NCBI RefSeq assembly: GCF_000384295.1
Contig: NZ_KB913037.1
Span: forward strand, 6,134,822 to 6,198,821
Direction: 5' to 3'
From: Amycolatopsis balhimycina FH 1894
GTDB taxonomy: Bacteria; Actinomycetota; Actinomycetes; Mycobacteriales; Pseudonocardiaceae
DNA: 64,000 nucleotides
Below are positions 1 to 64,000 of the stretch, in pieces. Made by a program: the position numbers and the translations under genes. How positions within the stretch are numbered: the stretch's first letter is position 1; each line of letters starts with the position of its first letter. The notes under the pieces were generated by a model that made no database searches, had not been told where the DNA came from, and was given only the letters and a program-made list of their open reading frames with translations.

Positions 1-682
1 CCGCGGCGTCGAGACCGAGGAGCGTCAACGCCCGCATCCGGATCTTCGGCGCCCCGGCCGCCAGCAGCTCCTCGGCGCATTCGCCGCGGTCGAGCAGCGC
101 GTTGCCGCAGATCGCGCGCACGACGAAGTCGGGGTGCGTGGACGCGATCTCCAGCAGCCGCTCGCGCGACAGAAGCCCGACCGCCTCCGCGTGGACCCAG
201 CGGCGGGTTTCCCGGTCCTCCAGTGCCAACGCGTCGTCGAGCAGCCGCGGTGTCAGTGCTCGCCGGAACAGCGTGGTCATCCAGTCGTCGACCTCGCGCC
301 GCCGCAGCACGCCGATCAGCGGCAGCATCGCGCGGAACGCCGATTCGTCCAATTTGGGCAGAACCAGCGTCCGCGAGATGTCCCGGATGGGCCGGACCCA
401 GTCCACGCACCGGACCAGCAGCAGGGGCACCGCCTCGGGATCGGTACTGACCGCCAGCCGTTCGACGGCGGCCTCGCGCATGCGCCCGTTGCCGTGGCAC
501 GCGGCTTCGGCCAGCACCTCCCGCGACGGGCTCCGGCCGAGATCGCGCGACTCGTGGCCGCGGAAGAGGTACCACGATTGGTTCGCCCACCACGCGGTGC
601 GGACCTCGATGTCGAACTCCGCCCACCGCCGGACGTCACCCGCGGCGAACGCGTCGAGATCGGGCATCTCTCTTTCGAACAT
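1..682 (-). CDS. HEAT-repeat-like protein (3' end beyond window)
   Basis: The frame is open from an ATG at 682 to the left edge, giving 227 codons without a stop. A GGGGGAAG ribosome-binding site lies just before the ATG. The protein is rich in short amphipathic helices in a repeating pattern of about 30 residues (for example AVERLAVSTDPEAVPLLLV and RALTPRLLDDALALEDRETR), which suggests HEAT/ARM-type repeats. There is no signal peptide or membrane segment, so it is probably cytosolic. It lies 58 bp downstream of hisS on the same strand. HEAT scaffolds usually mediate protein contacts, and no catalytic motif is visible. The specific role is unknown, and the missing C-terminus could hold more. 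Confidence 0.7.
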   Translation of the reverse strand, partial: MFEREMPDLDAFAAGDVRRWAEFDIEVRTAWWANQSWYLFRGHESRDLGRSPSREVLAEAACHGNGRMREAAVERLAVSTDPEAVPLLLVRCVDWVRPIRDISRTLVLPKLDESAFRAMLPLIGVLRRREVDDWMTTLFRRALTPRLLDDALALEDRETRRWVHAEAVGLLSRERLLEIASTHPDFVVRAICGNALLDRGECAEELLAAGAPKIRMRALTLLGLDAA

Positions 683-740
683 CGGCTTCCCCCTCTTCGG
701 CGCCCAAGGATGCCCGGGCGCCGAGGGGGAGTCGAGCCGA

Positions 741-2030
741 TTAAGCCAGCAGCGCCTGGACCGCCGACGCGGCGTCGGCGATCGCGACCGGGTTCTGCTC
801 CCGCGTCGCGAGGCTGCGCACGGTCACGTTCCCGGCGGCCCAGTCGTCCTGGCCGATGATGACCACCGCGGCCGCGCCCGCCTTGTCGGCGCGGGTCAGT
901 TCCTTGCCCAGCTTGCGGTGCTCGATCGGCGTCGACGTCCGCAGGCCCGCCGCGCGCAGCGAACGCGCGACCGATCGGGCCGCGTCCGAGAGGTCCTCGG
1001 TCACCGGGATCACCATGACGTCGACCTCGCTGCGCGGCGACGGCGTCAGGCCGTGCGTGTCGAGGAAGTCGATCAGCGTGACGTCGCCCATGCCGAACCC
1101 GATGCCCGGGATCTGCTGCGGGGTGAACATCGACGCCAGGTCGCTGTAGCGGCCGCCGCCGAACAGGGCACGGCGGTTCTCCGGCGAGGTGTCGAAGACC
1201 TCGAACACGGTCGACGTGTAGTACGCCAGCCCGCGCACGATGATCGGCTCGTACTTCACCAGCGAACCGGCGCTGCTGTTCAGCACCCGCACGAGGTTCG
1301 ACTGCTCCCGCACCTCGGCCGGCAGCTCGTCGAGCAGCGCCTCGCCCGCGTCGAGCGTCTCGGCGAGCTTGTCGAACTGCTTGTCCGAGAGCCCGATCTC
1401 CCCGGCGCTCTCGGCCAGCTTCTCCCGCGGGTACTTCTCCCAGCGGTCGACCAGCGCGAACACCTGGCTCAGGTGGTCCTCCGACACCCCGGCGACGTCG
1501 GTGAGCGCCGACGTCAGCAGGTTCCGGTCGTTGACGCGCAGCACGAACATGTCCGGCGTCGCGCCCAGCGCGGCCATCATGTCGTGCACCAGCTCGAAGA
1601 TCTCGATCTCGCAGTTGGCGCTGTCCGAGCCGAAGATGTCCGCGTTGATCTGCCAGTGCTCGCGCACGCGGCCGCGCTGCGGCGCCTCGTACCGGTGGCA
1701 GTTCGGGTGGCTGTACCAGCGCACCGGGAACGACAGCGACTTGGCGCTCCCGGCGATCATCCGCGCCACCGACGGCGTCATCTCGGGCCGCAGCGCCAGC
1801 CGCCGCCCGCCCTTGTCGGTGAGGGTGTAGAGCTGCTTGTCCGCGATCTCCTGACCGGACTTCCGCTCGTAGATCTCGGCCGACTCGAGGATCGGGCCGT
1901 CGTAGCGGAGGAAGCCGCGGCGCTCGAGGACGTCGTAGAGATGACCGAACACCTGGGTACGCACGGACATTTCGGCGGGCAGGAAGTCCCGGGTCCCCTT
2001 GTAGGGCGCGGTCGGCAGGTATTCAGGCAC
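741..2030 (-). CDS. hisS: Histidyl-tRNA synthetase
   Basis: This 429-residue class II aminoacyl-tRNA synthetase charges tRNA-His with histidine using ATP in the cytosol; the length is normal for bacterial HisRS. Motif 2 is seen around residues 104-134 (RWYSHPNCHRYEAPQRGR, then HWQINADIFG). The histidine-specific element VRGLAYYTSTVFEVF follows in the second half (the family usually has RGLDYY, here RGLAYY). Motif 3 is the GGGRY...GIGFGMGD segment. LRPEMTPSVARM near residues 80-91 is also family-typical. The anticodon-binding domain fills the last 100 residues. No T-box or other leader is obvious upstream. The identification is secure. Confidence 0.97.
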   Translation of the reverse strand: MPEYLPTAPYKGTRDFLPAEMSVRTQVFGHLYDVLERRGFLRYDGPILESAEIYERKSGQEIADKQLYTLTDKGGRRLALRPEMTPSVARMIAGSAKSLSFPVRWYSHPNCHRYEAPQRGRVREHWQINADIFGSDSANCEIEIFELVHDMMAALGATPDMFVLRVNDRNLLTSALTDVAGVSEDHLSQVFALVDRWEKYPREKLAESAGEIGLSDKQFDKLAETLDAGEALLDELPAEVREQSNLVRVLNSSAGSLVKYEPIIVRGLAYYTSTVFEVFDTSPENRRALFGGGRYSDLASMFTPQQIPGIGFGMGDVTLIDFLDTHGLTPSPRSEVDVMVIPVTEDLSDAARSVARSLRAAGLRTSTPIEHRKLGKELTRADKAGAAAVVIIGQDDWAAGNVTVRSLATREQNPVAIADAASAVQALLA

Positions 2031-2053
2031 GTCGTCAGCTTAACGACCGGCGC

Positions 2054-2443
2054 TCAGGCGAAGGCGACCCCGTACGCGGTGAGCAGCGTGGCCGCCGCCA
2101 GGAGCACCGCGCCGACCGACGTCACGCGCCCGGCGAGCTTGCCGCGGTTCGGGATCAGGTGGAGGAAGAACCCGCCGGATTGGGCGAGGATCCCGAACAG
2201 CAGCAGGAAGCAGGTGATCCACAGCGTCGTGTCGGACAGCGTCGTGCGGCTGAGGATCTGGAGTGCGACCAGGGCGAGGATCAGCAGGACGCCGGCGTGG
2301 GCGTGGCCGGCGCGGAACATCGCGCGCTGGTGCTCGGTGAGCTTGCGGTCGCGCATGACGCCCATCAGCGCGTAGCCGCCGTACATCACGGTCGGCAGGG
2401 AGACCAGGGCGATCACCGTGAACAGCTGGGTGGGTCCGTGCAT
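2054..2443 (-). CDS. Small four-helix membrane protein
   Basis: This 129-residue protein has four predicted membrane segments: VIALVSLPTVMYGGYALMG, VLLILALVALQIL, LWITCFLLLFGILAQSGGFF and VGAVLLAAATLLTAYGVAF. A short cytosolic loop, RDRKLTEHQRAMFRAGHAHA, carries a His-x-His pair. It lies 23 bp upstream of hisS on the same strand and may be cotranscribed. No catalytic or transport signature is recognised. It resembles small conserved membrane proteins of actinobacteria, but I cannot name a function. Confidence 0.75.
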   Translation of the reverse strand: MHGPTQLFTVIALVSLPTVMYGGYALMGVMRDRKLTEHQRAMFRAGHAHAGVLLILALVALQILSRTTLSDTTLWITCFLLLFGILAQSGGFFLHLIPNRGKLAGRVTSVGAVLLAAATLLTAYGVAFA

Positions 2444-2525
2444 CGGGGACTCCTTCGATGGGGTTGCCGCGACTGTAACACTGTTTTAAAACACTGTCAC
2501 CCAACTCGGCATTCCCCGATCGTGA

Positions 2526-2584
2526 AGGTCCGTGAATGGCACATTGAGGGACTCTAAGTCCCTCAATGTGCCATTCACGGACCT
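2526..2584. repeat. Perfect 28-bp-arm palindrome, type 1 copy
   Basis: Two perfectly complementary 28-nt arms (2526-2553 and 2557-2584) are separated by the trinucleotide CTA. The arm core contains GTGAATGGCACATTGAGGGA. It sits 9 bp beyond the stop of the amidohydrolase gene, between two minus-strand genes. The same core recurs at 55674-55724, and a variant occurs at 37595-37643. As RNA it would form a very stable hairpin, so a terminator or 3'-end role is likely, though no U-tract follows. Confidence 0.9.
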
Positions 2585-2593
2585 CGGGAGAGC

Positions 2594-3760
2594 CTAGGCG
2601 GCGCGGCCCCGGGCCAGCACCAGCAGTGGGTTGCGCAGGGCGGCGAGCGACGCCAGGGGGTCGCCTTCGACGACCAGGACGTCCGCCGCGAGCCCGGGCG
2701 CGAGCCGGCCGGTCACCGAGGCGAGGCCCAGGCCGGCCGCGCTGTCCTCGGTCGCGATCTCCAGGATCCGGCGCCGGGAGAAGCCGAGCCATTCGTACAG
2801 CTCCAGCGCGCCCGCCGGGTCGCCGAACACCGAGCCGGACAGGCCCGCGTCCGTCCCGGCGAGCAGCCGGACGCCCTGCTCCTCGAGCCACGGCAGCCGT
2901 CCGTAGATCGCCAGCCCGAGTTCCTCGCCGAGCCGCTCGACGATCGTCCGCCAGTTGCGGCTGCTCGTCGAGCACGCCGAGACGCCCTCGGCGGCCATCC
3001 GCTTCGCCACGTGCGAGCGGCGGTCGAACGACCGCGGCCCGGTCATGAAGCTGCAGTGCTCGATCGTCGACACGCCGGCCTCGACGGCGGCCTCGATCGC
3101 GTCGGCGCCGTGCGCGTGCGCGGCGACCGGCAGCCCGTGTGACGCCGCGTGCGTGACGATCAAGGACAGCTGCCGGGCGTCGAACTGCGACTCCCACATG
3201 TCGGCGCCGCCCTCGGTGATCTGGCCGCCGCTGGCCATCACCTTGATCACGTCCGCACCCGCGGCCGCGTTCGCGTCGATCAGGGCCCGGATTTCGTCGT
3301 CGGAAGCCGTTCCGCCACCGAAAAAGTGGCAGTGTCCGCCCGGCACGGTGATCGGCGGGCCCGACACGAGCAGCCGCGGTGCCGCGGAACCTTCGAACGA
3401 GCGACGCACGGCGGCGCCGAGGTGCCCGCGGTCGCCGAGGTCCCGCACGGTCGTGACGCCGCTGCGCAGCAGCTGCCGGACTCGCGAACGCGCGCCCTCC
3501 AACGGCGAGGGGTCCGCTTCGAAGTGGGGCAACATCTCGCGCGTCGCGTCGAACGCCAGGTGGACGTGGACGTTGAACAGCCCGGCCAGCGCGGTGCCGG
3601 TGGGGAAGTCGTGCCGCCGCGCGTCCGGCGCGGCCTGCGCGACGACGTCCGCCCGCGGGCCCGCGGCGACGATCACGCCGTCGCGCACCAGCACGGCGCC
3701 GTCGCGCACCGGTGCCGACGGCCGCGGCAGCACCCGGCCGGCGGTGATCAGGATGTCCAC
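2594..3760 (-). CDS. Amidohydrolase family protein (imidazolonepropionase-like)
   Basis: This 388-residue metal-dependent hydrolase of the amidohydrolase superfamily probably cleaves a C-N bond in an amide, cyclic amide or dipeptide-like substrate. The metal-binding set is visible: HVHL early, a carboxylated-lysine candidate in DVIKVMASGG, then AHAHG, IEHC and GTDAG. A short N-terminal beta-sandwich (MDILITAGRVLPRP) and a C-terminal segment (GRLAPGLAADVLVVEGDPL) are typical. The GTG start lies 1 bp after the stop of the DUF6545 gene, so it is translationally coupled to the XRE/ImmA operon. No signal peptide is present, and the substrate cannot be inferred. Confidence 0.85.
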   Translation of the reverse strand: MDILITAGRVLPRPSAPVRDGAVLVRDGVIVAAGPRADVVAQAAPDARRHDFPTGTALAGLFNVHVHLAFDATREMLPHFEADPSPLEGARSRVRQLLRSGVTTVRDLGDRGHLGAAVRRSFEGSAAPRLLVSGPPITVPGGHCHFFGGGTASDDEIRALIDANAAAGADVIKVMASGGQITEGGADMWESQFDARQLSLIVTHAASHGLPVAAHAHGADAIEAAVEAGVSTIEHCSFMTGPRSFDRRSHVAKRMAAEGVSACSTSSRNWRTIVERLGEELGLAIYGRLPWLEEQGVRLLAGTDAGLSGSVFGDPAGALELYEWLGFSRRRILEIATEDSAAGLGLASVTGRLAPGLAADVLVVEGDPLASLAALRNPLLVLARGRAA

Positions 3761-3761
3761 G

Positions 3762-4871
3762 TCACGCCCCGTTCGTCATCGCGGCCGAAAGCGCGAGCAG
3801 CGGCCGGACGTCGGATTCGATGTCGTCGGCCCCCGCGGGCAGAACTTGCTTGGCGCGGCGGTCGTTCTCTTCGCCCGCCGCGTGCCGCTCCAGCGCCGTC
3901 TTCAACGCGGCCGCCGCGGCGCCGGGATCGGTGGCGACGACTTCGCCGAAGTCCGCGTCCAGGTACGGCGACAGCTGCACCAGGCCGTCCCGGATCTCGA
4001 TCACCCGGCGGTAGTGCCCGCGGTGGGCACCGCCTCGCTGTCGCGGCGGTGTCCGCAGCACGATGCTGGGGAACGCCTGGACCAGAACCGTCCACAAAGG
4101 AGCTAGCGCCTCGTGTTCGCGCCGGTGCTGCCGTCGCCGCCGCAGCGCCGCGATCCGCGCCCGGATCCCCGGGTAGGTGACGCCGGCGAGGAACAACATC
4201 GTGCCGACGATCACGAACGGCACGCCGAGCAGCAGCAGGACCTTGACCAGCGGGCCGAACACCCACGCCACCACGATGTACAGCGCGCGGGAGATGCTGC
4301 CGGCCGCCGCGCAGGCCAGGCCGATCGCGCCGATCCGCAGGCCGATCCGCAGGTTCCGGTCGGCCACCCGCAGATACCGCACGATCCAGGCCGTGCAGGC
4401 GACGAGACCGTAGATCAGGTACAACCCGGCGCCGAGGTAGAACACCGCGACGCCGCTGTCGTGGATCGTCGCCGGCCCCAGCGGGAGCCCGCGCAGCTCC
4501 GGTGGCGTCAGCGCCATCGCGACGACCATCAGCGCGATCGCCGCCGCCAGCGGCACCAGCTCCATCGCCACGCGGCGGTTCCGGCGCGGGCCCAGCGCCG
4601 AGCGAAGGAAGAAGACGACCAGCGCGCAGAGGCCGCACGCCAGCAGCGCGTTGTTCGCCACTCGCGCCGCGCCCCGGCCGAGGAGCGCGTCCACTTCACC
4701 GGAAATCACCGGTTGCTGCAGCAGGAACGCCGCCGCGAAGCCGGCCACGCACGCCGTCACGGCCCAGTTCGGCACCGTCGGCGCGCGCGTCACCTGGTAG
4801 ATCCGCCACGCCAGCGCGGCGGCGAACAGCACCATGGCGATCAGGTTGATGGGGCTGAAAAGTGTGCTCAC
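3762..4871 (-). CDS. DUF6545 / MAB_1171c-type seven-helix membrane protein
   Basis: Seven hydrophobic segments fill the first 240 residues. A basic linker (RRRRQHRREHEALAPLW) and a cytosolic domain of about 130 residues follow, which matches the actinobacterial MAB_1171c/DUF6545 family as I remember it. The ORF could start at GTG 4877. GTG 4871 is preferred because it makes a 4-bp GTGA overlap with the ImmA gene stop and has an AAGG site at good spacing (369 aa). In this family the gene is regularly found behind an XRE regulator and an ImmA/IrrE peptidase, as here. It may be a sensor or transporter acting with that pair, but the mechanism is unknown. Confidence 0.75.
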   Translation of the reverse strand: MSTLFSPINLIAMVLFAAALAWRIYQVTRAPTVPNWAVTACVAGFAAAFLLQQPVISGEVDALLGRGAARVANNALLACGLCALVVFFLRSALGPRRNRRVAMELVPLAAAIALMVVAMALTPPELRGLPLGPATIHDSGVAVFYLGAGLYLIYGLVACTAWIVRYLRVADRNLRIGLRIGAIGLACAAAGSISRALYIVVAWVFGPLVKVLLLLGVPFVIVGTMLFLAGVTYPGIRARIAALRRRRQHRREHEALAPLWTVLVQAFPSIVLRTPPRQRGGAHRGHYRRVIEIRDGLVQLSPYLDADFGEVVATDPGAAAAALKTALERHAAGEENDRRAKQVLPAGADDIESDVRPLLALSAAMTNGA

Positions 4872-5389
4872 AACCACCCTTGGTGATCGCCGAGCGCCCC
4901 CTGGATCCGGCGGAGATCCCGGTCAGCGGCGCGCCGGGGGATCGTGTAGTTCAGGACGGACGCCCATTCGAGGATGATCGTCGCGACCGTTTCGGCTTCC
5001 CACTCGTGCGCGTCATCGTAGGACGAGCGGCGCAGGGCGCGGTGTACGGCATCCGGGTCAAGATCCGGAGTGGGGCCGCGCAGGAAGTCGGCGGGCTCGG
5101 CGTCGCCGTGCGGGTGGTGGTCGGCGAGCATGTGGCCGAGTTCGTGCAGGATGATGTGGTCCTGGTGCGATTTCGTCGTTTCGGCCTGGTAGAAGATGTA
5201 GTCCGCGGACGACGTCGCGATCCAGCAGCCGAACGGGCCCGGCACCTCCAGCGGGTACGCCATCAGCCGGATCGGCTTCCCGCGCCGCTCGCCCAGCCGC
5301 GCGCACAGCACTTCGACGTCCAGCGGCGGTCCGATGTCGAGTTCCTTGAGCAGTTTCCGGCAGCGGCTGCGCAGTTCCCGCTCCTTCAT
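4868..5389 (-). CDS. ImmA/IrrE family metallo-endopeptidase
   Basis: This 173-residue zinc peptidase has the HELGH motif at residues 82-86 and a downstream HEWEAE helix that can supply the third ligand. Members of this family cleave partner XRE-type repressors (ImmA on ImmR, IrrE on DdrO), and that is the likely job here because the gene overlaps the XRE gene by 4 bp (ATGA). The ATG at 5389 was chosen for that overlap; the longer open frame upstream is the XRE gene read in another frame. No membrane segment is present. The peptidase class is confident, while the cleaved target is inferred. Confidence 0.88.
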   Translation of the reverse strand: MKERELRSRCRKLLKELDIGPPLDVEVLCARLGERRGKPIRLMAYPLEVPGPFGCWIATSSADYIFYQAETTKSHQDHIILHELGHMLADHHPHGDAEPADFLRGPTPDLDPDAVHRALRRSSYDDAHEWEAETVATIILEWASVLNYTIPRRAADRDLRRIQGALGDHQGWL

Positions 5390-5790
5390 CGCGCCGTGTC
5401 CCCCGGGCCCCGGCCCTCGCGTTCGGCCCGTTCGTAGCGTTCGACGAGCTCCAGCAGGTCCATCACCTGCCGCCGTCCCTGCGGCGAAAGTTCCTGCGCC
5501 CGCATCGCCATCAGCTGGGCTTCGCCCGCCGGGGCCGCGGCGGCCTCTTCGTCGAAGAAGTACGTCACCGGCACGCCGAACAGCTTCGCCAGCGCCTCGA
5601 CGTAGTGGATCTTGGGGTTGACCCGCTTGCCCGTCGCGAGCTGCTGGAGGTAGGCGGGCGACATCGCCGGGCCGCCCGCCCGCTCGACGGCGGTGGAGAT
5701 CTCCCGGTAGCTGTGCGGTGCGCGGCCATTCACCCGAGCGGCCTCGATCAGGGTGCTCAGACGCTCCGCGAAGGTGCGTTCCCGTGCCAT
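5386..5790 (-). CDS. XRE-family helix-turn-helix regulator
   Basis: This 134-residue DNA-binding protein has the helix-turn-helix in residues 10-60 (SYREISTAVERAGG, then SPAYLQQLATGKRVNPK). A C-terminal tail rich in Glu and Arg (LLELVERYERAEREG) may dimerise. The ATG at 5790 is preferred over the upstream start at 5865 because a GGGGGCGG site precedes it and the first 25 upstream codons look non-coding. It is the first gene of a four-gene minus-strand operon (XRE, ImmA, DUF6545, amidohydrolase), all overlapping or nearly touching. It is probably autoregulatory and inactivated by the ImmA partner. Confidence 0.87.
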   Translation of the reverse strand: MARERTFAERLSTLIEAARVNGRAPHSYREISTAVERAGGPAMSPAYLQQLATGKRVNPKIHYVEALAKLFGVPVTYFFDEEAAAAPAGEAQLMAMRAQELSPQGRRQVMDLLELVERYERAEREGRGPGDTAR

Positions 5791-5819
5791 ATCCGCCCCC
5801 TGGGTTCCCGACCCGGAAA

Positions 5820-5849
5820 ATTCTAGCCGGGAATCTCCGCCGCACCCAA
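5820..5849 (-). promoter_or_regulatory. Candidate promoter of the XRE operon
   Basis: On the minus strand, TAGAAT (5825-5820) lies 18 bp downstream of TTGGGT (5849-5844), about 30 bp before the XRE start at 5790. The -10 match is good and the -35 match is weak. Confidence 0.4.
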
Positions 5850-5868
5850 GAAGCACTGTACGCACATG

Positions 5869-5899
5869 TTGACAGCGCGCGTATGCAGTGGTTTACAGT
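5869..5899 (+). promoter_or_regulatory. Candidate plus-strand promoter with symmetric ACTGTA/TACAGT sites
   Basis: A perfect TTGACA (5869-5874) is followed after 19 bp by TACAGT (5894-5899), or after 17 bp by TTTACA. No protein gene lies downstream on the plus strand. ACTGTA at 5855-5860 mirrors TACAGT at 5894-5899, so this may instead, or also, be an operator of the adjacent XRE regulator. Confidence 0.4.
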
Positions 5900-5905
5900 T
5901 GGCTC

Positions 5906-6101
5906 GCCTCTCGCCTGGCGGTCCGTGCCCTGGGGGTGTACGGAACGGCCAGGGCGAGAGGCTTGTCGTGCCTCCGGCTCGTCATGATCGGCCGTCTGTA
6001 GTACGCTTCATGAGCCAAGGTCGATCGCCCTCGAGGCGAACCCTTGGTATCGGCCTGTTGCCGGAGGTCGACCCCCAGGGCTTCCGGTGACAGGCCTCTT
6101 T
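5906..6101 (+). ncRNA. Candidate small RNA upstream of the XRE operon
   Basis: This accounts for the 355-bp gap at 5791-6145, which has no convincing protein gene. A candidate plus-strand promoter ends at 5899. A long imperfect hairpin follows at once: GCCTCTCGCC at 5906-5915 pairs with GGCGAGAGGC at 5953-5962, with further pairs inside. The stretch ends in a symmetric stem-loop at 6052-6096 followed by TCTTT. Promoter, structure and terminator in order suggest a transcript of about 190 nt. It could also simply be the 3' and 5' untranslated regions of the flanking minus-strand genes. Confidence 0.35.
6052..6101. terminator. Stem-loop with short T-run
   Basis: GGCCTGT (6052-6058) pairs with ACAGGCC (6090-6096). 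Inside, CCGGA (6061-6065) pairs with TCCGG (6083-6087), leaving matched TG/TG internal loops. TCTTT follows on the plus strand. It can serve the candidate small RNA on the plus strand and the flavodoxin gene on the minus strand. Confidence 0.5.
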
Positions 6102-6145
6102 AATTCGGGGCGGCTCAGCATTTCAGCGGCTTCAGTTCAGCGGCT

Positions 6146-6598
6146 TCAGTTCAGCAGAGTGGCCGCCAGGGTGCCACCCAATTCCGTGCACGCTTCCAGC
6201 GTCTTTTTGTCCGGATCTCCGGTCGTTATGACGGGTTCGGCCGCTTTTGCCCACGAAAGGCCCGTCGTGATGGCCAGCAGCTGCCGTTCCGTGCCCGAAG
6301 TGTCGCTGTTGCCGTGGATCCAGTACCCGAACGGGCGACCGCGCGTCGCGTCCAGGCACGGGTAGTAGATCGTGTCGAAGAAGTGCTTCAGGGCACCGCT
6401 CATGCTGCCCAGGTTCGCCGGCGTGCCCAGCAGGTAGCCGTCCGCTTCGAGCACGTCGGGGACCGTGGCCGCCAGCGCCGCGCGACGGACCACTTCCACC
6501 CCTTCGATGTCCGGGTGCGTCGCGCCCGCCAGTACCGCCTCGAACAGCGCCTGCGTCGACGGCGACGGCGTGTGGTGCACGATCAGCAGTCTGGGCAT
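6146..6598 (-). CDS. Flavodoxin-fold NAD(P)H-dependent FMN reductase-like protein
   Basis: This 150-residue flavodoxin-like protein has an N-terminal strand and phosphate loop (LLIVHHTPSPSTQALFEAV). A second flavin-contact loop (YLLGTPANLGSMSGALKHFF) is typical of WrbA/NADPH-dependent FMN reductase relatives. FGYWIHGNSDTSGTERQL near residue 90 is a further family-like stretch. The ATG at 6598 shares one base with the stop of pmmB (TGATG), so the two genes are coupled. The exact substrate is unknown. A 14-bp sequence, TTCAGCGGCTTCAG, is tandemly duplicated across the stop codon (6122-6149). Confidence 0.82.
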   Translation of the reverse strand: MPRLLIVHHTPSPSTQALFEAVLAGATHPDIEGVEVVRRAALAATVPDVLEADGYLLGTPANLGSMSGALKHFFDTIYYPCLDATRGRPFGYWIHGNSDTSGTERQLLAITTGLSWAKAAEPVITTGDPDKKTLEACTELGGTLAATLLN

Positions 6599-8241
6599 CA
6601 GGCGAGCAGTTCCTCGACGTCCGCCCGCAACGCCGTCAGCCGTTCCTGCGCCGCGCCGCGCGCGTCGGTCAGTGAATCCGGCACCGGGGCGACCACCTGC
6701 AGGTACGCCTTGAGCTTCGGCTCGGTCCCGGACGGCCGCACGACCACGCGCACGCCGTCGCCGGTCAGGCGCACCACGTCGGCGTCCGGCAGCAGGTCCT
6801 CGAGAACCACCTCGACCCCGCCGAGCCGTGACGGCGGCGTCTTCCGCACCTTCGCCATCAGCTGCCCGCGGACGGCCAGATCCGTGACGCGCAGCGAAAC
6901 CTGGTCGGTCAGGTGGACGCCGTGCCGCTGCGCCAGATCGTCGAGCACGTCCAGCGGCGTGCGGCCCCGCTTCTTCAGCTGTGCGGCCAGCCCCGCGGCC
7001 AGCGTGGCGGCGGCGATGCCGTCCTTGTCGCGCACGAAGCCCGGGTTCACGCACAGGCCGAGCGCCTCTTCGTAGGCGAACACCAGCCCGTCACCGGCGC
7101 GCACCAGCCACTTGAAGCCGGTCAGCGTCTCGGCGTAGCGGGCACCCTCGGCCTTCGCGATTTCGCCGAGCATCGACGACGACACGATCGTGGTGGCCAC
7201 CAGCGGGTCCGGCAGCAGCGTGCGATCCACTGTGGACAGGACGTACGAGCCGAGCAGCACGCCGGTCTCGTCACCGCGCAGCATCCGCCACCGCCCGTCC
7301 CGTTCCCGGACGCCGAGCGCGCACCGGTCGGCATCCGGGTCGAGGGCGATCGCCAGGTCGGCGTCCACATCGGACGCCAGCGCCAGCAGCAGGTCCGTCG
7401 CGCCCGGTTCCTCCGGGTTGGGGAAGGACACCGTCGGGAAGTCCGGGTCCGGCGTGGCCTGGGCGTCCACCAGGTGCAGATCGGTGAACCCGGCCCGCTC
7501 GAACGCCGCGCGCAGCGTGTCGGCGCCGACGCCGTGCAACGCCGTCGCGGCCACCCGCACCGCCCGCTCGTGGCCCAACGGCAGCGCCGCGACCTCGTCG
7601 AGGTAGCGGTCCAGCAGGTCGGCGACCTCGGCGCCGGGCGCCCGCGGCACGCTCACCGCGGCGGGCGCGGCCTCGATGGCGCGTTCGATCTCGCCGTCCG
7701 ACGGCGGCACGATCTGCCCGCCGGTGGCGTCGTAGAGCTTGTACCCGTTGTCCGCCGGGGGGTTGTGCGACGCGGTGATCTGGATCCCGGCCACCGCGCC
7801 GAGCCTGCCGACGGCGAACGCGAGTACTGGCGTGGGCAGCGGCCGGGCGAACACCTTGACGTCGAAACCGGCCGCGGTGAGCACCTCGGCGGCGGCGGTC
7901 GCGAAGGCTTCCGAGCCGTGCCGCGCGTCGCGGCCGACGACGACCAGCGCGCCGGCGTGCCCGTGCGCCTTCAACCACTCCGCCACGCCGGCCGTCGTGC
8001 GGGTGACGACGGCGACGTTCATCCCGTTCGGCCCGGCGCGCACCGGGCCGCGCAGGCCGGCGGTGCCGAACTCCAGCGGGCCCGCCATCCGGTCGGCCAG
8101 TTCAGTTGCGGCGTTGGCGGCATCGGCGTCGCCACCCATCGCTTTCGCCACGACGTCCTGCAGTTCGGCGCGGGAGCCGTCGTCGGGGTCGTCGGCCATC
8201 CAGCGGAACGCGGCGTCGCGAAGGGTGGAGTTCACTGTCAC
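6598..8241 (-). CDS. pmmB: Phospho-sugar mutase (phosphoglucomutase/phosphomannomutase)
   Basis: This 547-residue alpha-D-phosphohexomutase interconverts hexose 1- and 6-phosphates. The catalytic phosphoserine is S158 in TASHNPPADNGYKLY. DPDADR forms the Mg loop (usually DPDGDR), GDETG the sugar-specificity loop and RPSGTEPKLKAYLQ the phosphate-binding loop. Length and order match the actinobacterial PmmB type. The neighbouring purine nucleoside phosphorylase mirrors the deoD-pmmB pair of Mycobacterium (from memory), here separated by a glycosyltransferase. Which sugar is preferred, mannose or glucose, cannot be read from the sequence. Confidence 0.93.
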   Translation of the reverse strand: MTVNSTLRDAAFRWMADDPDDGSRAELQDVVAKAMGGDADAANAATELADRMAGPLEFGTAGLRGPVRAGPNGMNVAVVTRTTAGVAEWLKAHGHAGALVVVGRDARHGSEAFATAAAEVLTAAGFDVKVFARPLPTPVLAFAVGRLGAVAGIQITASHNPPADNGYKLYDATGGQIVPPSDGEIERAIEAAPAAVSVPRAPGAEVADLLDRYLDEVAALPLGHERAVRVAATALHGVGADTLRAAFERAGFTDLHLVDAQATPDPDFPTVSFPNPEEPGATDLLLALASDVDADLAIALDPDADRCALGVRERDGRWRMLRGDETGVLLGSYVLSTVDRTLLPDPLVATTIVSSSMLGEIAKAEGARYAETLTGFKWLVRAGDGLVFAYEEALGLCVNPGFVRDKDGIAAATLAAGLAAQLKKRGRTPLDVLDDLAQRHGVHLTDQVSLRVTDLAVRGQLMAKVRKTPPSRLGGVEVVLEDLLPDADVVRLTGDGVRVVVRPSGTEPKLKAYLQVVAPVPDSLTDARGAAQERLTALRADVEELLA

Positions 8242-8271
8242 CGCGCCAGCCTACGGGCTAGGGTCGGGTGA

Positions 8272-9423
8272 GTGCGCTTGCTCTTCACCTCTCTGGGGTC
8301 CTTCGGTCACACGTTCCCGCTCGTCCCGCTGGCGGTCGCCGCGCGCGACGCGGGCCACGACGTCGTCTTCGCCACCTCGGAAGATTTCCTGCCCCAGCTG
8401 ACGAAAGCGGGGCTCGAGACAGCGGCCGCCGGGCTCGGCATCAAGGACGCCTTCGGCCAGGCGTTCGGCGAGTCCGGTCCGCCCGGTCCGCCCGGCGACA
8501 TCCCGTTCGAGGTCATGCTGCCGATCGTCGCGAAGGTGTTCGGGCAGCTCATGCCAGGGCGGTTCATCGCCGACCTGCTGCCGCTGTTCGAGCACTTCCG
8601 GCCCGACCTGGTCGTGAGCGAGTCTGCCAATTCGGGGGGTGTCTTCGCCGCGTTCAAGGCCGGGCTTCCCGTGGTGGCGCACGGTTTCGGCCGGGTGTCG
8701 ACCGGCGACCCGCTGGCCACGAGGATCCGCGACGTGATCCGCGCGCACGGCGCGGAGCTGGGCATCGAGATCAGCGAGGACCTGACGTTCGGCGGCCCGT
8801 TCATCGACATCTGCCCGGAGTCGGTGCAGGAACCGGGGTTCATGGCGCGGACCAATCGGGTGCCGCTGCGCCCGGTCGGCTGGAGCGAGCCGGGCGAACT
8901 GCCGCCGGGCGTGCTGGACCGTTCGCGGCCGCTGGTCTACCTGACGCTCGGCACGGCGATGGGGCACGCGGGCGTGCTCACCGAGGCGATCGCCGGTCTG
9001 TCCGGTTTGGACGTCGACGTCCTGGTCGCCACCGGCCCGTCCCTGGCCGACGACGCGCTGGGCGAGGTCCCGCCGAACGTCCGGCTCGAAGCGTGGGTCC
9101 CGCAGGCAGCGCTGCTCCCGCACGTCGACCTGGTGGTCCACCACGGCGGCAGCGGCACGACGCTCGGCGCGTTCGGCGCGGGCCTGCCCCAGCTGCTCCT
9201 GCCGCAGGGCGCTGACCAGTTCAGCAACGCGGCGGCGGTGCTGGCGGCCGGAGCCGGCGACCGCCTGCTCGGCGCCGAAGTCACCGCCGACGCCGTCGCC
9301 ACGAAAGCCCGCACGCTCCTGACCGACACCTCAGTCCGCGACGCGGCCCAGGCCTTGGCCGCCGAAGTCGCGGCAATGCCGTCCCCGGCCGACGTCGCCG
9401 TCCAGCTCCCCACCTTCGCCTGA
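8272..9423 (+). CDS. MGT-type glycosyltransferase (GT1 family)
   Basis: This 383-residue GT-B glycosyltransferase is of the macrolide/flavonoid type and transfers a sugar from an NDP-sugar to a small acceptor. The N-terminal acceptor domain starts MRLLFTSLGSFGHTFPLVPL. The C-terminal donor signature is clear: VPQAALLPHVDLVVHHGGSG followed by TTLGAFGAGLPQLLLPQGAD. The GTG start lies only 30 bp from the divergent pmmB start. There is no biosynthetic cluster around it, so a self-resistance or detoxifying role is as likely as antibiotic tailoring. Similar stand-alone genes are common in actinomycetes. Confidence 0.9.
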   Translation: MRLLFTSLGSFGHTFPLVPLAVAARDAGHDVVFATSEDFLPQLTKAGLETAAAGLGIKDAFGQAFGESGPPGPPGDIPFEVMLPIVAKVFGQLMPGRFIADLLPLFEHFRPDLVVSESANSGGVFAAFKAGLPVVAHGFGRVSTGDPLATRIRDVIRAHGAELGIEISEDLTFGGPFIDICPESVQEPGFMARTNRVPLRPVGWSEPGELPPGVLDRSRPLVYLTLGTAMGHAGVLTEAIAGLSGLDVDVLVATGPSLADDALGEVPPNVRLEAWVPQAALLPHVDLVVHHGGSGTTLGAFGAGLPQLLLPQGADQFSNAAAVLAAGAGDRLLGAEVTADAVATKARTLLTDTSVRDAAQALAAEVAAMPSPADVAVQLPTFA

Positions 9424-9436
9424 CGCCGTGTCGTCG

Positions 9437-9538
9437 CTCTAACCACGCGTGTCGACCCTCTAATCACGCGAGTCGGCGTTTTCCGCACACGAACCTCGTG
9501 CGCGGAGCGTCGACACGCGTGATTGAAGGGTCGACACG
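9437..9538. repeat. Inverted 21-bp repeat units between convergent genes
   Basis: Two tandem 21-bp units (9437-9457 and 9458-9478, core CTCTAATCACGCGAGTC) face one unit and a partial in the opposite orientation (9512-9538). They can pair across a GC-rich loop that itself holds CCGCACA...TGCGCGG. The array fills the gap between the convergent glycosyltransferase and nucleoside phosphorylase genes. The same 21-bp family occurs at 21181-21233 and 22218-22286. Confidence 0.8.
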
Positions 9539-9541
9539 ATG

Positions 9542-10321
9542 TCAGGCGCGGGTGACGAGTTCGCGCAGCAGGGAGCCCATCCTCGTGGCGGCCGCGCGAC
9601 CGGCCTCCAGGACCTCTTCGTGGTTCAGCGGTTCGCCCGTCATGCCCGCGGCGAGGTTCGTCACGAGCGAAAGGCCGAAGACCTCGACGCCGGCCGCGCG
9701 GGCCGCGATCGCCTCCAGGACCGTCGACATGCCGACCAGGTCCGCGCCCAGCGTGCGCAGCATCCGGATCTCCGCCGGCGTCTCGAAGTGCGGCCCGGTC
9801 AGGCCCGCGTAGACGCCTTCTTCGAGCGACGGGTCGATCTCGCGGGCGATGTCCCGCAGCCGCTTCGAGTACAGGTCCGTCAGGTCGACGAAGTTCGCGC
9901 CGACGATCGGCGAGCGCGCGGTCAGGTTCAGGTGGTCGGAGATGAGCACCGGCTGGCCCACCTGGAAACCCTCGCGCAGGCCGCCCGCGGCGTTCGTCAG
10001 CAGCACCGTCCGGACGCCGGCCGCCGCGGCGGTGCGCACGTTGTGCACCACCGGGTCGATGCCCTTGCCCTCGTAGAAGTGCGTCCGTCCGAGCATGACC
10101 AGGACGTTCTTGCCGTCGATCTTCAGCGAGCGGATGGTGCCGCCGTGGCCCACCGCGCCGGGCGTGGTGAAGCCGGGCAGTTCGGCGAACGGGATCTCCG
10201 TCTCGCAGTCCCCGATGACGTCCGCCGCCGGGCGCCAGCCCGACCCCAGGACCACCGCGATGTCGTGCGCGTCCACCCCGGTGCGGTGGGCGATGGCGGC
10301 CGCGGCCTCGTGTTCACTCAT
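9542..10321 (-). CDS. punA: Purine nucleoside phosphorylase (inosine/guanosine type)
   Basis: This 259-residue trimeric-type PNP splits inosine or guanosine with phosphate to base and ribose 1-phosphate in purine salvage. Seen in the sequence: VVLGSGW (phosphate site), [17 protein letters not shown], the base-site stretch [20 protein letters not shown], and SLVTNLAAG with the conserved Asn. The ATG at 10321 overlaps the stop of the ABA4-like gene by 4 bp. It is called deoD in M. tuberculosis although it is not of the hexameric E. coli DeoD type. It is the last gene of a three-gene operon with two membrane proteins. Confidence 0.95.
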
Positions 10322-10737
10322 GCGAGGGAGCGTATCCGGACGGCTCTCACCACGAGGAACGCCACCAGCCCGAACGGCGACAGGAAGATCGTCAGCGCCA
10401 GGATCGGGCTCACGATCCACGGCGACAATCCCACCGCGCGTCCCTCGAAGTACATCCACCGCGCGATGAACAGGTCGAAGGCGATGAGGTGCGCCCAGAC
10501 GAGCCCGGCACCCCACGGCGTGGCCAGCAGCGTCTGCAGGACGCCGAGGTCGGGTTGGAGCATCGCCCGCCCCCACTCGCCGAAGTGCGGCAGCACGAGC
10601 ACGAAGTAGCAGACCAGCGGCAACAGCGGCACCCACGGCGACGCCATGACCCGCGCCGTCCACCGCCACTTCGGCGCCAGGATCATCAGCGCCCAGAACG
10701 GCGCCGCCAGCGGGAAGGCCAGTGCGAAGAGAGTCAT
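10318..10737 (-). CDS. ABA4-like (DUF4281) membrane protein
   Basis: This 139-residue integral membrane protein has four hydrophobic helices. The segments [37 protein letters not shown] and [20 protein letters not shown] fit the ABA4-like family as I know it. Both ends overlap neighbours by ATGA: its start overlaps the stop of the gene at 10734-11693, and its stop overlaps the punA start. The plant relative acts in neoxanthin formation. The bacterial function is unknown, and no carotenoid genes are near. Confidence 0.72.
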
Positions 10738-11693
10738 CGGATCGCCGGCCGGTCCTGGGTGCGGACGACGGCCAGTGCACCCAGTGCGACCGCCGCGACG
10801 AGCAGCGCGAACGCCCCCAGCGTCGTCGCGTCCGGGTGCGCGATCGACTGTGCCCGCAGCGCCTGCCAGGTGACCAGCGCGATCAGTCCCGCGTACCCGG
10901 CCGCGCCGACCAGGACGAGCCGCGCGCGGACGACGTCGTCGCGCAGGCGGGGGAATCGCGAGGTGAGCGCCAGGAGCCCGATGGCCAGCAGCGGCAGCGC
11001 CTGCAGCGCGTGCATCCCGACGAAGTGCGGGATCCGCAGGTCGCCCGCCACCGTGCTCCAGCCGAGGATCGGCAGGCCGGGGCCGCCGTCGGCGAGCCCG
11101 ACGGTGTGCCCGCCGACCATGTCCGGCCGTCCGCCGGCCTTCCACTGCGCGAGCTGCTGCGCGGTCGGGCTGGTCATCAGCTGGCCGAGCGTGAGCCCCA
11201 CCAGCGAGAGCGCCGCCCCGGTCCGCACCGCCCAGTACGACGCGCGGTCGGGCACCTTCGTGAACAGCATCAGCACCGTGAGAGCCAGGGTGGCGACCCA
11301 CAGCACGGCGATCATCACGGCCATGGTGCCGAAGATCGCGGCGTCCTGCGGGGTCGCCGTGTTGAAGTGGCTCGCGCGGCCGCGGGCTGCCTGGAACACC
11401 AGCAGAACGTACTCGGCGCCGAAGATCACGACCAGGAGGTTCGTCAGCCACCCCGCTGTGCGGCGGAACCGCGGCAGCAGCGAGACGAGCCAGCTCCAGG
11501 TGGCGAAGTAGAGCGCGCCGGACACCGCGAACTTGAACGGCTTCGCCCAGATCGGCGCGCCCGCCAAGGTCCGCTGGTCGAGGAGCATGGCGGCGATGCA
11601 CAGCACCGCCACCACCCCCAGGGCGGCGGCCGCGAGCACGGACGGCCGGTGCCACCTGTTCGTTCTGCTCCGGAGATCGGCAAGGATGGTCAT
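10734..11693 (-). CDS. Multi-pass membrane protein of unknown function
   Basis: This 319-residue protein has about eight hydrophobic helices, starting with [19 protein letters not shown]. Conserved-looking polar positions include [25 protein letters not shown] and [15 protein letters not shown], where buried His residues could bind a cofactor such as haem. That last point is only a guess from residue placement. It is the first gene of the operon with the ABA4-like protein and punA, and it diverges from the MerR gene across a 110-bp spacer with an inverted repeat. Confidence 0.7.
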
Positions 11694-11706
11694 GGTTCCT
11701 CCCAGA

Positions 11707-11749
11707 ATGGATAGTCAAGCTCTCCGTTATGGGAAGTTAAACTATCCAT
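11707..11749. promoter_or_regulatory. Inverted repeat operator between MerR gene and membrane operon
   Basis: ATGGATAGT (11707-11715) and ACTATCCAT (11741-11749) are perfect 9-bp inverted arms 25 bp apart in the divergent spacer. It is the obvious candidate target of the adjacent MerR regulator and could control both directions. Confidence 0.6.
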
Positions 11750-11803
11750 GCTGAGAAATCTTCAGGGTCGCCCCGGAACCGACCCTGGGATCGGAGTGCG
11801 TGC

Positions 11804-12442
11804 ATGCGGATGGCCGAACTGAGCGCCGAGTCGGGGGTGCCGGTCGCGACCGTCAAGTACTACCTGCGCGAAGGCCTGCTGCCACCCGGCGAGCGCACCA
11901 GCCCGAACCAGGCGCGGTACTCCGCGGCGCACGTCCAGCGCCTGCGGCTGATCAAGGCGCTCGCCGAGGTCGGCGGCCTGTCGCTGGCCTCGATCGGGGT
12001 CGTGCTGAGCGCGATCGACGGCGACGAGACCCCGCACCGGACGATGGGCGTCGTCCAGCAGGAGCTGGCCGGGCCCGCGCCGAAGGTGTCCGAGGAGGCC
12101 GCGGAGTGGGCGTCCGGACGGCTCGAGGACCTTGTCCGCCGCACCGGCTGGAAGTGGCACGCGCCCGAGAACCGGGCGGTCGCCAACCTGATCGCCGCGC
12201 TGGCCACGGCGAAGGAGCTCGGGCACGAGAAACTGGTCGAACGGCTCGACGAGCAGGCGGACCTGGCGATGCGCGTCGCGGCGATCGACGTCGAGGTGCT
12301 GGCCGGGTGGGAGTCGGTGGACAAGATCATCGAGGCCGGGCTGGTCACCACCGTGCTCGGCGACCGGATCTTCGCCGGGCTGCGCCACCTCGCCCAGGAG
12401 CAGGTGTCCCGCGAGGTGCTCGGCGGGCTGCCCCGCGACTAG
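11804..12442 (+). CDS. MerR-family transcriptional regulator
   Basis: This 212-residue regulator has the MerR winged helix at the N-terminus (MRMAELSAESGVPVATVKYY, then LREGLLPPGERTSPNQARYS). A helical region and a C-terminal domain of about 110 residues of unknown ligand follow. No metal-binding Cys cluster is seen, so it is not a classic metal sensor. It probably acts on the inverted repeat at 11707-11749 and thereby on its own gene and the divergent membrane/punA operon. Its TAG stop overlaps the TAG of the convergent kinase gene. Confidence 0.85.
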   Translation: MRMAELSAESGVPVATVKYYLREGLLPPGERTSPNQARYSAAHVQRLRLIKALAEVGGLSLASIGVVLSAIDGDETPHRTMGVVQQELAGPAPKVSEEAAEWASGRLEDLVRRTGWKWHAPENRAVANLIAALATAKELGHEKLVERLDEQADLAMRVAAIDVEVLAGWESVDKIIEAGLVTTVLGDRIFAGLRHLAQEQVSREVLGGLPRD

Positions 12443-14202
12443 TCCTGCACGCTCAACCTCGACGCGACGGGGTCGAAGACGTCCCGCCGGGCCGCGATCT
12501 CCTGCTCGATCGGCACGGTCAGCGAGAGGATCCAGAGGCTGGTCCCCGCCCGGACCAGGTTCGTGAACGTCGACCGCGCGATGCGGTGGTCGTCGTTGTT
12601 GCCCGGCAGCAGCCCGCTCTCCGGGATGCGGTACGTGAGCGTGGTGCCCTTGCCGTCCGGCAGCGGCGTCGGGGGGAAGAACACGGACCCCTCGCCGGAG
12701 TAGGTCTGCTTCAGCCAGACGATGTACTCGGCGTCGTCCGGGTACTGCGTGAAGTAGTTCACCAGGCGCTCCACCCGCAGCGACCGGCGGCCGTCGGGCG
12801 AGACGTACTGCACGGCGACGCTCGCGCCGAACTTGTTGGTGTTGTGCGGGGCGACGAACTTCTGCCAGCCCTTCGGCACGGCCAGACCGAACTGCCCGCC
12901 GTTGCCGGTCGCGTAGCTCGCGTCGCCGGACTGCTGCACCAGCTCGGGCGGCGGCACGTTGGTGGGCTCGTTCGTGGTGCCGCCCGGTTCGGCGGCCGGG
13001 GGCAGCAGCGACTCCCCGCCGACCGTCCTGGCCAGCGCGAACCCGCCGCCCGCGGCGAGGAGGAAGAGCAGGATCGCCGCCACGAGCAGCACGGCCGTGG
13101 CCGCCGCGCTGCGCTGCGCGGGCCGCGGCGGCGGCGGCACGAACAACGTCGGCGGCTCGGTGGCGGGCGCCGGCGCCGGGCCGGGCGGGCGCAGGAACGG
13201 CAGCGGGCCCGGGTCGGTAGCGAGCTCGCTGCTCGACGCCTCGGCCTTCTTCTCCGGCCTGTCCTTCGCGGGCAGGACGGTCTTGATCACCTGCGTGTCG
13301 GTCGCGTCCGGCTGCGCGGACGTCTTCTTGCCGTCCGGCGTGTGGAACAGCTCGTGCCCGAACAGGTCGAGCGGCGTCTTGGTCTGCAGCGGGTACAGCC
13401 GGTGCCGGACCTCGCGCAGCGTGATCCGCCGGCCGGGCTCCTTCTTCATCAGCGCGCCGATGACGTCGGCGAGCGGGCCGGCCTTCGGCTGGGGCACCTT
13501 GCCGTTGACGACCTTGCCGACGGTCTCCAGGGGATCGCCGTCGGCGTCGTAGGGCGGCGCGCCCTCGACCGCGGCGAACAGCGTCGCGCCGAGGCCCCAG
13601 AGGTCCGCGGACGGCGTGACGGCCCCGCCGGAGGCCACTTCCGGCGCGATGTAGGCGGGCGAGCCGAGCATGATCCCGGTGCGGGTCATGGTCGCCTCGG
13701 AGACGTTGCGGGCGATGCCGAAGTCGGTCAGCTTGATCCGGCCGTCGCTGGCGACCAGGACGTTGCCCGGCTTGACGTCGCGGTGGGTGATCCCGGCGGC
13801 GTGCGCGGCCTCCAGCGCGGACGCCACGGCGATGCCGACGGCGGCGGCCTGCTCGACGGTCAGCGGACCGTGGTCGCGCAGGATGTGCGCCAGGCTGCGC
13901 GAGGGCAGCAGCTCCATGACCACGAACGGCTGGTCGTCCTCGCGGGCGACGTCGTGCAGGATGATCACGTTCGGGTGGGACAGCACGGCGATCGCGCGCG
14001 CCTCGCGCAGCGTCCGCTCCCGCAGCTCGTCCGCTTGCGACGCCGGGATGCCCGGCGGCACCTTCATCTCCTTGACGGCGACCTGCCGGTGCAGGAACTC
14101 GTCGTAGGCCGACCAGACGGTGCCCATCGACCCGGAGCCGAGCACCGAACGCAGCCGGTAGCGACCGGCGACCAGTCGTGTCTCTTCGCTGGAGGGGGGC
14201 AC
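12439..14202 (-). CDS. Transmembrane Ser/Thr protein kinase
   Basis: This 587-residue PknB-like kinase has a complete catalytic core: glycine loop LGSGSMGTVW, K44 in VAVKEM, HRDVKPGN with catalytic D142, the DFG loop (residues 160-162) and SPAYIAPE. A Pro-rich linker leads to one membrane helix near residues 370-395 (AVLLVAAILLFLLAAGGGFA). An extracellular domain of about 190 residues follows without PASTA repeats. That domain (GGQFGLAVPKGWQKF, LPDGKGTTLTYRIPESG) resembles lipoprotein-like sensor modules, but its ligand is unknown. The start is GTG. It is a single gene convergent with the MerR gene and divergent from mutA. Confidence 0.93.
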   Translation of the reverse strand: MPPSSEETRLVAGRYRLRSVLGSGSMGTVWSAYDEFLHRQVAVKEMKVPPGIPASQADELRERTLREARAIAVLSHPNVIILHDVAREDDQPFVVMELLPSRSLAHILRDHGPLTVEQAAAVGIAVASALEAAHAAGITHRDVKPGNVLVASDGRIKLTDFGIARNVSEATMTRTGIMLGSPAYIAPEVASGGAVTPSADLWGLGATLFAAVEGAPPYDADGDPLETVGKVVNGKVPQPKAGPLADVIGALMKKEPGRRITLREVRHRLYPLQTKTPLDLFGHELFHTPDGKKTSAQPDATDTQVIKTVLPAKDRPEKKAEASSSELATDPGPLPFLRPPGPAPAPATEPPTLFVPPPPRPAQRSAAATAVLLVAAILLFLLAAGGGFALARTVGGESLLPPAAEPGGTTNEPTNVPPPELVQQSGDASYATGNGGQFGLAVPKGWQKFVAPHNTNKFGASVAVQYVSPDGRRSLRVERLVNYFTQYPDDAEYIVWLKQTYSGEGSVFFPPTPLPDGKGTTLTYRIPESGLLPGNNDDHRIARSTFTNLVRAGTSLWILSLTVPIEQEIAARRDVFDPVASRLSVQD

Positions 14203-14316
14203 GCGTCAATTGTGGCGTACGCGACCGACAGTCCCCGACGCAGCGTGCGGGTACCGGCCGCGAGGGCGACCAGACTCACAGGTCGGACGCGGCGAGTGCC
14301 TCTACCATCACTGGGT

Positions 14317-16152
14317 ATGACTGAAGTGGCCGGTCCGGAGTCAGCGCCGATCTCCGAACTCGACCTCGCGGCCGAGTTTCCCCAGGCGACTCGTGAGCAG
14401 TGGCAGGAGCTGGTCGCCGGGGTGCTGCGCAAAAGCGGCAAACTGCCGGAGGACTTCGCGGGCGCCCCGGAGAGCAAGCTCGTCACACGGACCTACGACG
14501 GGATCGAGATCCAGCCGCTCTACACGGCGGAAGACGTGCCGTGGGACGTCGGTTTCCCGGGTTTGCCGCCGTTCGTGCGCGGCGCGCGTCCGGAAGGCCA
14601 GGTCAGCACGGGCTGGGACGTCCGGGCCCGGTTCACCGGCGACGACGCCCGCGAGGTCAACAAGGCGATCCTCGCCGACCTCGAAGGCGGCGTGACGTCG
14701 ATCTGGCTCTCGGTGCCGCCTTCATCCCTGGCCGACGCGCTGAACGAGGTGTACGTCGACCTGGCGCCCGTCGTGCTGGACGCGGGTCCTGCGTACGAAG
14801 CCGCCGCTTCGGAGTTGCTGGCGCTGTTCGCCGAGCGCGAGATCCCGGCGAGCGAAGCCACCGCCGTGCTCGGCGCCGACCCGATCGGGCTCGCGGCGCG
14901 CACCGGCTCGGCCGTCGACCTCGGACCGGCCGCCGCGCTCGCCGTGCGTGTCGCCGCGAAGTACCCGAAAGTGCGCACGGTCGTCGCCGACGGCCTGCCG
15001 TACCACGAAGCCGGCGGCTCGGACGCGCAGGAACTGGGCGCGCTGGTCGCGGCCGGCGTCACCTACCTGCGGGCGCTGACCGACGCCGGGCTGGCCGTCG
15101 AGGCCGCGGCCGGGCAGCTGGAGTTCCGGCTCGCCGCGACCGCCGACCAGTTCTCCACCATCGCCAAGCTGCGGGCCGCGCGCCGCCTGTGGGCCCGCGT
15201 CGCCGAGGTGTGCGGCTTCTCCTCGCCGATGCGCCAGCACGCCGTGACGTCACCGGCGATGCTGACCCGGCGCGACCCGTGGGTGAACATGCTGCGCACG
15301 ACCGTGGCCTGCTTCGGCGCGGGCGTCGGCGGCGCGGACGCGGTCACCGTGCTGCCGTTCGACGCCGCGATCGGCCGTTCCGACGCCTTCTCCGCGCGGA
15401 TCGCCCGCAACACGCACGCCGTGCTGCTGGAGGAGTCCAAGCTGGCCGGCGTGGCCGACCCGGCGGGCGGCTCCTGGTACGTCGAGAAGCTCACCGACGA
15501 CCTCGCGCACGCCGCCTGGGCCGAGTTCACCGCGATCGAGGCGGCGGGCGGCCTGGTCGCCGAGCTGGCGTCCGGCGCGCTCGCGGGACGGCTCGCGGCG
15601 ACGTGGGAGAAGCGTTCGTCGCGGATCGCCACCCGGCGCGACCCGCTCACCGGCGTCAGCGAGTTCCCGAACCTGACCGAGAAGCCGGTCGTCCGGACGC
15701 CGGTGGAGTCCACTGTGGAAGGTGGGCTGCCGCGGCACCGGTACGCCGAAGGCTTCGAAGCGCTGCGAGACGCGTCGGACGCGTACCTCGCTTCGCACGG
15801 TGAGCGTCCCAAGGTCTTCCTGGCCACGCTGGGCCCGGTCGCCGCGCACACCACGCGAGCCGGGTTCGCCGCCAACCTCTTCCAGGCGGGCGGGCTCGAA
15901 GCCGTCAACCCGGGCGCGACCGACGACCTGCCGGGCGCGTTCCGCGCGTCCGGCGCCCGCATCGCCTGCCTCTGCGGCTCTGACTCGGCGTACGAGGCGC
16001 AGGCGGCCGACGTCGCCGCGTCGCTCGGCGCCGAGTACGTGCTCCTGGCGGGCAAGGGGTCCTACGACGGCGTCGACGCCACCATCTTCACCGGCTGCGA
16101 CGCCCTGGAAGTCCTCAACGGCCTGCACGCCAAGCTGGGAGTTGCGCTGTGA
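14317..16152 (+). CDS. mutA: Methylmalonyl-CoA mutase small subunit
   Basis: This 611-residue non-catalytic (beta) subunit partners MutB in the B12-dependent conversion of methylmalonyl-CoA to succinyl-CoA. It has the mutase barrel and a degenerate B12-binding domain at the C-terminus ([20 protein letters not shown]) lacking the DxHxxG cobalt ligand. The ATG at 14317 gives the expected N-terminus; the reading frame stays open far upstream, but that part is antisense to the kinase. The stop overlaps the mutB GTG by 4 bp. No cobalamin riboswitch fits in the 114-bp gap upstream. Confidence 0.95.
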
Positions 16153-18335
16153 CCATCCCCGACTTCGCCCACCTCGACCTCGGCACGCCTTCGCCGGGCG
16201 ACCGTGCCACCTGGGCCCGTGCGGTGGAGGACGCCACCGGCAAGGGCCCGGACGCACTGGCCTGGGAGACGCCCGAGGGCATCGGCGTCAAGCCGGTGTA
16301 CACCGCCGGCGATCTGTCCGATGTGGACTTCCTGGCCACCTACCCCGGGATCGCGCCCTTCCTGCGCGGGCCGTACCCGACGATGTACGTCAACCAGCCC
16401 TGGACCGTCCGCCAGTACGCCGGGTTCTCCACCGCCGAGGAGTCCAACGCGTTCTACCGGCGCAACCTCGCCGCCGGGCAGAAAGGGCTTTCGGTCGCCT
16501 TCGACCTGGCCACCCACCGCGGCTACGACTCCGACCACCCGCGCGTCTCCGGCGACGTCGGCATGGCGGGCGTGGCGATCGACTCGATCTACGACATGCG
16601 GCAGCTCTTCGACGGCATCCCGCTGGACAAGATGTCGGTGTCGATGACGATGAACGGCGCTGTGCTGCCGGTGCTGGCGCTCTACGTCGTCGCGGCCGAG
16701 GAGCAGGGTGTCAAACCCGAGCAGCTCGCGGGGACCATCCAGAACGACATCCTCAAGGAGTTCATGGTCCGCAACACCTACATCTACCCGCCACAGCCGT
16801 CGATGCGGATCATCTCCGACATCTTCTCCTTCACTTCGCAGCACATGCCGAAGTACAACTCGATCTCCATCTCCGGCTACCACATGCAGGAAGCCGGGGC
16901 GACGGCCGACTTGGAGCTGGCGTACACGCTCGCCGACGGCGTCGAGTACCTCCGCGCCGGAGTCGACGCCGGACTGGGCGTCGACAAGTTCGCGCCGCGG
17001 CTGTCGTTCTTCTGGGCGATCGGCATGAACTTCTTCATGGAGGTCGCGAAGCTGCGCGCGGCGCGTCTCCTGTGGGCGAAGCTCGTGAAGGGCTTCAACC
17101 CCCAGTCGCCGAAGTCGCTGTCGCTGCGGACGCACTCCCAGACGTCCGGCTGGTCGCTGACCGCGCAGGACGTCTACAACAACGTCGTGCGGACCTGCGT
17201 CGAGGCGATGGCCGCGACCCAGGGGCACACGCAGTCGCTGCACACGAACGCGTTGGACGAGGCCTTGGCGCTGCCGACCGACTTCTCCGCGCGGATCGCC
17301 CGCAACACCCAGCTGCTGCTGCAGCAGGAGTCCGGCACCACGCGCGTCATCGACCCGTGGGGCGGCAGCGCGTTCGTCGAGAAGCTGACCTACGACCTCG
17401 CGCGCAAGGCGTGGGGCCACATCACCGAGGTCGAGCAGGCCGGCGGCATGGCCAAGGCGATCGACGCGGGCATCCCCAAGCTGCGCATCGAGGAGGCCGC
17501 CGCGCGCACCCAGGCGCGCATCGACTCCGGGCGCCAGCCGGTGATCGGCGTCAACAAGTACCAGGTCACCGGTGACGTGGACGATGCCGCAGTTGAAGTG
17601 CGAAAAGTGGACAATGCGGGGGTGCGGGCGCAGCAGCTGGAAAAGCTGCGGCGGCTGCGCTCCGAGCGCGACTCTTCGGCGACGGAAGACGCGCTGCGGC
17701 GGCTCACCGAGGGCGCGCAGAACGACGGCAACCTGCTGGAACTGGCCATCGACGCGGCCCGCGCGAAGGCCACTGTCGGCGAGATCTCCGACGCGCTCGA
17801 AAAGATCTGGGGCCGCCACGCGGGCCAGATCCGGACCATCTCGGGGGTGTACCGCGAGGAGGTGGGGAAGACGGGAAAAACACAGCACATAGAGAGGGTC
17901 CGTCAGCTGGTCGAAGAGTTCGCCGCGGAGGAGGGCCGCCGTCCCCGCATCCTCGTCGCGAAGATGGGCCAGGACGGCCACGACCGCGGCCAGAAGGTGA
18001 TCGCCACCGGCTTCGCCGACCTCGGCTTCGACGTCGACGTCGGCCCGCTGTTCTCCACCCCGGGCGAGGTGGCGCGGCAGGCCATCGAGGCGGACGTGCA
18101 CGTCGTCGGAGTCTCGTCGCTGGCCGCCGGGCACCTCTCGCTGGTGCCCGCGCTGCGGCACGAGCTCGCCGAGCTGGGCCGCGAGGACATCATGGTCGTC
18201 GTCGGCGGCGTCATCCCGCCGCAGGACTACCCGGCGCTGCGTGAGGCCGGCGCGGCGGCGATCTTCGGTCCCGGCACGGTGCTCGCGGACGCGGCCATCG
18301 ACCTCCTCGGCCAGCTGTCGGCGCAGGAGTCCTGA
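16149..18335 (+). CDS. mutB: Methylmalonyl-CoA mutase large (catalytic) subunit
   Basis: This 728-residue catalytic alpha subunit has the substrate barrel early ([19 protein letters not shown]). The C-terminal cobalamin-binding domain carries the cobalt-ligand motif [12 protein letters not shown], with H611 the lower ligand, followed by [17 protein letters not shown]. It uses adenosylcobalamin for radical rearrangement and feeds propionyl-CoA carbon into the TCA cycle; in actinomycetes the reverse flow can supply methylmalonyl-CoA for polyketides. The GTG start overlaps the mutA stop (GTGA), and meaB follows after 3 bp, so the three genes form one operon. Confidence 0.97.
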
Positions 18336-18338
18336 CCC

Positions 18339-19322
18339 TTGCCACGCAAGATCGACGTCACCGCGTACGCCGAGGGAGTGCTCGCCGGGGACCGCGGGAC
18401 GCTGTCGAAGGCCATCACGCTGGTCGAATCGCAGCGTGAAGACCACCGGGCTTCGGCGCAGGAGCTGCTGGTCGAGCTGCTGCCTGCTTCGGGTGGCGCG
18501 CGGCGTGTCGGCATCACCGGCGTGCCCGGTGTCGGCAAGTCGACATTCATCGACCAGCTGGGCACCGACCTGACCGCGGCCGGGCACCGCGTCGCCGTGC
18601 TGGCCGTCGACCCGTCGTCGACGCGCACGGGCGGGTCGATCCTCGGCGACAAGACCCGGATGGCCCGGCTGGCGGTCGACCCGCGTGCCTTCATCCGGCC
18701 GTCGCCGACGTCCGGCACGCTGGGCGGCGTCGCGCGGGCGACGCGCGAGACGATCGTGTTGATGGAGGCCGCCGGTTACGACGTCGTGCTGGTCGAGACG
18801 GTCGGCGTCGGGCAGTCCGAGGTGACCGTGGCCAACATGGTCGACTGCTTCCTGTTCCTGACCCTGGCCCGCACCGGCGACCAGCTCCAGGGCATCAAGA
18901 AGGGCGTGCTGGAGCTGGCCGACGTGATCGCCGTCAACAAGGCGGACGGCGATCACGAGCGGGACGCGCGGCGGGCTGCGAGGGAGCTGGCCGGCGCGCT
19001 GCGGATGCTCTACGGGCCCGAAGCGTCGTGGACACCACCCGTGCTGACCTGCAGCGGCCTGCACAACCTGCGCCTCGACGAGGTCTGGGGCGCCATCGAG
19101 AAGCACCGCGACACACTCACGGCGTCCGGCGAGCTCGACGCGCGACGGCGCCGGCAGCAGGTCGACTGGACGTGGGCGATGGTGCGTGAGCAGCTGCTCA
19201 GTCGCCTGGCGGTGCATCCGGACGTGCGAACGGTCGTTCCCGACGTCGAGCGGGCGGTGCGGGACGGTGAACTGACGGCTACCCTCGGTGCTCAGCGGAT
19301 CCTCGACGCGTTCGGTGGCTGA
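18339..19322 (+). CDS. meaB: MeaB/ArgK-type GTPase chaperone of methylmalonyl-CoA mutase
   Basis: This 327-residue G3E GTPase has the P-loop GVPGVGKST at residues 61-69, DPSSTRTGGSILGDKTRM as switch region, VETVGVGQSEV (Walker B/G3) and NKADGD (G4). MeaB loads and protects the adenosylcobalamin cofactor of the mutase. It follows mutB by 3 bp. The start appears to be TTG at 18339 (protein start MPRKIDVTAYAEG), as no ATG or GTG fits the family N-terminus. The length is typical. Confidence 0.94.
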   Translation: MPRKIDVTAYAEGVLAGDRGTLSKAITLVESQREDHRASAQELLVELLPASGGARRVGITGVPGVGKSTFIDQLGTDLTAAGHRVAVLAVDPSSTRTGGSILGDKTRMARLAVDPRAFIRPSPTSGTLGGVARATRETIVLMEAAGYDVVLVETVGVGQSEVTVANMVDCFLFLTLARTGDQLQGIKKGVLELADVIAVNKADGDHERDARRAARELAGALRMLYGPEASWTPPVLTCSGLHNLRLDEVWGAIEKHRDTLTASGELDARRRRQQVDWTWAMVREQLLSRLAVHPDVRTVVPDVERAVRDGELTATLGAQRILDAFGG

Positions 19323-19372
19323 CGGGCGCGGGGTTCCGCGGGCAGAATGCCTGGTCGTGGCGAAAGGATGAC

Positions 19373-19681
19373 ATGGGGAAACTGCGGGGTCTGGTCCTGG
19401 TCGGAGTGCTGGGCGCGGTGCTGTTCACCGCTTCGCCGGCGTCCGCCTTCGCCGAGCCGGTGCGGCCGGCCGTCGTCACGATGACCGTGGCGCACGCTTC
19501 CCCGGTGCTGGTCCCGGCGCAGACCCAGCCGCCCGGCCCGGTCCTCGACCCGGCCCAGACCGACAAGGCGAACACCGAGAAGACCAAGAACAAGCTGATC
19601 GCGGGGTTCATCGCGGCCGTCCTGCTCGGCACGGTGATCTGGGGCCGCAAGATCCGTTCGAAGAAAGCCAAGAAGTCCTGA
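19373..19681 (+). CDS. Small exported membrane-anchored protein
   Basis: This 102-residue protein has a Sec signal (LRGLVLVGVLGAVLFTASPA, probable cleavage after the Ala-Ser-Ala region). A Pro/Thr-rich extracellular stretch of about 40 residues follows, then a C-terminal membrane helix (LIAGFIAAVLLGTVIWG) and a basic tail (RKIRSKKAKKS). The layout resembles a sortase substrate without a recognisable LPxTG motif, or a small bitopic protein. It starts 50 bp after meaB. No family is recognised. The 196 bp after it, to 19877, holds nothing I can identify except the ribosome-binding site of the next gene. Confidence 0.65.
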   Translation: MGKLRGLVLVGVLGAVLFTASPASAFAEPVRPAVVTMTVAHASPVLVPAQTQPPGPVLDPAQTDKANTEKTKNKLIAGFIAAVLLGTVIWGRKIRSKKAKKS

Positions 19682-19877
19682 GGTTTCGGCTTTGCCGAAC
19701 TGGCGCACACCGTTCAACGCAGATCCGGTACCGGCCATCTAGGACCGCTGATTTCGAGGCGCGGCTTGCCGCCTGCATGGTGCACGATCGTCTGCAAATG
19801 CGTACGACAGATCGATCGGCACGACGCGTGACCCCAGCCGCTGCGCGGGTTGCCCGTGTTGCGGGAGGAGGTGCGGC

Positions 19878-21179
19878 GTGACGGTGCTCGACTCACGACC
19901 GGACGTTCCAGGCGACCCCCAAGGGCGCATCATCAACCCCATGGAGGGGCCCGAGGCGCTCATTTCCGAAGCCGGCGTAAGCATGGCTCCCGTGGAAGAC
20001 CTTGGCGCGGGCCGCGGCCCGTTCTGGCTCGACGACTGGCTGCGCGCCAACGCGACCGACGTGCTCGCCTGGCGGCGGCACATCCACGCGCACCCGGAGC
20101 TGTCGCGGCACGAGTTCGCGACCACGGAACTGGTCGTCACGCTGCTGCGCTCGGTCGGGCTCAAGCCGTGGGTGCTGCCCGGCGGCACCGGCGTCGTCTG
20201 CGACATCGGCAGCGGCGAGCGGTGCGTGGCGCTGCGCGCGGACATGGACGCGCTGCCGCTCACGGAGGCGACCGGCCTGCCGTACTCCTCGACCGTGGAG
20301 GGCGCGGCGCACATGTGCGGCCACGACGCCCACACGGCGATCCTCCTCGGCGCGGCCCGCGCCCTGGCCGGCGCGCCGGAACTGCCCGGCCGCGTCCGGC
20401 TGATCTTCCAGCCCGCCGAGGAGGTCATGCCCGGCGGCGCGCTGGACATGATCGCGGCGGGCGTGCTGGACGGCGTCGAGCGGATCTACGGCCTGCACGT
20501 CGACCCGCGTCTCGAAGTGGGGTCGGTCGGGATGCGCGTCGGCGCGTTGACGTCGGCCGCGGACCTGATCGAGCTGCGCCTGACGTCGCCGGGCGGCCAC
20601 ACGTCCCGGCCGCACCTGACGGCGGACCTGGTCCACGCGCTGGGCACGGTCATCACGTCGCTGCCCGCGTTGCTCTCCCGGCGCGTCGACCCCCGCTCCG
20701 GCACGGTCCTGGTGTGGGGCGCGGTCCACGCGGGCCAGGCGGCCAACGCCGTCCCCCAGGACGGCGTCCTGCGCGGCACCCTGCGCACGGCGGACCACGA
20801 GGTCTGGACGGCGCTGGAGCCGCTGGTGGCGTCCTCGGTGGAGTCGCTTTTGGCCCCCACCGGCGTCGGCTTCTCGCTGGACTACCGCCGCGGCGTCCCC
20901 CCGGTGGTCTCGGACCCGGACTCGACGGCCCTGATGCGCGCGGGCGTCGAAGCCGCCCTCGGCGAGGGCGCGGTGGCCCCCACGGAACAGTCCTCCGGCG
21001 GCGAGGACTTCGGCTGGTACCTGGAGCACGTCCAGGGAGCCTTCGCCCGCCTGGGCGTCTGGTCCGGCCCCTCAGTCCCCCAATCGGACATCCACCGCCC
21101 CACGTTCATCCTCGACGAACGCGCCTTGCTGTGCGGAGTCCGAACCCTGGTCCACACAGCCCTAACCACCCTCGCCTGA
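19878..21179 (+). CDS. M20-family amidohydrolase (AmiA/AmiB-like)
   Basis: This 433-residue M20D metallo-amidohydrolase would hydrolyse an N-acyl amino acid or related amide with a di-metal centre. Motifs: RRHIHAHPELSRHEFATTEL, CVALRADMDALPL, HMCGHDAHTAILLGAARAL, and LIFQPAEEVMPGGALDM with the catalytic Glu pair. An inserted dimerisation domain lies in the middle. The GTG at 19878 is supported by a GGAGGAGG site. About 50 N-terminal residues precede the hydrolase fold, so a later start is possible. In Mycobacterium amiA1/amiB1 sit at the matching place beside lpdA and deoD. Confidence 0.88.
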   Translation: MTVLDSRPDVPGDPQGRIINPMEGPEALISEAGVSMAPVEDLGAGRGPFWLDDWLRANATDVLAWRRHIHAHPELSRHEFATTELVVTLLRSVGLKPWVLPGGTGVVCDIGSGERCVALRADMDALPLTEATGLPYSSTVEGAAHMCGHDAHTAILLGAARALAGAPELPGRVRLIFQPAEEVMPGGALDMIAAGVLDGVERIYGLHVDPRLEVGSVGMRVGALTSAADLIELRLTSPGGHTSRPHLTADLVHALGTVITSLPALLSRRVDPRSGTVLVWGAVHAGQAANAVPQDGVLRGTLRTADHEVWTALEPLVASSVESLLAPTGVGFSLDYRRGVPPVVSDPDSTALMRAGVEAALGEGAVAPTEQSSGGEDFGWYLEHVQGAFARLGVWSGPSVPQSDIHRPTFILDERALLCGVRTLVHTALTTLA

Positions 21180-21180
21180 C

Positions 21181-21233
21181 GAGTTCCGGCTCCAATCACG
21201 CGAGTTCCGGCCGCAATCACGCGAGTTCCGGGT
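21181..21233 (+). repeat. 21-bp tandem repeats (left array)
   Basis: Two complete 21-bp units (21181-21201 and 21202-21222, GAGTTCCGGCTCCAATCACG plus C) and a partial third lie directly after the M20 hydrolase stop. The right array at 22218 carries the same unit in reverse orientation, so the two bracket the DUF559 gene. Confidence 0.85.
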
Positions 21234-21246
21234 TTCCGCACACAAG

Positions 21247-21275
21247 TTGTCCACAGGCTGGCCGAGTTATCCACA
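21247..21275 (+). promoter_or_regulatory. Two DnaA-box-like 9-mers
   Basis: TTGTCCACA (21247-21255) and TTATCCACA (21267-21275) lie in the same orientation 20 bp apart. Both match the bacterial DnaA-box consensus exactly or in its actinobacterial form. No origin genes are near, so any role would be as a satellite DnaA site. Confidence 0.4.
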
Positions 21276-21279
21276 GGCC

Positions 21280-21322
21280 GAGGATGAGGCTCTTCCCTTG
21301 ATCGTCGAAGGGCCTCATCCTC
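21280..21322. other. Hairpin before the DUF559 gene
   Basis: GAGGATGAGGC (21280-21290) and GCCTCATCCTC (21312-21322) are perfect 11-bp arms, with a nested CCCTT/AAGGG pair inside the loop. It ends 6 bp before the GTG start at 21329, so it is better placed as an operator or leader structure than as a terminator. Confidence 0.55.
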
Positions 21323-21328
21323 GACTAT

Positions 21329-22219
21329 GTGATCACTTGGGGAGGACGACATGGAGCTGTTTCACGCCGTGAAGCCGACAAGGTCTTGGGGCGACGAGCG
21401 GTACTCGAGGGGCTGGCGACCGGCGTCCTCGCACAGCCCTGGCGTGGCGTGGTCATTCACGCGGCCGACGCGCTCAATCTCGCGACACGAGCTCAGGCCG
21501 CACTGATCGCGGTCGGTCCGCCTGCGGCCCTGTCCGGCGCGACTTCCCTTGCCTTGCACGGGATTTCGGCTGTCAGCGACACCGATGTGCACCTCACCGT
21601 GCCCTATGCCCGCCGGGTGGAGTCGAGGCCGGGGTTGGTCATCCACCGGGCCGAATTCATGCCGCACGATGTGATCGAACTCGAGGGGCTGGCGGCGTTC
21701 TCACTCGACCTCGCCCTCGCCGATTTCCTCTGCGACGGGGACAAGCGCATGGCTTTCGCCGCGCTCGACGAGGCCATGCGCGGGCTCGCGGCCGACCACT
21801 GCCAGAGGCTTCGGGACAACGTCCGAGACCGGATTTTGGACCGCCGGAGCAAGCGAGGTATCCACAGGGCGCAGATGCTCCTGGCGCTTGCCACCGGCAA
21901 GGCCGAATCACCGCCGGAAAGCGTCCTCCGGCTGATCGTGGTCGAGGCCGGGTTCCCCGTGCCGGAGGCGCAGTTGGAGATCGCCGACATCGACGGCCGC
22001 AAGTTGTACGTGCTCGACATCGCTTGGCCGACGCTGCGCATCGCACTGGAGTACGACGGTTACGCGGCCCACGAGGAGCGGCACGAACGCGATGCCGTGC
22101 GGGACCAGCGGCTGGCCGGTCGAGGATGGGCCACGATCCGGGCGACGGCGGCCGACCTCCGAGATCCCAGCCGCGTGCTCGCCGAGCTGGAGACACACTT
22201 CGCCAGACGAGCCGCGTAA
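21329..22219 (+). CDS. AbiEi-like / DUF559 nuclease-fold protein
   Basis: This 296-residue protein has an N-terminal winged-helix segment (VLAQPWRGVVIHAAD) like AbiEi antitoxin-type proteins. The C-terminal domain resembles the DUF559/Vsr endonuclease fold: ESVLRLIVVEAGFPVPEAQL, VLDIAWPTLRIALEYDGYAA, then RDQRLAGRGW. The E...D...E spacing fits a PD-(D/E)xK active site. Such two-part proteins are common, multi-copy and poorly understood in actinobacteria. The GTG at 21329 is the only in-frame start; a stronger ribosome site points to an ATG at 21351 in another frame, so a small N-terminal frameshift is possible. 21-bp arrays in opposite orientation flank it, and its TAA lies inside the right array. 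Confidence 0.7.
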   Translation: MITWGGRHGAVSRREADKVLGRRAVLEGLATGVLAQPWRGVVIHAADALNLATRAQAALIAVGPPAALSGATSLALHGISAVSDTDVHLTVPYARRVESRPGLVIHRAEFMPHDVIELEGLAAFSLDLALADFLCDGDKRMAFAALDEAMRGLAADHCQRLRDNVRDRILDRRSKRGIHRAQMLLALATGKAESPPESVLRLIVVEAGFPVPEAQLEIADIDGRKLYVLDIAWPTLRIALEYDGYAAHEERHERDAVRDQRLAGRGWATIRATAADLRDPSRVLAELETHFARRAA

Positions 22220-22286
22220 CTCGCGTGTTCGAGCCCGTCACCCGCGTGATTGGAGACGTAACTCGCGTGATTGGAGGCGGAACTCG
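22218..22286 (-). repeat. 21-bp tandem repeats (right array, reversed)
   Basis: Units run at 22218-22238, 22239-22259 and 22260-22280, plus a partial to about 22286, with an exact 21-bp period. The best copy reads AACTCGCGTGATTGGAGGCG plus G, the reverse complement of the left-array unit. It fills the gap between the convergent DUF559 and cyclotransferase genes and overlaps the DUF559 stop codon. Confidence 0.85.
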
Positions 22287-22739
22287 TCAGCCGGTGATGC
22301 CGGTGCAGGGGCGGGTTCTCAGGTCGTCGACGTAGTCGGCGGGGGCGCCGGCGGCTTCGGCGGCGTCGGCCAGGACTCCCAGGTAACGCGCTGAGGGCAG
22401 GCCGCCTTCGTAGGCGTCCAGGACGTACAGCCAGGCCAGGACCGAGCCGTCCATGGTCTGGACTCTCAGCCGGATCTTGTTGTGGATGCCCAGCTCGCCG
22501 CCTTCCCAGCGGTCCAGCCCGGTCTCGTCCAGCGACGTCACGTCGTAGAGGACGACGAACACCCGGGATCCCGGGTCCTCGACGATCGTGGCCAGGGCAC
22601 CTTCCCAGCCGAGGTCCTCGCCGCCGAAGGTCAGGCGCCACCCCTCCAGCCAGCCGGAGCCGGCCATCGGAGAGTGCGGCGCGCGCTCCAGCATCTGGGC
22701 GGGCTCCATGTTCGATCCGTACGCGGCATACAACGGCAC
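22287..22739 (-). CDS. Gamma-glutamylcyclotransferase-like protein
   Basis: This 150-residue protein of the GGCT/AIG2 fold opens with MPLYAAYGSNMEPAQMLERA, where YGSN is the conserved substrate loop of the fold. A central VFVVLYDVTSLDETGLDRWE also fits. Family members cyclise gamma-glutamyl peptides or amines, and a catalytic Glu is expected mid-protein. It corresponds to Rv3304 in the conserved block next to lpdA. It diverges from lpdA with about 130 bp between the starts. The fold is well supported; the substrate is unknown. Confidence 0.8.
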   Translation of the reverse strand: MPLYAAYGSNMEPAQMLERAPHSPMAGSGWLEGWRLTFGGEDLGWEGALATIVEDPGSRVFVVLYDVTSLDETGLDRWEGGELGIHNKIRLRVQTMDGSVLAWLYVLDAYEGGLPSARYLGVLADAAEAAGAPADYVDDLRTRPCTGITG

Positions 22740-22867
22740 GCCGACAGCGTAGCGACACCTTCCTCACCCGAGTGGACGCACTCGCCGTGTTCGCCCACTT
22801 CAGTGTCCGGTCACCTTCGCCGCGTACGGTGAGACCACCGCACGCACGCACTTCGAGGAGGACTCAG

Positions 22868-24268
22868 GTGACCAGGATCGTGATCATGGGCGGGGGGCCG
22901 GCCGGCTACGAAGCCGCGCTGGTCGCAGCCCAGCACGGCGCCGACGTCACGATCGTCGAGCGGGACGGCCTGGGTGGCGCCTGCGTGCTCTACGACTGCG
23001 TCCCGTCGAAGACGTTCATCGCGAGTTCGGGCGCGCTGGCCAAGATGCACGACCTGGGCGAGCTCGGCATCAACACCGACATGGCCGACACGCGCGTCGA
23101 CCTCCCGACCGTCCACGGCCGGGTGAAGGGGCTCGCGCTCGCGCAGTCCGCCGACATCCGCGCCCGCGTCCAGCGCGAAGGCGTCCGTGTCGTCATCGGC
23201 GAAGCCCGCTTCTGCGACGAAGAGCCCGGCCTCGCGACCCACAAGGTCGCCGTCACGACGAAGGACGGCACCGAGAAGCTGCCCGCCGACGTCGTCCTGA
23301 TCGCCACCGGCGCCACCCCGCGCGTCCTGCCCGGCGCGGTGCCGGACGGTGAGCGCATCCTCGACTGGCGCCAGCTCTACGAGCTCGACGAGCTGCCCGA
23401 GCACCTCGCCGTGATCGGCTCGGGCGTCACCGGCGCCGAGTTCGCGTCCGCGTACACCGAGATGGGTGTCAAGGTCACCGTCGTCTCCAGCCGCGACCGC
23501 GTGCTGCCGCACGAGGACGCCGACGCCGCCGCGGTGCTCGAGGAGGTCTTCTCGCAGCGTGGCACGACCGTCGCGAAGCAGGCGCGCGCCGACCGCGTCG
23601 AGCGCACCGAGAAGGGCGTCGAGATCCACCTCGCCGACGGCCGCGTGATCGAAGCCAGCCACGCGCTGATGACCGTCGGGTCGGTCCCGAACACCAAGGA
23701 CATCGGCCTCGACAAGGTCGGCATCTCGCCCGGCCCCGGCGGGTTCATCACCGTCGACCGCGTTTCGCGCACCTCCGTTCCCGGGATCTACGCCGCCGGC
23801 GACTGCACCGGCGTGCTCATGCTCGCCTCGGTGGCGAGCATGCAGGGCCGCATCGCGATGTGGCACGCGTTGGGCGAGGGCGTCGCGCCGATCAAGCTCA
23901 AGACCGTCGCCGCCAACGTCTTCACCCACCCGGAGATCGCCACCGTCGGCATCAGCCAGCAGGCGATCGACTCCGGCGAGGTGCCCGCGCGCACGATCAT
24001 GCTGCCCCTGGCCACCAACGCGCGCGCGAAGATGGAGGGCCTCCGCCGAGGCTTCGTGAAGCTGTTCTGCCGCCCCGCCACCGGCGTGGTCGTCGGTGGT
24101 GTCGTCGTGGCGCCGCAGGCGAGCGAGCTCATCCTTCCCATCGCGCTCGCCGTCCAGAACCAGCTCACAGTGGACCACCTGGCACTGACATTTTCGGTGT
24201 ACCCGTCGCTGTCGGGCTCGATCACCGAGGCCGGGCGCCAGCTGATGCGGCACGACGATCTCGACTGA
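22868..24268 (+). CDS. lpdA: FAD-dependent NAD(P)H-quinone reductase of the disulfide reductase family
   Basis: This 466-residue flavoprotein is closest to mycobacterial LpdA (Rv3303c), which reduces quinones rather than lipoamide. FAD and NAD sites are seen in IVIMGGGPAGYEAALVAAQH, AVIGSGVTGAEFASAYTEMG and GIYAAGDCTG. The redox loop is GGACVLYDCVPSKTF with C39 and C44. The C-terminal stretch FSVYPSLSGSITEAGRQ lacks the His-Pro...Glu base of true lipoamide dehydrogenases. GTG 22868 was chosen because AGGAGGAC precedes it; the upstream extension looks non-coding. Confidence 0.9.
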   Translation: MTRIVIMGGGPAGYEAALVAAQHGADVTIVERDGLGGACVLYDCVPSKTFIASSGALAKMHDLGELGINTDMADTRVDLPTVHGRVKGLALAQSADIRARVQREGVRVVIGEARFCDEEPGLATHKVAVTTKDGTEKLPADVVLIATGATPRVLPGAVPDGERILDWRQLYELDELPEHLAVIGSGVTGAEFASAYTEMGVKVTVVSSRDRVLPHEDADAAAVLEEVFSQRGTTVAKQARADRVERTEKGVEIHLADGRVIEASHALMTVGSVPNTKDIGLDKVGISPGPGGFITVDRVSRTSVPGIYAAGDCTGVLMLASVASMQGRIAMWHALGEGVAPIKLKTVAANVFTHPEIATVGISQQAIDSGEVPARTIMLPLATNARAKMEGLRRGFVKLFCRPATGVVVGGVVVAPQASELILPIALAVQNQLTVDHLALTFSVYPSLSGSITEAGRQLMRHDDLD

Positions 24269-24340
24269 TCCGGCACGCAACCCGGGCGCACCCGTCGCGT
24301 CCTGTCGGTTGTAAGGCTTGGGAACGTGAAGGGTGCGAGA

Positions 24341-24802
24341 GTGCGCAAGACGGTGGTTTTCGTTGCGGCAGCGGTGATCGGGGCGACGGCGCTGGCAGGT
24401 CCGGCGATGGCGCAGAGCACCGGTTCCACCCCCAGTGCCACTCCGGCGCCGAGCGCCGGCCTGGTTCAGCTCAACGTGAACACGGCCATCAACTCGACGC
24501 TCGTGGACAAGTACGTCCGCGACGCGCCGAACGTCGCGCTGGCCAAGTGCGAAGGCGCTTCGCCGAAGTTCGCCTCGCCGGTGCTGACCTTCGGCAACTA
24601 CACCCCGGGCCCGTTCATGGGTGTCGACGCGAACATCAGCGCCGACGTCCAGCTGAAGCCCGGCACCGCGGCCGGGACGTACCCGCTGACGGTGACCTGC
24701 GGCAGCCAGACCTACAGCACGCAATTCACGGTGCCCGCGTCGCAGGTCGCGAAGGTGCCTTCCGGCGCCGCGAAAGCGGGCGACGGCAGCATGGCCGGCT
24801 GA
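24341..24802 (+). CDS. Secreted protein with immunoglobulin-like domain
   Basis: This protein of about 153 residues has a Sec signal (VVFVAAAVIGATALAGPAMA, cleavage near Ala-Gln). A beta-rich domain follows, with a Cys pair (LAKCEGASPKFASPVLTF and YPLTVTCGSQTYSTQF). It is a paralogue of the product at 25013: both end their domain with an aromatic/Cys strand and a QVxKVPxGA linker. This copy stops after AKAGDGSMAG with no membrane anchor or sortase signal. GTG 24341 has a GAAGGG site; GTG 24326 is an in-frame alternative. It is followed at once by a strong terminator. Confidence 0.72.
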   Translation: MRKTVVFVAAAVIGATALAGPAMAQSTGSTPSATPAPSAGLVQLNVNTAINSTLVDKYVRDAPNVALAKCEGASPKFASPVLTFGNYTPGPFMGVDANISADVQLKPGTAAGTYPLTVTCGSQTYSTQFTVPASQVAKVPSGAAKAGDGSMAG

Positions 24803-24813
24803 TTCCCGAATTC

Positions 24814-24852
24814 AAAAGCCACCCCGGAGCACTGCTCCGGGGTGGCTTTTTT
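24814..24852 (+). terminator. Strong intrinsic terminator
   Basis: Perfect 18-bp arms (24814-24831 and 24833-24850, AAAAGCCACCCCGGAGCA and complement) surround one base and run into TTTTTT. It is the clearest factor-independent terminator in the window and closes the gene at 24341. Confidence 0.92.
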
Positions 24853-25012
24853 CATGAGTTCCCGACGCGGGCATTCGCGACGCATTCGTAACCTTGTGGC
24901 GCAACCTTCCGCAGGTGGAGACGTCTTTGGGTATGTAGGTGAACGGATGAAGCCGGAGCAGGGGGAACTGTCTACCGGTACCGTTCGCATCCATTCCGCA
25001 GGGGAGAAAAGA

Positions 25013-25564
25013 ATGAAGAACGTTATTGCCGTCGCCGGTGCTGCTGCGGCTTTCCTTGTCCTCGCGCCTGGTGCCGCGCTTGCCGCCACGCCCACGACCA
25101 CGCCGGCGGCGCCGGTCACGTCCACCACCCCGGGGAACGACTTTCCGGACGGCCCGATGACCCGGATCAGCAAGCAGCTGTCCCTGTCGCCGGGCAAGGC
25201 CCTGCCGGGGGCGCGGGTGAACCTCGACTTCGGCTGCTCGACCCGTCCGTATGAGAAGGTCGACGTGCGGTCGGCCGCGCTTGCCGCCGACAGGCCCGGC
25301 TTCGCCTTCGGCACCGTCAGGAAGGTCAAGCCCGGCAAGTACGCCGTCACGCTGCACTGCGGCCCGGAGACCTCGACCGCGACGCTCGAGGTCCTGCCGC
25401 TGAAGAAGCAGGTCGGCAAGGTGCCCGCGGGCGCGCCGCAGACCGGCGGGACCGACGGACCCGTCGACAGCTCCGGCACCCCGCTCGCGGCCGCGGCCGC
25501 CATGGGCGTGCTCGCCGTCGGCGGCAGCGGTCTCGTGCTGGCGCGGCGGGCCCGGCGCCGCTGA
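25013..25564 (+). CDS. Secreted cell-wall protein with sortase-like C-terminus
   Basis: This 183-residue protein has a signal peptide (VIAVAGAAAAFLVLAPGAAL, cleavage near ALA-ATP). A Pro/Thr stretch leads to a beta domain with two Cys (LDFGCSTRPYEK and YAVTLHCGPETSTATLEV). The C-terminus is QVGKVPAGAPQTGG, then a hydrophobic helix (AAAAAMGVLAVGGSGLVLA) and RRARRR. This is the layout of a sortase substrate with a PQTGG motif instead of LPxTG. ATG 25013 is supported by GGGGAG. A class F sortase gene follows, which may process it. Confidence 0.75.
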   Translation: MKNVIAVAGAAAAFLVLAPGAALAATPTTTPAAPVTSTTPGNDFPDGPMTRISKQLSLSPGKALPGARVNLDFGCSTRPYEKVDVRSAALAADRPGFAFGTVRKVKPGKYAVTLHCGPETSTATLEVLPLKKQVGKVPAGAPQTGGTDGPVDSSGTPLAAAAAMGVLAVGGSGLVLARRARRR

Positions 25565-25573
25565 TCGGGGGAA

Positions 25574-25601
25574 CCACTCCGGAGCCACGGCTCCGGAGTG
25601 G
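25574..25601. terminator. 13-bp perfect stem-loop
   Basis: CCACTCCGGAGCC and GGCTCCGGAGTGG are separated by AC, 10 bp after the stop at 25564. No T-run follows, so it could be a partial terminator before the sortase gene. Confidence 0.55.
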
Positions 25602-25681
25602 CCGTCCGCGGAGGTACGGTCAGGCTCAACCGATCGAACCACCCGGACGTGTGAACTGCGGGCACCAGTCAGGGGGAGGAC

Positions 25682-26326
25682 ATGGCCAGGAGGATGACGA
25701 GCGGACGGGGTGTGTTGATCACCCTGGTGATCGCGTTGCTGGCGGCGCTGGCGGTGCTGGTCCTGACGTTCGGCGGCGGTCCGGGGCCGTCCACCGCGCA
25801 ACCGGCGGGACAGCCGGTCGAGGTGACGCCGGAGCCCGGGGCCGGCGATCAGGACGTCCTCGCGGCGATGCCGAAGTCGGAGCCGGTTTCGATCGACATC
25901 CCGAAGATCGGCGCGCACTCGTCGCTGATCCCGCTCGGGCTGAACGCGGACAACACCATCCAGGTGCCGCCGGTGACCACGCCGTTGCAGGCGGGCTGGT
26001 ACACGTACGCGCCGACGCCGGGCGAGGTCGGCCCGGCGGTCGTCCTCGGGCACGTCGACGGCAACCACCAGAAGGGCATCTTCTTCCGGCTGAAGGAGCT
26101 GGCCGCGGGCGACCGCGTCTCGGTCGCCCGCAAGGACGGCACCACGGCGCAGTTCGAGGTGACGAAGGTGCACCAAGTGCCGAAGAAGGACTTCGAAAGC
26201 GAAGGCGTCTACAACGACACGGCCGACGCCGAGCTGCGGCTGATCACCTGCGGCGGCGTCTTCGACCGGAGCGCGCACAACTACGTCGACAACATCGTCG
26301 TCTACGCCCGGCTGGTCCGCGGCTGA
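25682..26326 (+). CDS. Class F sortase
   Basis: This 214-residue membrane-anchored transpeptidase has one N-terminal helix (VLITLVIALLAALAVLVLTF), a Pro-rich linker and the sortase beta-barrel. Catalytic residues are H124 in VVLGHVDG, C190 in LRLITCGG and probably R196 in FDRSAHNYVDNIVVYAR. This actinobacterial class is less well characterised than SrtA. A GGGGGA site precedes the ATG. It lies directly downstream of the two secreted paralogues and may anchor the PQTGG-bearing one to the wall. Confidence 0.88.
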   Translation: MARRMTSGRGVLITLVIALLAALAVLVLTFGGGPGPSTAQPAGQPVEVTPEPGAGDQDVLAAMPKSEPVSIDIPKIGAHSSLIPLGLNADNTIQVPPVTTPLQAGWYTYAPTPGEVGPAVVLGHVDGNHQKGIFFRLKELAAGDRVSVARKDGTTAQFEVTKVHQVPKKDFESEGVYNDTADAELRLITCGGVFDRSAHNYVDNIVVYARLVRG

Positions 26327-26459
26327 GGCTGTTCACCGACCGTCCCCGGCCGGCCCGGTTCCGTGGTGGGGAGCCCTTCGGCCCTGTTTTTGTCGGTGCC
26401 CGGTGCAACACTGTGTCGGCCGTCACCCCAGGCGGCGCGGACGAGGGTTGGGAGCGGAA

Positions 26460-27263
26460 ATGGTGTTCCGGGACGAGCGGTGGCCCGACGGCACACCCAG
26501 CTGGGTGGACCTGATGGTGCCCGACCAGGCGAAAGCGGTCGCGTTCTACAGCGGCCTGTTCGGCTGGGACGTGCACCGGGGCGGTGAGGAGACCGGTTTC
26601 TACGGCATGGCGATGCTGCGCGGGCGGCCCGTCGCCGGCATCGGCCAGACCTCACCGGGCCAGGACACCCCAGCGGTGTGGACGACCTACCTGTCGGTGT
26701 CCGATGTGGACAAGACGGCCGCGGCGATCACCGAGGCCGGCGGGCAGATCCTCATGCCCGTGATGGAGGTGATGAAGGAGGGCCGGATGGCCGTCGTGGC
26801 CGACCCGGCGGGCGCGGTCTTCGGCCTCTGGGAGGACGGCAACCACATCGGCACGCAGGTCACGGCGCTCCCGGGTACGCCGGCCTGGAACGAGTGCATG
26901 AGCCGCGACTACCCGGCCGCGAAGGCGTTCTACGAGCAGGTCTTCGGCTACGGCTTCCAGGACCTGTCCAGTGACGACTTCTCGTACTCGGTGGTCCTGC
27001 TCGACGGCCGCCCGGTCGGCGGTGTCGGCGCATTGCCCGCGTCGGTGCCGGCGGAGGTGCCGTCGAACTGGTCCGCCTACTTCTGGGTGGCGGACGCCGA
27101 CGCGAGCGCGGCCAAGGTGACCGAACTCGGCGGCCAGGTACTGGGCCGGCCGTTCGACTCCCCGTACGGGCGGCAGGTGCGGGTCGCGGACGACCAGGGG
27201 GTGAACTTCCTGATCATCGCCCCCAACGAGCAGTCCGGCGAACCGGAGGGCTGGGAGGCCTGA
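26460..27263 (+). CDS. Two-domain VOC (glyoxalase-fold) protein
   Basis: This 267-residue protein has two tandem vicinal-oxygen-chelate domains, residues about 12-125 and 140-260. Each starts in the family manner (SWVDLMVPDQAKAVAFYSGL and ECMSRDYPAAKAFYEQVFGY) and ends with a strand like PAGAVFGLWE or DQGVNFLIIAP. Possible metal ligands are sparse, as in many actinomycete hydroxylase-like VOC proteins, so the reaction cannot be assigned. The start at 26460 is supported by a GGAG site. It stands alone between the sortase and the convergent glpK. Confidence 0.82.
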   Translation: MVFRDERWPDGTPSWVDLMVPDQAKAVAFYSGLFGWDVHRGGEETGFYGMAMLRGRPVAGIGQTSPGQDTPAVWTTYLSVSDVDKTAAAITEAGGQILMPVMEVMKEGRMAVVADPAGAVFGLWEDGNHIGTQVTALPGTPAWNECMSRDYPAAKAFYEQVFGYGFQDLSSDDFSYSVVLLDGRPVGGVGALPASVPAEVPSNWSAYFWVADADASAAKVTELGGQVLGRPFDSPYGRQVRVADDQGVNFLIIAPNEQSGEPEGWEA

Positions 27264-27272
27264 ACGGGCGGG

Positions 27273-27300
27273 CCGGAGGCGCCGTGACAGGCGCCCCCGG
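27273..27300. terminator. Bidirectional hairpin between VOC gene and glpK
   Basis: CCGGAGGCGCC (27273-27283) pairs with GGCGCCCCCGG (27290-27300) with one mismatch, between two convergent stops. Confidence 0.55.
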
Positions 27301-27317
27301 ACCCTCGTTGCCGGTGG

Positions 27318-28832
27318 TCAGTCTTGGTCGTCGACCCAGTCGAAGGTCTTGGTCACGGCCTTCTTCCAGTTGCGGTACTCGCGTTCGCGGCGGGAGTCGT
27401 CCATGGCCGGATCCCACTGCTTGTCCTGGGCCCAGTTGGTGCGGATGTCGTCTTCGGACTTCCAGAACCCGACGGCGAGGCCGGCGGCGTACGCGGCACC
27501 CAGCGCGGTGGTCTCGTTGACCACCGGGCGGATCACCGGCACGCCGAGGATGTCGGCCTGGAACTGCATGAGCAGTTCGTTGACGACCATGCCGCCGTCG
27601 ACCTTGAGCGACTTCAGCGGGACGCCGGAGTCGGCGTTCATCGCGTCGATGACCTCGCGCGACTGGAAGGCGGTCGCCTCCAGCACCGCGCGGGCGAGGT
27701 GGCCCTTGTTGACGAACCGGGTGAGCCCGACGATCGCGCCGCGAGCGTCGGACCGCCAGTAAGGAGCGAACAGACCCGAGAACGCCGGGACGAAGTACGC
27801 GCCGCCGTTGTCCTCGACGCTGCGCGCGTGCTCCTCGATCTCGGCCGCGGTCGTGATCAGGCCGAGGTTGTCGCGCAGCCACTGCACCAGCGAACCGGTG
27901 ACGGCGACGGAGCCTTCCAGCGCGTAGATGGTGTCGTTGGAGCCGATCTTGTAGCAGACCGTGGTGAGCAGCCCGTTCTCCGACATCACCTTCTCGGTGC
28001 CGGTGTTGAGCAGCATGAAGTTGCCGGTGCCGTAGGTGTTCTTGGCCTCGCCGGGCGAAAGGCAGGCCTGGCCGAACGTCGCGGCCTGCTGGTCGCCCAG
28101 GATGCCCGCGATCGGGACGCCGGCCAGCGCGCCCTTCTCGCGGACCTTGCCGTACTCCTCGGACGAGGAACGGATCTCCGGCAGCATCGAAAGGGGGATG
28201 CCCATATCGCCGGCGATCTCGGCGTCCCACTGCAGGGTGTCGAGGTCCATGAGCATGGTGCGGGACGCGTTGGTCGGGTCGGTGACATGGATGCCGCCGT
28301 CCACCCCGCCGGTCATGTTCCACAGCACCCAGGTGTCCATGTTGCCGAAGATCAGGTCACCGGCTTCGGCCTTCTCGCGCGCGCCTTCGACGTTGTCGAG
28401 GATCCACTTGACCTTCGGCCCCGAGAAGTACGTCGCCAGTGGGAGGCCCACCTTGGCGCGGTAACGCTCCTGGCCGCCGCCGAGGTTGCCGAGTTCGGTG
28501 ACGATCCGGTCGGTGCGGGTGTCCTGCCAGACGATCGCGTTGTACACCGGCGTGCCGGTCGTCTTGTCCCAGACCAGGGCGGTCTCGCGCTGGTTGGTGA
28601 TGCCGACGGCGGCGATGTCCTTGGCGGTCAGGTCGGCCTTGGCCAGCGCACCGGCGGCGACCCGGCGCGTGTTCTCCCAGATCTCTTCCGCGTTGTGCTC
28701 GACCCAGCCGGCCTTCGGGAAGATCTGCTCGTGCTCGCGCTGGTCGACCGAGACCACGCGGCCTTCGTGGTTGAAGATCATGCACCGCGTCGAGGTGGTG
28801 CCCTGGTCGATCGCGGCTACGTACGAAGTCAT
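27318..28832 (-). CDS. glpK: Glycerol kinase
   Basis: This 504-residue FGGY kinase phosphorylates glycerol to sn-glycerol 3-phosphate with ATP. N-terminal [20 protein letters not shown] and [10 protein letters not shown] form the substrate and ATP region. The FGGY signature region includes [40 protein letters not shown] and WQDTRTDR are typical of GlpK rather than xylulokinase. The length is standard. It lies 33 bp downstream of glpF on the same strand, so uptake and phosphorylation are coexpressed; glpD diverges from them. Confidence 0.97.
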
Positions 28833-28865
28833 GTGTGCTCCAGGAATTCCGTCTTCGGGAGGCGA

Positions 28866-29618
28866 TCAGGTCAGGTTGTGGACGGCGAGGTAGACGAGTG
28901 CGGCGAGCGCGCCGCCGACGAGCGGGCCGACGACCGGGATCCACGAGTAGCCCCAGTTGGCGTTCGCCTTGTTCTTGATCGGCAGCAGGAACGCGTACGC
29001 GATCCGCGGGCCGAGGTCACGGGCCGGGTTGATGGCGTAGCCCGTCGGCCCGCCGAGCGAGGTACCGATCACGAGGACCACGAACGAGACACCGGCGTAG
29101 CCCAGCGCGGAGTTGCCGAAGGTCGGGACGCCACTCGGGGACGCGGCCGCGGCGGCCGGGCTGAGCAGGATCCAGGCGACCAGGACGAAGGTGCCGATGA
29201 TCTCGGTGACGAGGTTCCAGGCGACGTTCGGGATCTGGGGCGCGGTGGAGAAGATGCCCAGCGTGTTCTCGGGCTCGGGGTGGTCGTCGAACTGCAGCTT
29301 GTAGGCGGCCCAGCAGAGCACGGCGCCGATGATCGCGCCGGCCATCTCCCCGATGAAGTAGAACGGGACGTCCGCCCAGGCGGTCTTGCCCGAGATCGCC
29401 AGCCCCAGCGTGACCGCCGGGTTCAGGTGCGCCCCGCTGGGCGCGGCGATGCTGGCGCCGGTGAAGACGGCGAACGCCCAGCCGAAGGTGATGAAGAGGA
29501 AGCCGCCGTTGTGACCGTTGTTCTTGCGGAGCACGTGGTTGGCGACCACGCCGTTGCCGAGCAGGATCAACGCGGCCGTTCCCAGTATTTCCCAGACGAT
29601 TATTGCTCCAGCACTCAC
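28866..29618 (-). CDS. glpF: Glycerol facilitator (aquaglyceroporin)
   Basis: This 250-residue MIP-family channel with six membrane helices admits glycerol by diffusion. Both NPA half-helices are present: HLNPAVTLGL and GYAINPARDLGPR, the second followed by Asp and Arg as in glycerol-permeable members. The GTG at 29618 is preferred over the ATG at 29753 because GGAGGT lies 6 bp before it and the protein then begins directly with helix 1 (SAGAIIVWEILGTAALIL). It forms an operon with glpK. Confidence 0.95.
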   Translation of the reverse strand: MSAGAIIVWEILGTAALILLGNGVVANHVLRKNNGHNGGFLFITFGWAFAVFTGASIAAPSGAHLNPAVTLGLAISGKTAWADVPFYFIGEMAGAIIGAVLCWAAYKLQFDDHPEPENTLGIFSTAPQIPNVAWNLVTEIIGTFVLVAWILLSPAAAAASPSGVPTFGNSALGYAGVSFVVLVIGTSLGGPTGYAINPARDLGPRIAYAFLLPIKNKANANWGYSWIPVVGPLVGGALAALVYLAVHNLT

Positions 29619-29853
29619 CGCTGCACCTCCACACTGGACACTCTGCGCAGGGTCGATCACGGCGTGCCACGGCACCGTTGCCGACCCACGTCCGGGCGAC
29701 GTTACCGGGGCGTAGAAGCGGATACCAAGCACCGGCCAGCCGAATCTTTTCAAGATCGCGGAGGGTTACGCCACAAGTGTCATCCATCGACGGGCGGATG
29801 ATCACCAGGTCGTGCGATGCTGGAAGCCTCGCCAGCACGAGGAGGAGTGTCAC

Positions 29854-31593
29854 GTGGCCAGCGCGCAGCACGCAGCGGAGACCAACCCGGCTCGACTGGG
29901 CCCGGCCAAGCGGGAACAGACCTGGCAACGGCTCGGCAACGAGACCTTCGACCTCGTCGTCATCGGCGGCGGCGTGGTGGGCGCGGGTACCGCGCTCGAC
30001 GCCGCGACGCGCGGGCTCCGGGTCGCGCTCGTCGAAGCCCGTGACCTCGCGTCCGGGACGTCGAGCCGGTCGAGCAAGCTCTTCCACGGCGGCCTGCGCT
30101 ACCTGGAGCAGCTCGAATTCGGCCTGGTCCGGGAGGCCCTGCGCGAGCGCGAGCTGATGCTGACGACGATCGCGCCGCACCTGGTGAAGCCGGTCAGCTT
30201 CCTGTACCCGCTGACGCACCGCGTGTGGGAGCGGCCGTACACCGCGGCGGGCCTGCTGATGTACGACACGATGGGCGGCGCCCGCAGCGTCCCGGGCCAG
30301 AAGCACCTGACGCGCGCGGGCGCGCTGCGGATGGTGCCGGCGCTCAAGCGGTCGGCGCTGATCGGCGGGATCCGCTACTACGACGCGCAGTCCGACGACG
30401 CCCGCCACACGATGACGGTGGCCAGGACAGCGGCGCACTACGGCGCGGTCGTGCGGACGTCCACCCAGGTCGTCGGGTTCCTGCGCGAGGCCGACCGAGT
30501 CTCCGGTGTGCGCGTGCGCGACGTCGAGGACGGGCGCGAAACAGAGATCTCGGCCGCCGCGGTGATCAACTGCACCGGCGTCTGGACCGACGAGCTGCAG
30601 CGGCTGTCCGGCGGGCGCGGGCGGTTCCGGGTGCGCGCGAGCAAGGGTGTGCACATCGTCGTCGCGCGCGACCGGATCGTCTCGGAGTCGGGGATGATCC
30701 TGCGCACGGAGAAGTCGGTGCTGTTCGTGATCCCGTGGCGCAACCACTGGATCGTCGGGACGACCGACACGGACTGGAACCTGGACTTGGCGCACCCGGC
30801 GGCGACGAAGCACGACATCGACTACATCCTCGAGCACGTGAACACGGTCCTGGCGACGCCGCTGACGCACGACGACATCGAAGGCGTGTACGCGGGCCTT
30901 CGCCCGTTGCTGGCGGGGGAGAGCGAAGAGACGTCGAAGCTTTCACGCGAGCACGCGGTGGCGCGAGTGGCGCCGGGCCTGGTGGCGATCGCGGGCGGCA
31001 AGTACACGACATACCGGGTGATGGCGGCGGACGCCGTCGACGCGGCGGCGGTCGACCTGCCGGGCCGCTCGCAGCCGTCGATCACGGACAAGGTCCCCCT
31101 GCTGGGCGCGGACGGCTACCACGCGCTGGTCAACCAGGCCGACCACCTGGCCGCTGAGCACGGCCTGCACCCCTACCGGGTGAGGCACCTGCTCGACCGT
31201 TACGGCTCGCTGGTCCACGAGGTCCTGGCCTCGGCGGAAGGCCGCCCGGAGCTGCTGAAGCCGATCGACCACGCCCCGGACTACCTGGGCGTCGAAGTGG
31301 TGTACGCGGCTTCGCACGAAGGGGCGCTGCACCTGGAGGACGTCCTGGCCCGCCGGACACGCATCTCGATCGAGTACGCCCACCGCGGCGTCGACTGCGC
31401 GGAGCAGGTGGCGGCACTGGTGGGCGAGGTGCTCGGCTGGTCCCCCGAAACGGTGAAGCGCGAGATCGAGGTCTACCAGGCCCGGGTCGAGGCGGAGCGC
31501 AAGTCCCAGTCCCAGCCGAGCGACGAAGCGGCGGACGCGCTGAGGTCAGCGGCCCCGGAGGCCCGGGCGGGGCTCGTGGAACCGGTGAGCTGA
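29854..31593 (+). CDS. glpD: FAD-dependent glycerol-3-phosphate dehydrogenase
   Basis: This 579-residue respiratory dehydrogenase oxidises glycerol 3-phosphate to dihydroxyacetone phosphate and passes electrons to quinone at the membrane. The FAD site is LVVIGGGVVGAGTALDAATR. Family landmarks are SGTSSRSSKLFHGGLRYLEQ, WRNHWIVGTTDTDW and VAIAGGKYTTYRVMA. The GTG at 29854 follows a GGAGGAG site, giving a protein close to mycobacterial GlpD2. The 235-bp divergent spacer to glpF (29619-29853) presumably holds both promoters, but I see no clear GylR-type operator there. Confidence 0.96.
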   Translation: MASAQHAAETNPARLGPAKREQTWQRLGNETFDLVVIGGGVVGAGTALDAATRGLRVALVEARDLASGTSSRSSKLFHGGLRYLEQLEFGLVREALRERELMLTTIAPHLVKPVSFLYPLTHRVWERPYTAAGLLMYDTMGGARSVPGQKHLTRAGALRMVPALKRSALIGGIRYYDAQSDDARHTMTVARTAAHYGAVVRTSTQVVGFLREADRVSGVRVRDVEDGRETEISAAAVINCTGVWTDELQRLSGGRGRFRVRASKGVHIVVARDRIVSESGMILRTEKSVLFVIPWRNHWIVGTTDTDWNLDLAHPAATKHDIDYILEHVNTVLATPLTHDDIEGVYAGLRPLLAGESEETSKLSREHAVARVAPGLVAIAGGKYTTYRVMAADAVDAAAVDLPGRSQPSITDKVPLLGADGYHALVNQADHLAAEHGLHPYRVRHLLDRYGSLVHEVLASAEGRPELLKPIDHAPDYLGVEVVYAASHEGALHLEDVLARRTRISIEYAHRGVDCAEQVAALVGEVLGWSPETVKREIEVYQARVEAERKSQSQPSDEAADALRSAAPEARAGLVEPVS

Positions 31594-31607
31594 GGCTTCA
31601 CGCGCGG

Positions 31608-31637
31608 TTATCCACAGCCCTGGCCGATTGTGGATAC
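31608..31637. promoter_or_regulatory. Inverted pair of DnaA-box-like 9-mers
   Basis: TTATCCACA (31608-31616) matches the DnaA consensus exactly. TGTGGATAC (31629-31637) is the reverse orientation with one difference. The pair lies in the convergent spacer after glpD, and as RNA it could form a weak stem. Confidence 0.4.
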
Positions 31638-31739
31638 CTGAGGCTTGCGGGCGCCTTCGGAGCGGGTTTCGTCCGGGGGCGCCGATAGACTGGCCTCGGG
31701 GCCGCCCCCCTGGGAGTGGCGGGGGATGTTCGGCGGTGG

Positions 31740-32270
31740 TCACGACGTGCGGTGCCAGCGGATCAGGCGCTCGCCGGTCGGGGCCGGCGTCTGCTCCGGG
31801 CCCAGCAGCGTGAACCCGCAGCGCTTCGCCACGATCGCCGAGGCCGTGTTGCTCTCCTCGTGGCGGTAGCTCACCTCGGTCAGTCCCAGGCCTCCGAAAC
31901 CGAAGCGCAGGGCCGCGTTCAACGCCGTCGTCGCGATGCCCTTGCCGCGCTCGGACGGGTGGACCCAGACCGTTGCCTCCGCGTACGCCCTGTCCAGGTC
32001 CAGTTCGCGGAGGCCCACCTCGCCCAGGAGCCTGCCCGAGGTCGGCTCCGCGATCGCCCACGAACAACGCTCGTCGCCCGCCCACTGGGCCGCGCGCAGC
32101 GCCACGTACTCCGTTGCCTCGTCCAGGGTGCGCAGGCGGTAGTTCAGCACGTACTTGCGGTGCGTCGGGTCGGCGAACGCCTCCATCAGCACCCGGCGGT
32201 CGTCGATGTGCCGGTCGGCGCGCAGCTGGCGCAGGTAGTACGTGCCCGCGTTGATCTCCACCGGTTCCAC
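31740..32270 (-). CDS. GNAT N-acetyltransferase (RimJ-like)
   Basis: This 176-residue acetyl-CoA-dependent N-acyltransferase has motif A, ATVWVHPSERGKGIATTALN, with the RGKGIA pyrophosphate loop. The C-terminal half, YRHEESNTASAIVAKRCGFT, carries the Asn and Gly-Phe typical of the RimI/RimJ/RimL branch. Targets in that branch are protein N-termini, antibiotics or small amines, and no particular one is indicated. It stands alone between glpD (convergent) and a secreted-protein gene (32328-33362) on the same strand. Confidence 0.85.
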   Translation of the reverse strand: MEPVEINAGTYYLRQLRADRHIDDRRVLMEAFADPTHRKYVLNYRLRTLDEATEYVALRAAQWAGDERCSWAIAEPTSGRLLGEVGLRELDLDRAYAEATVWVHPSERGKGIATTALNAALRFGFGGLGLTEVSYRHEESNTASAIVAKRCGFTLLGPEQTPAPTGERLIRWHRTS

Positions 32271-32327
32271 TCCGCCCAGCCTAGCCAGGCCGGGAGCACG
32301 TCGCCCCCGGCCCGGCGATCAAGGCCG

Positions 32328-33362
32328 TCAGCGCAGGGAGTACCGCCACACCACCGGGCGGCCGCCGTACATCGTCGGGTCCTGGTTGGACACCACGCCC
32401 GCGATCGTCCCGTCGTCGCCGACCGCCTTCGCGCCGCCGAGGGAGAACCCTGGCGGCAGGGGCAGCGGTCCCAGCGCCCGGCCGTTCAGCCAGACCGACA
32501 GCGGTCCCAGCGGGCCGAACGGGTCGGGCCGCGCGCCGTAGCCGACGACCAGCCCGTACCGGTTGATCCCCCACCCCGAGCTCGACGACGGCAGGATCTC
32601 CGGCTGCTCGGGCGACCGCCACCGCACCGCCTCGCCGTGGAGCTGGTCGGCTGTGCCGTAGTTGCCCACGACCTGTCCGTTCCGGATCGCCTGCGCGTAG
32701 AGGTACGCCGCTTCTGGCGGGGCGGTGAGCTGCCGGAACTCGCCGTCGCGCCAGAGGTACGAGCCCGGGAAGGAGTTCACCAGAACGGTGCCGTCGTCGT
32801 CGATGTCGGCGGCCTGCAGGTACGGCATCCCGGTGATCACCACCGGATGCTCGACGTCGTCGGCGCGCCAGAGCAGCACCGCCGGGTCGCTGCCGTCCGA
32901 AGCCGTAGCGCGGGCGATGGCGTCGCCACGTTCGTTCAGCGCGACCGCCGACACCAGGGGCCGGTCGGCGGGGCGGGGGAGCACCCGGAACCCGCCGTGG
33001 CCGAACAGCGCCACCTGGTACCGGAAGCCGGCGTCCGTGATGCTCCCGAGCACCGTCCCGGCGGAGTTCTCGTCGGCGACCGTGAAGTGCGCCATGCCGT
33101 CCGGGAGCGGGTGCACGGCCGGCCGTCCCGCCGACCACGTCACGAAGACCGACGCCTCGCCCAGCACGAGGTTTCCGGCGTACCCGCCGTGGCTGTCGTT
33201 CCCCCGGACGAACCCGGTCGCGTCGGGATACCCCTCGGGCGTGGCCAGGAATTCGGCCCGCCAGTGCCCGAGCCCCGCGGCCTCGGCCGCTGGGGCCGCC
33301 GTCGCGGTGATCGCCGCGGCGGCCACCACTGCGGCGACGCGTTTCACCGAATTGACTTTCAT
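32328..33362 (-). CDS. Secreted beta-propeller-like (HAF-repeat) protein
   Basis: This 344-residue exported protein has a signal peptide (RVAAVVAAAAITATAAPAAE). Repeated blade-like strands follow, with the pattern short hydrophobic strand, Asn/Asp-rich turn and W-R (SAVALNERGDAIARAT, VLLWRADDVEHP, YLWRDGEFRQL, AVRWRSPEQPE, GINRYGLVVGYG). The repeats resemble extracellular HAF or propeller domains. No catalytic motif is visible. It is monocistronic. The spacer 33363-33507 contains a long-range inverted repeat (GGGGATCACCGG at 33426 and CCGGTGATTCCC near 33490, one mismatch). Confidence 0.72.
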   Translation of the reverse strand: MKVNSVKRVAAVVAAAAITATAAPAAEAAGLGHWRAEFLATPEGYPDATGFVRGNDSHGGYAGNLVLGEASVFVTWSAGRPAVHPLPDGMAHFTVADENSAGTVLGSITDAGFRYQVALFGHGGFRVLPRPADRPLVSAVALNERGDAIARATASDGSDPAVLLWRADDVEHPVVITGMPYLQAADIDDDGTVLVNSFPGSYLWRDGEFRQLTAPPEAAYLYAQAIRNGQVVGNYGTADQLHGEAVRWRSPEQPEILPSSSSGWGINRYGLVVGYGARPDPFGPLGPLSVWLNGRALGPLPLPPGFSLGGAKAVGDDGTIAGVVSNQDPTMYGGRPVVWRYSLR

Positions 33363-33507
33363 TTGCGTGTCTCCCTCCCCGATCGGACAGCACCGACACG
33401 CGTGACGGCCGGGAGAGGTTTAGCCGGGGATCACCGGAACCCGGGCGCTGACGGCCGTGCCCGGCACGCCCGGAACCACGCCCATCACGCCGGTGATTCC
33501 CGCAGGC

Positions 33508-33897
33508 TCAGCGACGGCGGCGGGCCCCCGCGATGGCCGCGATCACCAGCGGCAAGGCGACCGAGATGATCAGCAGCCGGCCGCGGGACAGGATGAGGAC
33601 CGCGATCGCGAGGACGATCGAGATCGGCACCGCGCTCGCCGTCAGGAAGCGCGCCAGCTGGTTGTCCCCGGACATCACCGGCACCTGGGGTGCGGACACG
33701 CCGTTGAGCAACGCGCTCGGGCGCGGCGACGGCAGGTCGTCGAACAGCGGGACCAGCTCGCTGACCCGCTTGGCCGCCGTGACCTTCGCGGAGCGCGCGC
33801 CGTACTCGTCGATGTCGAGGCGTCCGCTGCGGACGTGCTCTTCGAGGACGTCCAGGGCGTCCTGGCGTTCGTCGTCGCTCAACCGCATGTCGCTCAT
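33508..33897 (-). CDS. DUF1707 membrane protein (short copy)
   Basis: This 129-residue protein has an N-terminal DUF1707 domain (MRLSDDERQDALDVLEEHVR, then LDIDEYGARSAKVTAAKRVS), a domain common in actinobacteria and thought to be a small regulatory or protein-contact module. A Pro linker and two membrane helices follow (ASAVPISIVLAIAVLIL and LLIISVALPLVIAAIAG), with a basic RRRR end. It starts 6 bp after the stop of the second DUF1707 gene, so the two probably form an operon and came from a duplication. Function is unknown. Confidence 0.8.
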   Translation of the reverse strand: MSDMRLSDDERQDALDVLEEHVRSGRLDIDEYGARSAKVTAAKRVSELVPLFDDLPSPRPSALLNGVSAPQVPVMSGDNQLARFLTASAVPISIVLAIAVLILSRGRLLIISVALPLVIAAIAGARRRR

Positions 33898-33903
33898 CGC
33901 CGG

Positions 33904-34446
33904 TCAGTGGTCCAGGCCGCGCCGGTGGTCGCGGTAGGAGTCGCGCAGCTCGCGCCGGCGCTCCCGGTCGCGCAGGTGCCGGTCGCGACGGTCGCGGTCG
34001 CGGTGGTGGTCGTGCCCGTGTCCCCACATCGCGCGGCCGAAGACGCTCAGCCCGATCGGGAGGAGGATCAGCGTCCCGTGCACCACGCCGGTCGCGATCA
34101 GCGCGATCGTGGCGATCCAGACCAGCGGCAGGAACCCGGTGATGAACCGCTGGGCGGGCGACCACTGCGCCGGCGGCGCCGCCGGATGCTGCGGCGCCGG
34201 CGCGGCATCGGGCCGGGGTGGCGCAACGGCCTGCGGGGCGTCTTCGTAACGCGGGTGCGGGACCGGCAGGTCCGCGAAGATCTCGCCGAGCTCGCCGCGC
34301 GTCTTGGCCGCGGTGATCCGGGCCGAGCGCTCGCCGTACTCGTCGATGTCGATCCGGCCCGCGGTCATGTGCTCGCCGAGCGCGGACAGCGCGGATTCGC
34401 GGTTCTGGTCGCTGATCCGCAGCTGCGGAGACGGGACTTCGGTCAC
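33904..34446 (-). CDS. DUF1707 membrane protein with His/Arg/Asp-rich tail
   Basis: This 180-residue protein has DUF1707 at residues 9-55 (LRISDQNRESALSALGEHMT, then IDIDEYGERSARITAAKTRG), a Pro/Ala linker and two membrane helices (FLPLVWIATIALIATGVVHG, TLILLPIGLSVFGRAM). The last 38 residues are almost only His, Arg, Asp and Glu (HGHDHHRDRDRRDRHLRDRE onward), an unusual low-complexity tail that could bind metal or nucleic acid. The GTG start at 34446 lies 56 bp from the accA3 stop on the same strand. Confidence 0.8.
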   Translation of the reverse strand: MTEVPSPQLRISDQNRESALSALGEHMTAGRIDIDEYGERSARITAAKTRGELGEIFADLPVPHPRYEDAPQAVAPPRPDAAPAPQHPAAPPAQWSPAQRFITGFLPLVWIATIALIATGVVHGTLILLPIGLSVFGRAMWGHGHDHHRDRDRRDRHLRDRERRRELRDSYRDHRRGLDH

Positions 34447-34502
34447 GTAGTCGATGGTAGGCCGCCCCGGGGGCGGCCCACCACGACATCCGTCACGAAC
34501 TC

Positions 34503-36293
34503 CTACTTGATCTCGAGAAGCTGCGTGCCCTGCGTCACGGCCGCGCCGACCTCGACCGAAAGGCCGGTGACGGTGCCCGCTTTGTGTGCGGTGACCGGGT
34601 TCTCCATCTTCATCGCCTCGAGGACGACGATCAACTCACCGGCTTCGACCGTCTGGCCCTCTTCGACGGCCACCTTCACGATCGTGCCCTGCATCGGCGC
34701 CGTGACGGCGTCGCCGCTCACCGCCGCCTTCGTGCCGCCGGCGCGCTTGCGCGGCTTCGCCTTGACGGCGGTGCCGCCCCCGCTGCCTTCGAGCGCGAAC
34801 CCGCCCGGCAGCGACACCTCGAGGCGGCGCCCGCCGACCTCGACGACGACGTTCTGCCGTGGTTCCTCTTCGGCGGCTTCGACGTCCGGCGCCACGAACG
34901 GCTCGATCTTGTTGTCGAACTCCGTCTCGATCCAGCGGGTGTGCACGCTGAAGCCGGTTTCGTCGCCGATGAACGCCGGGTCGTTCACGATCACGCGGTC
35001 GAACGGCAGCACCGTCGCCATGCCTTCGACGACCATCTCGGCGAGGGCACGGCGGCTGCGCTCGAGGGCGTTGTTCCGGTCCGAGCCGGTGACGATCAGC
35101 TTCGCCAGCATCGAGTCGAACTGCCCGCCGATGACGCTGCCGGACTCGACGCCGGAGTCGACGCGCACGCCCGGCCCGCTCGGCGCGACGAACTTCGTCA
35201 CCGTGCCCGGCGCGGGCAGGAAGCCGCGGCCGGCGTCCTCGCCGTTGATGCGGAACTCGATCGAGTGGCCGCGCGGCTCGGGGTCTTCGGTGATCCGCAG
35301 CTTCTCGCCGCGCGCGATGCGGAACATCTCGCGAACCAGATCGAGCCCGGTCGTCTCCTCCGACACCGGGTGTTCGACCTGCAGCCGGGTGTTGACCTCG
35401 AGAAAGGAGATCGTGCCGTCGACGGCGACGAGGTACTCGACCGTGCCGGCGCCGTAGTAGCCGGCTTCCTTGCAGATCGCCTTCGCCGACTCGTGGATGC
35501 GCTTGCGCTGATCGTCGCTCAGGAACGGCGCGGGCGCCTCCTCGACGAGCTTCTGGTGCCGCCGCTGCAGCGAGCAGTCGCGGGTGCCGACGACGATCGC
35601 GGTCCCGTGCATGTCGGCCAGCACCTGCGCCTCGACGTGCCGCGGCTTGTCCAGGTACCGCTCGACGAAGCACTCGCCGCGGCCGAACGCGGCGACCGCC
35701 TCGCGGGTGGCCGACTCGAACAGCTCGGGGATCTCTTCGCGGGTGCGCGCGACCTTCAGGCCGCGGCCGCCGCCGCCGAACGCGGCCTTGATGGCCACCG
35801 GCAGGCCGTGCTCGTCCGCGAACGCGATGATCTCGGAGGCGTCCTTGACCGGTTCCTTGGTGCCCGGCACCAGCGGCGCGCCCGCGCGCATGGCGATGTG
35901 GCGGGCGGTGACCTTGTCACCGAGGTCGCGGATGGCCTGCGGGCCCGGCCCGATCCAGGTCAGCCCGGCGTCGAGGACGGCCTGGGCGAAGTCCGCGTTC
36001 TCGGAGAGGAAGCCGTAGCCCGGGTGCACCGAGTCGGCGCCCGAGCGCTTGGCGGCTTCCAGGAGCTTGTCGAAGTTCAGGTAGCTCTCGGCGGCCGTGG
36101 TGCCGCCGAGCGCGAAGGCTTCGTCGGCCAAGCGGACGTGGGGCGCGTCGCGATCCGGGTCCGCGTAAACCGCGACGCTGGCCAGGCCAGCGTCTTTGGC
36201 GGCCCTGATGACGCGTACCGCGATTTCGCCACGGTTGGCGACCAGGATCTTGGTCACCGGACCACCCGTGGATTCGCCGACCTGCTCGGCCAC
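34503..36293 (-). CDS. accA3: Acyl-CoA carboxylase alpha subunit (biotin carboxylase plus BCCP)
   Basis: This 596-residue biotin-dependent subunit has an N-terminal biotin carboxylase domain ([23 protein letters not shown]-grasp region [49 protein letters not shown]). A biotin carboxyl carrier domain ends the protein, with K562 in EAMKMEN as biotin site. It serves acetyl- and propionyl-CoA carboxylases together with AccD-type subunits; accD5 and accE lie 12 kb away in this window. The GTG at 36293 follows GGAGG at 7-bp spacing, which favours it over a later GTG before [10 protein letters not shown]. Confidence 0.96.
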
Positions 36294-36399
36294 CCCGCAC
36301 CTCCTGCGTCCGACAGCTGCATTGCTGACCGCCCACGCGGCATCACGGAAGTCTACGGATATGACGTCGTGAGTCTCTGGAGTGAGAGGTGAACCACGC

Positions 36400-36705
36400 T
36401 CAGACGTGCACGGGGCGGTGGCGCAGGTCCTCGGGCAGCGGCGAGTCGAGCACGATCACGTCGTACGGGTTCGCCGAATGGACCAGGCCCAGGTGCTCGG
36501 TGTTCACCAGGACCCACGGCTGGTGCTCGCCGCAGCAGTCGATCAGCCGGTCCAGCGCGGTGAACGCGACCAGCGCGGTGCGGCCGTCCGGCGTGCGGCG
36601 CAGCTCGATCGACGCGCCTTCGGTCTCGGTGCTGACCGGGCCGGTGGGGAGGTACAGGGCCGGCGGAAGGTTCGGGTTCGTCACCGGGACAACATAGACG
36701 GACAC
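36400..36705 (-). CDS. SAV_915-type/SseB-like small protein
   Basis: This 101-residue soluble protein has the pattern [40 protein letters not shown] and [11 protein letters not shown]. It resembles the short SseB-domain-like proteins of actinobacteria annotated as SAV_915 family. No catalytic residue or membrane segment is seen, and the function is unknown. It lies upstream of accA3 on the same strand with a 106-bp gap and is probably a separate unit. Confidence 0.68.
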
Positions 36706-36750
36706 GCTCCGCTAGTTGTGACCCCGTCGGGCACCCGGGCTTTGGGGGGT

Positions 36751-36797
36751 CCGTGGGGGCGGCGCCCCCACGGGCGGGGTACGGGGGTTGCACCCCC
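36751..36797. other. Two GC-rich hairpins
   Basis: CCGTGGGGGC (36751-36760) pairs perfectly with GCCCCCACGG (36764-36773), and GGGGG (36783-36787) pairs with CCCCC (36793-36797). They lie in the divergent spacer 36706-36866, which otherwise shows only the promoter-like TACGCT at 36854. Confidence 0.5.
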
Positions 36798-36866
36798 GGG
36801 GGATTCAGTCACATCGCGACGGGGCGCCGCCGACAGACGCTCGCGAAGCGGCTTACGCTCTGTCTT

Positions 36867-37589
36867 ATGCGGACTACGGCAGCGCGGACGCCCCGGTCGG
36901 CGCTGCTCACCGCGGTGCTGGCCGCGGTGGTGACCGTCGGCGCGATCGGCGCGGTGTTCCTGCTGCGGCCGCGGCCGGAGGCGCCCGCCGGGGCGGCCGA
37001 ACCCGCGGCCGCGCCGATCGCACCGGCGCTGACCTGCGGGGGCAGCCCGTGCCGCGAGCTCGCGGCGGTGACGGTCGGGGGCACGCCCGTGGTGCTGCTG
37101 ACCGACTCGGCGGGGGGTGCGGCGCGGCTGCGCGTCGGTCCCGAGCCGGGAACGGTCTTCGAGCTGTCGATCGCCCAGCTCGGCGTGCGGCTGGACCAGA
37201 ACTCGCTGCGCTGCATCGACGGCGCGGCCCCGGCGTGCCTGGTCCGCGGCGACGCCGGTGCCGACGGCAGGACCGCCTACGGCGAGCTCCTCGTCGGCAG
37301 CGGGGGAGTGTGGCGCGACCCGGGCAAGCCGTACTACGCGGACGCCGGGACGCTGTCGCTCTACGACGTGACGGCCGACGGCCGCCCGGACGTGATCGTG
37401 GTCCGCCACGACTGCCCGGGCTCGCTGGCCGGCACCCCGAAGTGCGCGGCGGCGCCGGTGCTGGGCGAGGTGTACGACCTGGTGGGCCGGTCGGTCGGCT
37501 GCACGCGGCGGGTGACGTCACCCTCGGACCTGCGCGGCTGGCCGGACATCCGCCTCACCCGCGCCGACCTCCGCGCCTGCCCGTCCTGA
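36867..37589 (+). CDS. Membrane-anchored extracellular protein of unknown function
   Basis: This 240-residue protein has an N-terminal membrane helix (LLTAVLAAVVTVGAIGAVFL) and a Pro/Ala-rich linker. An extracellular domain with six Cys residues (CGGSPC, CIDGAAPAC, HDCPG, KCAAAP, GCTRR, ACPS) suggests several disulfides. The stretch YDVTADGRPDVIVVRHDC resembles FG-GAP/VCBS-type Asp-rich repeats. The ATG at 36867 is favoured because TACGCT ends about 7 bp before it, fitting a leaderless transcript; no ribosome site is seen for it. The stop lies 5 bp before a perfect palindrome. Confidence 0.7.
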   Translation: MRTTAARTPRSALLTAVLAAVVTVGAIGAVFLLRPRPEAPAGAAEPAAAPIAPALTCGGSPCRELAAVTVGGTPVVLLTDSAGGAARLRVGPEPGTVFELSIAQLGVRLDQNSLRCIDGAAPACLVRGDAGADGRTAYGELLVGSGGVWRDPGKPYYADAGTLSLYDVTADGRPDVIVVRHDCPGSLAGTPKCAAAPVLGEVYDLVGRSVGCTRRVTSPSDLRGWPDIRLTRADLRACPS

Positions 37590-37594
37590 AACGC

Positions 37595-37643
37595 CGTGAA
37601 GGCCACCTTCAGGAACTTCAAGTTCCTGAAGGTGGCCTTCACG
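37595..37643. repeat. Perfect 24-bp-arm palindrome, variant copy
   Basis: Arms 37595-37618 and 37620-37643 (beginning CGTGAAGGCCACCTTCAGGA) are fully complementary around one base. Position by position the arm matches the 2526/55674 element at 19 of 24 bases, and each difference is mirrored in the other arm. It lies between two convergent stop codons (37589 and 37653). Confidence 0.9.
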
Positions 37644-37652
37644 CACTTGCGG

Positions 37653-39005
37653 TCAGGCGGGGGCGGGTTCCGCGTGGCGGGCCGTCGAGCCGTCGTCGCT
37701 GTGCAGCGGGTTGTCGGTGGGGGAGTCGAGGACGTCGTCGTCGAGGAGGCCTTCGCTGCGCGCCACGATCGTCGGCACCACGATCTGACCCGCGACGTTC
37801 GTCGCCGTGCGCATCATGTCCATGATCGGGTTGACCGAGTAGATCAGCGCCAGGCCCAGCGCCACCTGCTTGGCGTCGAGGCCGATGAACGACGTCGTCA
37901 GCGTGAACGCCGTCAGCCAGCCGGTGGTCCCGGCGGTCGCCAGCGCGCCGACCACCGCGACCACGACGATGCCGACGTACTGCCAGAAGTTCAGTGACAC
38001 CCCGGCCAGGTTCGCGACGAAGATCGCCGCGATCGCCGGGAAGACCGCCGCGCAGCCGTCCATTTTGGTCGCGCTGCCGAGCGGGGTCGCGAAGGCCGCG
38101 TACGCCGGCTGGACACCGAGGTTCACCGCGGACTGGCGGGTCAGCGGCAGTGTCGCGGCCGAAGACTGCGAAGCGAACGCGAACTGGATCGCCGTGCCCG
38201 CCTTGGCGAAGAACTTCAGCGGGCTGACCTTCGCCACGAACTGCAGCAGGATCGGGTAGACGACGAACAGCACGAGCAGGCAGCCGACGTACACCGCGAG
38301 CGTGGTGGAGAACAGCGGCCGGAACAGCGCATCGCCGTAGTTCGACACCGCCGCGCCGATCAGGCCGACGATGCCGATCGGGGCGAGCCGGACGATCCAG
38401 CCGAGGTAGCGCTGGATGATCTCGAACACGCTCGTCGTGAAGTCCACGAACGGTTTCGCCTTGTCACCGAGGCTGTAGGCGGCGGCACCGATGACCAGCG
38501 CCAGGAACAGCACCTGCAGCGTCTCGCCGTCGGAGAACGCTTTCACGAAGTTCTGCGGCAGCAGCCCGTCGACGAACGCGTCCCACGAGCCCCAGTGGTC
38601 GACGCTCTTCGCGGCTTTGTCGGCGTTCTTGGCGGTCGCCTCGACGCCGCCGAGGCCCCCGGCACCGGGGTTGAAGATCCGGCCGATCGCGATGCCGATC
38701 AACGACGCGATGAAGGACGTGATCGCGAACCACAGCACCGTCTTGCCGCCGAGGCGTGCGGCGGTGCGCCCGCCGCCGAGGCCGCGGAGGCTGTTGATGC
38801 CGACCACGATCGCCGTGAAGACCAGCGGGATCACCGCGATCTGCAGCAGCGTGGTGAAGATCGTGCCGATCTGGTCGAGGAGGTCGGTCAGCCAGCCTGC
38901 CTCGGTCTGCCGCGCGACGACACCGAGGACGGCACCGACGACGAGAGAGCCGAGAACCGCGGCCGCGAACACCCGCGGCTTGGTGTATGTCCGTACGAAA
39001 GACAC
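37653..39005 (-). CDS. Dicarboxylate/amino acid:cation symporter (DAACS)
   Basis: This 450-residue secondary transporter of the GltP/DctA family takes up glutamate, aspartate or C4-dicarboxylates with protons or sodium. Eight helices and two re-entrant loops are expected. The serine-rich loop appears as FAFASQSSAATLPLTRQSAV, and the last core region as AFTLTTSFIGLDAKQVALGL plus NPIMDMMRTATNVAGQ. NPIMDMMRT is the family substrate/cation motif (usually DxxRT). It is a single gene; the 100-bp spacer to maf presumably holds its promoter. Confidence 0.9.
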   Translation of the reverse strand: MSFVRTYTKPRVFAAAVLGSLVVGAVLGVVARQTEAGWLTDLLDQIGTIFTTLLQIAVIPLVFTAIVVGINSLRGLGGGRTAARLGGKTVLWFAITSFIASLIGIAIGRIFNPGAGGLGGVEATAKNADKAAKSVDHWGSWDAFVDGLLPQNFVKAFSDGETLQVLFLALVIGAAAYSLGDKAKPFVDFTTSVFEIIQRYLGWIVRLAPIGIVGLIGAAVSNYGDALFRPLFSTTLAVYVGCLLVLFVVYPILLQFVAKVSPLKFFAKAGTAIQFAFASQSSAATLPLTRQSAVNLGVQPAYAAFATPLGSATKMDGCAAVFPAIAAIFVANLAGVSLNFWQYVGIVVVAVVGALATAGTTGWLTAFTLTTSFIGLDAKQVALGLALIYSVNPIMDMMRTATNVAGQIVVPTIVARSEGLLDDDVLDSPTDNPLHSDDGSTARHAEPAPA

Positions 39006-39105
39006 GGGGCGACTCCGGTGCTCGAAAGTTTCCAGTCTTGCCGGGTAAAGAGAACGTTAGGCAAGAGAGGACTCTTCCGGATCACCCGTTCGTGTGGCGC
39101 CTTTC

Positions 39106-39735
39106 TCAGGATGCGGGAGGCCGCCAGAGATCGACGACGCTGACGCCGACCTCGGCCAGCAGCCGGCGCGTCAGCGGCAGGCTGATGCCGATGACGCTCG
39201 TGTGGCCGCCGTCTAGTCCTTCGACGAACCAGCCGCCCAGGCCGTCGATCGTGAAGCCACCGGCGACGTGGAGCGGCTCCCCGCTGGCGACGTAGGCGTC
39301 GATCTCGGCCGCGCTCGGCGTGCCGAACCGGACGGTGGTCGATTCCCAGCCGGACGCCTCCTTCGCGCGCGTCCCGCCGTCGAGCCGGACGACCGCGTGC
39401 CCGGTGAGGAGTTCACCGGATGTCCCCGCCATCGCGGCCCAGCGGCGGCGCGCGATGTCCGGCGAGCCCGGCTTGCCGACCATCTGCCCGCCGATGTTCA
39501 GCATCGAGTCGCAGGCGACGACGACGGCGTCCGGATGGGTCGCGGCGACCTTGTCGAGGACCGCCTCGGCCTTGGCCGCGGCGAGGGCGGCGACCAGCTC
39601 CGGCGGCGACGGATCGGTCAGGGCGGCGGCGACGGCGTCCTCGTCGACGCCGGAGACGAACACGGCGGGATCGAGGCCCGCGGAGCGCAGGAGGGCGAGC
39701 CGGGCGGGGGACTGGGAGGCGAGGACGAACTGCAC
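39106..39735 (-). CDS. maf: Maf-family nucleotide pyrophosphatase
   Basis: This 209-residue house-cleaning NTP pyrophosphatase hydrolyses non-canonical or pyrimidine NTPs to NMP and PPi. FVLASQSPARLALLRSAG carries the SxxR site. VVACDSMLNIGG holds the conserved Asp, and GKPGSPDIARRRW, then VASGEPLHVAGGFTIDGLGG and GGHTSVIGISLP, are typical. In Mycobacterium maf (Rv3282) sits between accE5 and accA3, which agrees with its place here. It diverges from the GH3 gene. Confidence 0.93.
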   Translation of the reverse strand: MQFVLASQSPARLALLRSAGLDPAVFVSGVDEDAVAAALTDPSPPELVAALAAAKAEAVLDKVAATHPDAVVVACDSMLNIGGQMVGKPGSPDIARRRWAAMAGTSGELLTGHAVVRLDGGTRAKEASGWESTTVRFGTPSAAEIDAYVASGEPLHVAGGFTIDGLGGWFVEGLDGGHTSVIGISLPLTRRLLAEVGVSVVDLWRPPAS

Positions 39736-39846
39736 GACTGAAACTTACTTGACCAGGCGGCCGTCACCGAATTGTGACCGTCGCCACTTCGCGGGAGAGT
39801 TATTTTGTTGTGGCTCGCAACATATCGATCGTCTCCGGAGAGACCA

Positions 39847-41694
39847 ATGCTGCTCCTCCGCACCACGAGATCATTGCGAACCACTGTCCTGGCAGGCCTG
39901 CTCCTAGCGGGCACGGCTCTCTTGCCGATGGCGTCCGCGTCCGCGACGCCGCTCTACAAGAACCCCCAGGCCACAGTGTCCGACCGCGTCGAGGACCTGA
40001 TGGCGCGGATGACGCTCGACGACAAGATCGGGCAGATGACCGAGGGCGAGCGCGGGGCCGCGACGCCCGCCCAGTCCGCCGCCGCCCGGCTCGGCTCCAT
40101 CCTCTCCGGCGGCGGTTCCACGCCGGCGCCGAACACGCCGGCCGGGTGGGCGGACATGATCGACGCCTACCAGCGCGCGGCGACGTCGACCGGCCTCGGC
40201 ATCCCGATCGTCTACGGCTCCGACACCGTGCACGGCCACAACAACGCCTACGGCGCCACGGTCTTCCCGCACAACATCGGCCTGGGGGCCGCCAACGACC
40301 CGGCGCTGGTCCGGCAGATCGGCGCCGTCACCGCCGACGAGGCCGCCGCCACCGGCGTCAAGTGGGGCTTCGCGCCCTGCCTGTGCGTCGCCCGCGACGA
40401 CCGCTGGGGCCGCACGTACGAGTCCTTCGGCGAGATCCCCGCCAACGCCGTCGCGAACTCCGTGGTCATCGAGGGCCTGCAGGGCAGCTCGCTCGGCGCT
40501 TCGACGTCGATCATGGCCACGGCCAAGCACTTCATCGGCGACGGCGGCACCACCGGCGGCGTCGACCAGGGCAACACCCAGATCGGCCTCGACGAGCTGC
40601 GGACGATCCACCTGCCGCCGTTCCAGGCCGCGGTCGACCACGGCGTCGGCTCGGTGATGATCAGCTACAACAGCTGGAACGGCGTCAAGGACCACGGCAA
40701 CAAGTTCCTGATCACCGACCTGCTCAAGGGCGAGCTGCACTTCTCCGGGTACGTGATCTCGGACTGGAACGGCATCGACCAGATCGACGGGCAGTCCGGC
40801 TTCACCCCGGCCGAGGTCAGCCAGGCCGTCAACGCCGGCATCGACATGGTCATGGTCCCGAACGACTACCTGAAGTTCATCAGCACGCTGAAGGCGGAAG
40901 TCCTCAACGGACACGTCCCGATGGCGCGCATCGACGACGCCAACCGGCGGATCCTCACGAAGAAGTTCGAGCTCGGCCTGTTCGAGCACCCGTACACCGA
41001 TCGCTCGCTGCAGAAGGACTTCGGCAGCGCGGCGCACCACGCGCTGGCGCGGCAGGCGGCGCGCGAGTCGCAGGTGCTGCTGAAGAACGACGGCGTGCTG
41101 CCGCTGGCCAAGACCGACAACAAGATCTTCGTGGCCGGGAAGAACGCGAACGACCTGGGCAACCAGGCGGGCGGCTGGACGCTCACCTGGCAGGGCCGGA
41201 GCGGCGAGCGGGTCATCCCTGGCACGACGATCCTCGACGGCATCAAAGCGGGTGCCGGGAAGGGTACGGGAGTGACGTATGACCGTGCGGGTAACGGAAT
41301 CGGCGCCGGCTACAAGGTCGCGGTCGCCGTGGTGGGCGAAACGCCGTACGCCGAAGGGCAGGGAGACCGGCCGAACGGACTCGGCCTCGACGCCGAAGAC
41401 CTCGCCCTCATCGGCAAGCTGAAGGCCGCGCGGGTGCCCCTGGTCGTCGTGACCGTCTCGGGACGGCCGCTGGACATCGCCGCGCAGCTGCCTTCGTTCA
41501 ACGGCTTGGTGGCCGCCTGGCTGCCGGGGTCGGAAGGCGCCGGCGTCGCGGACGTGCTGTACGGCGACTACAACCCGGCCGGGAAGCTGAGCTTCACCTG
41601 GCCGACGAGCTCGTCGCAGGAACCGATCAACGCCGGTGACGGGAAGCAGGGCCTGTTCCCGTACGGGTACGGCTTGTCCTACCGCCGCCGCTAG
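39847..41694 (+). CDS. Secreted glycoside hydrolase family 3 (beta-glucosidase-type)
   Basis: This 615-residue exported enzyme has a signal peptide (LRTTVLAGLLLAGTALLPMA) and the GH3 barrel (RVEDLMARMTLDDKIGQMTE, YGSDTVHGHNNAYGATVFPH, KHFIGDGGT). The catalytic nucleophile is D306 in VISDWNGIDQID. The second alpha/beta domain contains VVGETPYAEGQGDRPNGLGL and WLPGSEGAGVADVLYGDYNP. It is expected to release glucose or xylose from beta-glycans outside the cell. The ATG at 39847 follows GGAGAG; the upstream start at 39805 would spoil the signal peptide. Confidence 0.92.
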   Translation: MLLLRTTRSLRTTVLAGLLLAGTALLPMASASATPLYKNPQATVSDRVEDLMARMTLDDKIGQMTEGERGAATPAQSAAARLGSILSGGGSTPAPNTPAGWADMIDAYQRAATSTGLGIPIVYGSDTVHGHNNAYGATVFPHNIGLGAANDPALVRQIGAVTADEAAATGVKWGFAPCLCVARDDRWGRTYESFGEIPANAVANSVVIEGLQGSSLGASTSIMATAKHFIGDGGTTGGVDQGNTQIGLDELRTIHLPPFQAAVDHGVGSVMISYNSWNGVKDHGNKFLITDLLKGELHFSGYVISDWNGIDQIDGQSGFTPAEVSQAVNAGIDMVMVPNDYLKFISTLKAEVLNGHVPMARIDDANRRILTKKFELGLFEHPYTDRSLQKDFGSAAHHALARQAARESQVLLKNDGVLPLAKTDNKIFVAGKNANDLGNQAGGWTLTWQGRSGERVIPGTTILDGIKAGAGKGTGVTYDRAGNGIGAGYKVAVAVVGETPYAEGQGDRPNGLGLDAEDLALIGKLKAARVPLVVVTVSGRPLDIAAQLPSFNGLVAAWLPGSEGAGVADVLYGDYNPAGKLSFTWPTSSSQEPINAGDGKQGLFPYGYGLSYRRR

Positions 41695-41715
41695 ACCACC
41701 GCTCCCGCGGTCCGT

Positions 41716-41758
41716 GCAGGCCCCCGCTCCGGTCCCGACACCCGGAGCGGGGGTCTGC
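41716..41758. terminator. Bidirectional hairpin terminator
   Basis: GCAGGCCCCCGCTCCGG (41716-41732) pairs with CCGGAGCGGGGGTCTGC (41742-41758) almost perfectly, between the convergent GH3 and MFS genes. Confidence 0.75.
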
Positions 41759-41763
41759 GCGGT

Positions 41764-43377
41764 TCAGGCCGCGGCCGTCTCGGGTGCCGCGGCCGGCGTG
41801 CTCCAGCGCGGCTCGACCTTCCGCATCACCGCCGCCGAAACCACGCCGAGCAGGAGCACGACCATCGGCAGCAGCATCGTCACGCGGGCCGCGTCGGTCA
41901 GTCCACTGTGGACTGCCTGGGTCGCCAGCTTCCCCGCCTGGGCGGCGATCTCCGCGGGCAGGCCGGGCATCGGCGACGGACCGCCCGCCGAACCGAACTC
42001 GCCCGCGCCCGCCGCGGCGTGAGCGATCCCTTCGGCGAACGGTGCCCGGTACTGCTCCGGCAGCTGCGTCGCCGCCTTCGTCGCTTCGTCGGCGATGGAC
42101 GCGCTGATCCGCGCCTGCAGCAGCACGCCGATCGCCGCGCTGCCCAGCACGCCGCCGACCTGGCGCGCGGTGTTGAAGATGCCGGACGCGGTCCCGGCCA
42201 GCCGCGGCTCGACCGACCCCATCGTCATGTTGCTCATCGGGGAGAAGATGCAGCCGATGCCGAGCCCGCACAACAGCAGCGCCGGGACGAAGCTCCACGG
42301 GCTGCTGTCCGGCGTCGCCTGCAGCGCGACGATTCCCAGCCCGGCGGCGAGCGCGGTGAGGCCGAACATCACCAGGTACTTGCCGTTCATCTTGTCCGAC
42401 AGGTTCCCGACGAACGGCGCCACGATCCCGGCCAGCAGCGACATCGGCGCGGTCAGCAGGCCCGCCGTCGTCGGGGTCAGGCCGAGCACGGACTGGATGT
42501 AGATGACCAGCGGCAGGAACATGCCGGTCATCGCGAAGCCGACGGTGGCCGCGGTGAGCGTCCCGGCCGAGAAGTTCCGGTTCGAGAACACCTGCAGCGG
42601 CAGCAGCGGCTCACGCTTGTTGACCCGCTGCCACAAGACGAACGCGACCATCAGCACCACGCCGGCACCGATGATCTCGAACACCGTGACGCCGCCGAAG
42701 ACCGTGCCCCAGTCGTACTGCTGGCCGTTCTGGACGCCGAACACGATGCACAGCAGCGCCGCGCTCGAGAGCAGGATGCCCAGCAGGTCGAACGCGTGCG
42801 CGTGCTTCGGCTGCCAGTCCGGCACCAGCAGCAGCGTGAGCACGATGGCGACCACGCCGATCGGCACGTTGACGAAGAAGATCCACTCCCAGCCGAAGTG
42901 GTCCACCAGCACGCCGCCGAGCAGCGGGCCCGCGATCGTCGCCAGCCCCGCGACGCCGCCCCACATGCCCATCGCCGGGCCGCGCTTCGACGGCGGGAAC
43001 AGGTGCGTGATGAACGCGAGCGTCTGCGGCGTCATCAGCGCGGCGCCGAGCCCCTGCACGGCCCGCGCGGCGATGAGCATTTCGACGTTGCCGGACAGGC
43101 CGCACCACAGCGACGCGCCGGTGAACACGACGAGCCCGGCGAGGAAGACGCGCTTCGGGCCGAAGCGGTCGCCGAGCCGGCTGGTGAACAGCATCGGCAC
43201 GGCGTAGGTCAGCAGGTAGACGCTGATCACCCAGACGATCGAGTTCAGCCCGGCGCCCAGTTCGCGCAGCATGGTCGGGATCGCGATCGAAACGATCGTC
43301 GTGTCGAGCAGGATCATGAAGAAACCCAGGCACAGCGCGCCGAGCGCGGCCCACGGGTTAGCTTGTCTTGCGTTCAT
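41764..43377 (-). CDS. MFS drug efflux transporter, DHA2 (EmrB/QacA) family
   Basis: This 537-residue proton-driven multidrug exporter should have 14 helices. Motif A is seen in FTSRLGDRFGPKRVFLAGL. Motif C-type glycines occur in GLATIAGPLLGGVLVDHFGW, and ILLDTTIVSIAIPTMLRELG is the typical first-helix signature of DHA2 pumps. Its start overlaps the end of the PadR gene by 20 bp, so regulator and pump are cotranscribed. This is the classic arrangement for a ligand-induced efflux pump. Confidence 0.93.
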   Translation of the reverse strand: MNARQANPWAALGALCLGFFMILLDTTIVSIAIPTMLRELGAGLNSIVWVISVYLLTYAVPMLFTSRLGDRFGPKRVFLAGLVVFTGASLWCGLSGNVEMLIAARAVQGLGAALMTPQTLAFITHLFPPSKRGPAMGMWGGVAGLATIAGPLLGGVLVDHFGWEWIFFVNVPIGVVAIVLTLLLVPDWQPKHAHAFDLLGILLSSAALLCIVFGVQNGQQYDWGTVFGGVTVFEIIGAGVVLMVAFVLWQRVNKREPLLPLQVFSNRNFSAGTLTAATVGFAMTGMFLPLVIYIQSVLGLTPTTAGLLTAPMSLLAGIVAPFVGNLSDKMNGKYLVMFGLTALAAGLGIVALQATPDSSPWSFVPALLLCGLGIGCIFSPMSNMTMGSVEPRLAGTASGIFNTARQVGGVLGSAAIGVLLQARISASIADEATKAATQLPEQYRAPFAEGIAHAAAGAGEFGSAGGPSPMPGLPAEIAAQAGKLATQAVHSGLTDAARVTMLLPMVVLLLGVVSAAVMRKVEPRWSTPAAAPETAAA

Positions 43378-43987
43378 CGTCGTCTTCCTTGGTGATGAGC
43401 GTGAGGTGCGTTTCTTTGTCGCTGTCGTGGAACGGGATCCGCCCGGACTGCAGGTCTTCGAGGAGCCGCTCGGTCCACTCCAGCTCGAACTTCCGGTGGT
43501 CGCACTGGTAACGCCAGTCCAGCCAGTAGATCTCCGGCGTCCCGTCCCCGGCGAGGTGGTCCAGGACGGCCTGGTCGGCAGCGACGCCGGCCCGCAGCCG
43601 CGTGACCCGGTGTTCGAGTTCGAGCAGGGATGCCTCCCGGCCCAGCTCGTCGATGACGGCGAGCCCGGACAGGAACGCGGGGTATTCCTTGATGACGTCC
43701 CCCAGCAGTTCGCGGCCGCGCTGGTTGAACTCGTCCAGCCCGCTCTGCGTCATGCCGTAGACGGTCCGTTCCGGCCGCCTGCCGTCACGCTGGGTGTCGA
43801 CAACCTCGACGAAGCCGCTGCGGTGCAGGCGCTCCACGGTGTGGTACAGCGAGCCCGCCTTGACGTTGACCCGCGTGTCGACGTACCGCTCGCGCATGAG
43901 CTGGGCCATCTCGTACGGGTGCATGGGCTTCTCGTGGAGCAGCTCCAGCACGGCGATCCCGAGCGGCGTCAGCTTGGCCGAGGCCAT
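43358..43987 (-). CDS. PadR-family transcriptional regulator
   Basis: This 209-residue repressor has the PadR winged helix (LTPLGIAVLELLHEKPMHPY, then NVKAGSLYHTVERLHRSGFV) and a C-terminal helical dimer domain of about 100 residues. It probably represses its own gene and the downstream MFS pump by binding the palindrome at 44013-44022, and is released by a toxic ligand. The start ATG lies 25 bp from that site. Confidence 0.9.
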   Translation of the reverse strand: MASAKLTPLGIAVLELLHEKPMHPYEMAQLMRERYVDTRVNVKAGSLYHTVERLHRSGFVEVVDTQRDGRRPERTVYGMTQSGLDEFNQRGRELLGDVIKEYPAFLSGLAVIDELGREASLLELEHRVTRLRAGVAADQAVLDHLAGDGTPEIYWLDWRYQCDHRKFELEWTERLLEDLQSGRIPFHDSDKETHLTLITKEDDDERKTS

Positions 43988-44012
43988 GACGTGATCCCTC
44001 CATGTCGGTTAT

Positions 44013-44027
44013 TCCACGTGGACTATA
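44013..44027 (-). promoter_or_regulatory. PadR operator overlapping the -10 box
   Basis: The perfect palindrome TCCACGTGGA (44013-44022) abuts TATAGT on the minus strand (44027-44022), about 35 bp before the PadR start. Binding here would block RNA polymerase. Confidence 0.6.
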
Positions 44028-44080
44028 CGGCGCAGACTAGTCCTCGGTCCACGGCCAATTCTGTGACCGTCCGTGCACAG

Positions 44081-44119
44081 CGCGAAGGCCCCCATGCTCT
44101 CGGCATGAGGGCCTTCGCG
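44081..44119 (-). terminator. Hairpin terminator of rsr
   Basis: CGCGAAGGCCCCCATGC (44081-44097) pairs with GCATGAGGGCCTTCGCG (44103-44119) with one bulge, 7 bp beyond the rsr stop. No T-run is present. Confidence 0.6.
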
Positions 44120-44126
44120 GCGTCTC

Positions 44127-45710
44127 TCAGAAGGGCCAGTCGGCGTGGATACCGCGTTCGAGCAGCGGGATCATCCGGAACGCCTGGTCGGTCAGGCCGC
44201 CGAACGTGTGCCGGTGCGCGCTCCCGGACGGCGCGTGGCCGTACCGGTAGCCCGCGAGGTTCCACGTGTACAGCGGGACGTGCGCGGGCAGCGCCTGCCC
44301 GACGTCGCCCCACCCGGCCTGCTCGTCGGTGAGGATGACGACGCGGTCGTGCTTCGCGAAGTGCTTCTTCAACGCGCCGGCGGTGTTGGTGCCGCCGCCG
44401 AGGAAGAACCCGCCGGACTTCCAGCGCTCGACGTCGCTCAGCAGCGAGCCGCCCGGGCGCAGCTTGAACACCTTGGTCCGCGCGCCGCCCAGGAAGCTGT
44501 CCGAGAACGACACGATGTCGGCGTCCGCGCAGCGCCGGCCCAGTGCCAGGCCGAACACCGCGGCCGCGTCCCAGCGCATCAGGGTGCCGTCCTTGCTGAA
44601 GCCCATGTTCATCGACGCCGACGTGTCGACGAGGACGAGCGTGCGGCCGGCCGGCACGGGCACGTTGGCCAGCGCGTGCGAGACCGCCTGCTCCAGCGCC
44701 CACGCCCAGCGCAGCGAAGGCGCCGCGCGGTAGGCCGACAGGAACCGCATCGGCAGCTGCCGCGACTTCGCGATCTGCGCGGGATCGGCGAGCCGCCCGG
44801 CCACCCGCTGCGCGACCTCGTCCGAGACGCCGGCCTCGTCGAAGTTGCGGAGGTTCCGCAAGAGAGCCATGTAGCCCATCGACGGGATCAGCGCCTCCCA
44901 GACGCGGGCGTCCAGGGGACCCTGCAGCCAGCCGGCGACCGACTCCCAGGTCATCCCCGCCGCGCGCAGGACGTCCGCCGCGCCGGGACGGGCGAACAGC
45001 TCACGGCGGCGGCCGGCGTCCCACGACAGCAGCTCGGCCCGGGCCCGGAGGGTCTCCAGGCCGGCCGGGATCGCGTTGCCGCGGTCGTGCCGCTCGTCCA
45101 GGATGTGCCGGAACAGCCCGGCCTGCCCGGCGTCGCGGTGGCCCGGGTGGGTCAGCTCCAGGACGTCGGCGAACCGGAACGCCCGCGAGGCGGAGTCCCA
45201 CTTGACGAAGGACCGCTCGTCGTAGAGCTTCTCCACCGCGTCGGCGATGCCGCGCTTGACCGGCTTCGGCACGGCCCGGCCGTGCACGGACGTCCAGTAC
45301 GCGAGCAGCTCACCGGGCTCGTCGGCCCGCTGCAGGACACTCGCGACGACCTGACGGCTCAGCCCGTCGAGGCCCGCGTCCCGCCGCGCCTTGGCGAACT
45401 CGGCCGCGCCGACGAGCGCCGCCGTGCGCAGGTTCGCGTCGGTGCGCAGCCAGCGCAGGAACCGCGCAGTCCACTGTGGATCCTCGAGGGTGGACTTCCG
45501 GACGAGCCCGGCGTAACGGGTGTCGCGGGTGTCCGCGGTCTCGTAGTAGGTGTGCTCGCCGGCCATGGTGGTCACGGCGAGCAGGAAGAGCTCCGACCGG
45601 GCGTCGCGCGCGTAGCCGGCGCCGCCCTGGTGGGTGACCGTGGACGGCGTGGCCTCGCCGCGGACCGGCGAGGTCGCGGCGGGTGCTCGTGCGGTGTTGA
45701 ACTTGCTCAT
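44127..45710 (-). CDS. rsr: Ro60/TROVE-domain RNA-binding protein
   Basis: This 527-residue orthologue of the Ro60 autoantigen (bacterial Rsr) is a HEAT-ring protein that binds Y RNAs and misfolded RNA. The TROVE domain covers residues about 20-340 (ELFLLAVTTMAGEHTYYETA, ALIPSMGYMALLRNLRNFDE). The vWA-like domain follows with the MIDAS motif DTSAS (D362, S364, S366), GGTNT and LTDE. Rsr assists RNA turnover or repair, in Deinococcus by tethering PNPase through Y RNA. The ATG is preceded by GGGGGAAG. No rtcA/rtcB is near. Three Y-RNA-like structures lie directly upstream on the same strand. Confidence 0.93.
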   Translation of the reverse strand: MSKFNTARAPAATSPVRGEATPSTVTHQGGAGYARDARSELFLLAVTTMAGEHTYYETADTRDTRYAGLVRKSTLEDPQWTARFLRWLRTDANLRTAALVGAAEFAKARRDAGLDGLSRQVVASVLQRADEPGELLAYWTSVHGRAVPKPVKRGIADAVEKLYDERSFVKWDSASRAFRFADVLELTHPGHRDAGQAGLFRHILDERHDRGNAIPAGLETLRARAELLSWDAGRRRELFARPGAADVLRAAGMTWESVAGWLQGPLDARVWEALIPSMGYMALLRNLRNFDEAGVSDEVAQRVAGRLADPAQIAKSRQLPMRFLSAYRAAPSLRWAWALEQAVSHALANVPVPAGRTLVLVDTSASMNMGFSKDGTLMRWDAAAVFGLALGRRCADADIVSFSDSFLGGARTKVFKLRPGGSLLSDVERWKSGGFFLGGGTNTAGALKKHFAKHDRVVILTDEQAGWGDVGQALPAHVPLYTWNLAGYRYGHAPSGSAHRHTFGGLTDQAFRMIPLLERGIHADWPF

Positions 45711-45717
45711 TTCTTCC

Positions 45718-45733
45718 CCCTCTTGCAGGAGGG
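45718..45733 (-). promoter_or_regulatory. Hairpin overlapping the rsr ribosome-binding site
   Basis: On the transcript CCCTC (45733-45729) can pair with GAGGG (45722-45718) around a 6-nt loop. The GAGGG arm is part of the GAGGGGG ribosome site of rsr. Closing it would limit rsr translation. Confidence 0.45.
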
Positions 45734-45747
45734 AGCCACGGCCACAG

Positions 45748-45889
45748 CGATGCCCGAGATCGAAGTCGGTGAAGGTACGTTGCTGCTCTGCCGGCTGAGC
45801 TACCGGGCCACTTGCGTGGTCCGGGAGGGATTCGAACCCCCGACCTGCCCATTAAGAGGAAGTAACCCTCGCCTGCGCACCGGGCATCG
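45748..45889 (-). ncRNA. yrlA: Y RNA with permuted tRNA-like domain (YrlA type)
   Basis: A 142-nt structured RNA lies just upstream of rsr. The ends pair over 9 bp (CGATGCCCG with CGGGCATCG). An inner stem (45873-45865 with 45776-45768) holds one A-C mismatch and one G-U. The insert between them reads as tRNA parts in permuted order: a T-arm with loop TTCGAAT (45841-45825), the 3' acceptor strand CCGGACC, a loop ACGCAAGT, the 5' acceptor strand GGCCCGG, TA, then a D-arm GCTC-AGCCGGCA-GAGC (45800-45785). There is no anticodon arm between the halves; the Y stem takes its place. This is the known YrlA design (tRNA mimic bound by Rsr). Confidence 0.85.
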
Positions 45890-45901
45890 GTGAAGCCGCG
45901 G

Positions 45902-45972
45902 CTCCCGAGATCTTCGCCGCCCGCGGGTTTCGTGTTTACAGCATGAAGTAACCGCGGGCTTCGCACCGGGAG
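45902..45972 (-). ncRNA. Minimal Y-RNA-like hairpin
   Basis: This 71-nt structure has an outer stem CTCCCG/CGGGAG. An internal loop carries GGTGCGA on the 5' side and GCGAAGATCT on the 3' side. The inner stem (GCCCGCGGTT at 45959-45950 with AACCCGCGGGC at 45929-45919, one bulge) is near-perfect. The apical loop starts TTACTTC and has no tRNA-like part. The order of elements is the same as in the two flanking structures. Confidence 0.68.
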
Positions 45973-45991
45973 TGCGTGATGAAGCTGGTGT

Positions 45992-46073
45992 GCCCGAGGT
46001 CGCTGGTGGTGAAGGCTTTCGGGAGTCGAACCCAAGGGATACCAGAGAAGTAACCCTCACCGTCGCACCGGGC
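45992..46073 (-). ncRNA. Y-RNA-like structure with T-arm-like hairpin
   Basis: This 82-nt structure has an outer stem GCCCG (46073-46069) with CGGGC (45996-45992). An internal loop carries GGTGCGAC on the 5' side and AGCGACCT on the 3' side. The inner 8-bp stem is GGTGAGGG/CCTTCACC. The insert starts TTACTTC and contains a T-loop-like hairpin GGG-TTCGACT-CCC (46033-46021). It is first in the array and begins about 8 nt after a candidate -10 box, where transcription should start. Confidence 0.7.
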
Positions 46074-46080
46074 GAGATCC

Positions 46081-46108
46081 ACGATAGCGCCCGGGCCGCG
46101 ACGCTCAA
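46081..46108 (-). promoter_or_regulatory. Promoter of the Y RNA array
   Basis: On the minus strand, TTGAGC (46108-46103) and TATCGT (46086-46081) are 16 bp apart. The predicted start falls within a few bases of the first Y RNA. Since the gaps between the three structures are 12-20 nt, one promoter may serve all three and perhaps rsr. Confidence 0.6.
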
Positions 46109-46193
46109 ACCGGTTTTCCGCGTCCGGCTCCGGCTGCCCGGGGTGACAGGCCGCCGTGCGCCAAGTAGTTCGTGTCAAGAATCATGTATGCTA

Positions 46194-46210
46194 AGTTCGT
46201 AGTACGAACT
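46194..46210 (+). promoter_or_regulatory. MarR-type operator
   Basis: AGTTCGTA-G-TACGAACT is a perfect 17-bp palindrome just upstream of the LLM gene, next to TATGCT (46187-46192), a possible -10 box. A related half site TAGTTCGTG lies at 46166. The cotranscribed MarR protein is the likely ligand. Confidence 0.65.
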
Positions 46211-46226
46211 AAAACTGGGAGGAATC

Positions 46227-47120
46227 ATGGCGCACTTCGGTATCGGTGTCTCGACGGCGGTGGCCGCCGTGCCGGACACCCTGCGGCTGGCCGTCCAGGC
46301 CGACCGCGGCGGGCTCGACCTGATCACGGTGTCCGACCACCCCTACTACGCCGACCGCCTCGACGCGTACGCCGAGCTCGGCGTCCTGCTCGGCCGGACC
46401 GAACGGGTGTCCGGCCTGGTCAGCGTGACGAACCTGCCGACGCGGCCCGCGTCGATGCTGGCCCGCACCGTCACGTCGCTGTCCGCGCTGACCGGCGGCC
46501 GGATCGTGCTCGGCATGGGCGTCGGCGGGCTCTGGGACGACATCGCGCGGCTCGGCTTCACCAAGCTCACCCCGGGCCAGGCCGTCCGTGCCTTCGAGGA
46601 AGGGATCCGGCTGGTGAAGATGCTGGGCGGGGGTGGCGAGCCGGTGACCTTCGACGGCGAGTTCTACCAGGTCACCGCCCTCGAGCAGGCCGCGGCGCCG
46701 ATGCCGCCGGTGTGGACCGGTTCGGTCGGGCCGAAGTCCCTCGCCGTCACCGGCCGCGTCGCCGACGGCTGGATGCCCGGCCGCGCCGCCGACTGGCTCA
46801 GCGAGCGCTACCGCACGTCCCGCCCGGTCATCGACAAGGCCGCGGTGGACGCCGGACGCGACCCCGCGGCCATCGCCACCGTCTACAACTTCCCGGGCCG
46901 CATCACGGCGGAGCCGCTGCGCAACACCCGCGACGACGACGGACGCTGGATCGGCGGCTCGCCGGCCCAGTGGATCGAGGAGCTGACCGGCGCGGTGCTG
47001 GAGCACGGCGCCGCCGGGTTCGTGCTCTTCGGGCCCGGTGGCACCACACCCGACGAGGACGCGACCGCGCGCTGGGCCGGGGAGATCGTGCCCGCCATCC
47101 GGGAAGCGATCGCGAAGTAG
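46227..47120 (+). CDS. LLM-class flavin-dependent oxidoreductase
   Basis: This 297-residue luciferase-like monooxygenase or F420/FMN oxidoreductase has the TIM-barrel pattern FGIGVSTAVAAVPDTLRLAV, LDLITVSDHPYYADRLDAYA and GRIVLGMGVGGLWDDIARLG. The C-terminal part is GAAGFVLFGPGGTTPDEDAT. Whether it uses FMN or F420 cannot be told; many actinomycete members use F420. GGAGGAA precedes the ATG. It is followed after 9 bp by a MarR gene, and a palindromic operator lies upstream, so it looks like a small inducible redox unit. Confidence 0.87.
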   Translation: MAHFGIGVSTAVAAVPDTLRLAVQADRGGLDLITVSDHPYYADRLDAYAELGVLLGRTERVSGLVSVTNLPTRPASMLARTVTSLSALTGGRIVLGMGVGGLWDDIARLGFTKLTPGQAVRAFEEGIRLVKMLGGGGEPVTFDGEFYQVTALEQAAAPMPPVWTGSVGPKSLAVTGRVADGWMPGRAADWLSERYRTSRPVIDKAAVDAGRDPAAIATVYNFPGRITAEPLRNTRDDDGRWIGGSPAQWIEELTGAVLEHGAAGFVLFGPGGTTPDEDATARWAGEIVPAIREAIAK

Positions 47121-47129
47121 GCTGAAGGG

Positions 47130-47588
47130 ATGGGGAAGAGCGGGGCGGACCTCGGTGTGGTGGCCGGGCTCGTGCGCGCGTCGTTCCTGGTGAACGCCGT
47201 CTACGCCGAGTCCGCCCGCGAGTACGGGCTCACCGTGCAGCAGGGGCAGCTGCTGTGCGTGCTGATGGGCCGGCCGTACGGCATGGGCGACCTGGGTGCG
47301 ACGCTCGGTCTCGAAAAGTCGAGCCTGACCGGCCTGGCCGACCGCGCGGTCCGGCGCGGGCTGGTCCGCCGCGAGCCCGACCCGGACGACCGCCGCGCCG
47401 TGCAAGTCGTGCTGACGGAGGAAGGCCGCGAACTGGCGGAGGACTTCTACGCGGCGACATGCCGGCGCGTCGACGAGTTGGCCGCGGTACTGAGCACTCA
47501 GGACCGCGACCGGCTCGCGACGCTACTGGGCACGATCGTGCGGGAGAACGAAGCCCCGACGGTCTTCCTCGACGTCCTTCAGCCCTGA
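47130..47588 (+). CDS. MarR-family regulator
   Basis: This 152-residue winged-helix repressor has the core GQLLCVLMGRPYGMGDLGAT, LGLEKSSLTGLADRAVRRGL and RREPDPDDRRAVQVVLTEEG, the last being the beta-wing with the conserved Asp-Asp-Arg-Arg. It probably binds the palindrome at 46194-46210 and controls the upstream LLM gene and itself. Its last 10 bp overlap the end of accE, which runs in the opposite direction. Confidence 0.9.
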   Translation: MGKSGADLGVVAGLVRASFLVNAVYAESAREYGLTVQQGQLLCVLMGRPYGMGDLGATLGLEKSSLTGLADRAVRRGLVRREPDPDDRRAVQVVLTEEGRELAEDFYAATCRRVDELAAVLSTQDRDRLATLLGTIVRENEAPTVFLDVLQP

Positions 47589-47800
47589 GGGAGACCCGAA
47601 GCGCGCCAAGCACCTTCACCGGGGTGAAGCGGCCGACGCAGCGAAGCAGCGTGATCGCCCCACCACGACGTACGCGGCTTCGGCTTCTCCGGCGCCTTCG
47701 CGGCCGACGCCGCGGCGACGACCGCCGTCAGCGCCGCCAGCTCGGCGTCGCTCGGGTTTCCGCGGACCACCCTCAGCAGGGGACGGCTCTCCTCGCTCAC
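47579..47800 (-). CDS. accE: Acyl-CoA carboxylase epsilon subunit
   Basis: This 73-residue protein ([20 protein letters not shown], then [20 protein letters not shown]) ends in [20 protein letters not shown]. The short VVRGNP...ELAALTAVV core and the Trp/His/Pro/Gly-rich tail match AccE-type epsilon subunits that bind the carboxyltransferase and raise activity. The GTG start at 47800 overlaps the accD5 stop by 4 bp (GTGA). It is easily missed, because long overlapping frames from accD5 cover it and it also overlaps the convergent MarR gene. Confidence 0.88.
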
Positions 47801-49434
47801 AGCGGGATGTTCCCGTGCTTCTTGGGCGGCAGCGACTCCCGCTTGTTCCGCAGCAGCGACAGTGCCCGCGCGACGTGCCCGCGGGTGTGCGCCGGCACGA
47901 TCACCGAGTCGACGTAACCGCGTTCGGCCGCCGCGTACGGGTTCAGCAGCGTGTCCTCGTACTCCTGGATCAGCTCCGCGCGGAGCTGATCGACGTCGCG
48001 CCCTTCGGAAGCCGCCTTGGCCAGGGTCTTGCGGTGGACGATGTTCGCCGCGCCCTGGGCGCCCATCACCGCGACCTGCGCGGTCGGCCAGGCCAGGTTG
48101 ATGTCGGCGCCGAGGTGCTTGGAGCCCATGACGTCGTACGCGCCGCCGTACGCCTTGCGCGTGATGATCGTGACCAGCGGGACCGTCGCCTCCGCGTAGG
48201 CGTAGATGAGCTTCGCGCCGCGGCGGATGATGCCGTTCCACTCCTGGTCGGTGCCCGGGAGGAAGCCGGGGACGTCGACGAAGGTGAGCACCGGGATGTT
48301 GAACGCGTCGCAGGTGCGGACGAACCGCGCGGCCTTCTCGGACGCGTCGATGTCGAGGCAGCCGGCGAACTGCGTCGGCTGGTTGGCGACGACGCCGACG
48401 CTCTGGCCGCCGACGCGGCCGAACCCGACGATGATGTTCGGCGCGAACAGCTCGTGGACCTCGAGGAACTCGCCGTCGTCGACCACGCGGTTGATGACCT
48501 CGTGCATGTCGTACGGGGTGTTCGGCGAGTCCGGGATGATCGTGTCGAGCTCGCGGTCGGCGTCCGTGACGTCGTCGAAGAACCCGGCGGGGGCGTCCGA
48601 CGACTCGAACACGGGCGCCTCGGACAGGTTGTTCTGCGGCAGGTAGGAGAGCAGTTCCTTGACGTAGGCGATGGCGTCCTCGTCGTCGGAACCGAGGTAG
48701 TGCGCGACGCCGGACTTCGTGTTGTGGGTGCGGCCGCCGCCGAGCTCCTCGAAGGTGACGTCCTCGCCGGTGACCGTCTTGACGACGTCCGGGCCGGTGA
48801 TGAACATTTGCGAGGTCTCGTCGACCATCACGACGAAGTCGGTCAGCGCGGGGGAGTAGACGTGCCCGCCCGCGTTCGCGCCCATGATCAGCGAGATCTG
48901 CGGGATGACGCCGGAGGCCTGCACGTTGCGGCGGAAGATCTCGCCGTACAGCCCGAGCGAGACGACGCCCTCCTGGATGCGCGCGCCGCCGCCCTCGTTG
49001 ATGCCGATGATCGGCCGGCCGGTCTTGATCGCCAGGTCCATCACCTTGACGATCTTCTCGCCGTAGACCTCGCCGAGGCTGCCGCCGAAGACGGTGACGT
49101 CCTGGCTGAACACGCACACCGGGCGGCCGTCGACGGTGCCGTAGCCGGTGACGACGCCGTCGCCGTACGGGCGGTTCTTCTCCTGCCCGAAGTTGGTCGA
49201 GCGGTGCCGGGCCAGCTCGTCGAGCTCCACGAACGAGTTCTCGTCGAGCAGCAGCTCGATCCGCTCGCGCGCGGTCTTCTTGCCCTTGGCGTGCTGCTTC
49301 TCCACCGCGCGGGCCGAGCCCGCGTGCACCGCCTCGTCGTACCGGCGATACAGGTCGGCCAGCTTGCCGGCCGTGGTGTGGATGTCCGGTTCATCCTCGG
49401 GCGGCGTCCCGAGCGGCTCCGTCGCACTGCTCAT
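47797..49434 (-). CDS. accD5: Propionyl-CoA carboxylase beta (carboxyltransferase) subunit
   Basis: This 545-residue carboxyltransferase moves the carboxyl group from biotin on AccA3 to propionyl-CoA (or acetyl-CoA). Two crotonase-like halves are seen: the N-terminal acyl-CoA site ([40 protein letters not shown]) and the C-terminal biotin site ([40 protein letters not shown]). [20 protein letters not shown] is the usual start region. It forms a two-gene operon with accE. The biotin ligase gene that neighbours accD5 in Mycobacterium is not present here. Confidence 0.96.
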
Positions 49435-49448
49435 GCCGGGGAGCTTAA

Positions 49449-50135
49449 CTACTTGTCGGTCACTTGGCGTGTGGCGTAGGCAACGTCCGCGGGCGTCGAC
49501 GGCCGGACCAGGCCCGACTCGTAAGCCGCGATCACCAGCTGGGCCCGGTCCCGCGCCGCGAGCTTGTGCAGCAGGCGGCCGATGTGGGTCTTCACCGTCG
49601 CGATGCCCAGGTGCAGGCGCGCCGCGATTTCGTCGTTGGACAACCCGCGCGCGACCAGTGACAGCACCTCCTGCTCGCGGGCCGTGACGCCGTCCAGGCG
49701 GGGCACCGGGCCCGATGGCAGCCGGGCGAACTCCGCCACCAGGCGGCGGGTCACCGACGGTGCCAGCAGCGCGTCGCCCGCCGCCACGACTTCGATCGCC
49801 GCCAGGAGGTCGGCCGGACGGGTGTCCTTCAGCAGGAACCCGCTCGCACCCGCGCGCAGCGCCGCGTAGACGTACTCGTCCAGGTCGAACGTCGTCAGCA
49901 TCAGCACCCGCACGTCCGAATCCGCGCAGATCCGGCGGGTCGCCTCGATGCCGTCCATCTCCGGCATCCGGACGTCCATGAGCACGACGTCCGGCCGCTC
50001 GCGCCGCGTCAGGGCGACCGCTTCGACGCCGTCGGACGCCTCGCCGACGACATCGAGGCCCGGCGCGCTGTCGACCAGCACCCGGAAACTGCCGCGCAGC
50101 AGCGCCTGGTCGTCGGCGATCAGGACGCGGGTCAT
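49449..50135 (-). CDS. NarL/LuxR-type response regulator
   Basis: This 228-residue two-component regulator has a receiver domain with D54 in [13 protein letters not shown] and acidic D8/D9. The C-terminal LuxR helix-turn-helix is [20 protein letters not shown], then [20 protein letters not shown]. It overlaps the partner kinase gene by 4 bp (ATGA). Target genes are unknown; the system stands alone between accD5 and an SRPBCC gene and may be autoregulated. Confidence 0.94.
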
Positions 50136-51235
50136 CGGGTCACCACCGTTTCGTAGGGCAGCCGCGCGAAAACCCGGAAGCCGGGGTCGGAAGGACCCGC
50201 CGAGAACTCGCCGTCGTAGACCGCGACGCGTTCGCGCATCCCGATCAGCCCGTGGCCGGGTACCGCTTCGCCGCCGCGGCCGTCGTCGGACACTTCGATG
50301 CGTACGTCGCCGTCGCCGCCGGTGAGACGGATCCGGCACGTCGCCGCGCTCGCGTGCTTGACCACATTGGTCAGTGCTTCCTGCACGATCCGGTACACCG
50401 ACTGGCCGACGCCACCGGGCAGCTCGTCGAGGCCGTCGACGACGAGGTCGACCGCCAGGCCGGTCAGCTGTGCCCGGCCGGCGAGCGCCCGCAGGTCGTC
50501 GAGCGTCGGGGCGGGCGCCAGCACCGGGACACCGGTGCCGTCCCGCAGTACGCCCAGCATCCGCCGCAGCTCCGCAAGGGTCTCGCGGCTGGTGTCTTCG
50601 ATGACGCGCAACGCGTCCCGCGCCTGGTCGGGCTGCTCGAGGGCGACGTGGTTGCCGACCGCCGCCTTCACCGCGATCAGGCTCATGCTGTGCGCGACGA
50701 CGTCGTGCATCTCGCGCGCGATCCGCAGCCGTTCCGCCGAAACCGCCTGCCGGGTGTGGTTTTCCCGCTCGATCGCGGCGTACTCGCGGCGGGTGCGGAC
50801 GGTGAGGCCGAGCAGGAACCCCACGACCAGCGCCGCCGCGCTGACGTTCACCGTCGTGGTGGTGCTCGGGTTCGGCGCCGTGAGCGCCAGCACGCCCAGT
50901 TCGATCCACCCCGCCGCGAGACCGACTTGGCCGATCCGGCTCCGCAGCCGGATCACCACGACGTAGAGCGCACTGCCCGCACCCACCACGGCGGCGCCGA
51001 AGACCGGCCCGCCGATGGGCACGGCGGCAGCGGCCAGCACCAGCCCGAGCACGTAGCTGCCGAGCGGCCACCACCGCCGGAGCACGATCGGGAAGACGCT
51101 CCCCACGAGGATCGTCCAGCCGAGCCAGGTCGGCAGCCACGACGGCAGCACCCAGGCGCCGGCGACGAGGTTGCCGCCGGCCCCGGCCGTGAGGACCACG
51201 GCCGCCAGGACGTCCAGGAAGACGCGAAAACGCAT
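50132..51235 (-). CDS. Sensor histidine kinase (NarL/DesK type)
   Basis: This 367-residue membrane kinase has four to five N-terminal helices with almost no extracellular loop. The HisKA_3 dimerisation box [20 protein letters not shown] has phospho-acceptor H177. The ATPase domain carries [19 protein letters not shown] and [11 protein letters not shown]. The sensor part suggests detection within the membrane, for example of envelope or lipid stress, but no ligand is evident. It is cotranscribed with the response regulator that follows it. Confidence 0.93.
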
Positions 51236-51269
51236 GAACCGAACGTAATGCCGGCTTCGGGCCCGCGCG

Positions 51270-52061
51270 TCAACCCTGGGTCGGACGCTGTCCGTAGTGC
51301 TTCTTCAGCGCCTCGACGCGGTCGGGCGTCCAGTCCGGCAGGTCGACGCCGAAGGTGGCGGCGAACAGCTTGTCGAGCTGCTCGTGCCGCCTGGTGAGCT
51401 GGGCGGGGACGTCGTCTTCCGCTGCCTCGGCGAACTCGACGCGGGTGCCGTCGAGGGGGTCCTGGACCACGTGCCAGCCGGGCTCGCCGGGCAGCAGCGC
51501 CCGGACCTCGTCCACCGGCTTCCAGACGAGGTCGCGGCGGAAGCGGATCGTGCCGTCCGCAGGCACCTCCCCGTAACCGAGGCCGAATTCGTCCACATAG
51601 GACGCCATCCGGTCGTGCCACCGCTGGGGCCGCTCGAAGTCCCGGCCGGCCAGGCGCGCGTCGAGCGCGTCGAGGCAGACGTCCCAGCCGGCGGCGTTGC
51701 GGCCCGCCGCGAGCTTCGCGATCGCCGGGTCGCCGCGGCCGAAGGTGTGGGTGAACTCCAGGAGGCTGCCGTCGCCGTCGGGGGAGATCAGCCAGCGCAG
51801 GGTGTCGTCGTTCCAGACGAAGGTGAACTCGCGCGGCGGGTCGGCGGTGACCACGCGGCCGGTCGTCGTCGTGTCCTCGCCGGGGAAGGTGAACTGGATC
51901 GCGCCGCCGTCGCGCAGGTCGACGTCCACCCGGGCGGGGAACCAGTGCGCGAGCTCGGCGGGGTCCGTGATGGCGCGCCAGACCCGTTCGGGCGCGTGCT
52001 TCAGCCGGCGTTCCAGCCTCAGCACGGGGCGGTCATCGATGGTCAGCAGCTTCGCGGACAT
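51270..52061 (-). CDS. SRPBCC (AHSA1-like) protein
   Basis: This protein of about 263 residues has an N-terminal START/Bet v 1-type domain (LRLERRLKHAPERVWRAITD, then WFPARVDVDLRDGGAIQFTF). A second half of about 110 residues may be another small fold (WKPVDEVRALLPGEPGWHVV). AHSA1-like proteins bind hydrophobic ligands or act as co-chaperones, and in actinomycetes they often accompany ArsR or MarR regulators as here. The ATG at 52061 is preferred to 52085 because AAGGGC precedes it. An inverted repeat separates it from the MarR gene. Confidence 0.82.
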   Translation of the reverse strand: MSAKLLTIDDRPVLRLERRLKHAPERVWRAITDPAELAHWFPARVDVDLRDGGAIQFTFPGEDTTTTGRVVTADPPREFTFVWNDDTLRWLISPDGDGSLLEFTHTFGRGDPAIAKLAAGRNAAGWDVCLDALDARLAGRDFERPQRWHDRMASYVDEFGLGYGEVPADGTIRFRRDLVWKPVDEVRALLPGEPGWHVVQDPLDGTRVEFAEAAEDDVPAQLTRRHEQLDKLFAATFGVDLPDWTPDRVEALKKHYGQRPTQG

Positions 52062-52062
52062 G

Positions 52063-52092
52063 CCCTTATATAACCACTGAGGCATATAAGGG
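52063..52092. promoter_or_regulatory. Inverted repeat between MarR and SRPBCC genes
   Basis: CCCTTATAT (52063-52071) and ATATAAGGG (52084-52092) are perfect arms filling the 31-bp gap. The element is AT-rich in a GC-rich genome, and its inner arm contributes the ribosome site of the SRPBCC gene. Confidence 0.55.
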
Positions 52093-52509
52093 TCAAGCGC
52101 CGCGGACGGCGGCGGCCGCGGCGGCGAGTTCGGGGTCGCTCGCGGCCTTGTCGAGCGCGGTCCGCAGCACCGCGCAGTACGTCGGCTCGGTTTCGGCGTA
52201 GCGCTTGCGGCCGGCGTCGGTGATCACCGAGTAGACGCCGCGCCGGTCGTCCTCGCACAGGTCGCGGATGGTCAGGCCGGCGTCTTCGAGGCGCGCGCAC
52301 ATCCGGCTGACCGAGCTCTGGTTGAGGCCGATCGCCTCGGCGAGCTCCTGCATCCGCAGGCCGCCCAGCGGTCCGGCGACCAGCTTGCCGAGCGCGCGGT
52401 ACTCGGACAGGCCGAGCCCGTGGCGCCGCTGCAGGGCTTTCGCGAGCTCCTGCTCGATCCGGGCGTGCAGCACGAGGACGCGTCCCCACGCCTGTTCGTC
52501 GACAGTCAT
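52093..52509 (-). CDS. MarR-family regulator
   Basis: This 138-residue winged-helix regulator reads RIEQELAKALQRRHGLGLSE, MQELAEAIGLNQSSVSRMCA, then DLCEDDRRGVYSVITDAGRK with the conserved wing. ATG 52509 was chosen for its AGGAGG site. It diverges from an FMN reductase gene across a 79-bp spacer that contains a 20-bp palindrome, and precedes the SRPBCC gene on its own strand. Both flanking genes are likely targets. Confidence 0.9.
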   Translation of the reverse strand: MTVDEQAWGRVLVLHARIEQELAKALQRRHGLGLSEYRALGKLVAGPLGGLRMQELAEAIGLNQSSVSRMCARLEDAGLTIRDLCEDDRRGVYSVITDAGRKRYAETEPTYCAVLRTALDKAASDPELAAAAAAVRGA

Positions 52510-52523
52510 CTTCCGGCCTCCTC

Positions 52524-52570
52524 TTGACGTCAGGATAGTCCAGGGACAGTATTTATATGTACATGCAAAT
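52524..52570 (+). promoter_or_regulatory. Promoter with palindromic operator of the FMN reductase gene
   Basis: TTGACG (52524-52529) and CAGTAT (52547-52552) are 17 bp apart. The near-perfect palindrome ATTTATATGTACATGCAAAT (52551-52570) overlaps the -10 box and start region. The divergent MarR protein is the likely repressor. Confidence 0.65.
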
Positions 52571-52588
52571 AACTGGAGGGGTTCCATC

Positions 52589-53152
52589 ATGAGCGACCGC
52601 AGCTTCCTGTTCCTGGTGGGCGCCGCGCGGGCCGGGGGCAACACGGAGATACTGGCCCGGCGGGCGGCGAAGGAACTGCCCCGCGACGTCGGGCAGCGGT
52701 GGATCCGGCTGCCGGAGGTGCCCCTGCCGCCGTTCGAGGACCGCCGTCACGGCGCCGGCGAGCACCCGGCGCCGGGCGAGCACGAACAGCTGCTGATGGA
52801 CGCGACGTTCGCGGCGACCGACATCGTCATCGTGTCGCCGGTGTACTGGTATTCGGTCGCGGCGAGCGTGAAGCTCTACCTCGACTACTGGTCGGGGTGG
52901 ATGCGCCTGCCGGTGGAGTTCAAGCCGAAGATGCGCGGGAAGACGTTGTGGGGCGTCAGCGTGCTGAGCGAGACGGCGCGCGAGGCCCAGCCGCTGATCG
53001 GCACGCTGGAACTCTGCGCCGGGTACCTGGGGATGAACTGGGGCGGGGTCCTGGTCGGCAACGGCAGCCGCCCCGGCGACGTGCTGCTGGACGACGGCGC
53101 GATGGCGGCGGCGCGGACCTTCTTCGCCGGCGCGGACCTGGTCAACGCGTAG
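52589..53152 (+). CDS. NADPH-dependent FMN reductase / NAD(P)H oxidoreductase
   Basis: This 187-residue flavodoxin-fold enzyme has the FMN phosphate loop GAARAGGNTEILARRAAKEL and a second contact IVIVSPVYWYSVAASVKLYL. Such proteins reduce quinones, nitroaromatics or flavins with NAD(P)H. ATG 52589 is preceded by GGAGGGG. It is a single gene divergent from a MarR regulator, the usual layout of a quinone- or drug-responsive reductase. Confidence 0.87.
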   Translation: MSDRSFLFLVGAARAGGNTEILARRAAKELPRDVGQRWIRLPEVPLPPFEDRRHGAGEHPAPGEHEQLLMDATFAATDIVIVSPVYWYSVAASVKLYLDYWSGWMRLPVEFKPKMRGKTLWGVSVLSETAREAQPLIGTLELCAGYLGMNWGGVLVGNGSRPGDVLLDDGAMAAARTFFAGADLVNA

Positions 53153-53210
53153 CCGCCGGGTCTTCGAACTGATCGCCGGTCACCGGTGACCCCGCTCCTT
53201 CCGGCGCCGG

Positions 53211-53660
53211 GTGCGGAATCGGCCCGGCGTCTCCAGGCTCAGGTCGCGACATGGTGAGGTCGCGTTAAACGTCGCCGAGGACGTCCGCCGCGATGCGAAG
53301 GGGCGTGTCGCCCTGGTCGGCGACGCCGCCTACTGCGCCGCGCCGCTTTCGGGGATGGGGACGAGCCTGGCGATCGTCGGCGCGTACGTGCTGGCCGGCG
53401 AACTGGCGGCGGCCGGCGGCGACCACGTGACGGCGTTCCGGGCGTACCGGGAGGAGATGCGCGGCTTCGTCGGCGCCTGCCGGAAGCTGGCCGAGGGCAA
53501 CGGGAAGTGGTTCGTCCCGCCGACGCGCGCGTGGCTGAAGTTCCGCAACCTGAACTACCGGCTGCTGCCGTACCTGCCCTGGCGCAAGCTGATCGAGGAG
53601 CTGCCGCTCAAGGCGGGCAACGCGATCACGCTGAAGCAGTATGCGGTGGCGCCGGCGTGA
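53211..53660 (+). pseudogene. C-terminal remnant of a FAD-dependent monooxygenase
   Basis: From about 53271 the frame reads VAEDVRRDAKGRVALVGDAA, then APLSGMGTSLAIVGAYVLAG, the GD motif and FAD-ribityl region that normally lie near residue 290 of aromatic hydroxylases. About 100 C-terminal residues follow, but the N-terminal GxGxxG Rossmann part (roughly 270 residues) is absent; upstream DNA contains only spacer and the FMN reductase gene. The 3' end overlaps the convergent HxlR gene by 35 bp. It is best read as a deletion remnant. Confidence 0.75.
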
Positions 53661-53991
53661 CGCCGCGGCGGTTCGCGATCCCGGCCATGTTCTCCTCGCC
53701 CCAGTCGCCCAGCGGCAGCAACGCGGTGTTCAGCCGCTGACCCGGCTCGGTCAGCGAGTACTCGACCTTCGGCGGGATCTCGGGGAACACCTCGCGGTGC
53801 ACGATCTCGTCCGCCTCCAGCTCCCGCAGGGCCTGGATGAGCATCTTTTCGCTGATCCCGGCCACCTTCCGCTTCAGCTCGCCGAACCGCAGCGGCTCGG
53901 CGTGCAGCGCCCAGAGGATCAGGGCCTTCCAGCGGCCGCCGATCACGTCGACGGCGGCGTCCAGTCCGCAGCGGTAAGTCCGGGGCTGCAT
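53626..53991 (-). CDS. HxlR-family transcriptional regulator
   Basis: This 121-residue winged-helix protein has the hallmark start TYRCGLDAAVDVIGGRWKAL, then FGELKRKVAGISEKMLIQAL and the wing IVHREVFPEIPPKVEYSLTE with the family KVEYSLT. The N-terminal Cys is conserved and can sense electrophiles. It diverges from the imine-reductase-like/SDR operon, and a GTAC-containing inverted repeat lies between them, so it probably controls that operon and itself. Confidence 0.92.
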   Translation of the reverse strand: MQPRTYRCGLDAAVDVIGGRWKALILWALHAEPLRFGELKRKVAGISEKMLIQALRELEADEIVHREVFPEIPPKVEYSLTEPGQRLNTALLPLGDWGEENMAGIANRRGVTPAPPHTASA

Positions 53992-54014
53992 GCAGGATCC
54001 TTACGTTGGAGTGG

Positions 54015-54037
54015 GTACCTGACTTATTAGTCGGTAC
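54015..54037. promoter_or_regulatory. HxlR operator candidate
   Basis: GTACC (54015-54019) and GGTAC (54033-54037) flank GAC...GTC in an inverted repeat within the 73-bp divergent spacer. Paired GTAC sites are typical of HxlR-family targets. TGTAAA (54045-54050) downstream may be the -10 box of the operon. Confidence 0.6.
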
Positions 54038-54064
54038 TTGTCCAGTGTAAAGCGCCTCAGCAGC

Positions 54065-54925
54065 ATGGAGGCCATGGGAGAAAGCAAGAAACAGGTGGGC
54101 GTGCTCGGCCTGGGGCGGATGGGCACCGCCCTCGCCAGGGCGCTCTTGGGGGCGGGACACGACGTCTCGGTGTGGAACCGGTCGCCGCTCAAGGCGGGGC
54201 CGCTGCTCGACCGCGGTGCCCGGCTCGCGGCCACCCCGGCCGAGGTGGCTTCGGCCGACGTCGTCGTCAGCTGTCTGTCCACCTACGACAGTCAACAGCC
54301 GGTCCTGGAAGCCGCGTCGCCGAAGGTGCTCGTCAACCTCACGTCCGGGACACCGGAGGAGGCTCGCCGGGTCGCGAAGTGGGCGGCTTCGCAGGGCATC
54401 GACTACGTGGACGGCGTGATCATGGCCGTGCCACAGAGCATCGGGACGCCGGCCGCCCGGATCCTCTACGGCGGCTCGGAAACGGCGTTCGCGGCGCAGC
54501 GCGAAGTGCTCTCGGTCCTGGGGGAGCCGGTGTTCCTCGGCGAGGACGCCGGACTGGCCGCGCTCTACGACCTCGCGCTGCTCGGCATCATGTGGTCGAC
54601 GATGGGCGGGTACCTGCACGCGCTCGCGCTCGTCGGCACCGAGGGCGTTCAGCCCGAGCAGTTCACGCCGATGGCCACGGCGTGGCTTTCGGCGGTCGGC
54701 GGGTTCCTGCCCGGTATCGGCGAGCAGGTCGCCAGCGGGGACTACGCCACCGACGTGTCCGCTTTGGACATCAACGCGGCCGGGCTCGGCCTGCTGGTGG
54801 AGGCGAGCCGCGCGCAGGGCATCAACCCGGCGGTACCCGCCGTGCTGCGGGAGCTGTTCGACCGTGCGGTGGCCGCGGGCCACGGTTCGCACGCGATCGC
54901 GAGCGTCATCGAGGAGATCCGGTGA
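54065..54925 (+). CDS. NAD(P)-binding oxidoreductase, imine-reductase-like
   Basis: This protein of about 286 residues of the 6-phosphogluconate/3-hydroxyacid dehydrogenase superfamily has the N-terminal Rossmann loop [20 protein letters not shown] and VWNRSPLK as NADPH selector. The signature [19 protein letters not shown] followed by ILYGG is what I associate with imine reductases. A C-terminal helical dimer domain follows. ATG 54065 or 54074 could be the start; neither has a strong ribosome site, and a short-leader transcript is possible. Its stop overlaps the SDR start (GTGA). The substrate is unknown. Confidence 0.82.
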
Positions 54926-55671
54926 AGTACCTGGGGAAGAAGGCCGTCGTCACCGGCGGCACGCACGGCATGGGGATTGCGGTGGTGCGCGCCCTGCTCG
55001 ACGGCGGCGCGGAGGTGCTCCTGACCGGCCGGGACGTCTCGCCGCTGGAAGGGACCCTGCCGGGCAAGGCGCACCTGCTGTCGTCGGATGCGGCTCGCCT
55101 GGACGATGTCGCCGAGCTGGCCGCGGTGGCCACGGAGACGCTCGGCGAGCTGGACCTGGTGTTCGTCAACGTCGGGTTCTCGACGCTGACGCCGTACCAG
55201 GAGGCGACGCCCGAGGTCTACGACCGGACCTTCGACGTCAACACCAAGGGCGCGTACTTCACGGCGCAGCGCCTGGCGCCGCTGGTCCGGCCCGGTGGCT
55301 CGTTCGTCTTCACGACGTCGGTCGCGGTCGGGGCGGGCATCGCCGGGATGGGGCTGTACTCGGCGGCGAAGGCGGCGGTGCGGTCGTTCGCCAGCACGTA
55401 CGCGGCCGAGCTGGCGCCGCGCGGGATCCGGGTGAACGTGGTCAGCCCCGGCTACACCGACACGCCGACGATGGGCGTCACCGGCGTGCCGGAGTCCGTG
55501 CTGGCGCAGTTCAAGGCGATCGGCGACGAGATCACGCCGTTGAAGCGCCACGCCACCGCGGAAGAAGTCGCGGCGGCGGTGCTGTTCCTGGCCTTCGAAG
55601 CGACGTTCACCACCGGCGCCGACCTCCCCGTGGATGGTGGCCTCGGGCAGCGCCTCACCCTGCCCGCGTAA
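54922..55671 (+). CDS. SDR-family oxidoreductase
   Basis: This 249-residue classical short-chain dehydrogenase/reductase has the cofactor loop [20 protein letters not shown]. The catalytic Ser is in [11 protein letters not shown] and the YxxxK motif in [34 protein letters not shown] and a C-terminal [13 protein letters not shown] complete the fold. It overlaps the imine-reductase-like gene by 4 bp, so the two reductases are coexpressed under the HxlR regulator. The stop lies 2 bp before a palindromic repeat. Confidence 0.92.
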
Positions 55672-55673
55672 GT

Positions 55674-55724
55674 CCGTGAATGGCACATTGAGGGACTTGA
55701 AGTCCGTCAATGTGCCATTCACGG
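55674..55724. repeat. 25-bp-arm palindrome, type 1 copy
   Basis: Arms 55674-55698 and 55700-55724 are complementary at all but one position and share the core GTGAATGGCACATTGAGGGA with 2526-2584. It lies between the convergent SDR and quinone-reductase genes and contains the stop codon of the latter (55719-55721). Confidence 0.88.
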
Positions 55725-56495
55725 CTCTTCAGCGAGGTGGATGGCGAGGCCGGTGGCGCCGGGCGCGCGGTCGGGGCGGAGAACAAGGTCGTCGTCGTAG
55801 TCGCCGCCGTTCTGGGTGCGGAACGGGATCGGATCGGTCGTTTCCAGCGTGCTCAGGCGCGTTCGGAGGAGTTCGCGCGCCTCGGCGAACTCGTCGTCGG
55901 AAACGCGGTCGGCGCCGTGGACCGCCACCGGTGGCAGGACCGGCATTCCCGCGTAGAACAGGGTTCCGTGGTGCAGCGGGAACAGGACGTCGGCCAGCGC
56001 GCCGTTCACCCCGCGCGGCCCCATGGCCGGCTCGCGGGCACCCGCGGTGAGCACCACCAGCGCGCGCTTGCCCGCCAGCTTGCCCTCGCCGTAGCGCAGA
56101 GTCCGGCCGTCCTCGGCGCGGACGCCGTAGCCGAAGCCCTTCACGAAGACACGGTCGAACCAGCCCTTCAGGATCGCGGGCATGCCGTACCACCACAACG
56201 GGAACTGCACGACGACGGCGTCCGCCCACTCGAGCTTTTCCTGTTCGGCGACGATGTCCGGGCCGAGTTCGCCACGGGCGTGCGCGCGAGCCGACGTCGC
56301 TCCGACGACGAGCCGGTCGTCCCCGGCCTCGGCACCGAAGTCCGCGGCGTCGACCACCGGGTTCCACTTCATCGCGTACAGATCCGACTCCCGGACGTCG
56401 TGACCGAACTCGCGGAGCGTCCGGAGCCCGTCGTCACGGAGGGCCCCGCTCAGCGAGCGGGGCTCGGGATGCGCGAAAACCCACAACACGTTCAT
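55719..56495 (-). CDS. NAD(P)H:quinone oxidoreductase (flavodoxin-like)
   Basis: This 258-residue protein of the MdaB/NQO family reads MNVLWVFAHPEPRSLSGALR, WADAVVVQFPLWWYGMPAIL (FMN site), KGWFDRVFVKGFGYG and LAGKRALVVLTAGAREPAMG. It catalyses two-electron reduction of quinones with NAD(P)H. Its final codons and stop lie inside the palindromic repeat, so the repeat must have arrived with, or helped shape, the gene end. It diverges from a GlxA-type regulator that may control it. Confidence 0.9.
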   Translation of the reverse strand: MNVLWVFAHPEPRSLSGALRDDGLRTLREFGHDVRESDLYAMKWNPVVDAADFGAEAGDDRLVVGATSARAHARGELGPDIVAEQEKLEWADAVVVQFPLWWYGMPAILKGWFDRVFVKGFGYGVRAEDGRTLRYGEGKLAGKRALVVLTAGAREPAMGPRGVNGALADVLFPLHHGTLFYAGMPVLPPVAVHGADRVSDDEFAEARELLRTRLSTLETTDPIPFRTQNGGDYDDDLVLRPDRAPGATGLAIHLAEEP

Positions 56496-56567
56496 GACTT
56501 CGATGATCACGCGGCTGTGGGGGGTCGATCGAGTGGCCTGATAGCCAACATGTGCAAGAATCGAGCC

Positions 56568-57566
56568 ATGGCCGAGTTCATGCACCCGCACCGTCACCAC
56601 GTCGCCATCCTGGTTCGCCACGGCATGCTCGTGATGGAGCTGGGTATCGTCCACCGCCTGTTCGGGCAGGCCCGTTCGGCGGCGGGCGAGCCGCTGTACG
56701 AGGTCGTGACCTGCACGCTCGAGCCCGGCCCGGTCCGCACCGACTCCGACGTCACCATCCCGGTCGACCGCGGCCCCGAGGTGCTGGCCGAGGCCGACAC
56801 GGTGATCGTCCCGGCGTCCCGGGCCGAATACGAGCCGATGGCACGCGTGCTGACCCCGCCGCTCAAGGCCGCGCTCGAGACGATCCCGCCGGGCGCGCGG
56901 ATCGCGTCGATCTGCACCGGCGCGTTCGTGCTCGCCGCGGCCGGGCTGCTGGACGGCCGCCCGGCCACCACGCACTGGCGATCCGCCGAAGAGCTGCAGG
57001 ACCGGTTCCCCGAGGTCGACGTCGACCCGTGCGTGCTCTACACCGACGACGGCGACGTGCTGACCTCGGCGGGCGTCGCCGCCGGGATCGACCTGGTGCT
57101 GCACATGATCCGCCGCGACCACGGCGCGGCGGTGGCCAACGAGGTCGCCCGCGGCACGGTGGTGTCCCCGCACCGCGAAGGCGGCCAGTCCCAGTTCGTC
57201 CGGCGGCCGGTGCCCGAGCCCCGCACGTCGTCGACCAAGGTGGCGCGGGCCTGGGCCCTGGAGAACCTCCACCGGCCGCTGACCCTGCGCGAACTCGCCG
57301 CCCGCGAGACGATGAGCACCCGCACGTTCACCCGCCGCTTCCGTGAGGAGGTCGGCATCTCGGCCCTGCAATGGCTGACCCAGCAACGGGTCGAGCGCGC
57401 CCGCCAGCTCCTCGAGGAGACGGACCTGCCGGTCGACCGCGTCGCCACCGAAGCCGGCTTCGGCACGGCGGCTTCGCTGCGCCAGCACTTCCAGGCCGCC
57501 CTCGGGGTGTCGCCGAGTGCGTACCGCTCGACGTTCCGCGGAGAACTTGTGGCGCAGTCCGGATAA
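56568..57566 (+). CDS. GlxA-type regulator (DJ-1/PfpI domain plus AraC domain)
   Basis: This 332-residue protein has an N-terminal class I glutamine amidotransferase-like DJ-1/PfpI domain (HHVAILVRHGMLVMELGIVH, ARIASICTGAFVLAAAGLLD with the nucleophile-like Cys). The C-terminal AraC domain has two helix-turn-helix motifs (LRELAARETMSTRTFTRRFR and VATEAGFGTAASLRQHFQAA). Such regulators usually activate a neighbouring oxidoreductase in response to a small metabolite. Here the divergent quinone reductase is the nearest candidate. Confidence 0.93.
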   Translation: MAEFMHPHRHHVAILVRHGMLVMELGIVHRLFGQARSAAGEPLYEVVTCTLEPGPVRTDSDVTIPVDRGPEVLAEADTVIVPASRAEYEPMARVLTPPLKAALETIPPGARIASICTGAFVLAAAGLLDGRPATTHWRSAEELQDRFPEVDVDPCVLYTDDGDVLTSAGVAAGIDLVLHMIRRDHGAAVANEVARGTVVSPHREGGQSQFVRRPVPEPRTSSTKVARAWALENLHRPLTLRELAARETMSTRTFTRRFREEVGISALQWLTQQRVERARQLLEETDLPVDRVATEAGFGTAASLRQHFQAALGVSPSAYRSTFRGELVAQSG

Positions 57567-57587
57567 ATCCCGATAGCGTCTTCAGCT

Positions 57588-58472
57588 ATGGACGACTTCT
57601 ATGTCAGCCACAGCCGTTTCTCGGACCCGGGTGTACAGGCGGAGTGGCTCGACGCCACGCCGCGCGACATCGCCGCCTTGCGCGAGGCCGCGTCCCAGCT
57701 GGTGTTCCACTACTGGGCCCAGGGCGACATCACCGAGCACGGTTTCCCGGCCGAACGCCGCGAAGAGATCACCCTCCGGTACGCCTCGGACATGTTCGCG
57801 CGCCTGCGCGAACTCGACCCGGCGCCACCCGGCGGCCCCCGGTCACCGCTGCAGCGGATCGTCGGCTGCTGCCGCGACTTCACCCTCCTGTTCGTCTCGA
57901 TGGCCCGCCACCACGGCATCCCGGCCCGCGCCCGTGCCGGCTTCGCGAGCTACCTCATGCCCGGCTGGTACATCGACCACGTCGTCGCCGAAGTCCACGA
58001 CGGCTCCGGCTGGCACCTGGTCGAACCCCAGCTGCCGCCCGGCTACCGCGACCCGGTGGACGACACCGAGCTCGACCTCCTCGACGTGCCCCGCGACCGG
58101 TTCCTGACCGGCGCCGACGCGTGGACCGCGGCCCGCGCGGGCGACGTCGACCCGGCCCGGCTGGTCGTCTCCCCGGACCTGGACGTGCCGTTCCTGCGCG
58201 GCCTGCCGTACGCGCGGTACAGCCTCCAGTTCGACCTCGCCTCGCTCAACAAGCACGAGATGCTCCAGTGGGACGTCTGGGGCGGCCTCGACGCCGCCGT
58301 CTCGCTCACCTCCGACGCCCTCGCCCGCACCGACGAGCTGGCCGAGCTCATGGCCGACGCCGACGTCGAGCAGCTGCGGGTGGCGTTCGAAGCCGACGAC
58401 GTCCGGGTGCCGCCGGTGATCCGCACGGTCACCCCGCCGGGACTGCTCCCGGTCGAGGTAGTGCTTCGCTGA
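57588..58472 (+). CDS. Transglutaminase-like domain protein
   Basis: This 294-residue cytosolic protein carries a transglutaminase/protease-like core: C94/C95 in RIVGCCRDFTLLFVSMARHH, GIPARARAGFASYL, H131 in WYIDHVVAEV and E146 in WHLVEPQL at the position normally held by Asp. Members act as proteases, peptide N-glycanases or amidases. No signal peptide is seen, and the C-terminal half is specific to actinobacterial versions. It starts 21 bp after the GlxA gene and overlaps the convergent LysR gene by 44 bp. Confidence 0.83.
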   Translation: MDDFYVSHSRFSDPGVQAEWLDATPRDIAALREAASQLVFHYWAQGDITEHGFPAERREEITLRYASDMFARLRELDPAPPGGPRSPLQRIVGCCRDFTLLFVSMARHHGIPARARAGFASYLMPGWYIDHVVAEVHDGSGWHLVEPQLPPGYRDPVDDTELDLLDVPRDRFLTGADAWTAARAGDVDPARLVVSPDLDVPFLRGLPYARYSLQFDLASLNKHEMLQWDVWGGLDAAVSLTSDALARTDELAELMADADVEQLRVAFEADDVRVPPVIRTVTPPGLLPVEVVLR

Positions 58473-59328
58473 CTTCGGTGGCGGTCCGCACGAACCGCGC
58501 GATCCGCACGTCCCGCGCCCCGGCCGCCCACGCGAGGGCGAGCGAGTACGGCGACGCGTCGACGACCGGCCGGTAGACGACGTCGTCCCGCGAACCCAGC
58601 TCCGCGAACGAGGCCGGCAGCAACGCCACCGCTTGTCCGAGCGCGACCGTCTCCATCAGCTGGGCGCTGTCGTACACCACCGGACCCGGCGTCACCGGCC
58701 CGCCGGTCACGTCCTGCCCGGACCAGTACGCCCGGTCCGCGGCCGACGAGAGCGGCCAGCACGGCGTGGGCCGCCCGGCGAGGTCGGCGCACGTCAGCGC
58801 GGACCGGCCGGCGAGCTCGTGACCCGGCGCCAGCGCAGCCACCCGCGGCTCGCTGAAGAGCAGTTCGACGTCCAGGCCGTGCTGGGTGCCCGGGCAGCCG
58901 ACCACCGCCACGTCGGCCCGGCCGTCACGCACCATCTCCGCCTGCTCGCCGAACCCGCTGACCCGGATCTCGACCGGATCCGGGTGCGCGTCGGCGATCC
59001 GCCGCAGCAGATCGGTCGCGACACCGGGTTTCGCGGTGACCACGAGCGCCGGCGTCCGCTGCGCCGCCCGGCGGGTGCGCCGGACTGCGGCGGTGACCGC
59101 GTCGAGAGCCTTGGCCGACTCCGCGAACAGGACATTCCCGGCCGGCGTCAGCGCGACGTGCCGGCTGGTGCGTTCGAAGAGCTGGACGCCGAGCCGCCGC
59201 TCCAGGAGCCGGATCGCCCGCGACAGCGGTGGCTGGGCCATGCCGAGCCGTTCGGCGGCGCGGGAGAAGTTCAGCTCTTCGGCGACCGCCCGGAAGTACC
59301 GCAGCTCACGGACCTCGACATCGTCCAT
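58429..59328 (-). CDS. LysR-family transcriptional regulator
   Basis: This 299-residue LTTR has the N-terminal helix-turn-helix LRYFRAVAEELNFSRAAERL, GMAQPPLSRAIRLLERRLGV and QLFERTSRHVALTPAG. A periplasmic-binding-like effector domain follows from about residue 95. ATG 59328 gives the standard N-terminus. It diverges from the SnoaL-like gene, a likely target, across a 96-bp spacer. The effector is unknown. Confidence 0.93.
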   Translation of the reverse strand: MDDVEVRELRYFRAVAEELNFSRAAERLGMAQPPLSRAIRLLERRLGVQLFERTSRHVALTPAGNVLFAESAKALDAVTAAVRRTRRAAQRTPALVVTAKPGVATDLLRRIADAHPDPVEIRVSGFGEQAEMVRDGRADVAVVGCPGTQHGLDVELLFSEPRVAALAPGHELAGRSALTCADLAGRPTPCWPLSSAADRAYWSGQDVTGGPVTPGPVVYDSAQLMETVALGQAVALLPASFAELGSRDDVVYRPVVDASPYSLALAWAAGARDVRIARFVRTATEVSEALPRPGAVPAG

Positions 59329-59424
59329 ATCGGGAGGGTATCGCGGCAGAGTCCACAGGTCTTTCCCTTTCTGTTTCGCGGATGGTGGGCTTGGTGTCGA
59401 TAACTCCACAAAGGATGGACACTG

Positions 59425-59808
59425 ATGACGGAATCGCAGCACAACAAGGAAGTCGTCCTCGCCTTCCTCAGGCTGGCCTTCACCGAGAAGCGCCCGGCCG
59501 ACGCCTTCGCCGCCTACGTCGGCGACGGCTACGTCCAGCACAACCCCCACGCCCCGGCGAGCGCCGGCGCCTCGGCGGAGTATCTGGCCGGGTTCGTGGC
59601 GCGCTTCCCGGAGCTGAGCCTGGACGTGCGCCGGGTGATCGCCGAGGACGATCTCGTGTGCACGCACAGCCTGCTCCGCCTCACACCCGGGTCGCGGGGG
59701 AGCGCGATCGCGGACGTCGTGCGGGTGCGGGACGGCCGGATCGTCGAGCACTGGGACGTGGTCCAGGAGGTCCCCGAAGCCACGGCCAGTGGCAACCCGA
59801 TGGTCTAG
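59425..59808 (+). CDS. SnoaL-like (NTF2-fold) protein
   Basis: This 127-residue protein of the SnoaL/nuclear transport factor 2 fold reads VVLAFLRLAFTEKRPADAFA, YVGDGYVQHNPHAPASAGAS and RDGRIVEHWDVVQEVPE. The YVQHNP and HWDVVQEVP parts are typical of SnoaL-like cyclase or isomerase relatives, which act on small, often polyketide-like molecules. No cyclisation cluster is near, so a general stress or detoxifying role is possible. The LysR gene diverges from it. It overlaps the TetR gene end by 4 bp. Confidence 0.85.
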   Translation: MTESQHNKEVVLAFLRLAFTEKRPADAFAAYVGDGYVQHNPHAPASAGASAEYLAGFVARFPELSLDVRRVIAEDDLVCTHSLLRLTPGSRGSAIADVVRVRDGRIVEHWDVVQEVPEATASGNPMV

Positions 59809-60446
59809 CCGAGCACGCCGGAGGCGGCCGGCGGTTCGGCGCCGGCGGGCGCGATGCCGTGGAGGGCGGCGGTCACGACCGAGTCCACCGTCGGCGGGTC
59901 GAGCGGGCCGGTGTGCGGGAAGACCGCCGCCATGACCGAGGCGTGGCAGTAGCCGACCAGCAGGGCCGCCGTCGCGTCCACTTCGGACCCCGGGCGGAGC
60001 CTGCCGAGCGCGCGCTCCTCCTTCAGGTAGGCCACCAGGCGGTCGCGCCAGTAGCCGGACCGCTCGCTGATCTCCGCGAACCGCTCCAGCACCCGCGGTT
60101 GCCCGACCAGGCCGCTGAACGCCGGCACGATCACCTTGTGCAGGGCCAGGCCGAACTCCAGGTGGCGGCGGAGGTTGCCCGTCACGGTGCCTTCGCCCGC
60201 CACCGGCAGTTCGCCGAGTTCCGCTTCCGTCGTGCGCACGTGCTCCAGCAAGGCTCTGGCCACCAGTTCCTCCTTGTCGGAGAAGTGGTTGTAGAGCACG
60301 CCGTCGGCGACGCCCGCCATGCGCGCGATCTCCCGCACGGTCATTCCGGTCGTCCCGTGCGTGGCGATCATCTTCTGGGCGGTTTCGACCAGCAGGTCGT
60401 GCAGGGACTGCCCGTCCCGCTGGGCCGCGGCTTTCCTCGGTGACAT
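59805..60446 (-). CDS. TetR-family repressor
   Basis: This protein of about 213 residues has the TetR helix-turn-helix LHDLLVETAQKMIATHGTTG, MTVREIARMAGVADGVLYNH, then FSDKEELVARALLEHV. The variable ligand domain follows. ATG 60446 is preferred because TACGAT (60459-60454) ends about 7 bp before it, suggesting a leaderless transcript; ATG 60455 is in frame upstream. It is placed behind a methyltransferase gene with a 25-bp gap. The double palindrome before that gene (61306-61335) is probably its operator, making an autoregulated operon. Confidence 0.9.
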   Translation of the reverse strand: MSPRKAAAQRDGQSLHDLLVETAQKMIATHGTTGMTVREIARMAGVADGVLYNHFSDKEELVARALLEHVRTTEAELGELPVAGEGTVTGNLRRHLEFGLALHKVIVPAFSGLVGQPRVLERFAEISERSGYWRDRLVAYLKEERALGRLRPGSEVDATAALLVGYCHASVMAAVFPHTGPLDPPTVDSVVTAALHGIAPAGAEPPAASGVLG

Positions 60447-60471
60447 CACCGCCATCGTACGGGCGCTGTCG

Positions 60472-61290
60472 TCACGACCTCCTTCCCGTGACCAGCCACG
60501 CGGTGCCATGCAGGCGGACCGCGTCCGGTTCCGCGAACGGCTCGAGCGCCGCCGCCAACGCCTCGGTCGCCTTGGCCACCGTCGCGGCGCCGACCAGGCC
60601 GAGGTGGTGGCGGACCGGACCCCAGCCGGCGAAGAACCGCGCCGCGTCGGGGACATCGCGGCCCCAGACCTGGCCGGCCTCGACCCGGGCGCACGCCACG
60701 TCCTCGAAGCCGGCTTCGGTCAGCACCGCCCTCGTCCGGTCCGGGTCCGCGAACGACGTCGGGCCGCTGCCGTCCGGCCCGGTCGGCTGGGGCAGGTACG
60801 CCGCCAGCGCGCCGAACACCCGGCCGAGGTCGGTGCCGGACAGTGCCGTCATGCAGAGGAACGCCAGCCGCCCGCCGGGGCCGAGGGCGCGCCGGACGTT
60901 GGCGAACGCGGCCACCGGATCGGCGAAGAACATCACCCCGAACCGGCTGACCGCCAGGTCGAACGCCCCTTCGGCGAAGGGGTGGACCTGGACGTCACCC
61001 TGTTCGAACGTCACGTTCGGCACCTCGGCCGCCCGGGCCCGCGCGGTCGCGAGCATCGGCCCGGAGAGGTCGACGCCGGTGGCGGACCGGGCTCGCGCCG
61101 CGGCCAGCCGGGTCAGCTGGCCGTTGCCACAGCCGATGTCGAGCACCCGGTCGCCCGGCCGGACCCGGTCGAGCAGATAGCCGTTGAAGCCGCTGTTGAC
61201 CGCGTCGTACCGGTCGGCGTGTGTCGCCCAATGTTCCCCCTCGTAGCCGTTCCAGGCTTCCGCCTGTGCGGTGTTGACGATCCCGGTCAT
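60472..61290 (-). CDS. Class I SAM-dependent methyltransferase
   Basis: This 272-residue methyltransferase has SAM motif I VLDIGCGNGQLTRLAAARAR, ATGVDLSGPMLATARARA and motif post-II FDLAVSRFGVMFFADPVAAF. The pattern WNGYEGEHWATHADRYDAVN at the N-terminus is typical of UbiE/Coq5-like or small-molecule methyltransferases in actinomycetes. It is the first gene of the operon with the TetR repressor, and the repressor site lies 16 bp upstream of its start. The substrate is unknown. Confidence 0.9.
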   Translation of the reverse strand: MTGIVNTAQAEAWNGYEGEHWATHADRYDAVNSGFNGYLLDRVRPGDRVLDIGCGNGQLTRLAAARARSATGVDLSGPMLATARARAAEVPNVTFEQGDVQVHPFAEGAFDLAVSRFGVMFFADPVAAFANVRRALGPGGRLAFLCMTALSGTDLGRVFGALAAYLPQPTGPDGSGPTSFADPDRTRAVLTEAGFEDVACARVEAGQVWGRDVPDAARFFAGWGPVRHHLGLVGAATVAKATEALAAALEPFAEPDAVRLHGTAWLVTGRRS

Positions 61291-61305
61291 CCCGCCCCCT
61301 CGGTT

Positions 61306-61335
61306 ATGAACACTCGTTCATGAACATGTGTTCAT
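61306..61335. promoter_or_regulatory. Double TetR operator
   Basis: Two overlapping palindromes, ATGAAC-ACTC-GTTCAT (61306-61321) and ATGAAC-ATGT-GTTCAT (61320-61335), share the central ATG/CAT bases. The 30-bp site is in the spacer between the methyltransferase-TetR operon and the DHFR-like gene (190 bp) and could repress both. Confidence 0.8.
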
Positions 61336-61479
61336 GGTGACGCCGGCCATCTCGGCTGTCAAGGCATCGGCCACCCGCCGGCGGATGTCGGCCAGGTGGC
61401 AGATCTTCCGGCCGGGCGGCCGCGGCAGACTTCTCATCAGCGAGGCAAACCGCCTCCGACCAGCGAAAAAGGAGTCACC

Positions 61480-62067
61480 ATGGCCGACGTCATCGCCAAC
61501 ATGTCCATGTCCCTCGACGGCTTCGTCGCCGACCCGGAGGACCGCATCGATCACCTGTTCGAGTGGTTCGGCAACGGCGACGTCGAGGTGCCCACCGCCG
61601 TCGACTGGGCCACCTTCAAGACCTCCGAGGCCAGCGCGAAGATGCTGCGCGCCGCGATGGACAACATCGGTGCGCTGATCACCGGCCGCCGGCTGTTCAC
61701 CCTCACCCAGGGCTGGGGCGGCAAGCACCCGATGGGCGTGCCGGTCTTCGTCGTCACCCACGAAGAGCCCGCGGACTGGCCGCACCCGGACGCGCCGTTC
61801 ACCTTCGTCACCGACGGCCTCGAAAGCGCTGTCGAGCAGGCCAAGAAGACCGCCGGCGACAAGAACGTCGCGGTCGCCAGCACCACGATCGCCCAGCAGT
61901 GCCTGAACCTCGGCCTGCTCGACGGCATCCAGGTCGATCTCATCCCGGTGCTGCTGGGTTCCGGCGTCCGTTTCTTCGAGAACCTCGACGCCACCACGAA
62001 GCTGACCGGCCCCGAGGTCACCGAGGGCACCGGCGTGACGCACCTGTCCTACCGGATCAAGCGCTGA
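61480..62067 (+). CDS. Dihydrofolate-reductase-fold (RibD C-terminal-like) protein
   Basis: This 195-residue protein of the RibD_C/DHFR-like family reads MADVIANMSMSLDGFVADPE, IGALITGRRLFTLTQGWGGK, VAVASTTIAQQCLNLGLLDG and IQVDLIPVLLGSGVRFFENL. These are NADPH-dependent reductases of uncertain substrate, common in actinomycetes and not true folate enzymes. An AAAGGAG site precedes the ATG. It lies opposite the TetR-controlled operon and may share the double operator. Confidence 0.87.
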   Translation: MADVIANMSMSLDGFVADPEDRIDHLFEWFGNGDVEVPTAVDWATFKTSEASAKMLRAAMDNIGALITGRRLFTLTQGWGGKHPMGVPVFVVTHEEPADWPHPDAPFTFVTDGLESAVEQAKKTAGDKNVAVASTTIAQQCLNLGLLDGIQVDLIPVLLGSGVRFFENLDATTKLTGPEVTEGTGVTHLSYRIKR

Positions 62068-62230
62068 GGAGCGTGACGTGCAGCGCGGCGAGGCGGGCGG
62101 GGGCGGCGATCACCTCATACGCCGCCACCCGCTCGCCTTCGACCACCACGGCGGCACGCCCGCCGGCAGCGCGGCGGCGTCGGCGCGGCGGACGACGTCC
62201 GGGGCCGGCACGTCGAGCAGCGCCGTGAGG
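62057..62230 (-). pseudogene. Remnant of an ECF sigma factor C-terminal (SnoaL-like) domain
   Basis: One minus-strand frame reads GDLTALLDVPAPDVVRRADA. A neighbouring frame then continues GRAAVVVEGERVAAYEV and APARLAALHVTLLSA to a TGA at 62057. Joined, these resemble the end of SigJ/ECF41-type sigma factors (pattern DPDVVLR...PGVVVV...ADPERL), but shortened and broken by a frameshift and without the sigma-2/sigma-4 domains. The stop overlaps the end of the DHFR-like gene by 11 bp. Confidence 0.5.
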
Positions 62231-62252
62231 TCGCCGCCGCGGCTCGGAGACG

Positions 62253-62576
62253 CTAGCGGCGACCACCGGCAAAACCGCGCGAGCGGGCCACGGCCAGGCC
62301 GCCGAGGGCGATCGCCACCAGCCCGATCACCAGCGCCGCGTAACCGCCGACGATCCCGTAGCCGGTGCCGGGACCGCCCTTGGCGGCGGCCACGACCCAC
62401 CCGCCGATGAGCACGGCCGCGAGGCCACCGGCCAGCGCCACGACGGCTCCCCGGCCGCGGGCCAGCGCGAGCCCGCCCGCGATCACGCCGGCCAGGCCGA
62501 GGAACGCGGCTATCAGGGACCAGAGCCGGCCGGGCGTCAAGTCGTAGGCACTGACGGCGGCGAGGTGGACGGACAT
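62253..62576 (-). CDS. Small hydrophobic membrane protein
   Basis: This 107-residue protein consists of three membrane helices (LWSLIAAFLGLAGVIAGGLA, VVALAGGLAAVLIGGWVVAA, YAALVIGLVAIALGGLAVA) joined by short Gly- and Arg-rich loops. It resembles the DUF6223-type or other small glycine-rich membrane proteins of actinomycetes, but I cannot assign a family with confidence. GGAG lies before the ATG. It diverges from the histidine kinase gene and could belong to the regulon of that system. Confidence 0.65.
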   Translation of the reverse strand: MSVHLAAVSAYDLTPGRLWSLIAAFLGLAGVIAGGLALARGRGAVVALAGGLAAVLIGGWVVAAAKGGPGTGYGIVGGYAALVIGLVAIALGGLAVARSRGFAGGRR

Positions 62577-62689
62577 GAGGGGCTCCTTCTCCGGTGATCG
62601 GACGCACCCGAGCATGTCCGCCGGACCTCGCTCCCGTCGTCGCGCGGGAGCAGACACTTCGCGCTGCCGCGGTTGTCGCAGGAACCGCG

Positions 62690-62713
62690 GGACTACCGCG
62701 GGCGCGGTAGTCC
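62690..62713. promoter_or_regulatory. Perfect palindrome in the kinase gene spacer
   Basis: GGACTACCGCG (62690-62700) and CGCGGTAGTCC (62703-62713) flank GG. It lies about 45 bp upstream of TAGGGT (62757-62762), a possible -10 box of the kinase gene. It may be the binding site of the encoded response regulator, serving both directions. A second weaker palindrome (GCGCGGGAG...CTCCGCGC) follows near 62725-62745. Confidence 0.55.
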
Positions 62714-62768
62714 GGAAATGCTCTGCGCGCGGGAGTTCTCCGCGCGAACGCCCGGTTAGGGTGCGAGG

Positions 62769-63872
62769 GTGAGCCGGGCACGGATCGTGGACGGGGTGAT
62801 CGCCGCCGGGGTGGCGGCGGCCCTGCTGGTTGCCGGGCTGTCCGGGCCGCGGCCCGCGGAATTTGCCGTGCTGGGTTACGCCTTCCTGGTGGCCGGCGGG
62901 CTGGCGCTGGCCGCGCGTCGCCGGGCCCCGATCGCCGTGCTGGCGGCGACCGCTGGATGCGCGCTGGGGTACCAGGCCGCCGGTTTCGAAGTGCCCGTCG
63001 TCGCCTACCTGTTCGCCGTGTACGCCGCGGTCCGGACGGGACACCGCGTCGCCGCGGTGGTGGCTTCGGTGCTCATGCTGGCCGGGGTTCCGCTGGCGCT
63101 CCTGGCATCGGGCCTGCACGACGCCGGCGAGGCGTTCACGCAGTCGCGGGACGTCCTCCAGCTGGCCTGGCTGATCGCCGCGGGCGCGGCGGGGGAGGCG
63201 TTGCGGCAGGCCGAACGCCGGGCCGACGAGGCCGAGCGCACCCGCGAGGAGACCGCGCGCCGGCGCGCCGACGAGGAGCGGCTGCACATCGCGCGGGAGC
63301 TGCACGACTCGCTCACCCACCAGATCTCCGTCATCAAGGTGCAGGCCGAAGTCGCCGTCCACCTGGCCCGCAAGCGAGGCGAGGACGTGCCCGGCGCCCT
63401 GCTGGCGATCCGGGACGCCGGCCGCGAGGCGGCCCGGGAACTGCGCGCGACCCTGGAGGCGCTGCGCGAGGACGACCAGGACCCGCCGCGCGGGCTCGGC
63501 GACGTCCCCGAACTCGTGCGCCGGGCGCGCAGCGCCGGTCTGGACGCCCGGCTGACGATCGAGGGCCGGCGCGACGACGTGCCCGCCGCGGTGGGCCGGA
63601 CCGCCTACCGGATCGTCCAGGAGTCGCTGACGAACATCGCCCGGCACGCCGCCGCGGCCACCGCGTCGGTCCGGATCGACCACCGGCCCGGCGCGCTGGT
63701 CATCCGGGTCGACGACGACGGCCAGGCCACCGTGGACACCGCGCCGGTGCCGGGCGTCGGCCTGCTGGGCATGCGCGAACGCGTCACCGCCCTCGGCGGC
63801 GAGCTGCTCGCGGAGCCGCGCCGCGAGGGCGGCTTCAGCGTCCGCGCCGAACTGCCCGTGGACCCGGCGTGA
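62769..63872 (+). CDS. Sensor histidine kinase (NarL/DesK type)
   Basis: This 367-residue membrane kinase has about five N-terminal helices with short loops, a coiled segment rich in Arg and Glu (RQAERRADEAERTREETARR), and the HisKA_3 box LHIARELHDSLTHQISVIKV with H179. The ATPase domain has YRIVQESLTNIARHA, DDDGQAT and GVGLLGMRERV. The GTG start lies about 7 bp after TAGGGT, so the transcript may be leaderless. It overlaps the response regulator gene by 4 bp (GTGA). Confidence 0.93.
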   Translation: MSRARIVDGVIAAGVAAALLVAGLSGPRPAEFAVLGYAFLVAGGLALAARRRAPIAVLAATAGCALGYQAAGFEVPVVAYLFAVYAAVRTGHRVAAVVASVLMLAGVPLALLASGLHDAGEAFTQSRDVLQLAWLIAAGAAGEALRQAERRADEAERTREETARRRADEERLHIARELHDSLTHQISVIKVQAEVAVHLARKRGEDVPGALLAIRDAGREAARELRATLEALREDDQDPPRGLGDVPELVRRARSAGLDARLTIEGRRDDVPAAVGRTAYRIVQESLTNIARHAAAATASVRIDHRPGALVIRVDDDGQATVDTAPVPGVGLLGMRERVTALGGELLAEPRREGGFSVRAELPVDPA

Positions 63873-64000
63873 TCCGCGTCCTGCTGGCCGACGACCAGCC
63901 GCTCATCCGCAGCGGGTTCCGCGCGCTCCTCGACGTCGAAGCCGACATCGAGGTGGTCGCCGAAGCCGCCGACGGGAGCGAAGCGGTCCGCATGGCGCGC
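63869..64000 (+). CDS. Response regulator (cut by right edge)
   Basis: The 44 visible codons start at GTG 63869 and read IRVLLADDQPLIRSGFRALL, then VVAEAADGSEAVRMAR. That is the beginning of a receiver domain with the acidic pair D8/D9. The phospho-acceptor Asp and output domain lie outside the window, but the overlap with a NarL-type kinase predicts a LuxR-type output. Confidence 0.9.
   Translation, partial: MIRVLLADDQPLIRSGFRALLDVEADIEVVAEAADGSEAVRMAR

Follow-up and report, generated by a model that had tools for sequence, protein, structure and literature searches.

An array of Y-RNA-like modules upstream of the Ro60 gene rsr in Amycolatopsis balhimycina, and an apparent anticodon arm in the tRNA-like heads of related Y RNAs

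The 64,000-nt window that we analyzed, from contig NZ_KB913037.1 of Amycolatopsis balhimycina FH 1894, carries on its minus strand a gene for a bacterial Ro60 ortholog, rsr, with three modules of Y-RNA type immediately upstream. An initial annotation of this DNA had proposed three such structures, and we found each at exactly the minus-strand coordinates proposed. The features of the locus, listed from its upstream end, are as follows:

46114..46119, minus strand: GGAAAA element, upstream of the promoter and ~30 nt before the -10 box
46103..46108, minus strand: putative -35 box TTGAGC, 16 nt upstream of the -10 box, weakly conserved
46081..46086, minus strand: putative -10 box TATCGT, its position ahead of the first module conserved in 15 of 18 close loci
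45992..46073, minus strand: RNA1, 82 nt; Y-type, with outer stem, GGTGCG/ACCTCGGG internal loop, inner stem and T-arm-like hairpin
46019..46035, minus strand: T-arm-like hairpin within RNA1; 5-bp stem and TTCGACT loop, class T by sequence
45902..45972, minus strand: RNA2, 71 nt; Y-type, with long inner stem and plain loop, identified by the module finder
45748..45889, minus strand: RNA3, 142 nt; Y-type with a tRNA-like head, YrlA-related by RF02553, R1 and covariation
45847..45859, minus strand: degenerate equivalent of an anticodon arm in RNA3, from alignment A1; CTCTTAA loop kept, 5′ stem strand short by 2 nt
45825..45841, minus strand: T-arm of RNA3 (helix 5 of the covariation analysis)
45803..45824, minus strand: acceptor-stem hairpin of RNA3, closed, without a free CCA end (helix 6 and fold)
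45785..45800, minus strand: D-arm of RNA3 (helix 7 of the covariation analysis)
45715..45735, minus strand: hairpin between RNA3 and rsr, covering the Shine-Dalgarno region
44127..45710, minus strand: rsr, bacterial Ro60 ortholog, 527 aa

RNA1 was recovered both by our module finder and by R1 (20.3 bits), a covariance model built from 54 of the 59 tRNA-headed RNAs found, and R1 scored RNA2 at 30.3 bits and RNA3 at 134.9 bits. The analysis upheld the proposal that a common Ro-type stem bears three apical parts, namely a T-arm hairpin, a bare loop and a tRNA-like domain. In keeping with membership among the Y RNAs, a Ro60 ortholog is adjacent, and the basal stem has an internal loop with conserved bases, the columns of which were invariant.

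The annotation had also drawn a promoter, TTGAGC/TATCGT, that would start transcription at the first structure. Its placement held up, in that a TAnnnT box lies just ahead of the first module found (RNA1 or RNA2) in 15 of the 18 loci with closely related Rsr, and further upstream in L013–L015, where the finder sees RNA3 only; a sigma-70 promoter scan found no site, and the -35 box is weakly conserved. The GGAAAA element recurs in 10 of these 18 loci and in three from Saccharothrix (L039, L040 and L042). The hairpin ahead of rsr overlaps the Shine-Dalgarno sequence in most Amycolatopsis loci, and at L053, L054, L064, L071 and L077 it is terminator-like, with a T run. ARAGORN found no tRNA array near rsr in the window, and an RtcB-type repair operon was considered and rejected, as neither rsr nor the four neighboring ORFs scanned beside it included RtcB, RtcA or RtcR.

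Nothing in the window reached the gathering cut-off of any Rfam model. RNA3 has the T-arm, acceptor hairpin and D-arm of the YrlA family in the same permuted order and matched its model, RF02553, at 33.4 bits, under the gathering score of 69 bits; RNA1 and RNA2, with their T-arm and loop heads, lack a tRNA-like domain with a D-arm and gave no RF02553 match. As a tRNA gene RNA3 also fell short, with no ARAGORN call in the region and 15.3 bits against RF00005 (cut-off 29). Elsewhere, one set of seven loci reached at most 55.9 bits with RF02553, and the first Rhizobium RNA, at 74.5 bits, was alone above the cut-off among the 13 loci put to Rfam. At its cut-off, the current Rfam model therefore misses most of the RNAs tested here.

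We assembled 66 distinct rsr loci, 25 from Amycolatopsis genomes and 41 from a named set, leaving out L025 (the same gene as L028), L026 and L027 (a fragment and a weak match), the paralogs L029 and L030, ten named duplicates, and L079 (whose match spans residues 283–527 only). At L025/L028, in genome G055, rsr lies in two overlapping pieces, reflecting a frameshift or a sequencing error, with three modules upstream. The finder reported 135 modules in the 66.0 kb upstream of the 66 loci, compared with none on the antisense strand and four in 246.9 kb of coding and downstream sequence; because it was tuned on the same loci, its counts are descriptive. Every locus had at least one upstream module, 64 by the finder and two (L055 and L068) by R1, with the match at L055 lying ~1.5 kb upstream of rsr. 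Thus, relatives that keep rsr did not lose the stem pairing; such a loss would have counted against the annotation. Chance hairpins were considered and rejected: none of 2000 shuffles of the 516-nt leader gave two or more modules, and the antisense and coding controls agreed. The outer helix was 97.3% paired, with 8 of its 9 pairs changed on both sides, values biased by the finder's use of outer stems in selection. Pairing of the inner stem was only moderately above that of swapped partners (loop-class means of 7.4 versus 5.6), and RNAalifold, run on 27 of the 31 loop-class RNAs (alignment A2), predicted the outer stem only.

At one extreme of these modules the head is a full tRNA-like domain; at the other there is only a bare stem of 27 nt. 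Classified by regular expression, 59 modules had a full tRNA-like head (one with a changed D-arm), 35 a T-arm, 31 a loop, and 10 were stubs, with some T-class RNAs (such as the last of L039) having a D-arm of another type. The number of modules per locus was zero at 2 loci, one at 19, two at 24, three at 17, four at 3, and five at 1. Among the 64 loci with finder modules, 45 had at least two and 43 had more than one class; a full tRNA-like module was found at 56, and this was the class nearest rsr at 49. Three of the other eight loci (L023, L039 and L078) had strong R1 matches. The bare stubs of 27–29 nt keep both internal-loop strands and have no head, and that of Catelliglobosispora has a different outer stem. 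At L045, L039, L065 and L021, some D-arm sequences are what we take to be Glu- or Gly-like, and the heads look as if they mimic different tRNAs.

Among the 18 loci with closely related Rsr, a tRNA-headed RNA3 was present in all 18 and was always last, and a T-type first module resembling RNA1 was present in 13 (L013 has a fused, stub-like first module missed by the finder). RNA2 was of full length in 4 and reduced to a 27–41-nt stub in 9; at the remaining 5 loci it was not found. Such instability of the middle RNA among close relatives weakens the case for a fixed three-RNA system.

Searching 60 Amycolatopsis genomes with R1 yielded matches of at least 77 bits in 25, each adjoining rsr; 24 of these genomes have a full-length rsr (that of G055 in two pieces), and G033 has a fragment. 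In G009, which has a full-length rsr and a T-class RNA, the R1 score was 37. The 34 genomes without a full or fragmentary rsr (33 in which rsr had no match at all, and G021, where the match was weak) had no R1 match above 55.3 bits. The presence of modules at all 66 distinct rsr loci and the lack of a strong match in these 34 genomes bear out the annotated Y-RNA identity, with the proviso that the result for the genus is not fully independent because 18 of the 54 R1 training RNAs came from the genus sample. Of the 12 R1 places that we fetched, 11 were weaker matches, all overlapping ARAGORN tRNA genes and mostly at tandem-tRNA junctions; four such junctions (L112, L113, L114 and L116) scored as a permuted head at 46–55 bits, and junctions of this kind are a possible origin of that head. 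The twelfth (L117) was the Y RNA of G033, a tRNA-headed RNA (G+C 0.55, 91.4 bits) beside a C-terminal rsr fragment only. Several genomes of the genus encode a second TROVE protein, ~45% identical, and at the two paralogs examined (L029 and L030) the search found no Y RNA alongside.

Class-wide and viral loci, which apart from possible near-duplicates lay outside R1 training, gave a similar picture. An rsr match occurred in 25 of 197 genomes of the class, with R1 matches at 25 of the 26 rsr loci scanned, missing only at an rsr fragment (L106). In IMG/VR, R1 matched at 79 of the 80 rsr loci kept (of 255), missing only at L170, which has 69 nt of upstream sequence, and all 163 matches were on the rsr strand. 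One viral locus (L175) had six matches, and at L196 the matches lay downstream of rsr. For distant Ro genes of phages and plasmids (at most 28% identity; R1 at E up to 0.1), matches were found at 7 of 8 loci in a first set and 4 of 6 in a second. Several were weak, including those at Natrinema L209 (at most 28 bits) and the tRNA-rich L203, L205 and L207, and these may be tRNAs. No R1 match was found at L208, L212 or L213, all three plasmid-borne, in Allomeiothermus and two Pseudomonas strains, and L212 and L213 also had no RF02553 match. These three loci and the two paralogs indicate that a Ro-type protein is not always accompanied by a detectable Y RNA of this kind. At L207, on the Bifidobacterium longum plasmid NZ_CP146883.1, the Ro-type gene lies among 19 ARAGORN tRNA calls, close to a gene of the RNA ligase family, and is directly followed by R1 matches scoring 43 and 33 bits.

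We aligned the 54 tRNA-headed RNAs (alignment A1) and found seven helices in which 97.6% of 1871 cells were paired, with a covariation of 0.465, compared with at most 46.1% and 0.077 for slid-partner controls; changes on both sides of a pair occurred in all seven helices, at 27 of the 36 pairs. An anticodon arm, not predicted by RNAalifold alone, was located by eye and then tested with named pairs and fixed tRNA positions. The strand after the D-arm supplies the tRNA pairs 27-43 and 28-42, which were 99.1% paired, with GC, CG, AU and UA alternating, and the strand after the Y motif UUACUU supplies pairs 29-41, 30-40 and 31-39, for which 86.9% of cells were paired (10, 6 and 2 unpaired cells and 0, 11 and 14 gapped rows of 54, respectively). 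Jointly, the five pairs were 92.2% paired with a covariation of 0.534, and slid partners reached no more than 46.5% and 0.053, although the five pairs did not beat shuffles on two of five measures (double-change pairs and further pair types). Judged from this alignment, the five pairs are the anticodon stem, with the Y stem entering its 5′ strand between tRNA positions 28 and 29. At fixed tRNA positions, with the usual 5-nt variable loop, all three outer pairs formed in 38 of the 54 RNAs, compared with 0 or 1 at other offsets from -3 to +3. The loops of these 38 had C32 in 32, U33 in 37, variable positions 34–36, A or G37 in 37, and A38 in 36.

We then turned to 114 further RNAs (A5), none identical to a member of A1, contributed by 85 of the 106 loci of the class and viral sets, after leaving out evident duplicates and loci without a match at E 1e-13; because A5 was found with R1, which contains the arm, this hold-out is not blind. 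Among the 111 that could be scored, the three pairs formed in 44 at the standard register and in 27 at +1, which corresponds to a 4-nt variable loop; the other five offsets gave 0, 6, 2, 1 and 1. U33 and A38 were both present in 28 of 28 at +1 (one more RNA being counted here), and in 35 and 44, respectively, of the 44 at the standard register, where some exceptions are register ambiguities. Over all 168 tRNA-headed RNAs, 102 passed our anticodon-arm rule and 66 did not. Those that passed have a 7-nt loop of the form CU-NNN-RA on a covarying stem, as parts of a circularly permuted, nearly complete tRNA. ARAGORN made 42 sense tRNA calls on the 168, of which 33 gave the triplet that we had assigned, 5 were register-shifted, and 4 were on RNAs without the arm.

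The permuted-tRNA head with its arm also occurs in phages, Deinococcus and Alphaproteobacteria. Among 17 phage and plasmid RNAs, it was found in those of Deinococcus taeanensis and Methylosinus, the second Rhizobium phaseoli RNA, two of three Xanthomonas-phage RNAs, both Rhodococcus-plasmid RNAs and the first Gordonia-phage RNA, and was not found in the first Rhizobium RNA, those of Bosea, Natrinema and Bifidobacterium, the third Xanthomonas-phage RNA, the second Gordonia-phage RNA, the two of GiJojo, or that of Atuin. Ten of the 18 close loci have a full arm, and RNA3 of the window is one of the eight with a 5′ strand short by two nucleotides, seven of which keep the CU-NNN-AA loop framework (L006 has lost it). 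In the window RNA3, the three Watson-Crick pairs 29–31/39–41 that would close a 7-nt loop were not found, and from its sequence the arm is probably not formed there. Because the window arm is damaged, the case for an anticodon arm rests on the relatives.

Our observations are of sequence, pairing, conservation, linkage and gene order. The explanation that we favor, and regard as likely, is that a single promoter yields a leader of three Y RNAs followed by rsr, in which the RNAs share a Ro stem and differ in their heads; the fold of Rsr, which we examined, was counted in its support. Our analysis suggests that the common basal stem and internal loop are most likely the binding site of the Rsr ring, and by analogy with work in Deinococcus and Salmonella the RNAs would bind Rsr and gate it or tether a nuclease such as PNPase. 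The differing heads would then decide what the ribonucleoprotein touches and may choose its partners: that of RNA3, a permuted tRNA-like domain, could recruit, or be read by, factors that handle tRNA, and those of RNA1 and RNA2 would offer only a T-arm and only a loop. The annotation's idea of three distinct gate or guide RNAs, cut from a common precursor, is likewise putative. The hairpin ahead of rsr would cut read-through or translation, so that more Y RNA than Rsr would be made; for this effect, as for different partners of the three heads, our proposal is without precedent.

The modules might instead act in the rsr mRNA as a cis-regulatory leader, with Rsr binding its own leader, the hairpin over the ribosome-binding site setting translation, and free Y RNAs arising as by-products. 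Such a role would suit modules that lie on the rsr strand and mostly directly upstream, headless stubs (including that of Catelliglobosispora) that keep both internal-loop strands, and the occlusion of the Shine-Dalgarno sequence in most Amycolatopsis loci. We nevertheless consider it improbable, because a pure cis element would hardly account for the detailed conservation of the tRNA-like heads, the hairpin resembles a terminator in several lineages, some modules lie outside the immediate leader (as at L196 and L055), and the binding of Y RNAs by Rsr is established for Deinococcus, Salmonella and M. smegmatis (PMC4726728).

Far less probable still, in our view, is a reading of the modules as tRNA pseudogenes in decay or as fragments of tandem tRNA genes. 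Such an origin would account for the 11 weak R1 matches over tRNA genes, the 42 sense ARAGORN calls on tRNA-headed RNAs, and the arrays that adjoin tRNA arrays, but the double-sided changes in all seven helices disfavor decay, the Y stem is common to modules without any tRNA part, and strong R1 matches occur beside rsr only; remnants of tRNAs may nonetheless describe where the head came from. Unlikely, though to be taken more seriously than either of these, is the notion that RNA3 is the sole functional module and that RNA1 and RNA2 are degenerating duplicates. The persistence of RNA3 in 18 of 18 close relatives, compared with 13 for a T-type first module and 4 for a full-length RNA2, speaks for it; against it stand the near-identity of RNA1 and RNA2 in L002 (the closest relative), the reappearance of loop- and T-class modules in different families, and the Ro-type stem that even the stubs retain. 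A leader of three Y RNAs with one Ro stem and different heads remains the reading that we prefer.

Multiple Y RNAs accompanying a single Rsr have been described before, as have Y RNAs that mimic tRNA. YrlA RNAs (RF02553; Salmonella and M. smegmatis) likewise have a Ro-type basal stem beside rsr and a permuted head made up of a T-arm, a closed acceptor hairpin and a D-arm; a review (PMC8394870) describes this head as resembling the D, T and acceptor arms, the only ones that it names, and as modified by DusA and TruB. They differ from the RNAs described here in that the Rfam consensus has no anticodon arm, which is complete in many relatives and damaged in the window, and in that our loci have several modules, some without a tRNA part, with RNA3 below the Rfam cut-off. 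The RYPER complex of Deinococcus radiodurans (Rsr, Y RNA and PNPase) also combines a single gene for the Rsr ring with a neighboring Y RNA, which tethers PNPase (PMC4726728), but has one head where the window has three. The Salmonella rsr-yrlBA-rtcBA RNA repair operon resembles the window in having more than one Y RNA per Rsr (PMC7790460), whereas the window has three RNAs, all upstream of rsr, and no Rtc gene in the ORFs scanned.

A TROVE gene is found in 20 of 29 archaeal tRNA clusters (PMC6333295), and at least five ARAGORN tRNA calls, a few of which are Y RNAs taken for tRNAs, occurred at 8 of 52 named rsr loci (L048, which is the L023 locus, L062, L064, L067, L068, L075, L077 and L079; up to 26 calls, at L077), unlike at the window rsr, with no nearby tRNA array. 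At L064, L075 and L077 the tRNA array ends directly before the Y RNAs. Bacterial Y RNAs are said to have been defined by Chen et al. in 2014. In the literature covered, which did not extend to that paper, we found neither an anticodon arm described for Y RNAs nor arrays like these. What seems to be new is the anticodon arm in the Y RNAs of relatives, an unexpected structural feature.

Finders of tRNA genes and phage annotators can mislabel tRNA-headed Y RNAs. In three phage records, annotated tRNA genes (L204:3704-3775, L203:3769-3843 and L210:2801-2868) lie inside R1 matches directly upstream of the Ro gene, and for this reason are probably mislabeled Y RNAs.

The heads of these Y RNAs form a natural series on one Ro stem, from a bare stem through a loop, a T-arm, and a T-arm with an acceptor hairpin to a full permuted tRNA, and because the stem is conserved, a single protein would suffice for testing what each tRNA part does. 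PMC7790460 proposes YrlA as a competitive inhibitor of an anticodon nuclease and reports YrlA fragments as undetected in Salmonella; the anticodon arm makes this proposal directly testable. The loop keeps U33, R37 and A38 as the triplet varies, and we tentatively suggest, as a possibility that we rate well short of likely, that widespread Y RNAs carry an entire permuted tRNA, including its anticodon arm, and offer anticodon nucleases, or enzymes that act on the anticodon loop, a generic anticodon, with Rsr ribonucleoproteins acting as tRNA decoys or damage sensors. If true, such a role would explain the presence of these RNAs in phages, tRNA arrays and RNA-repair loci.
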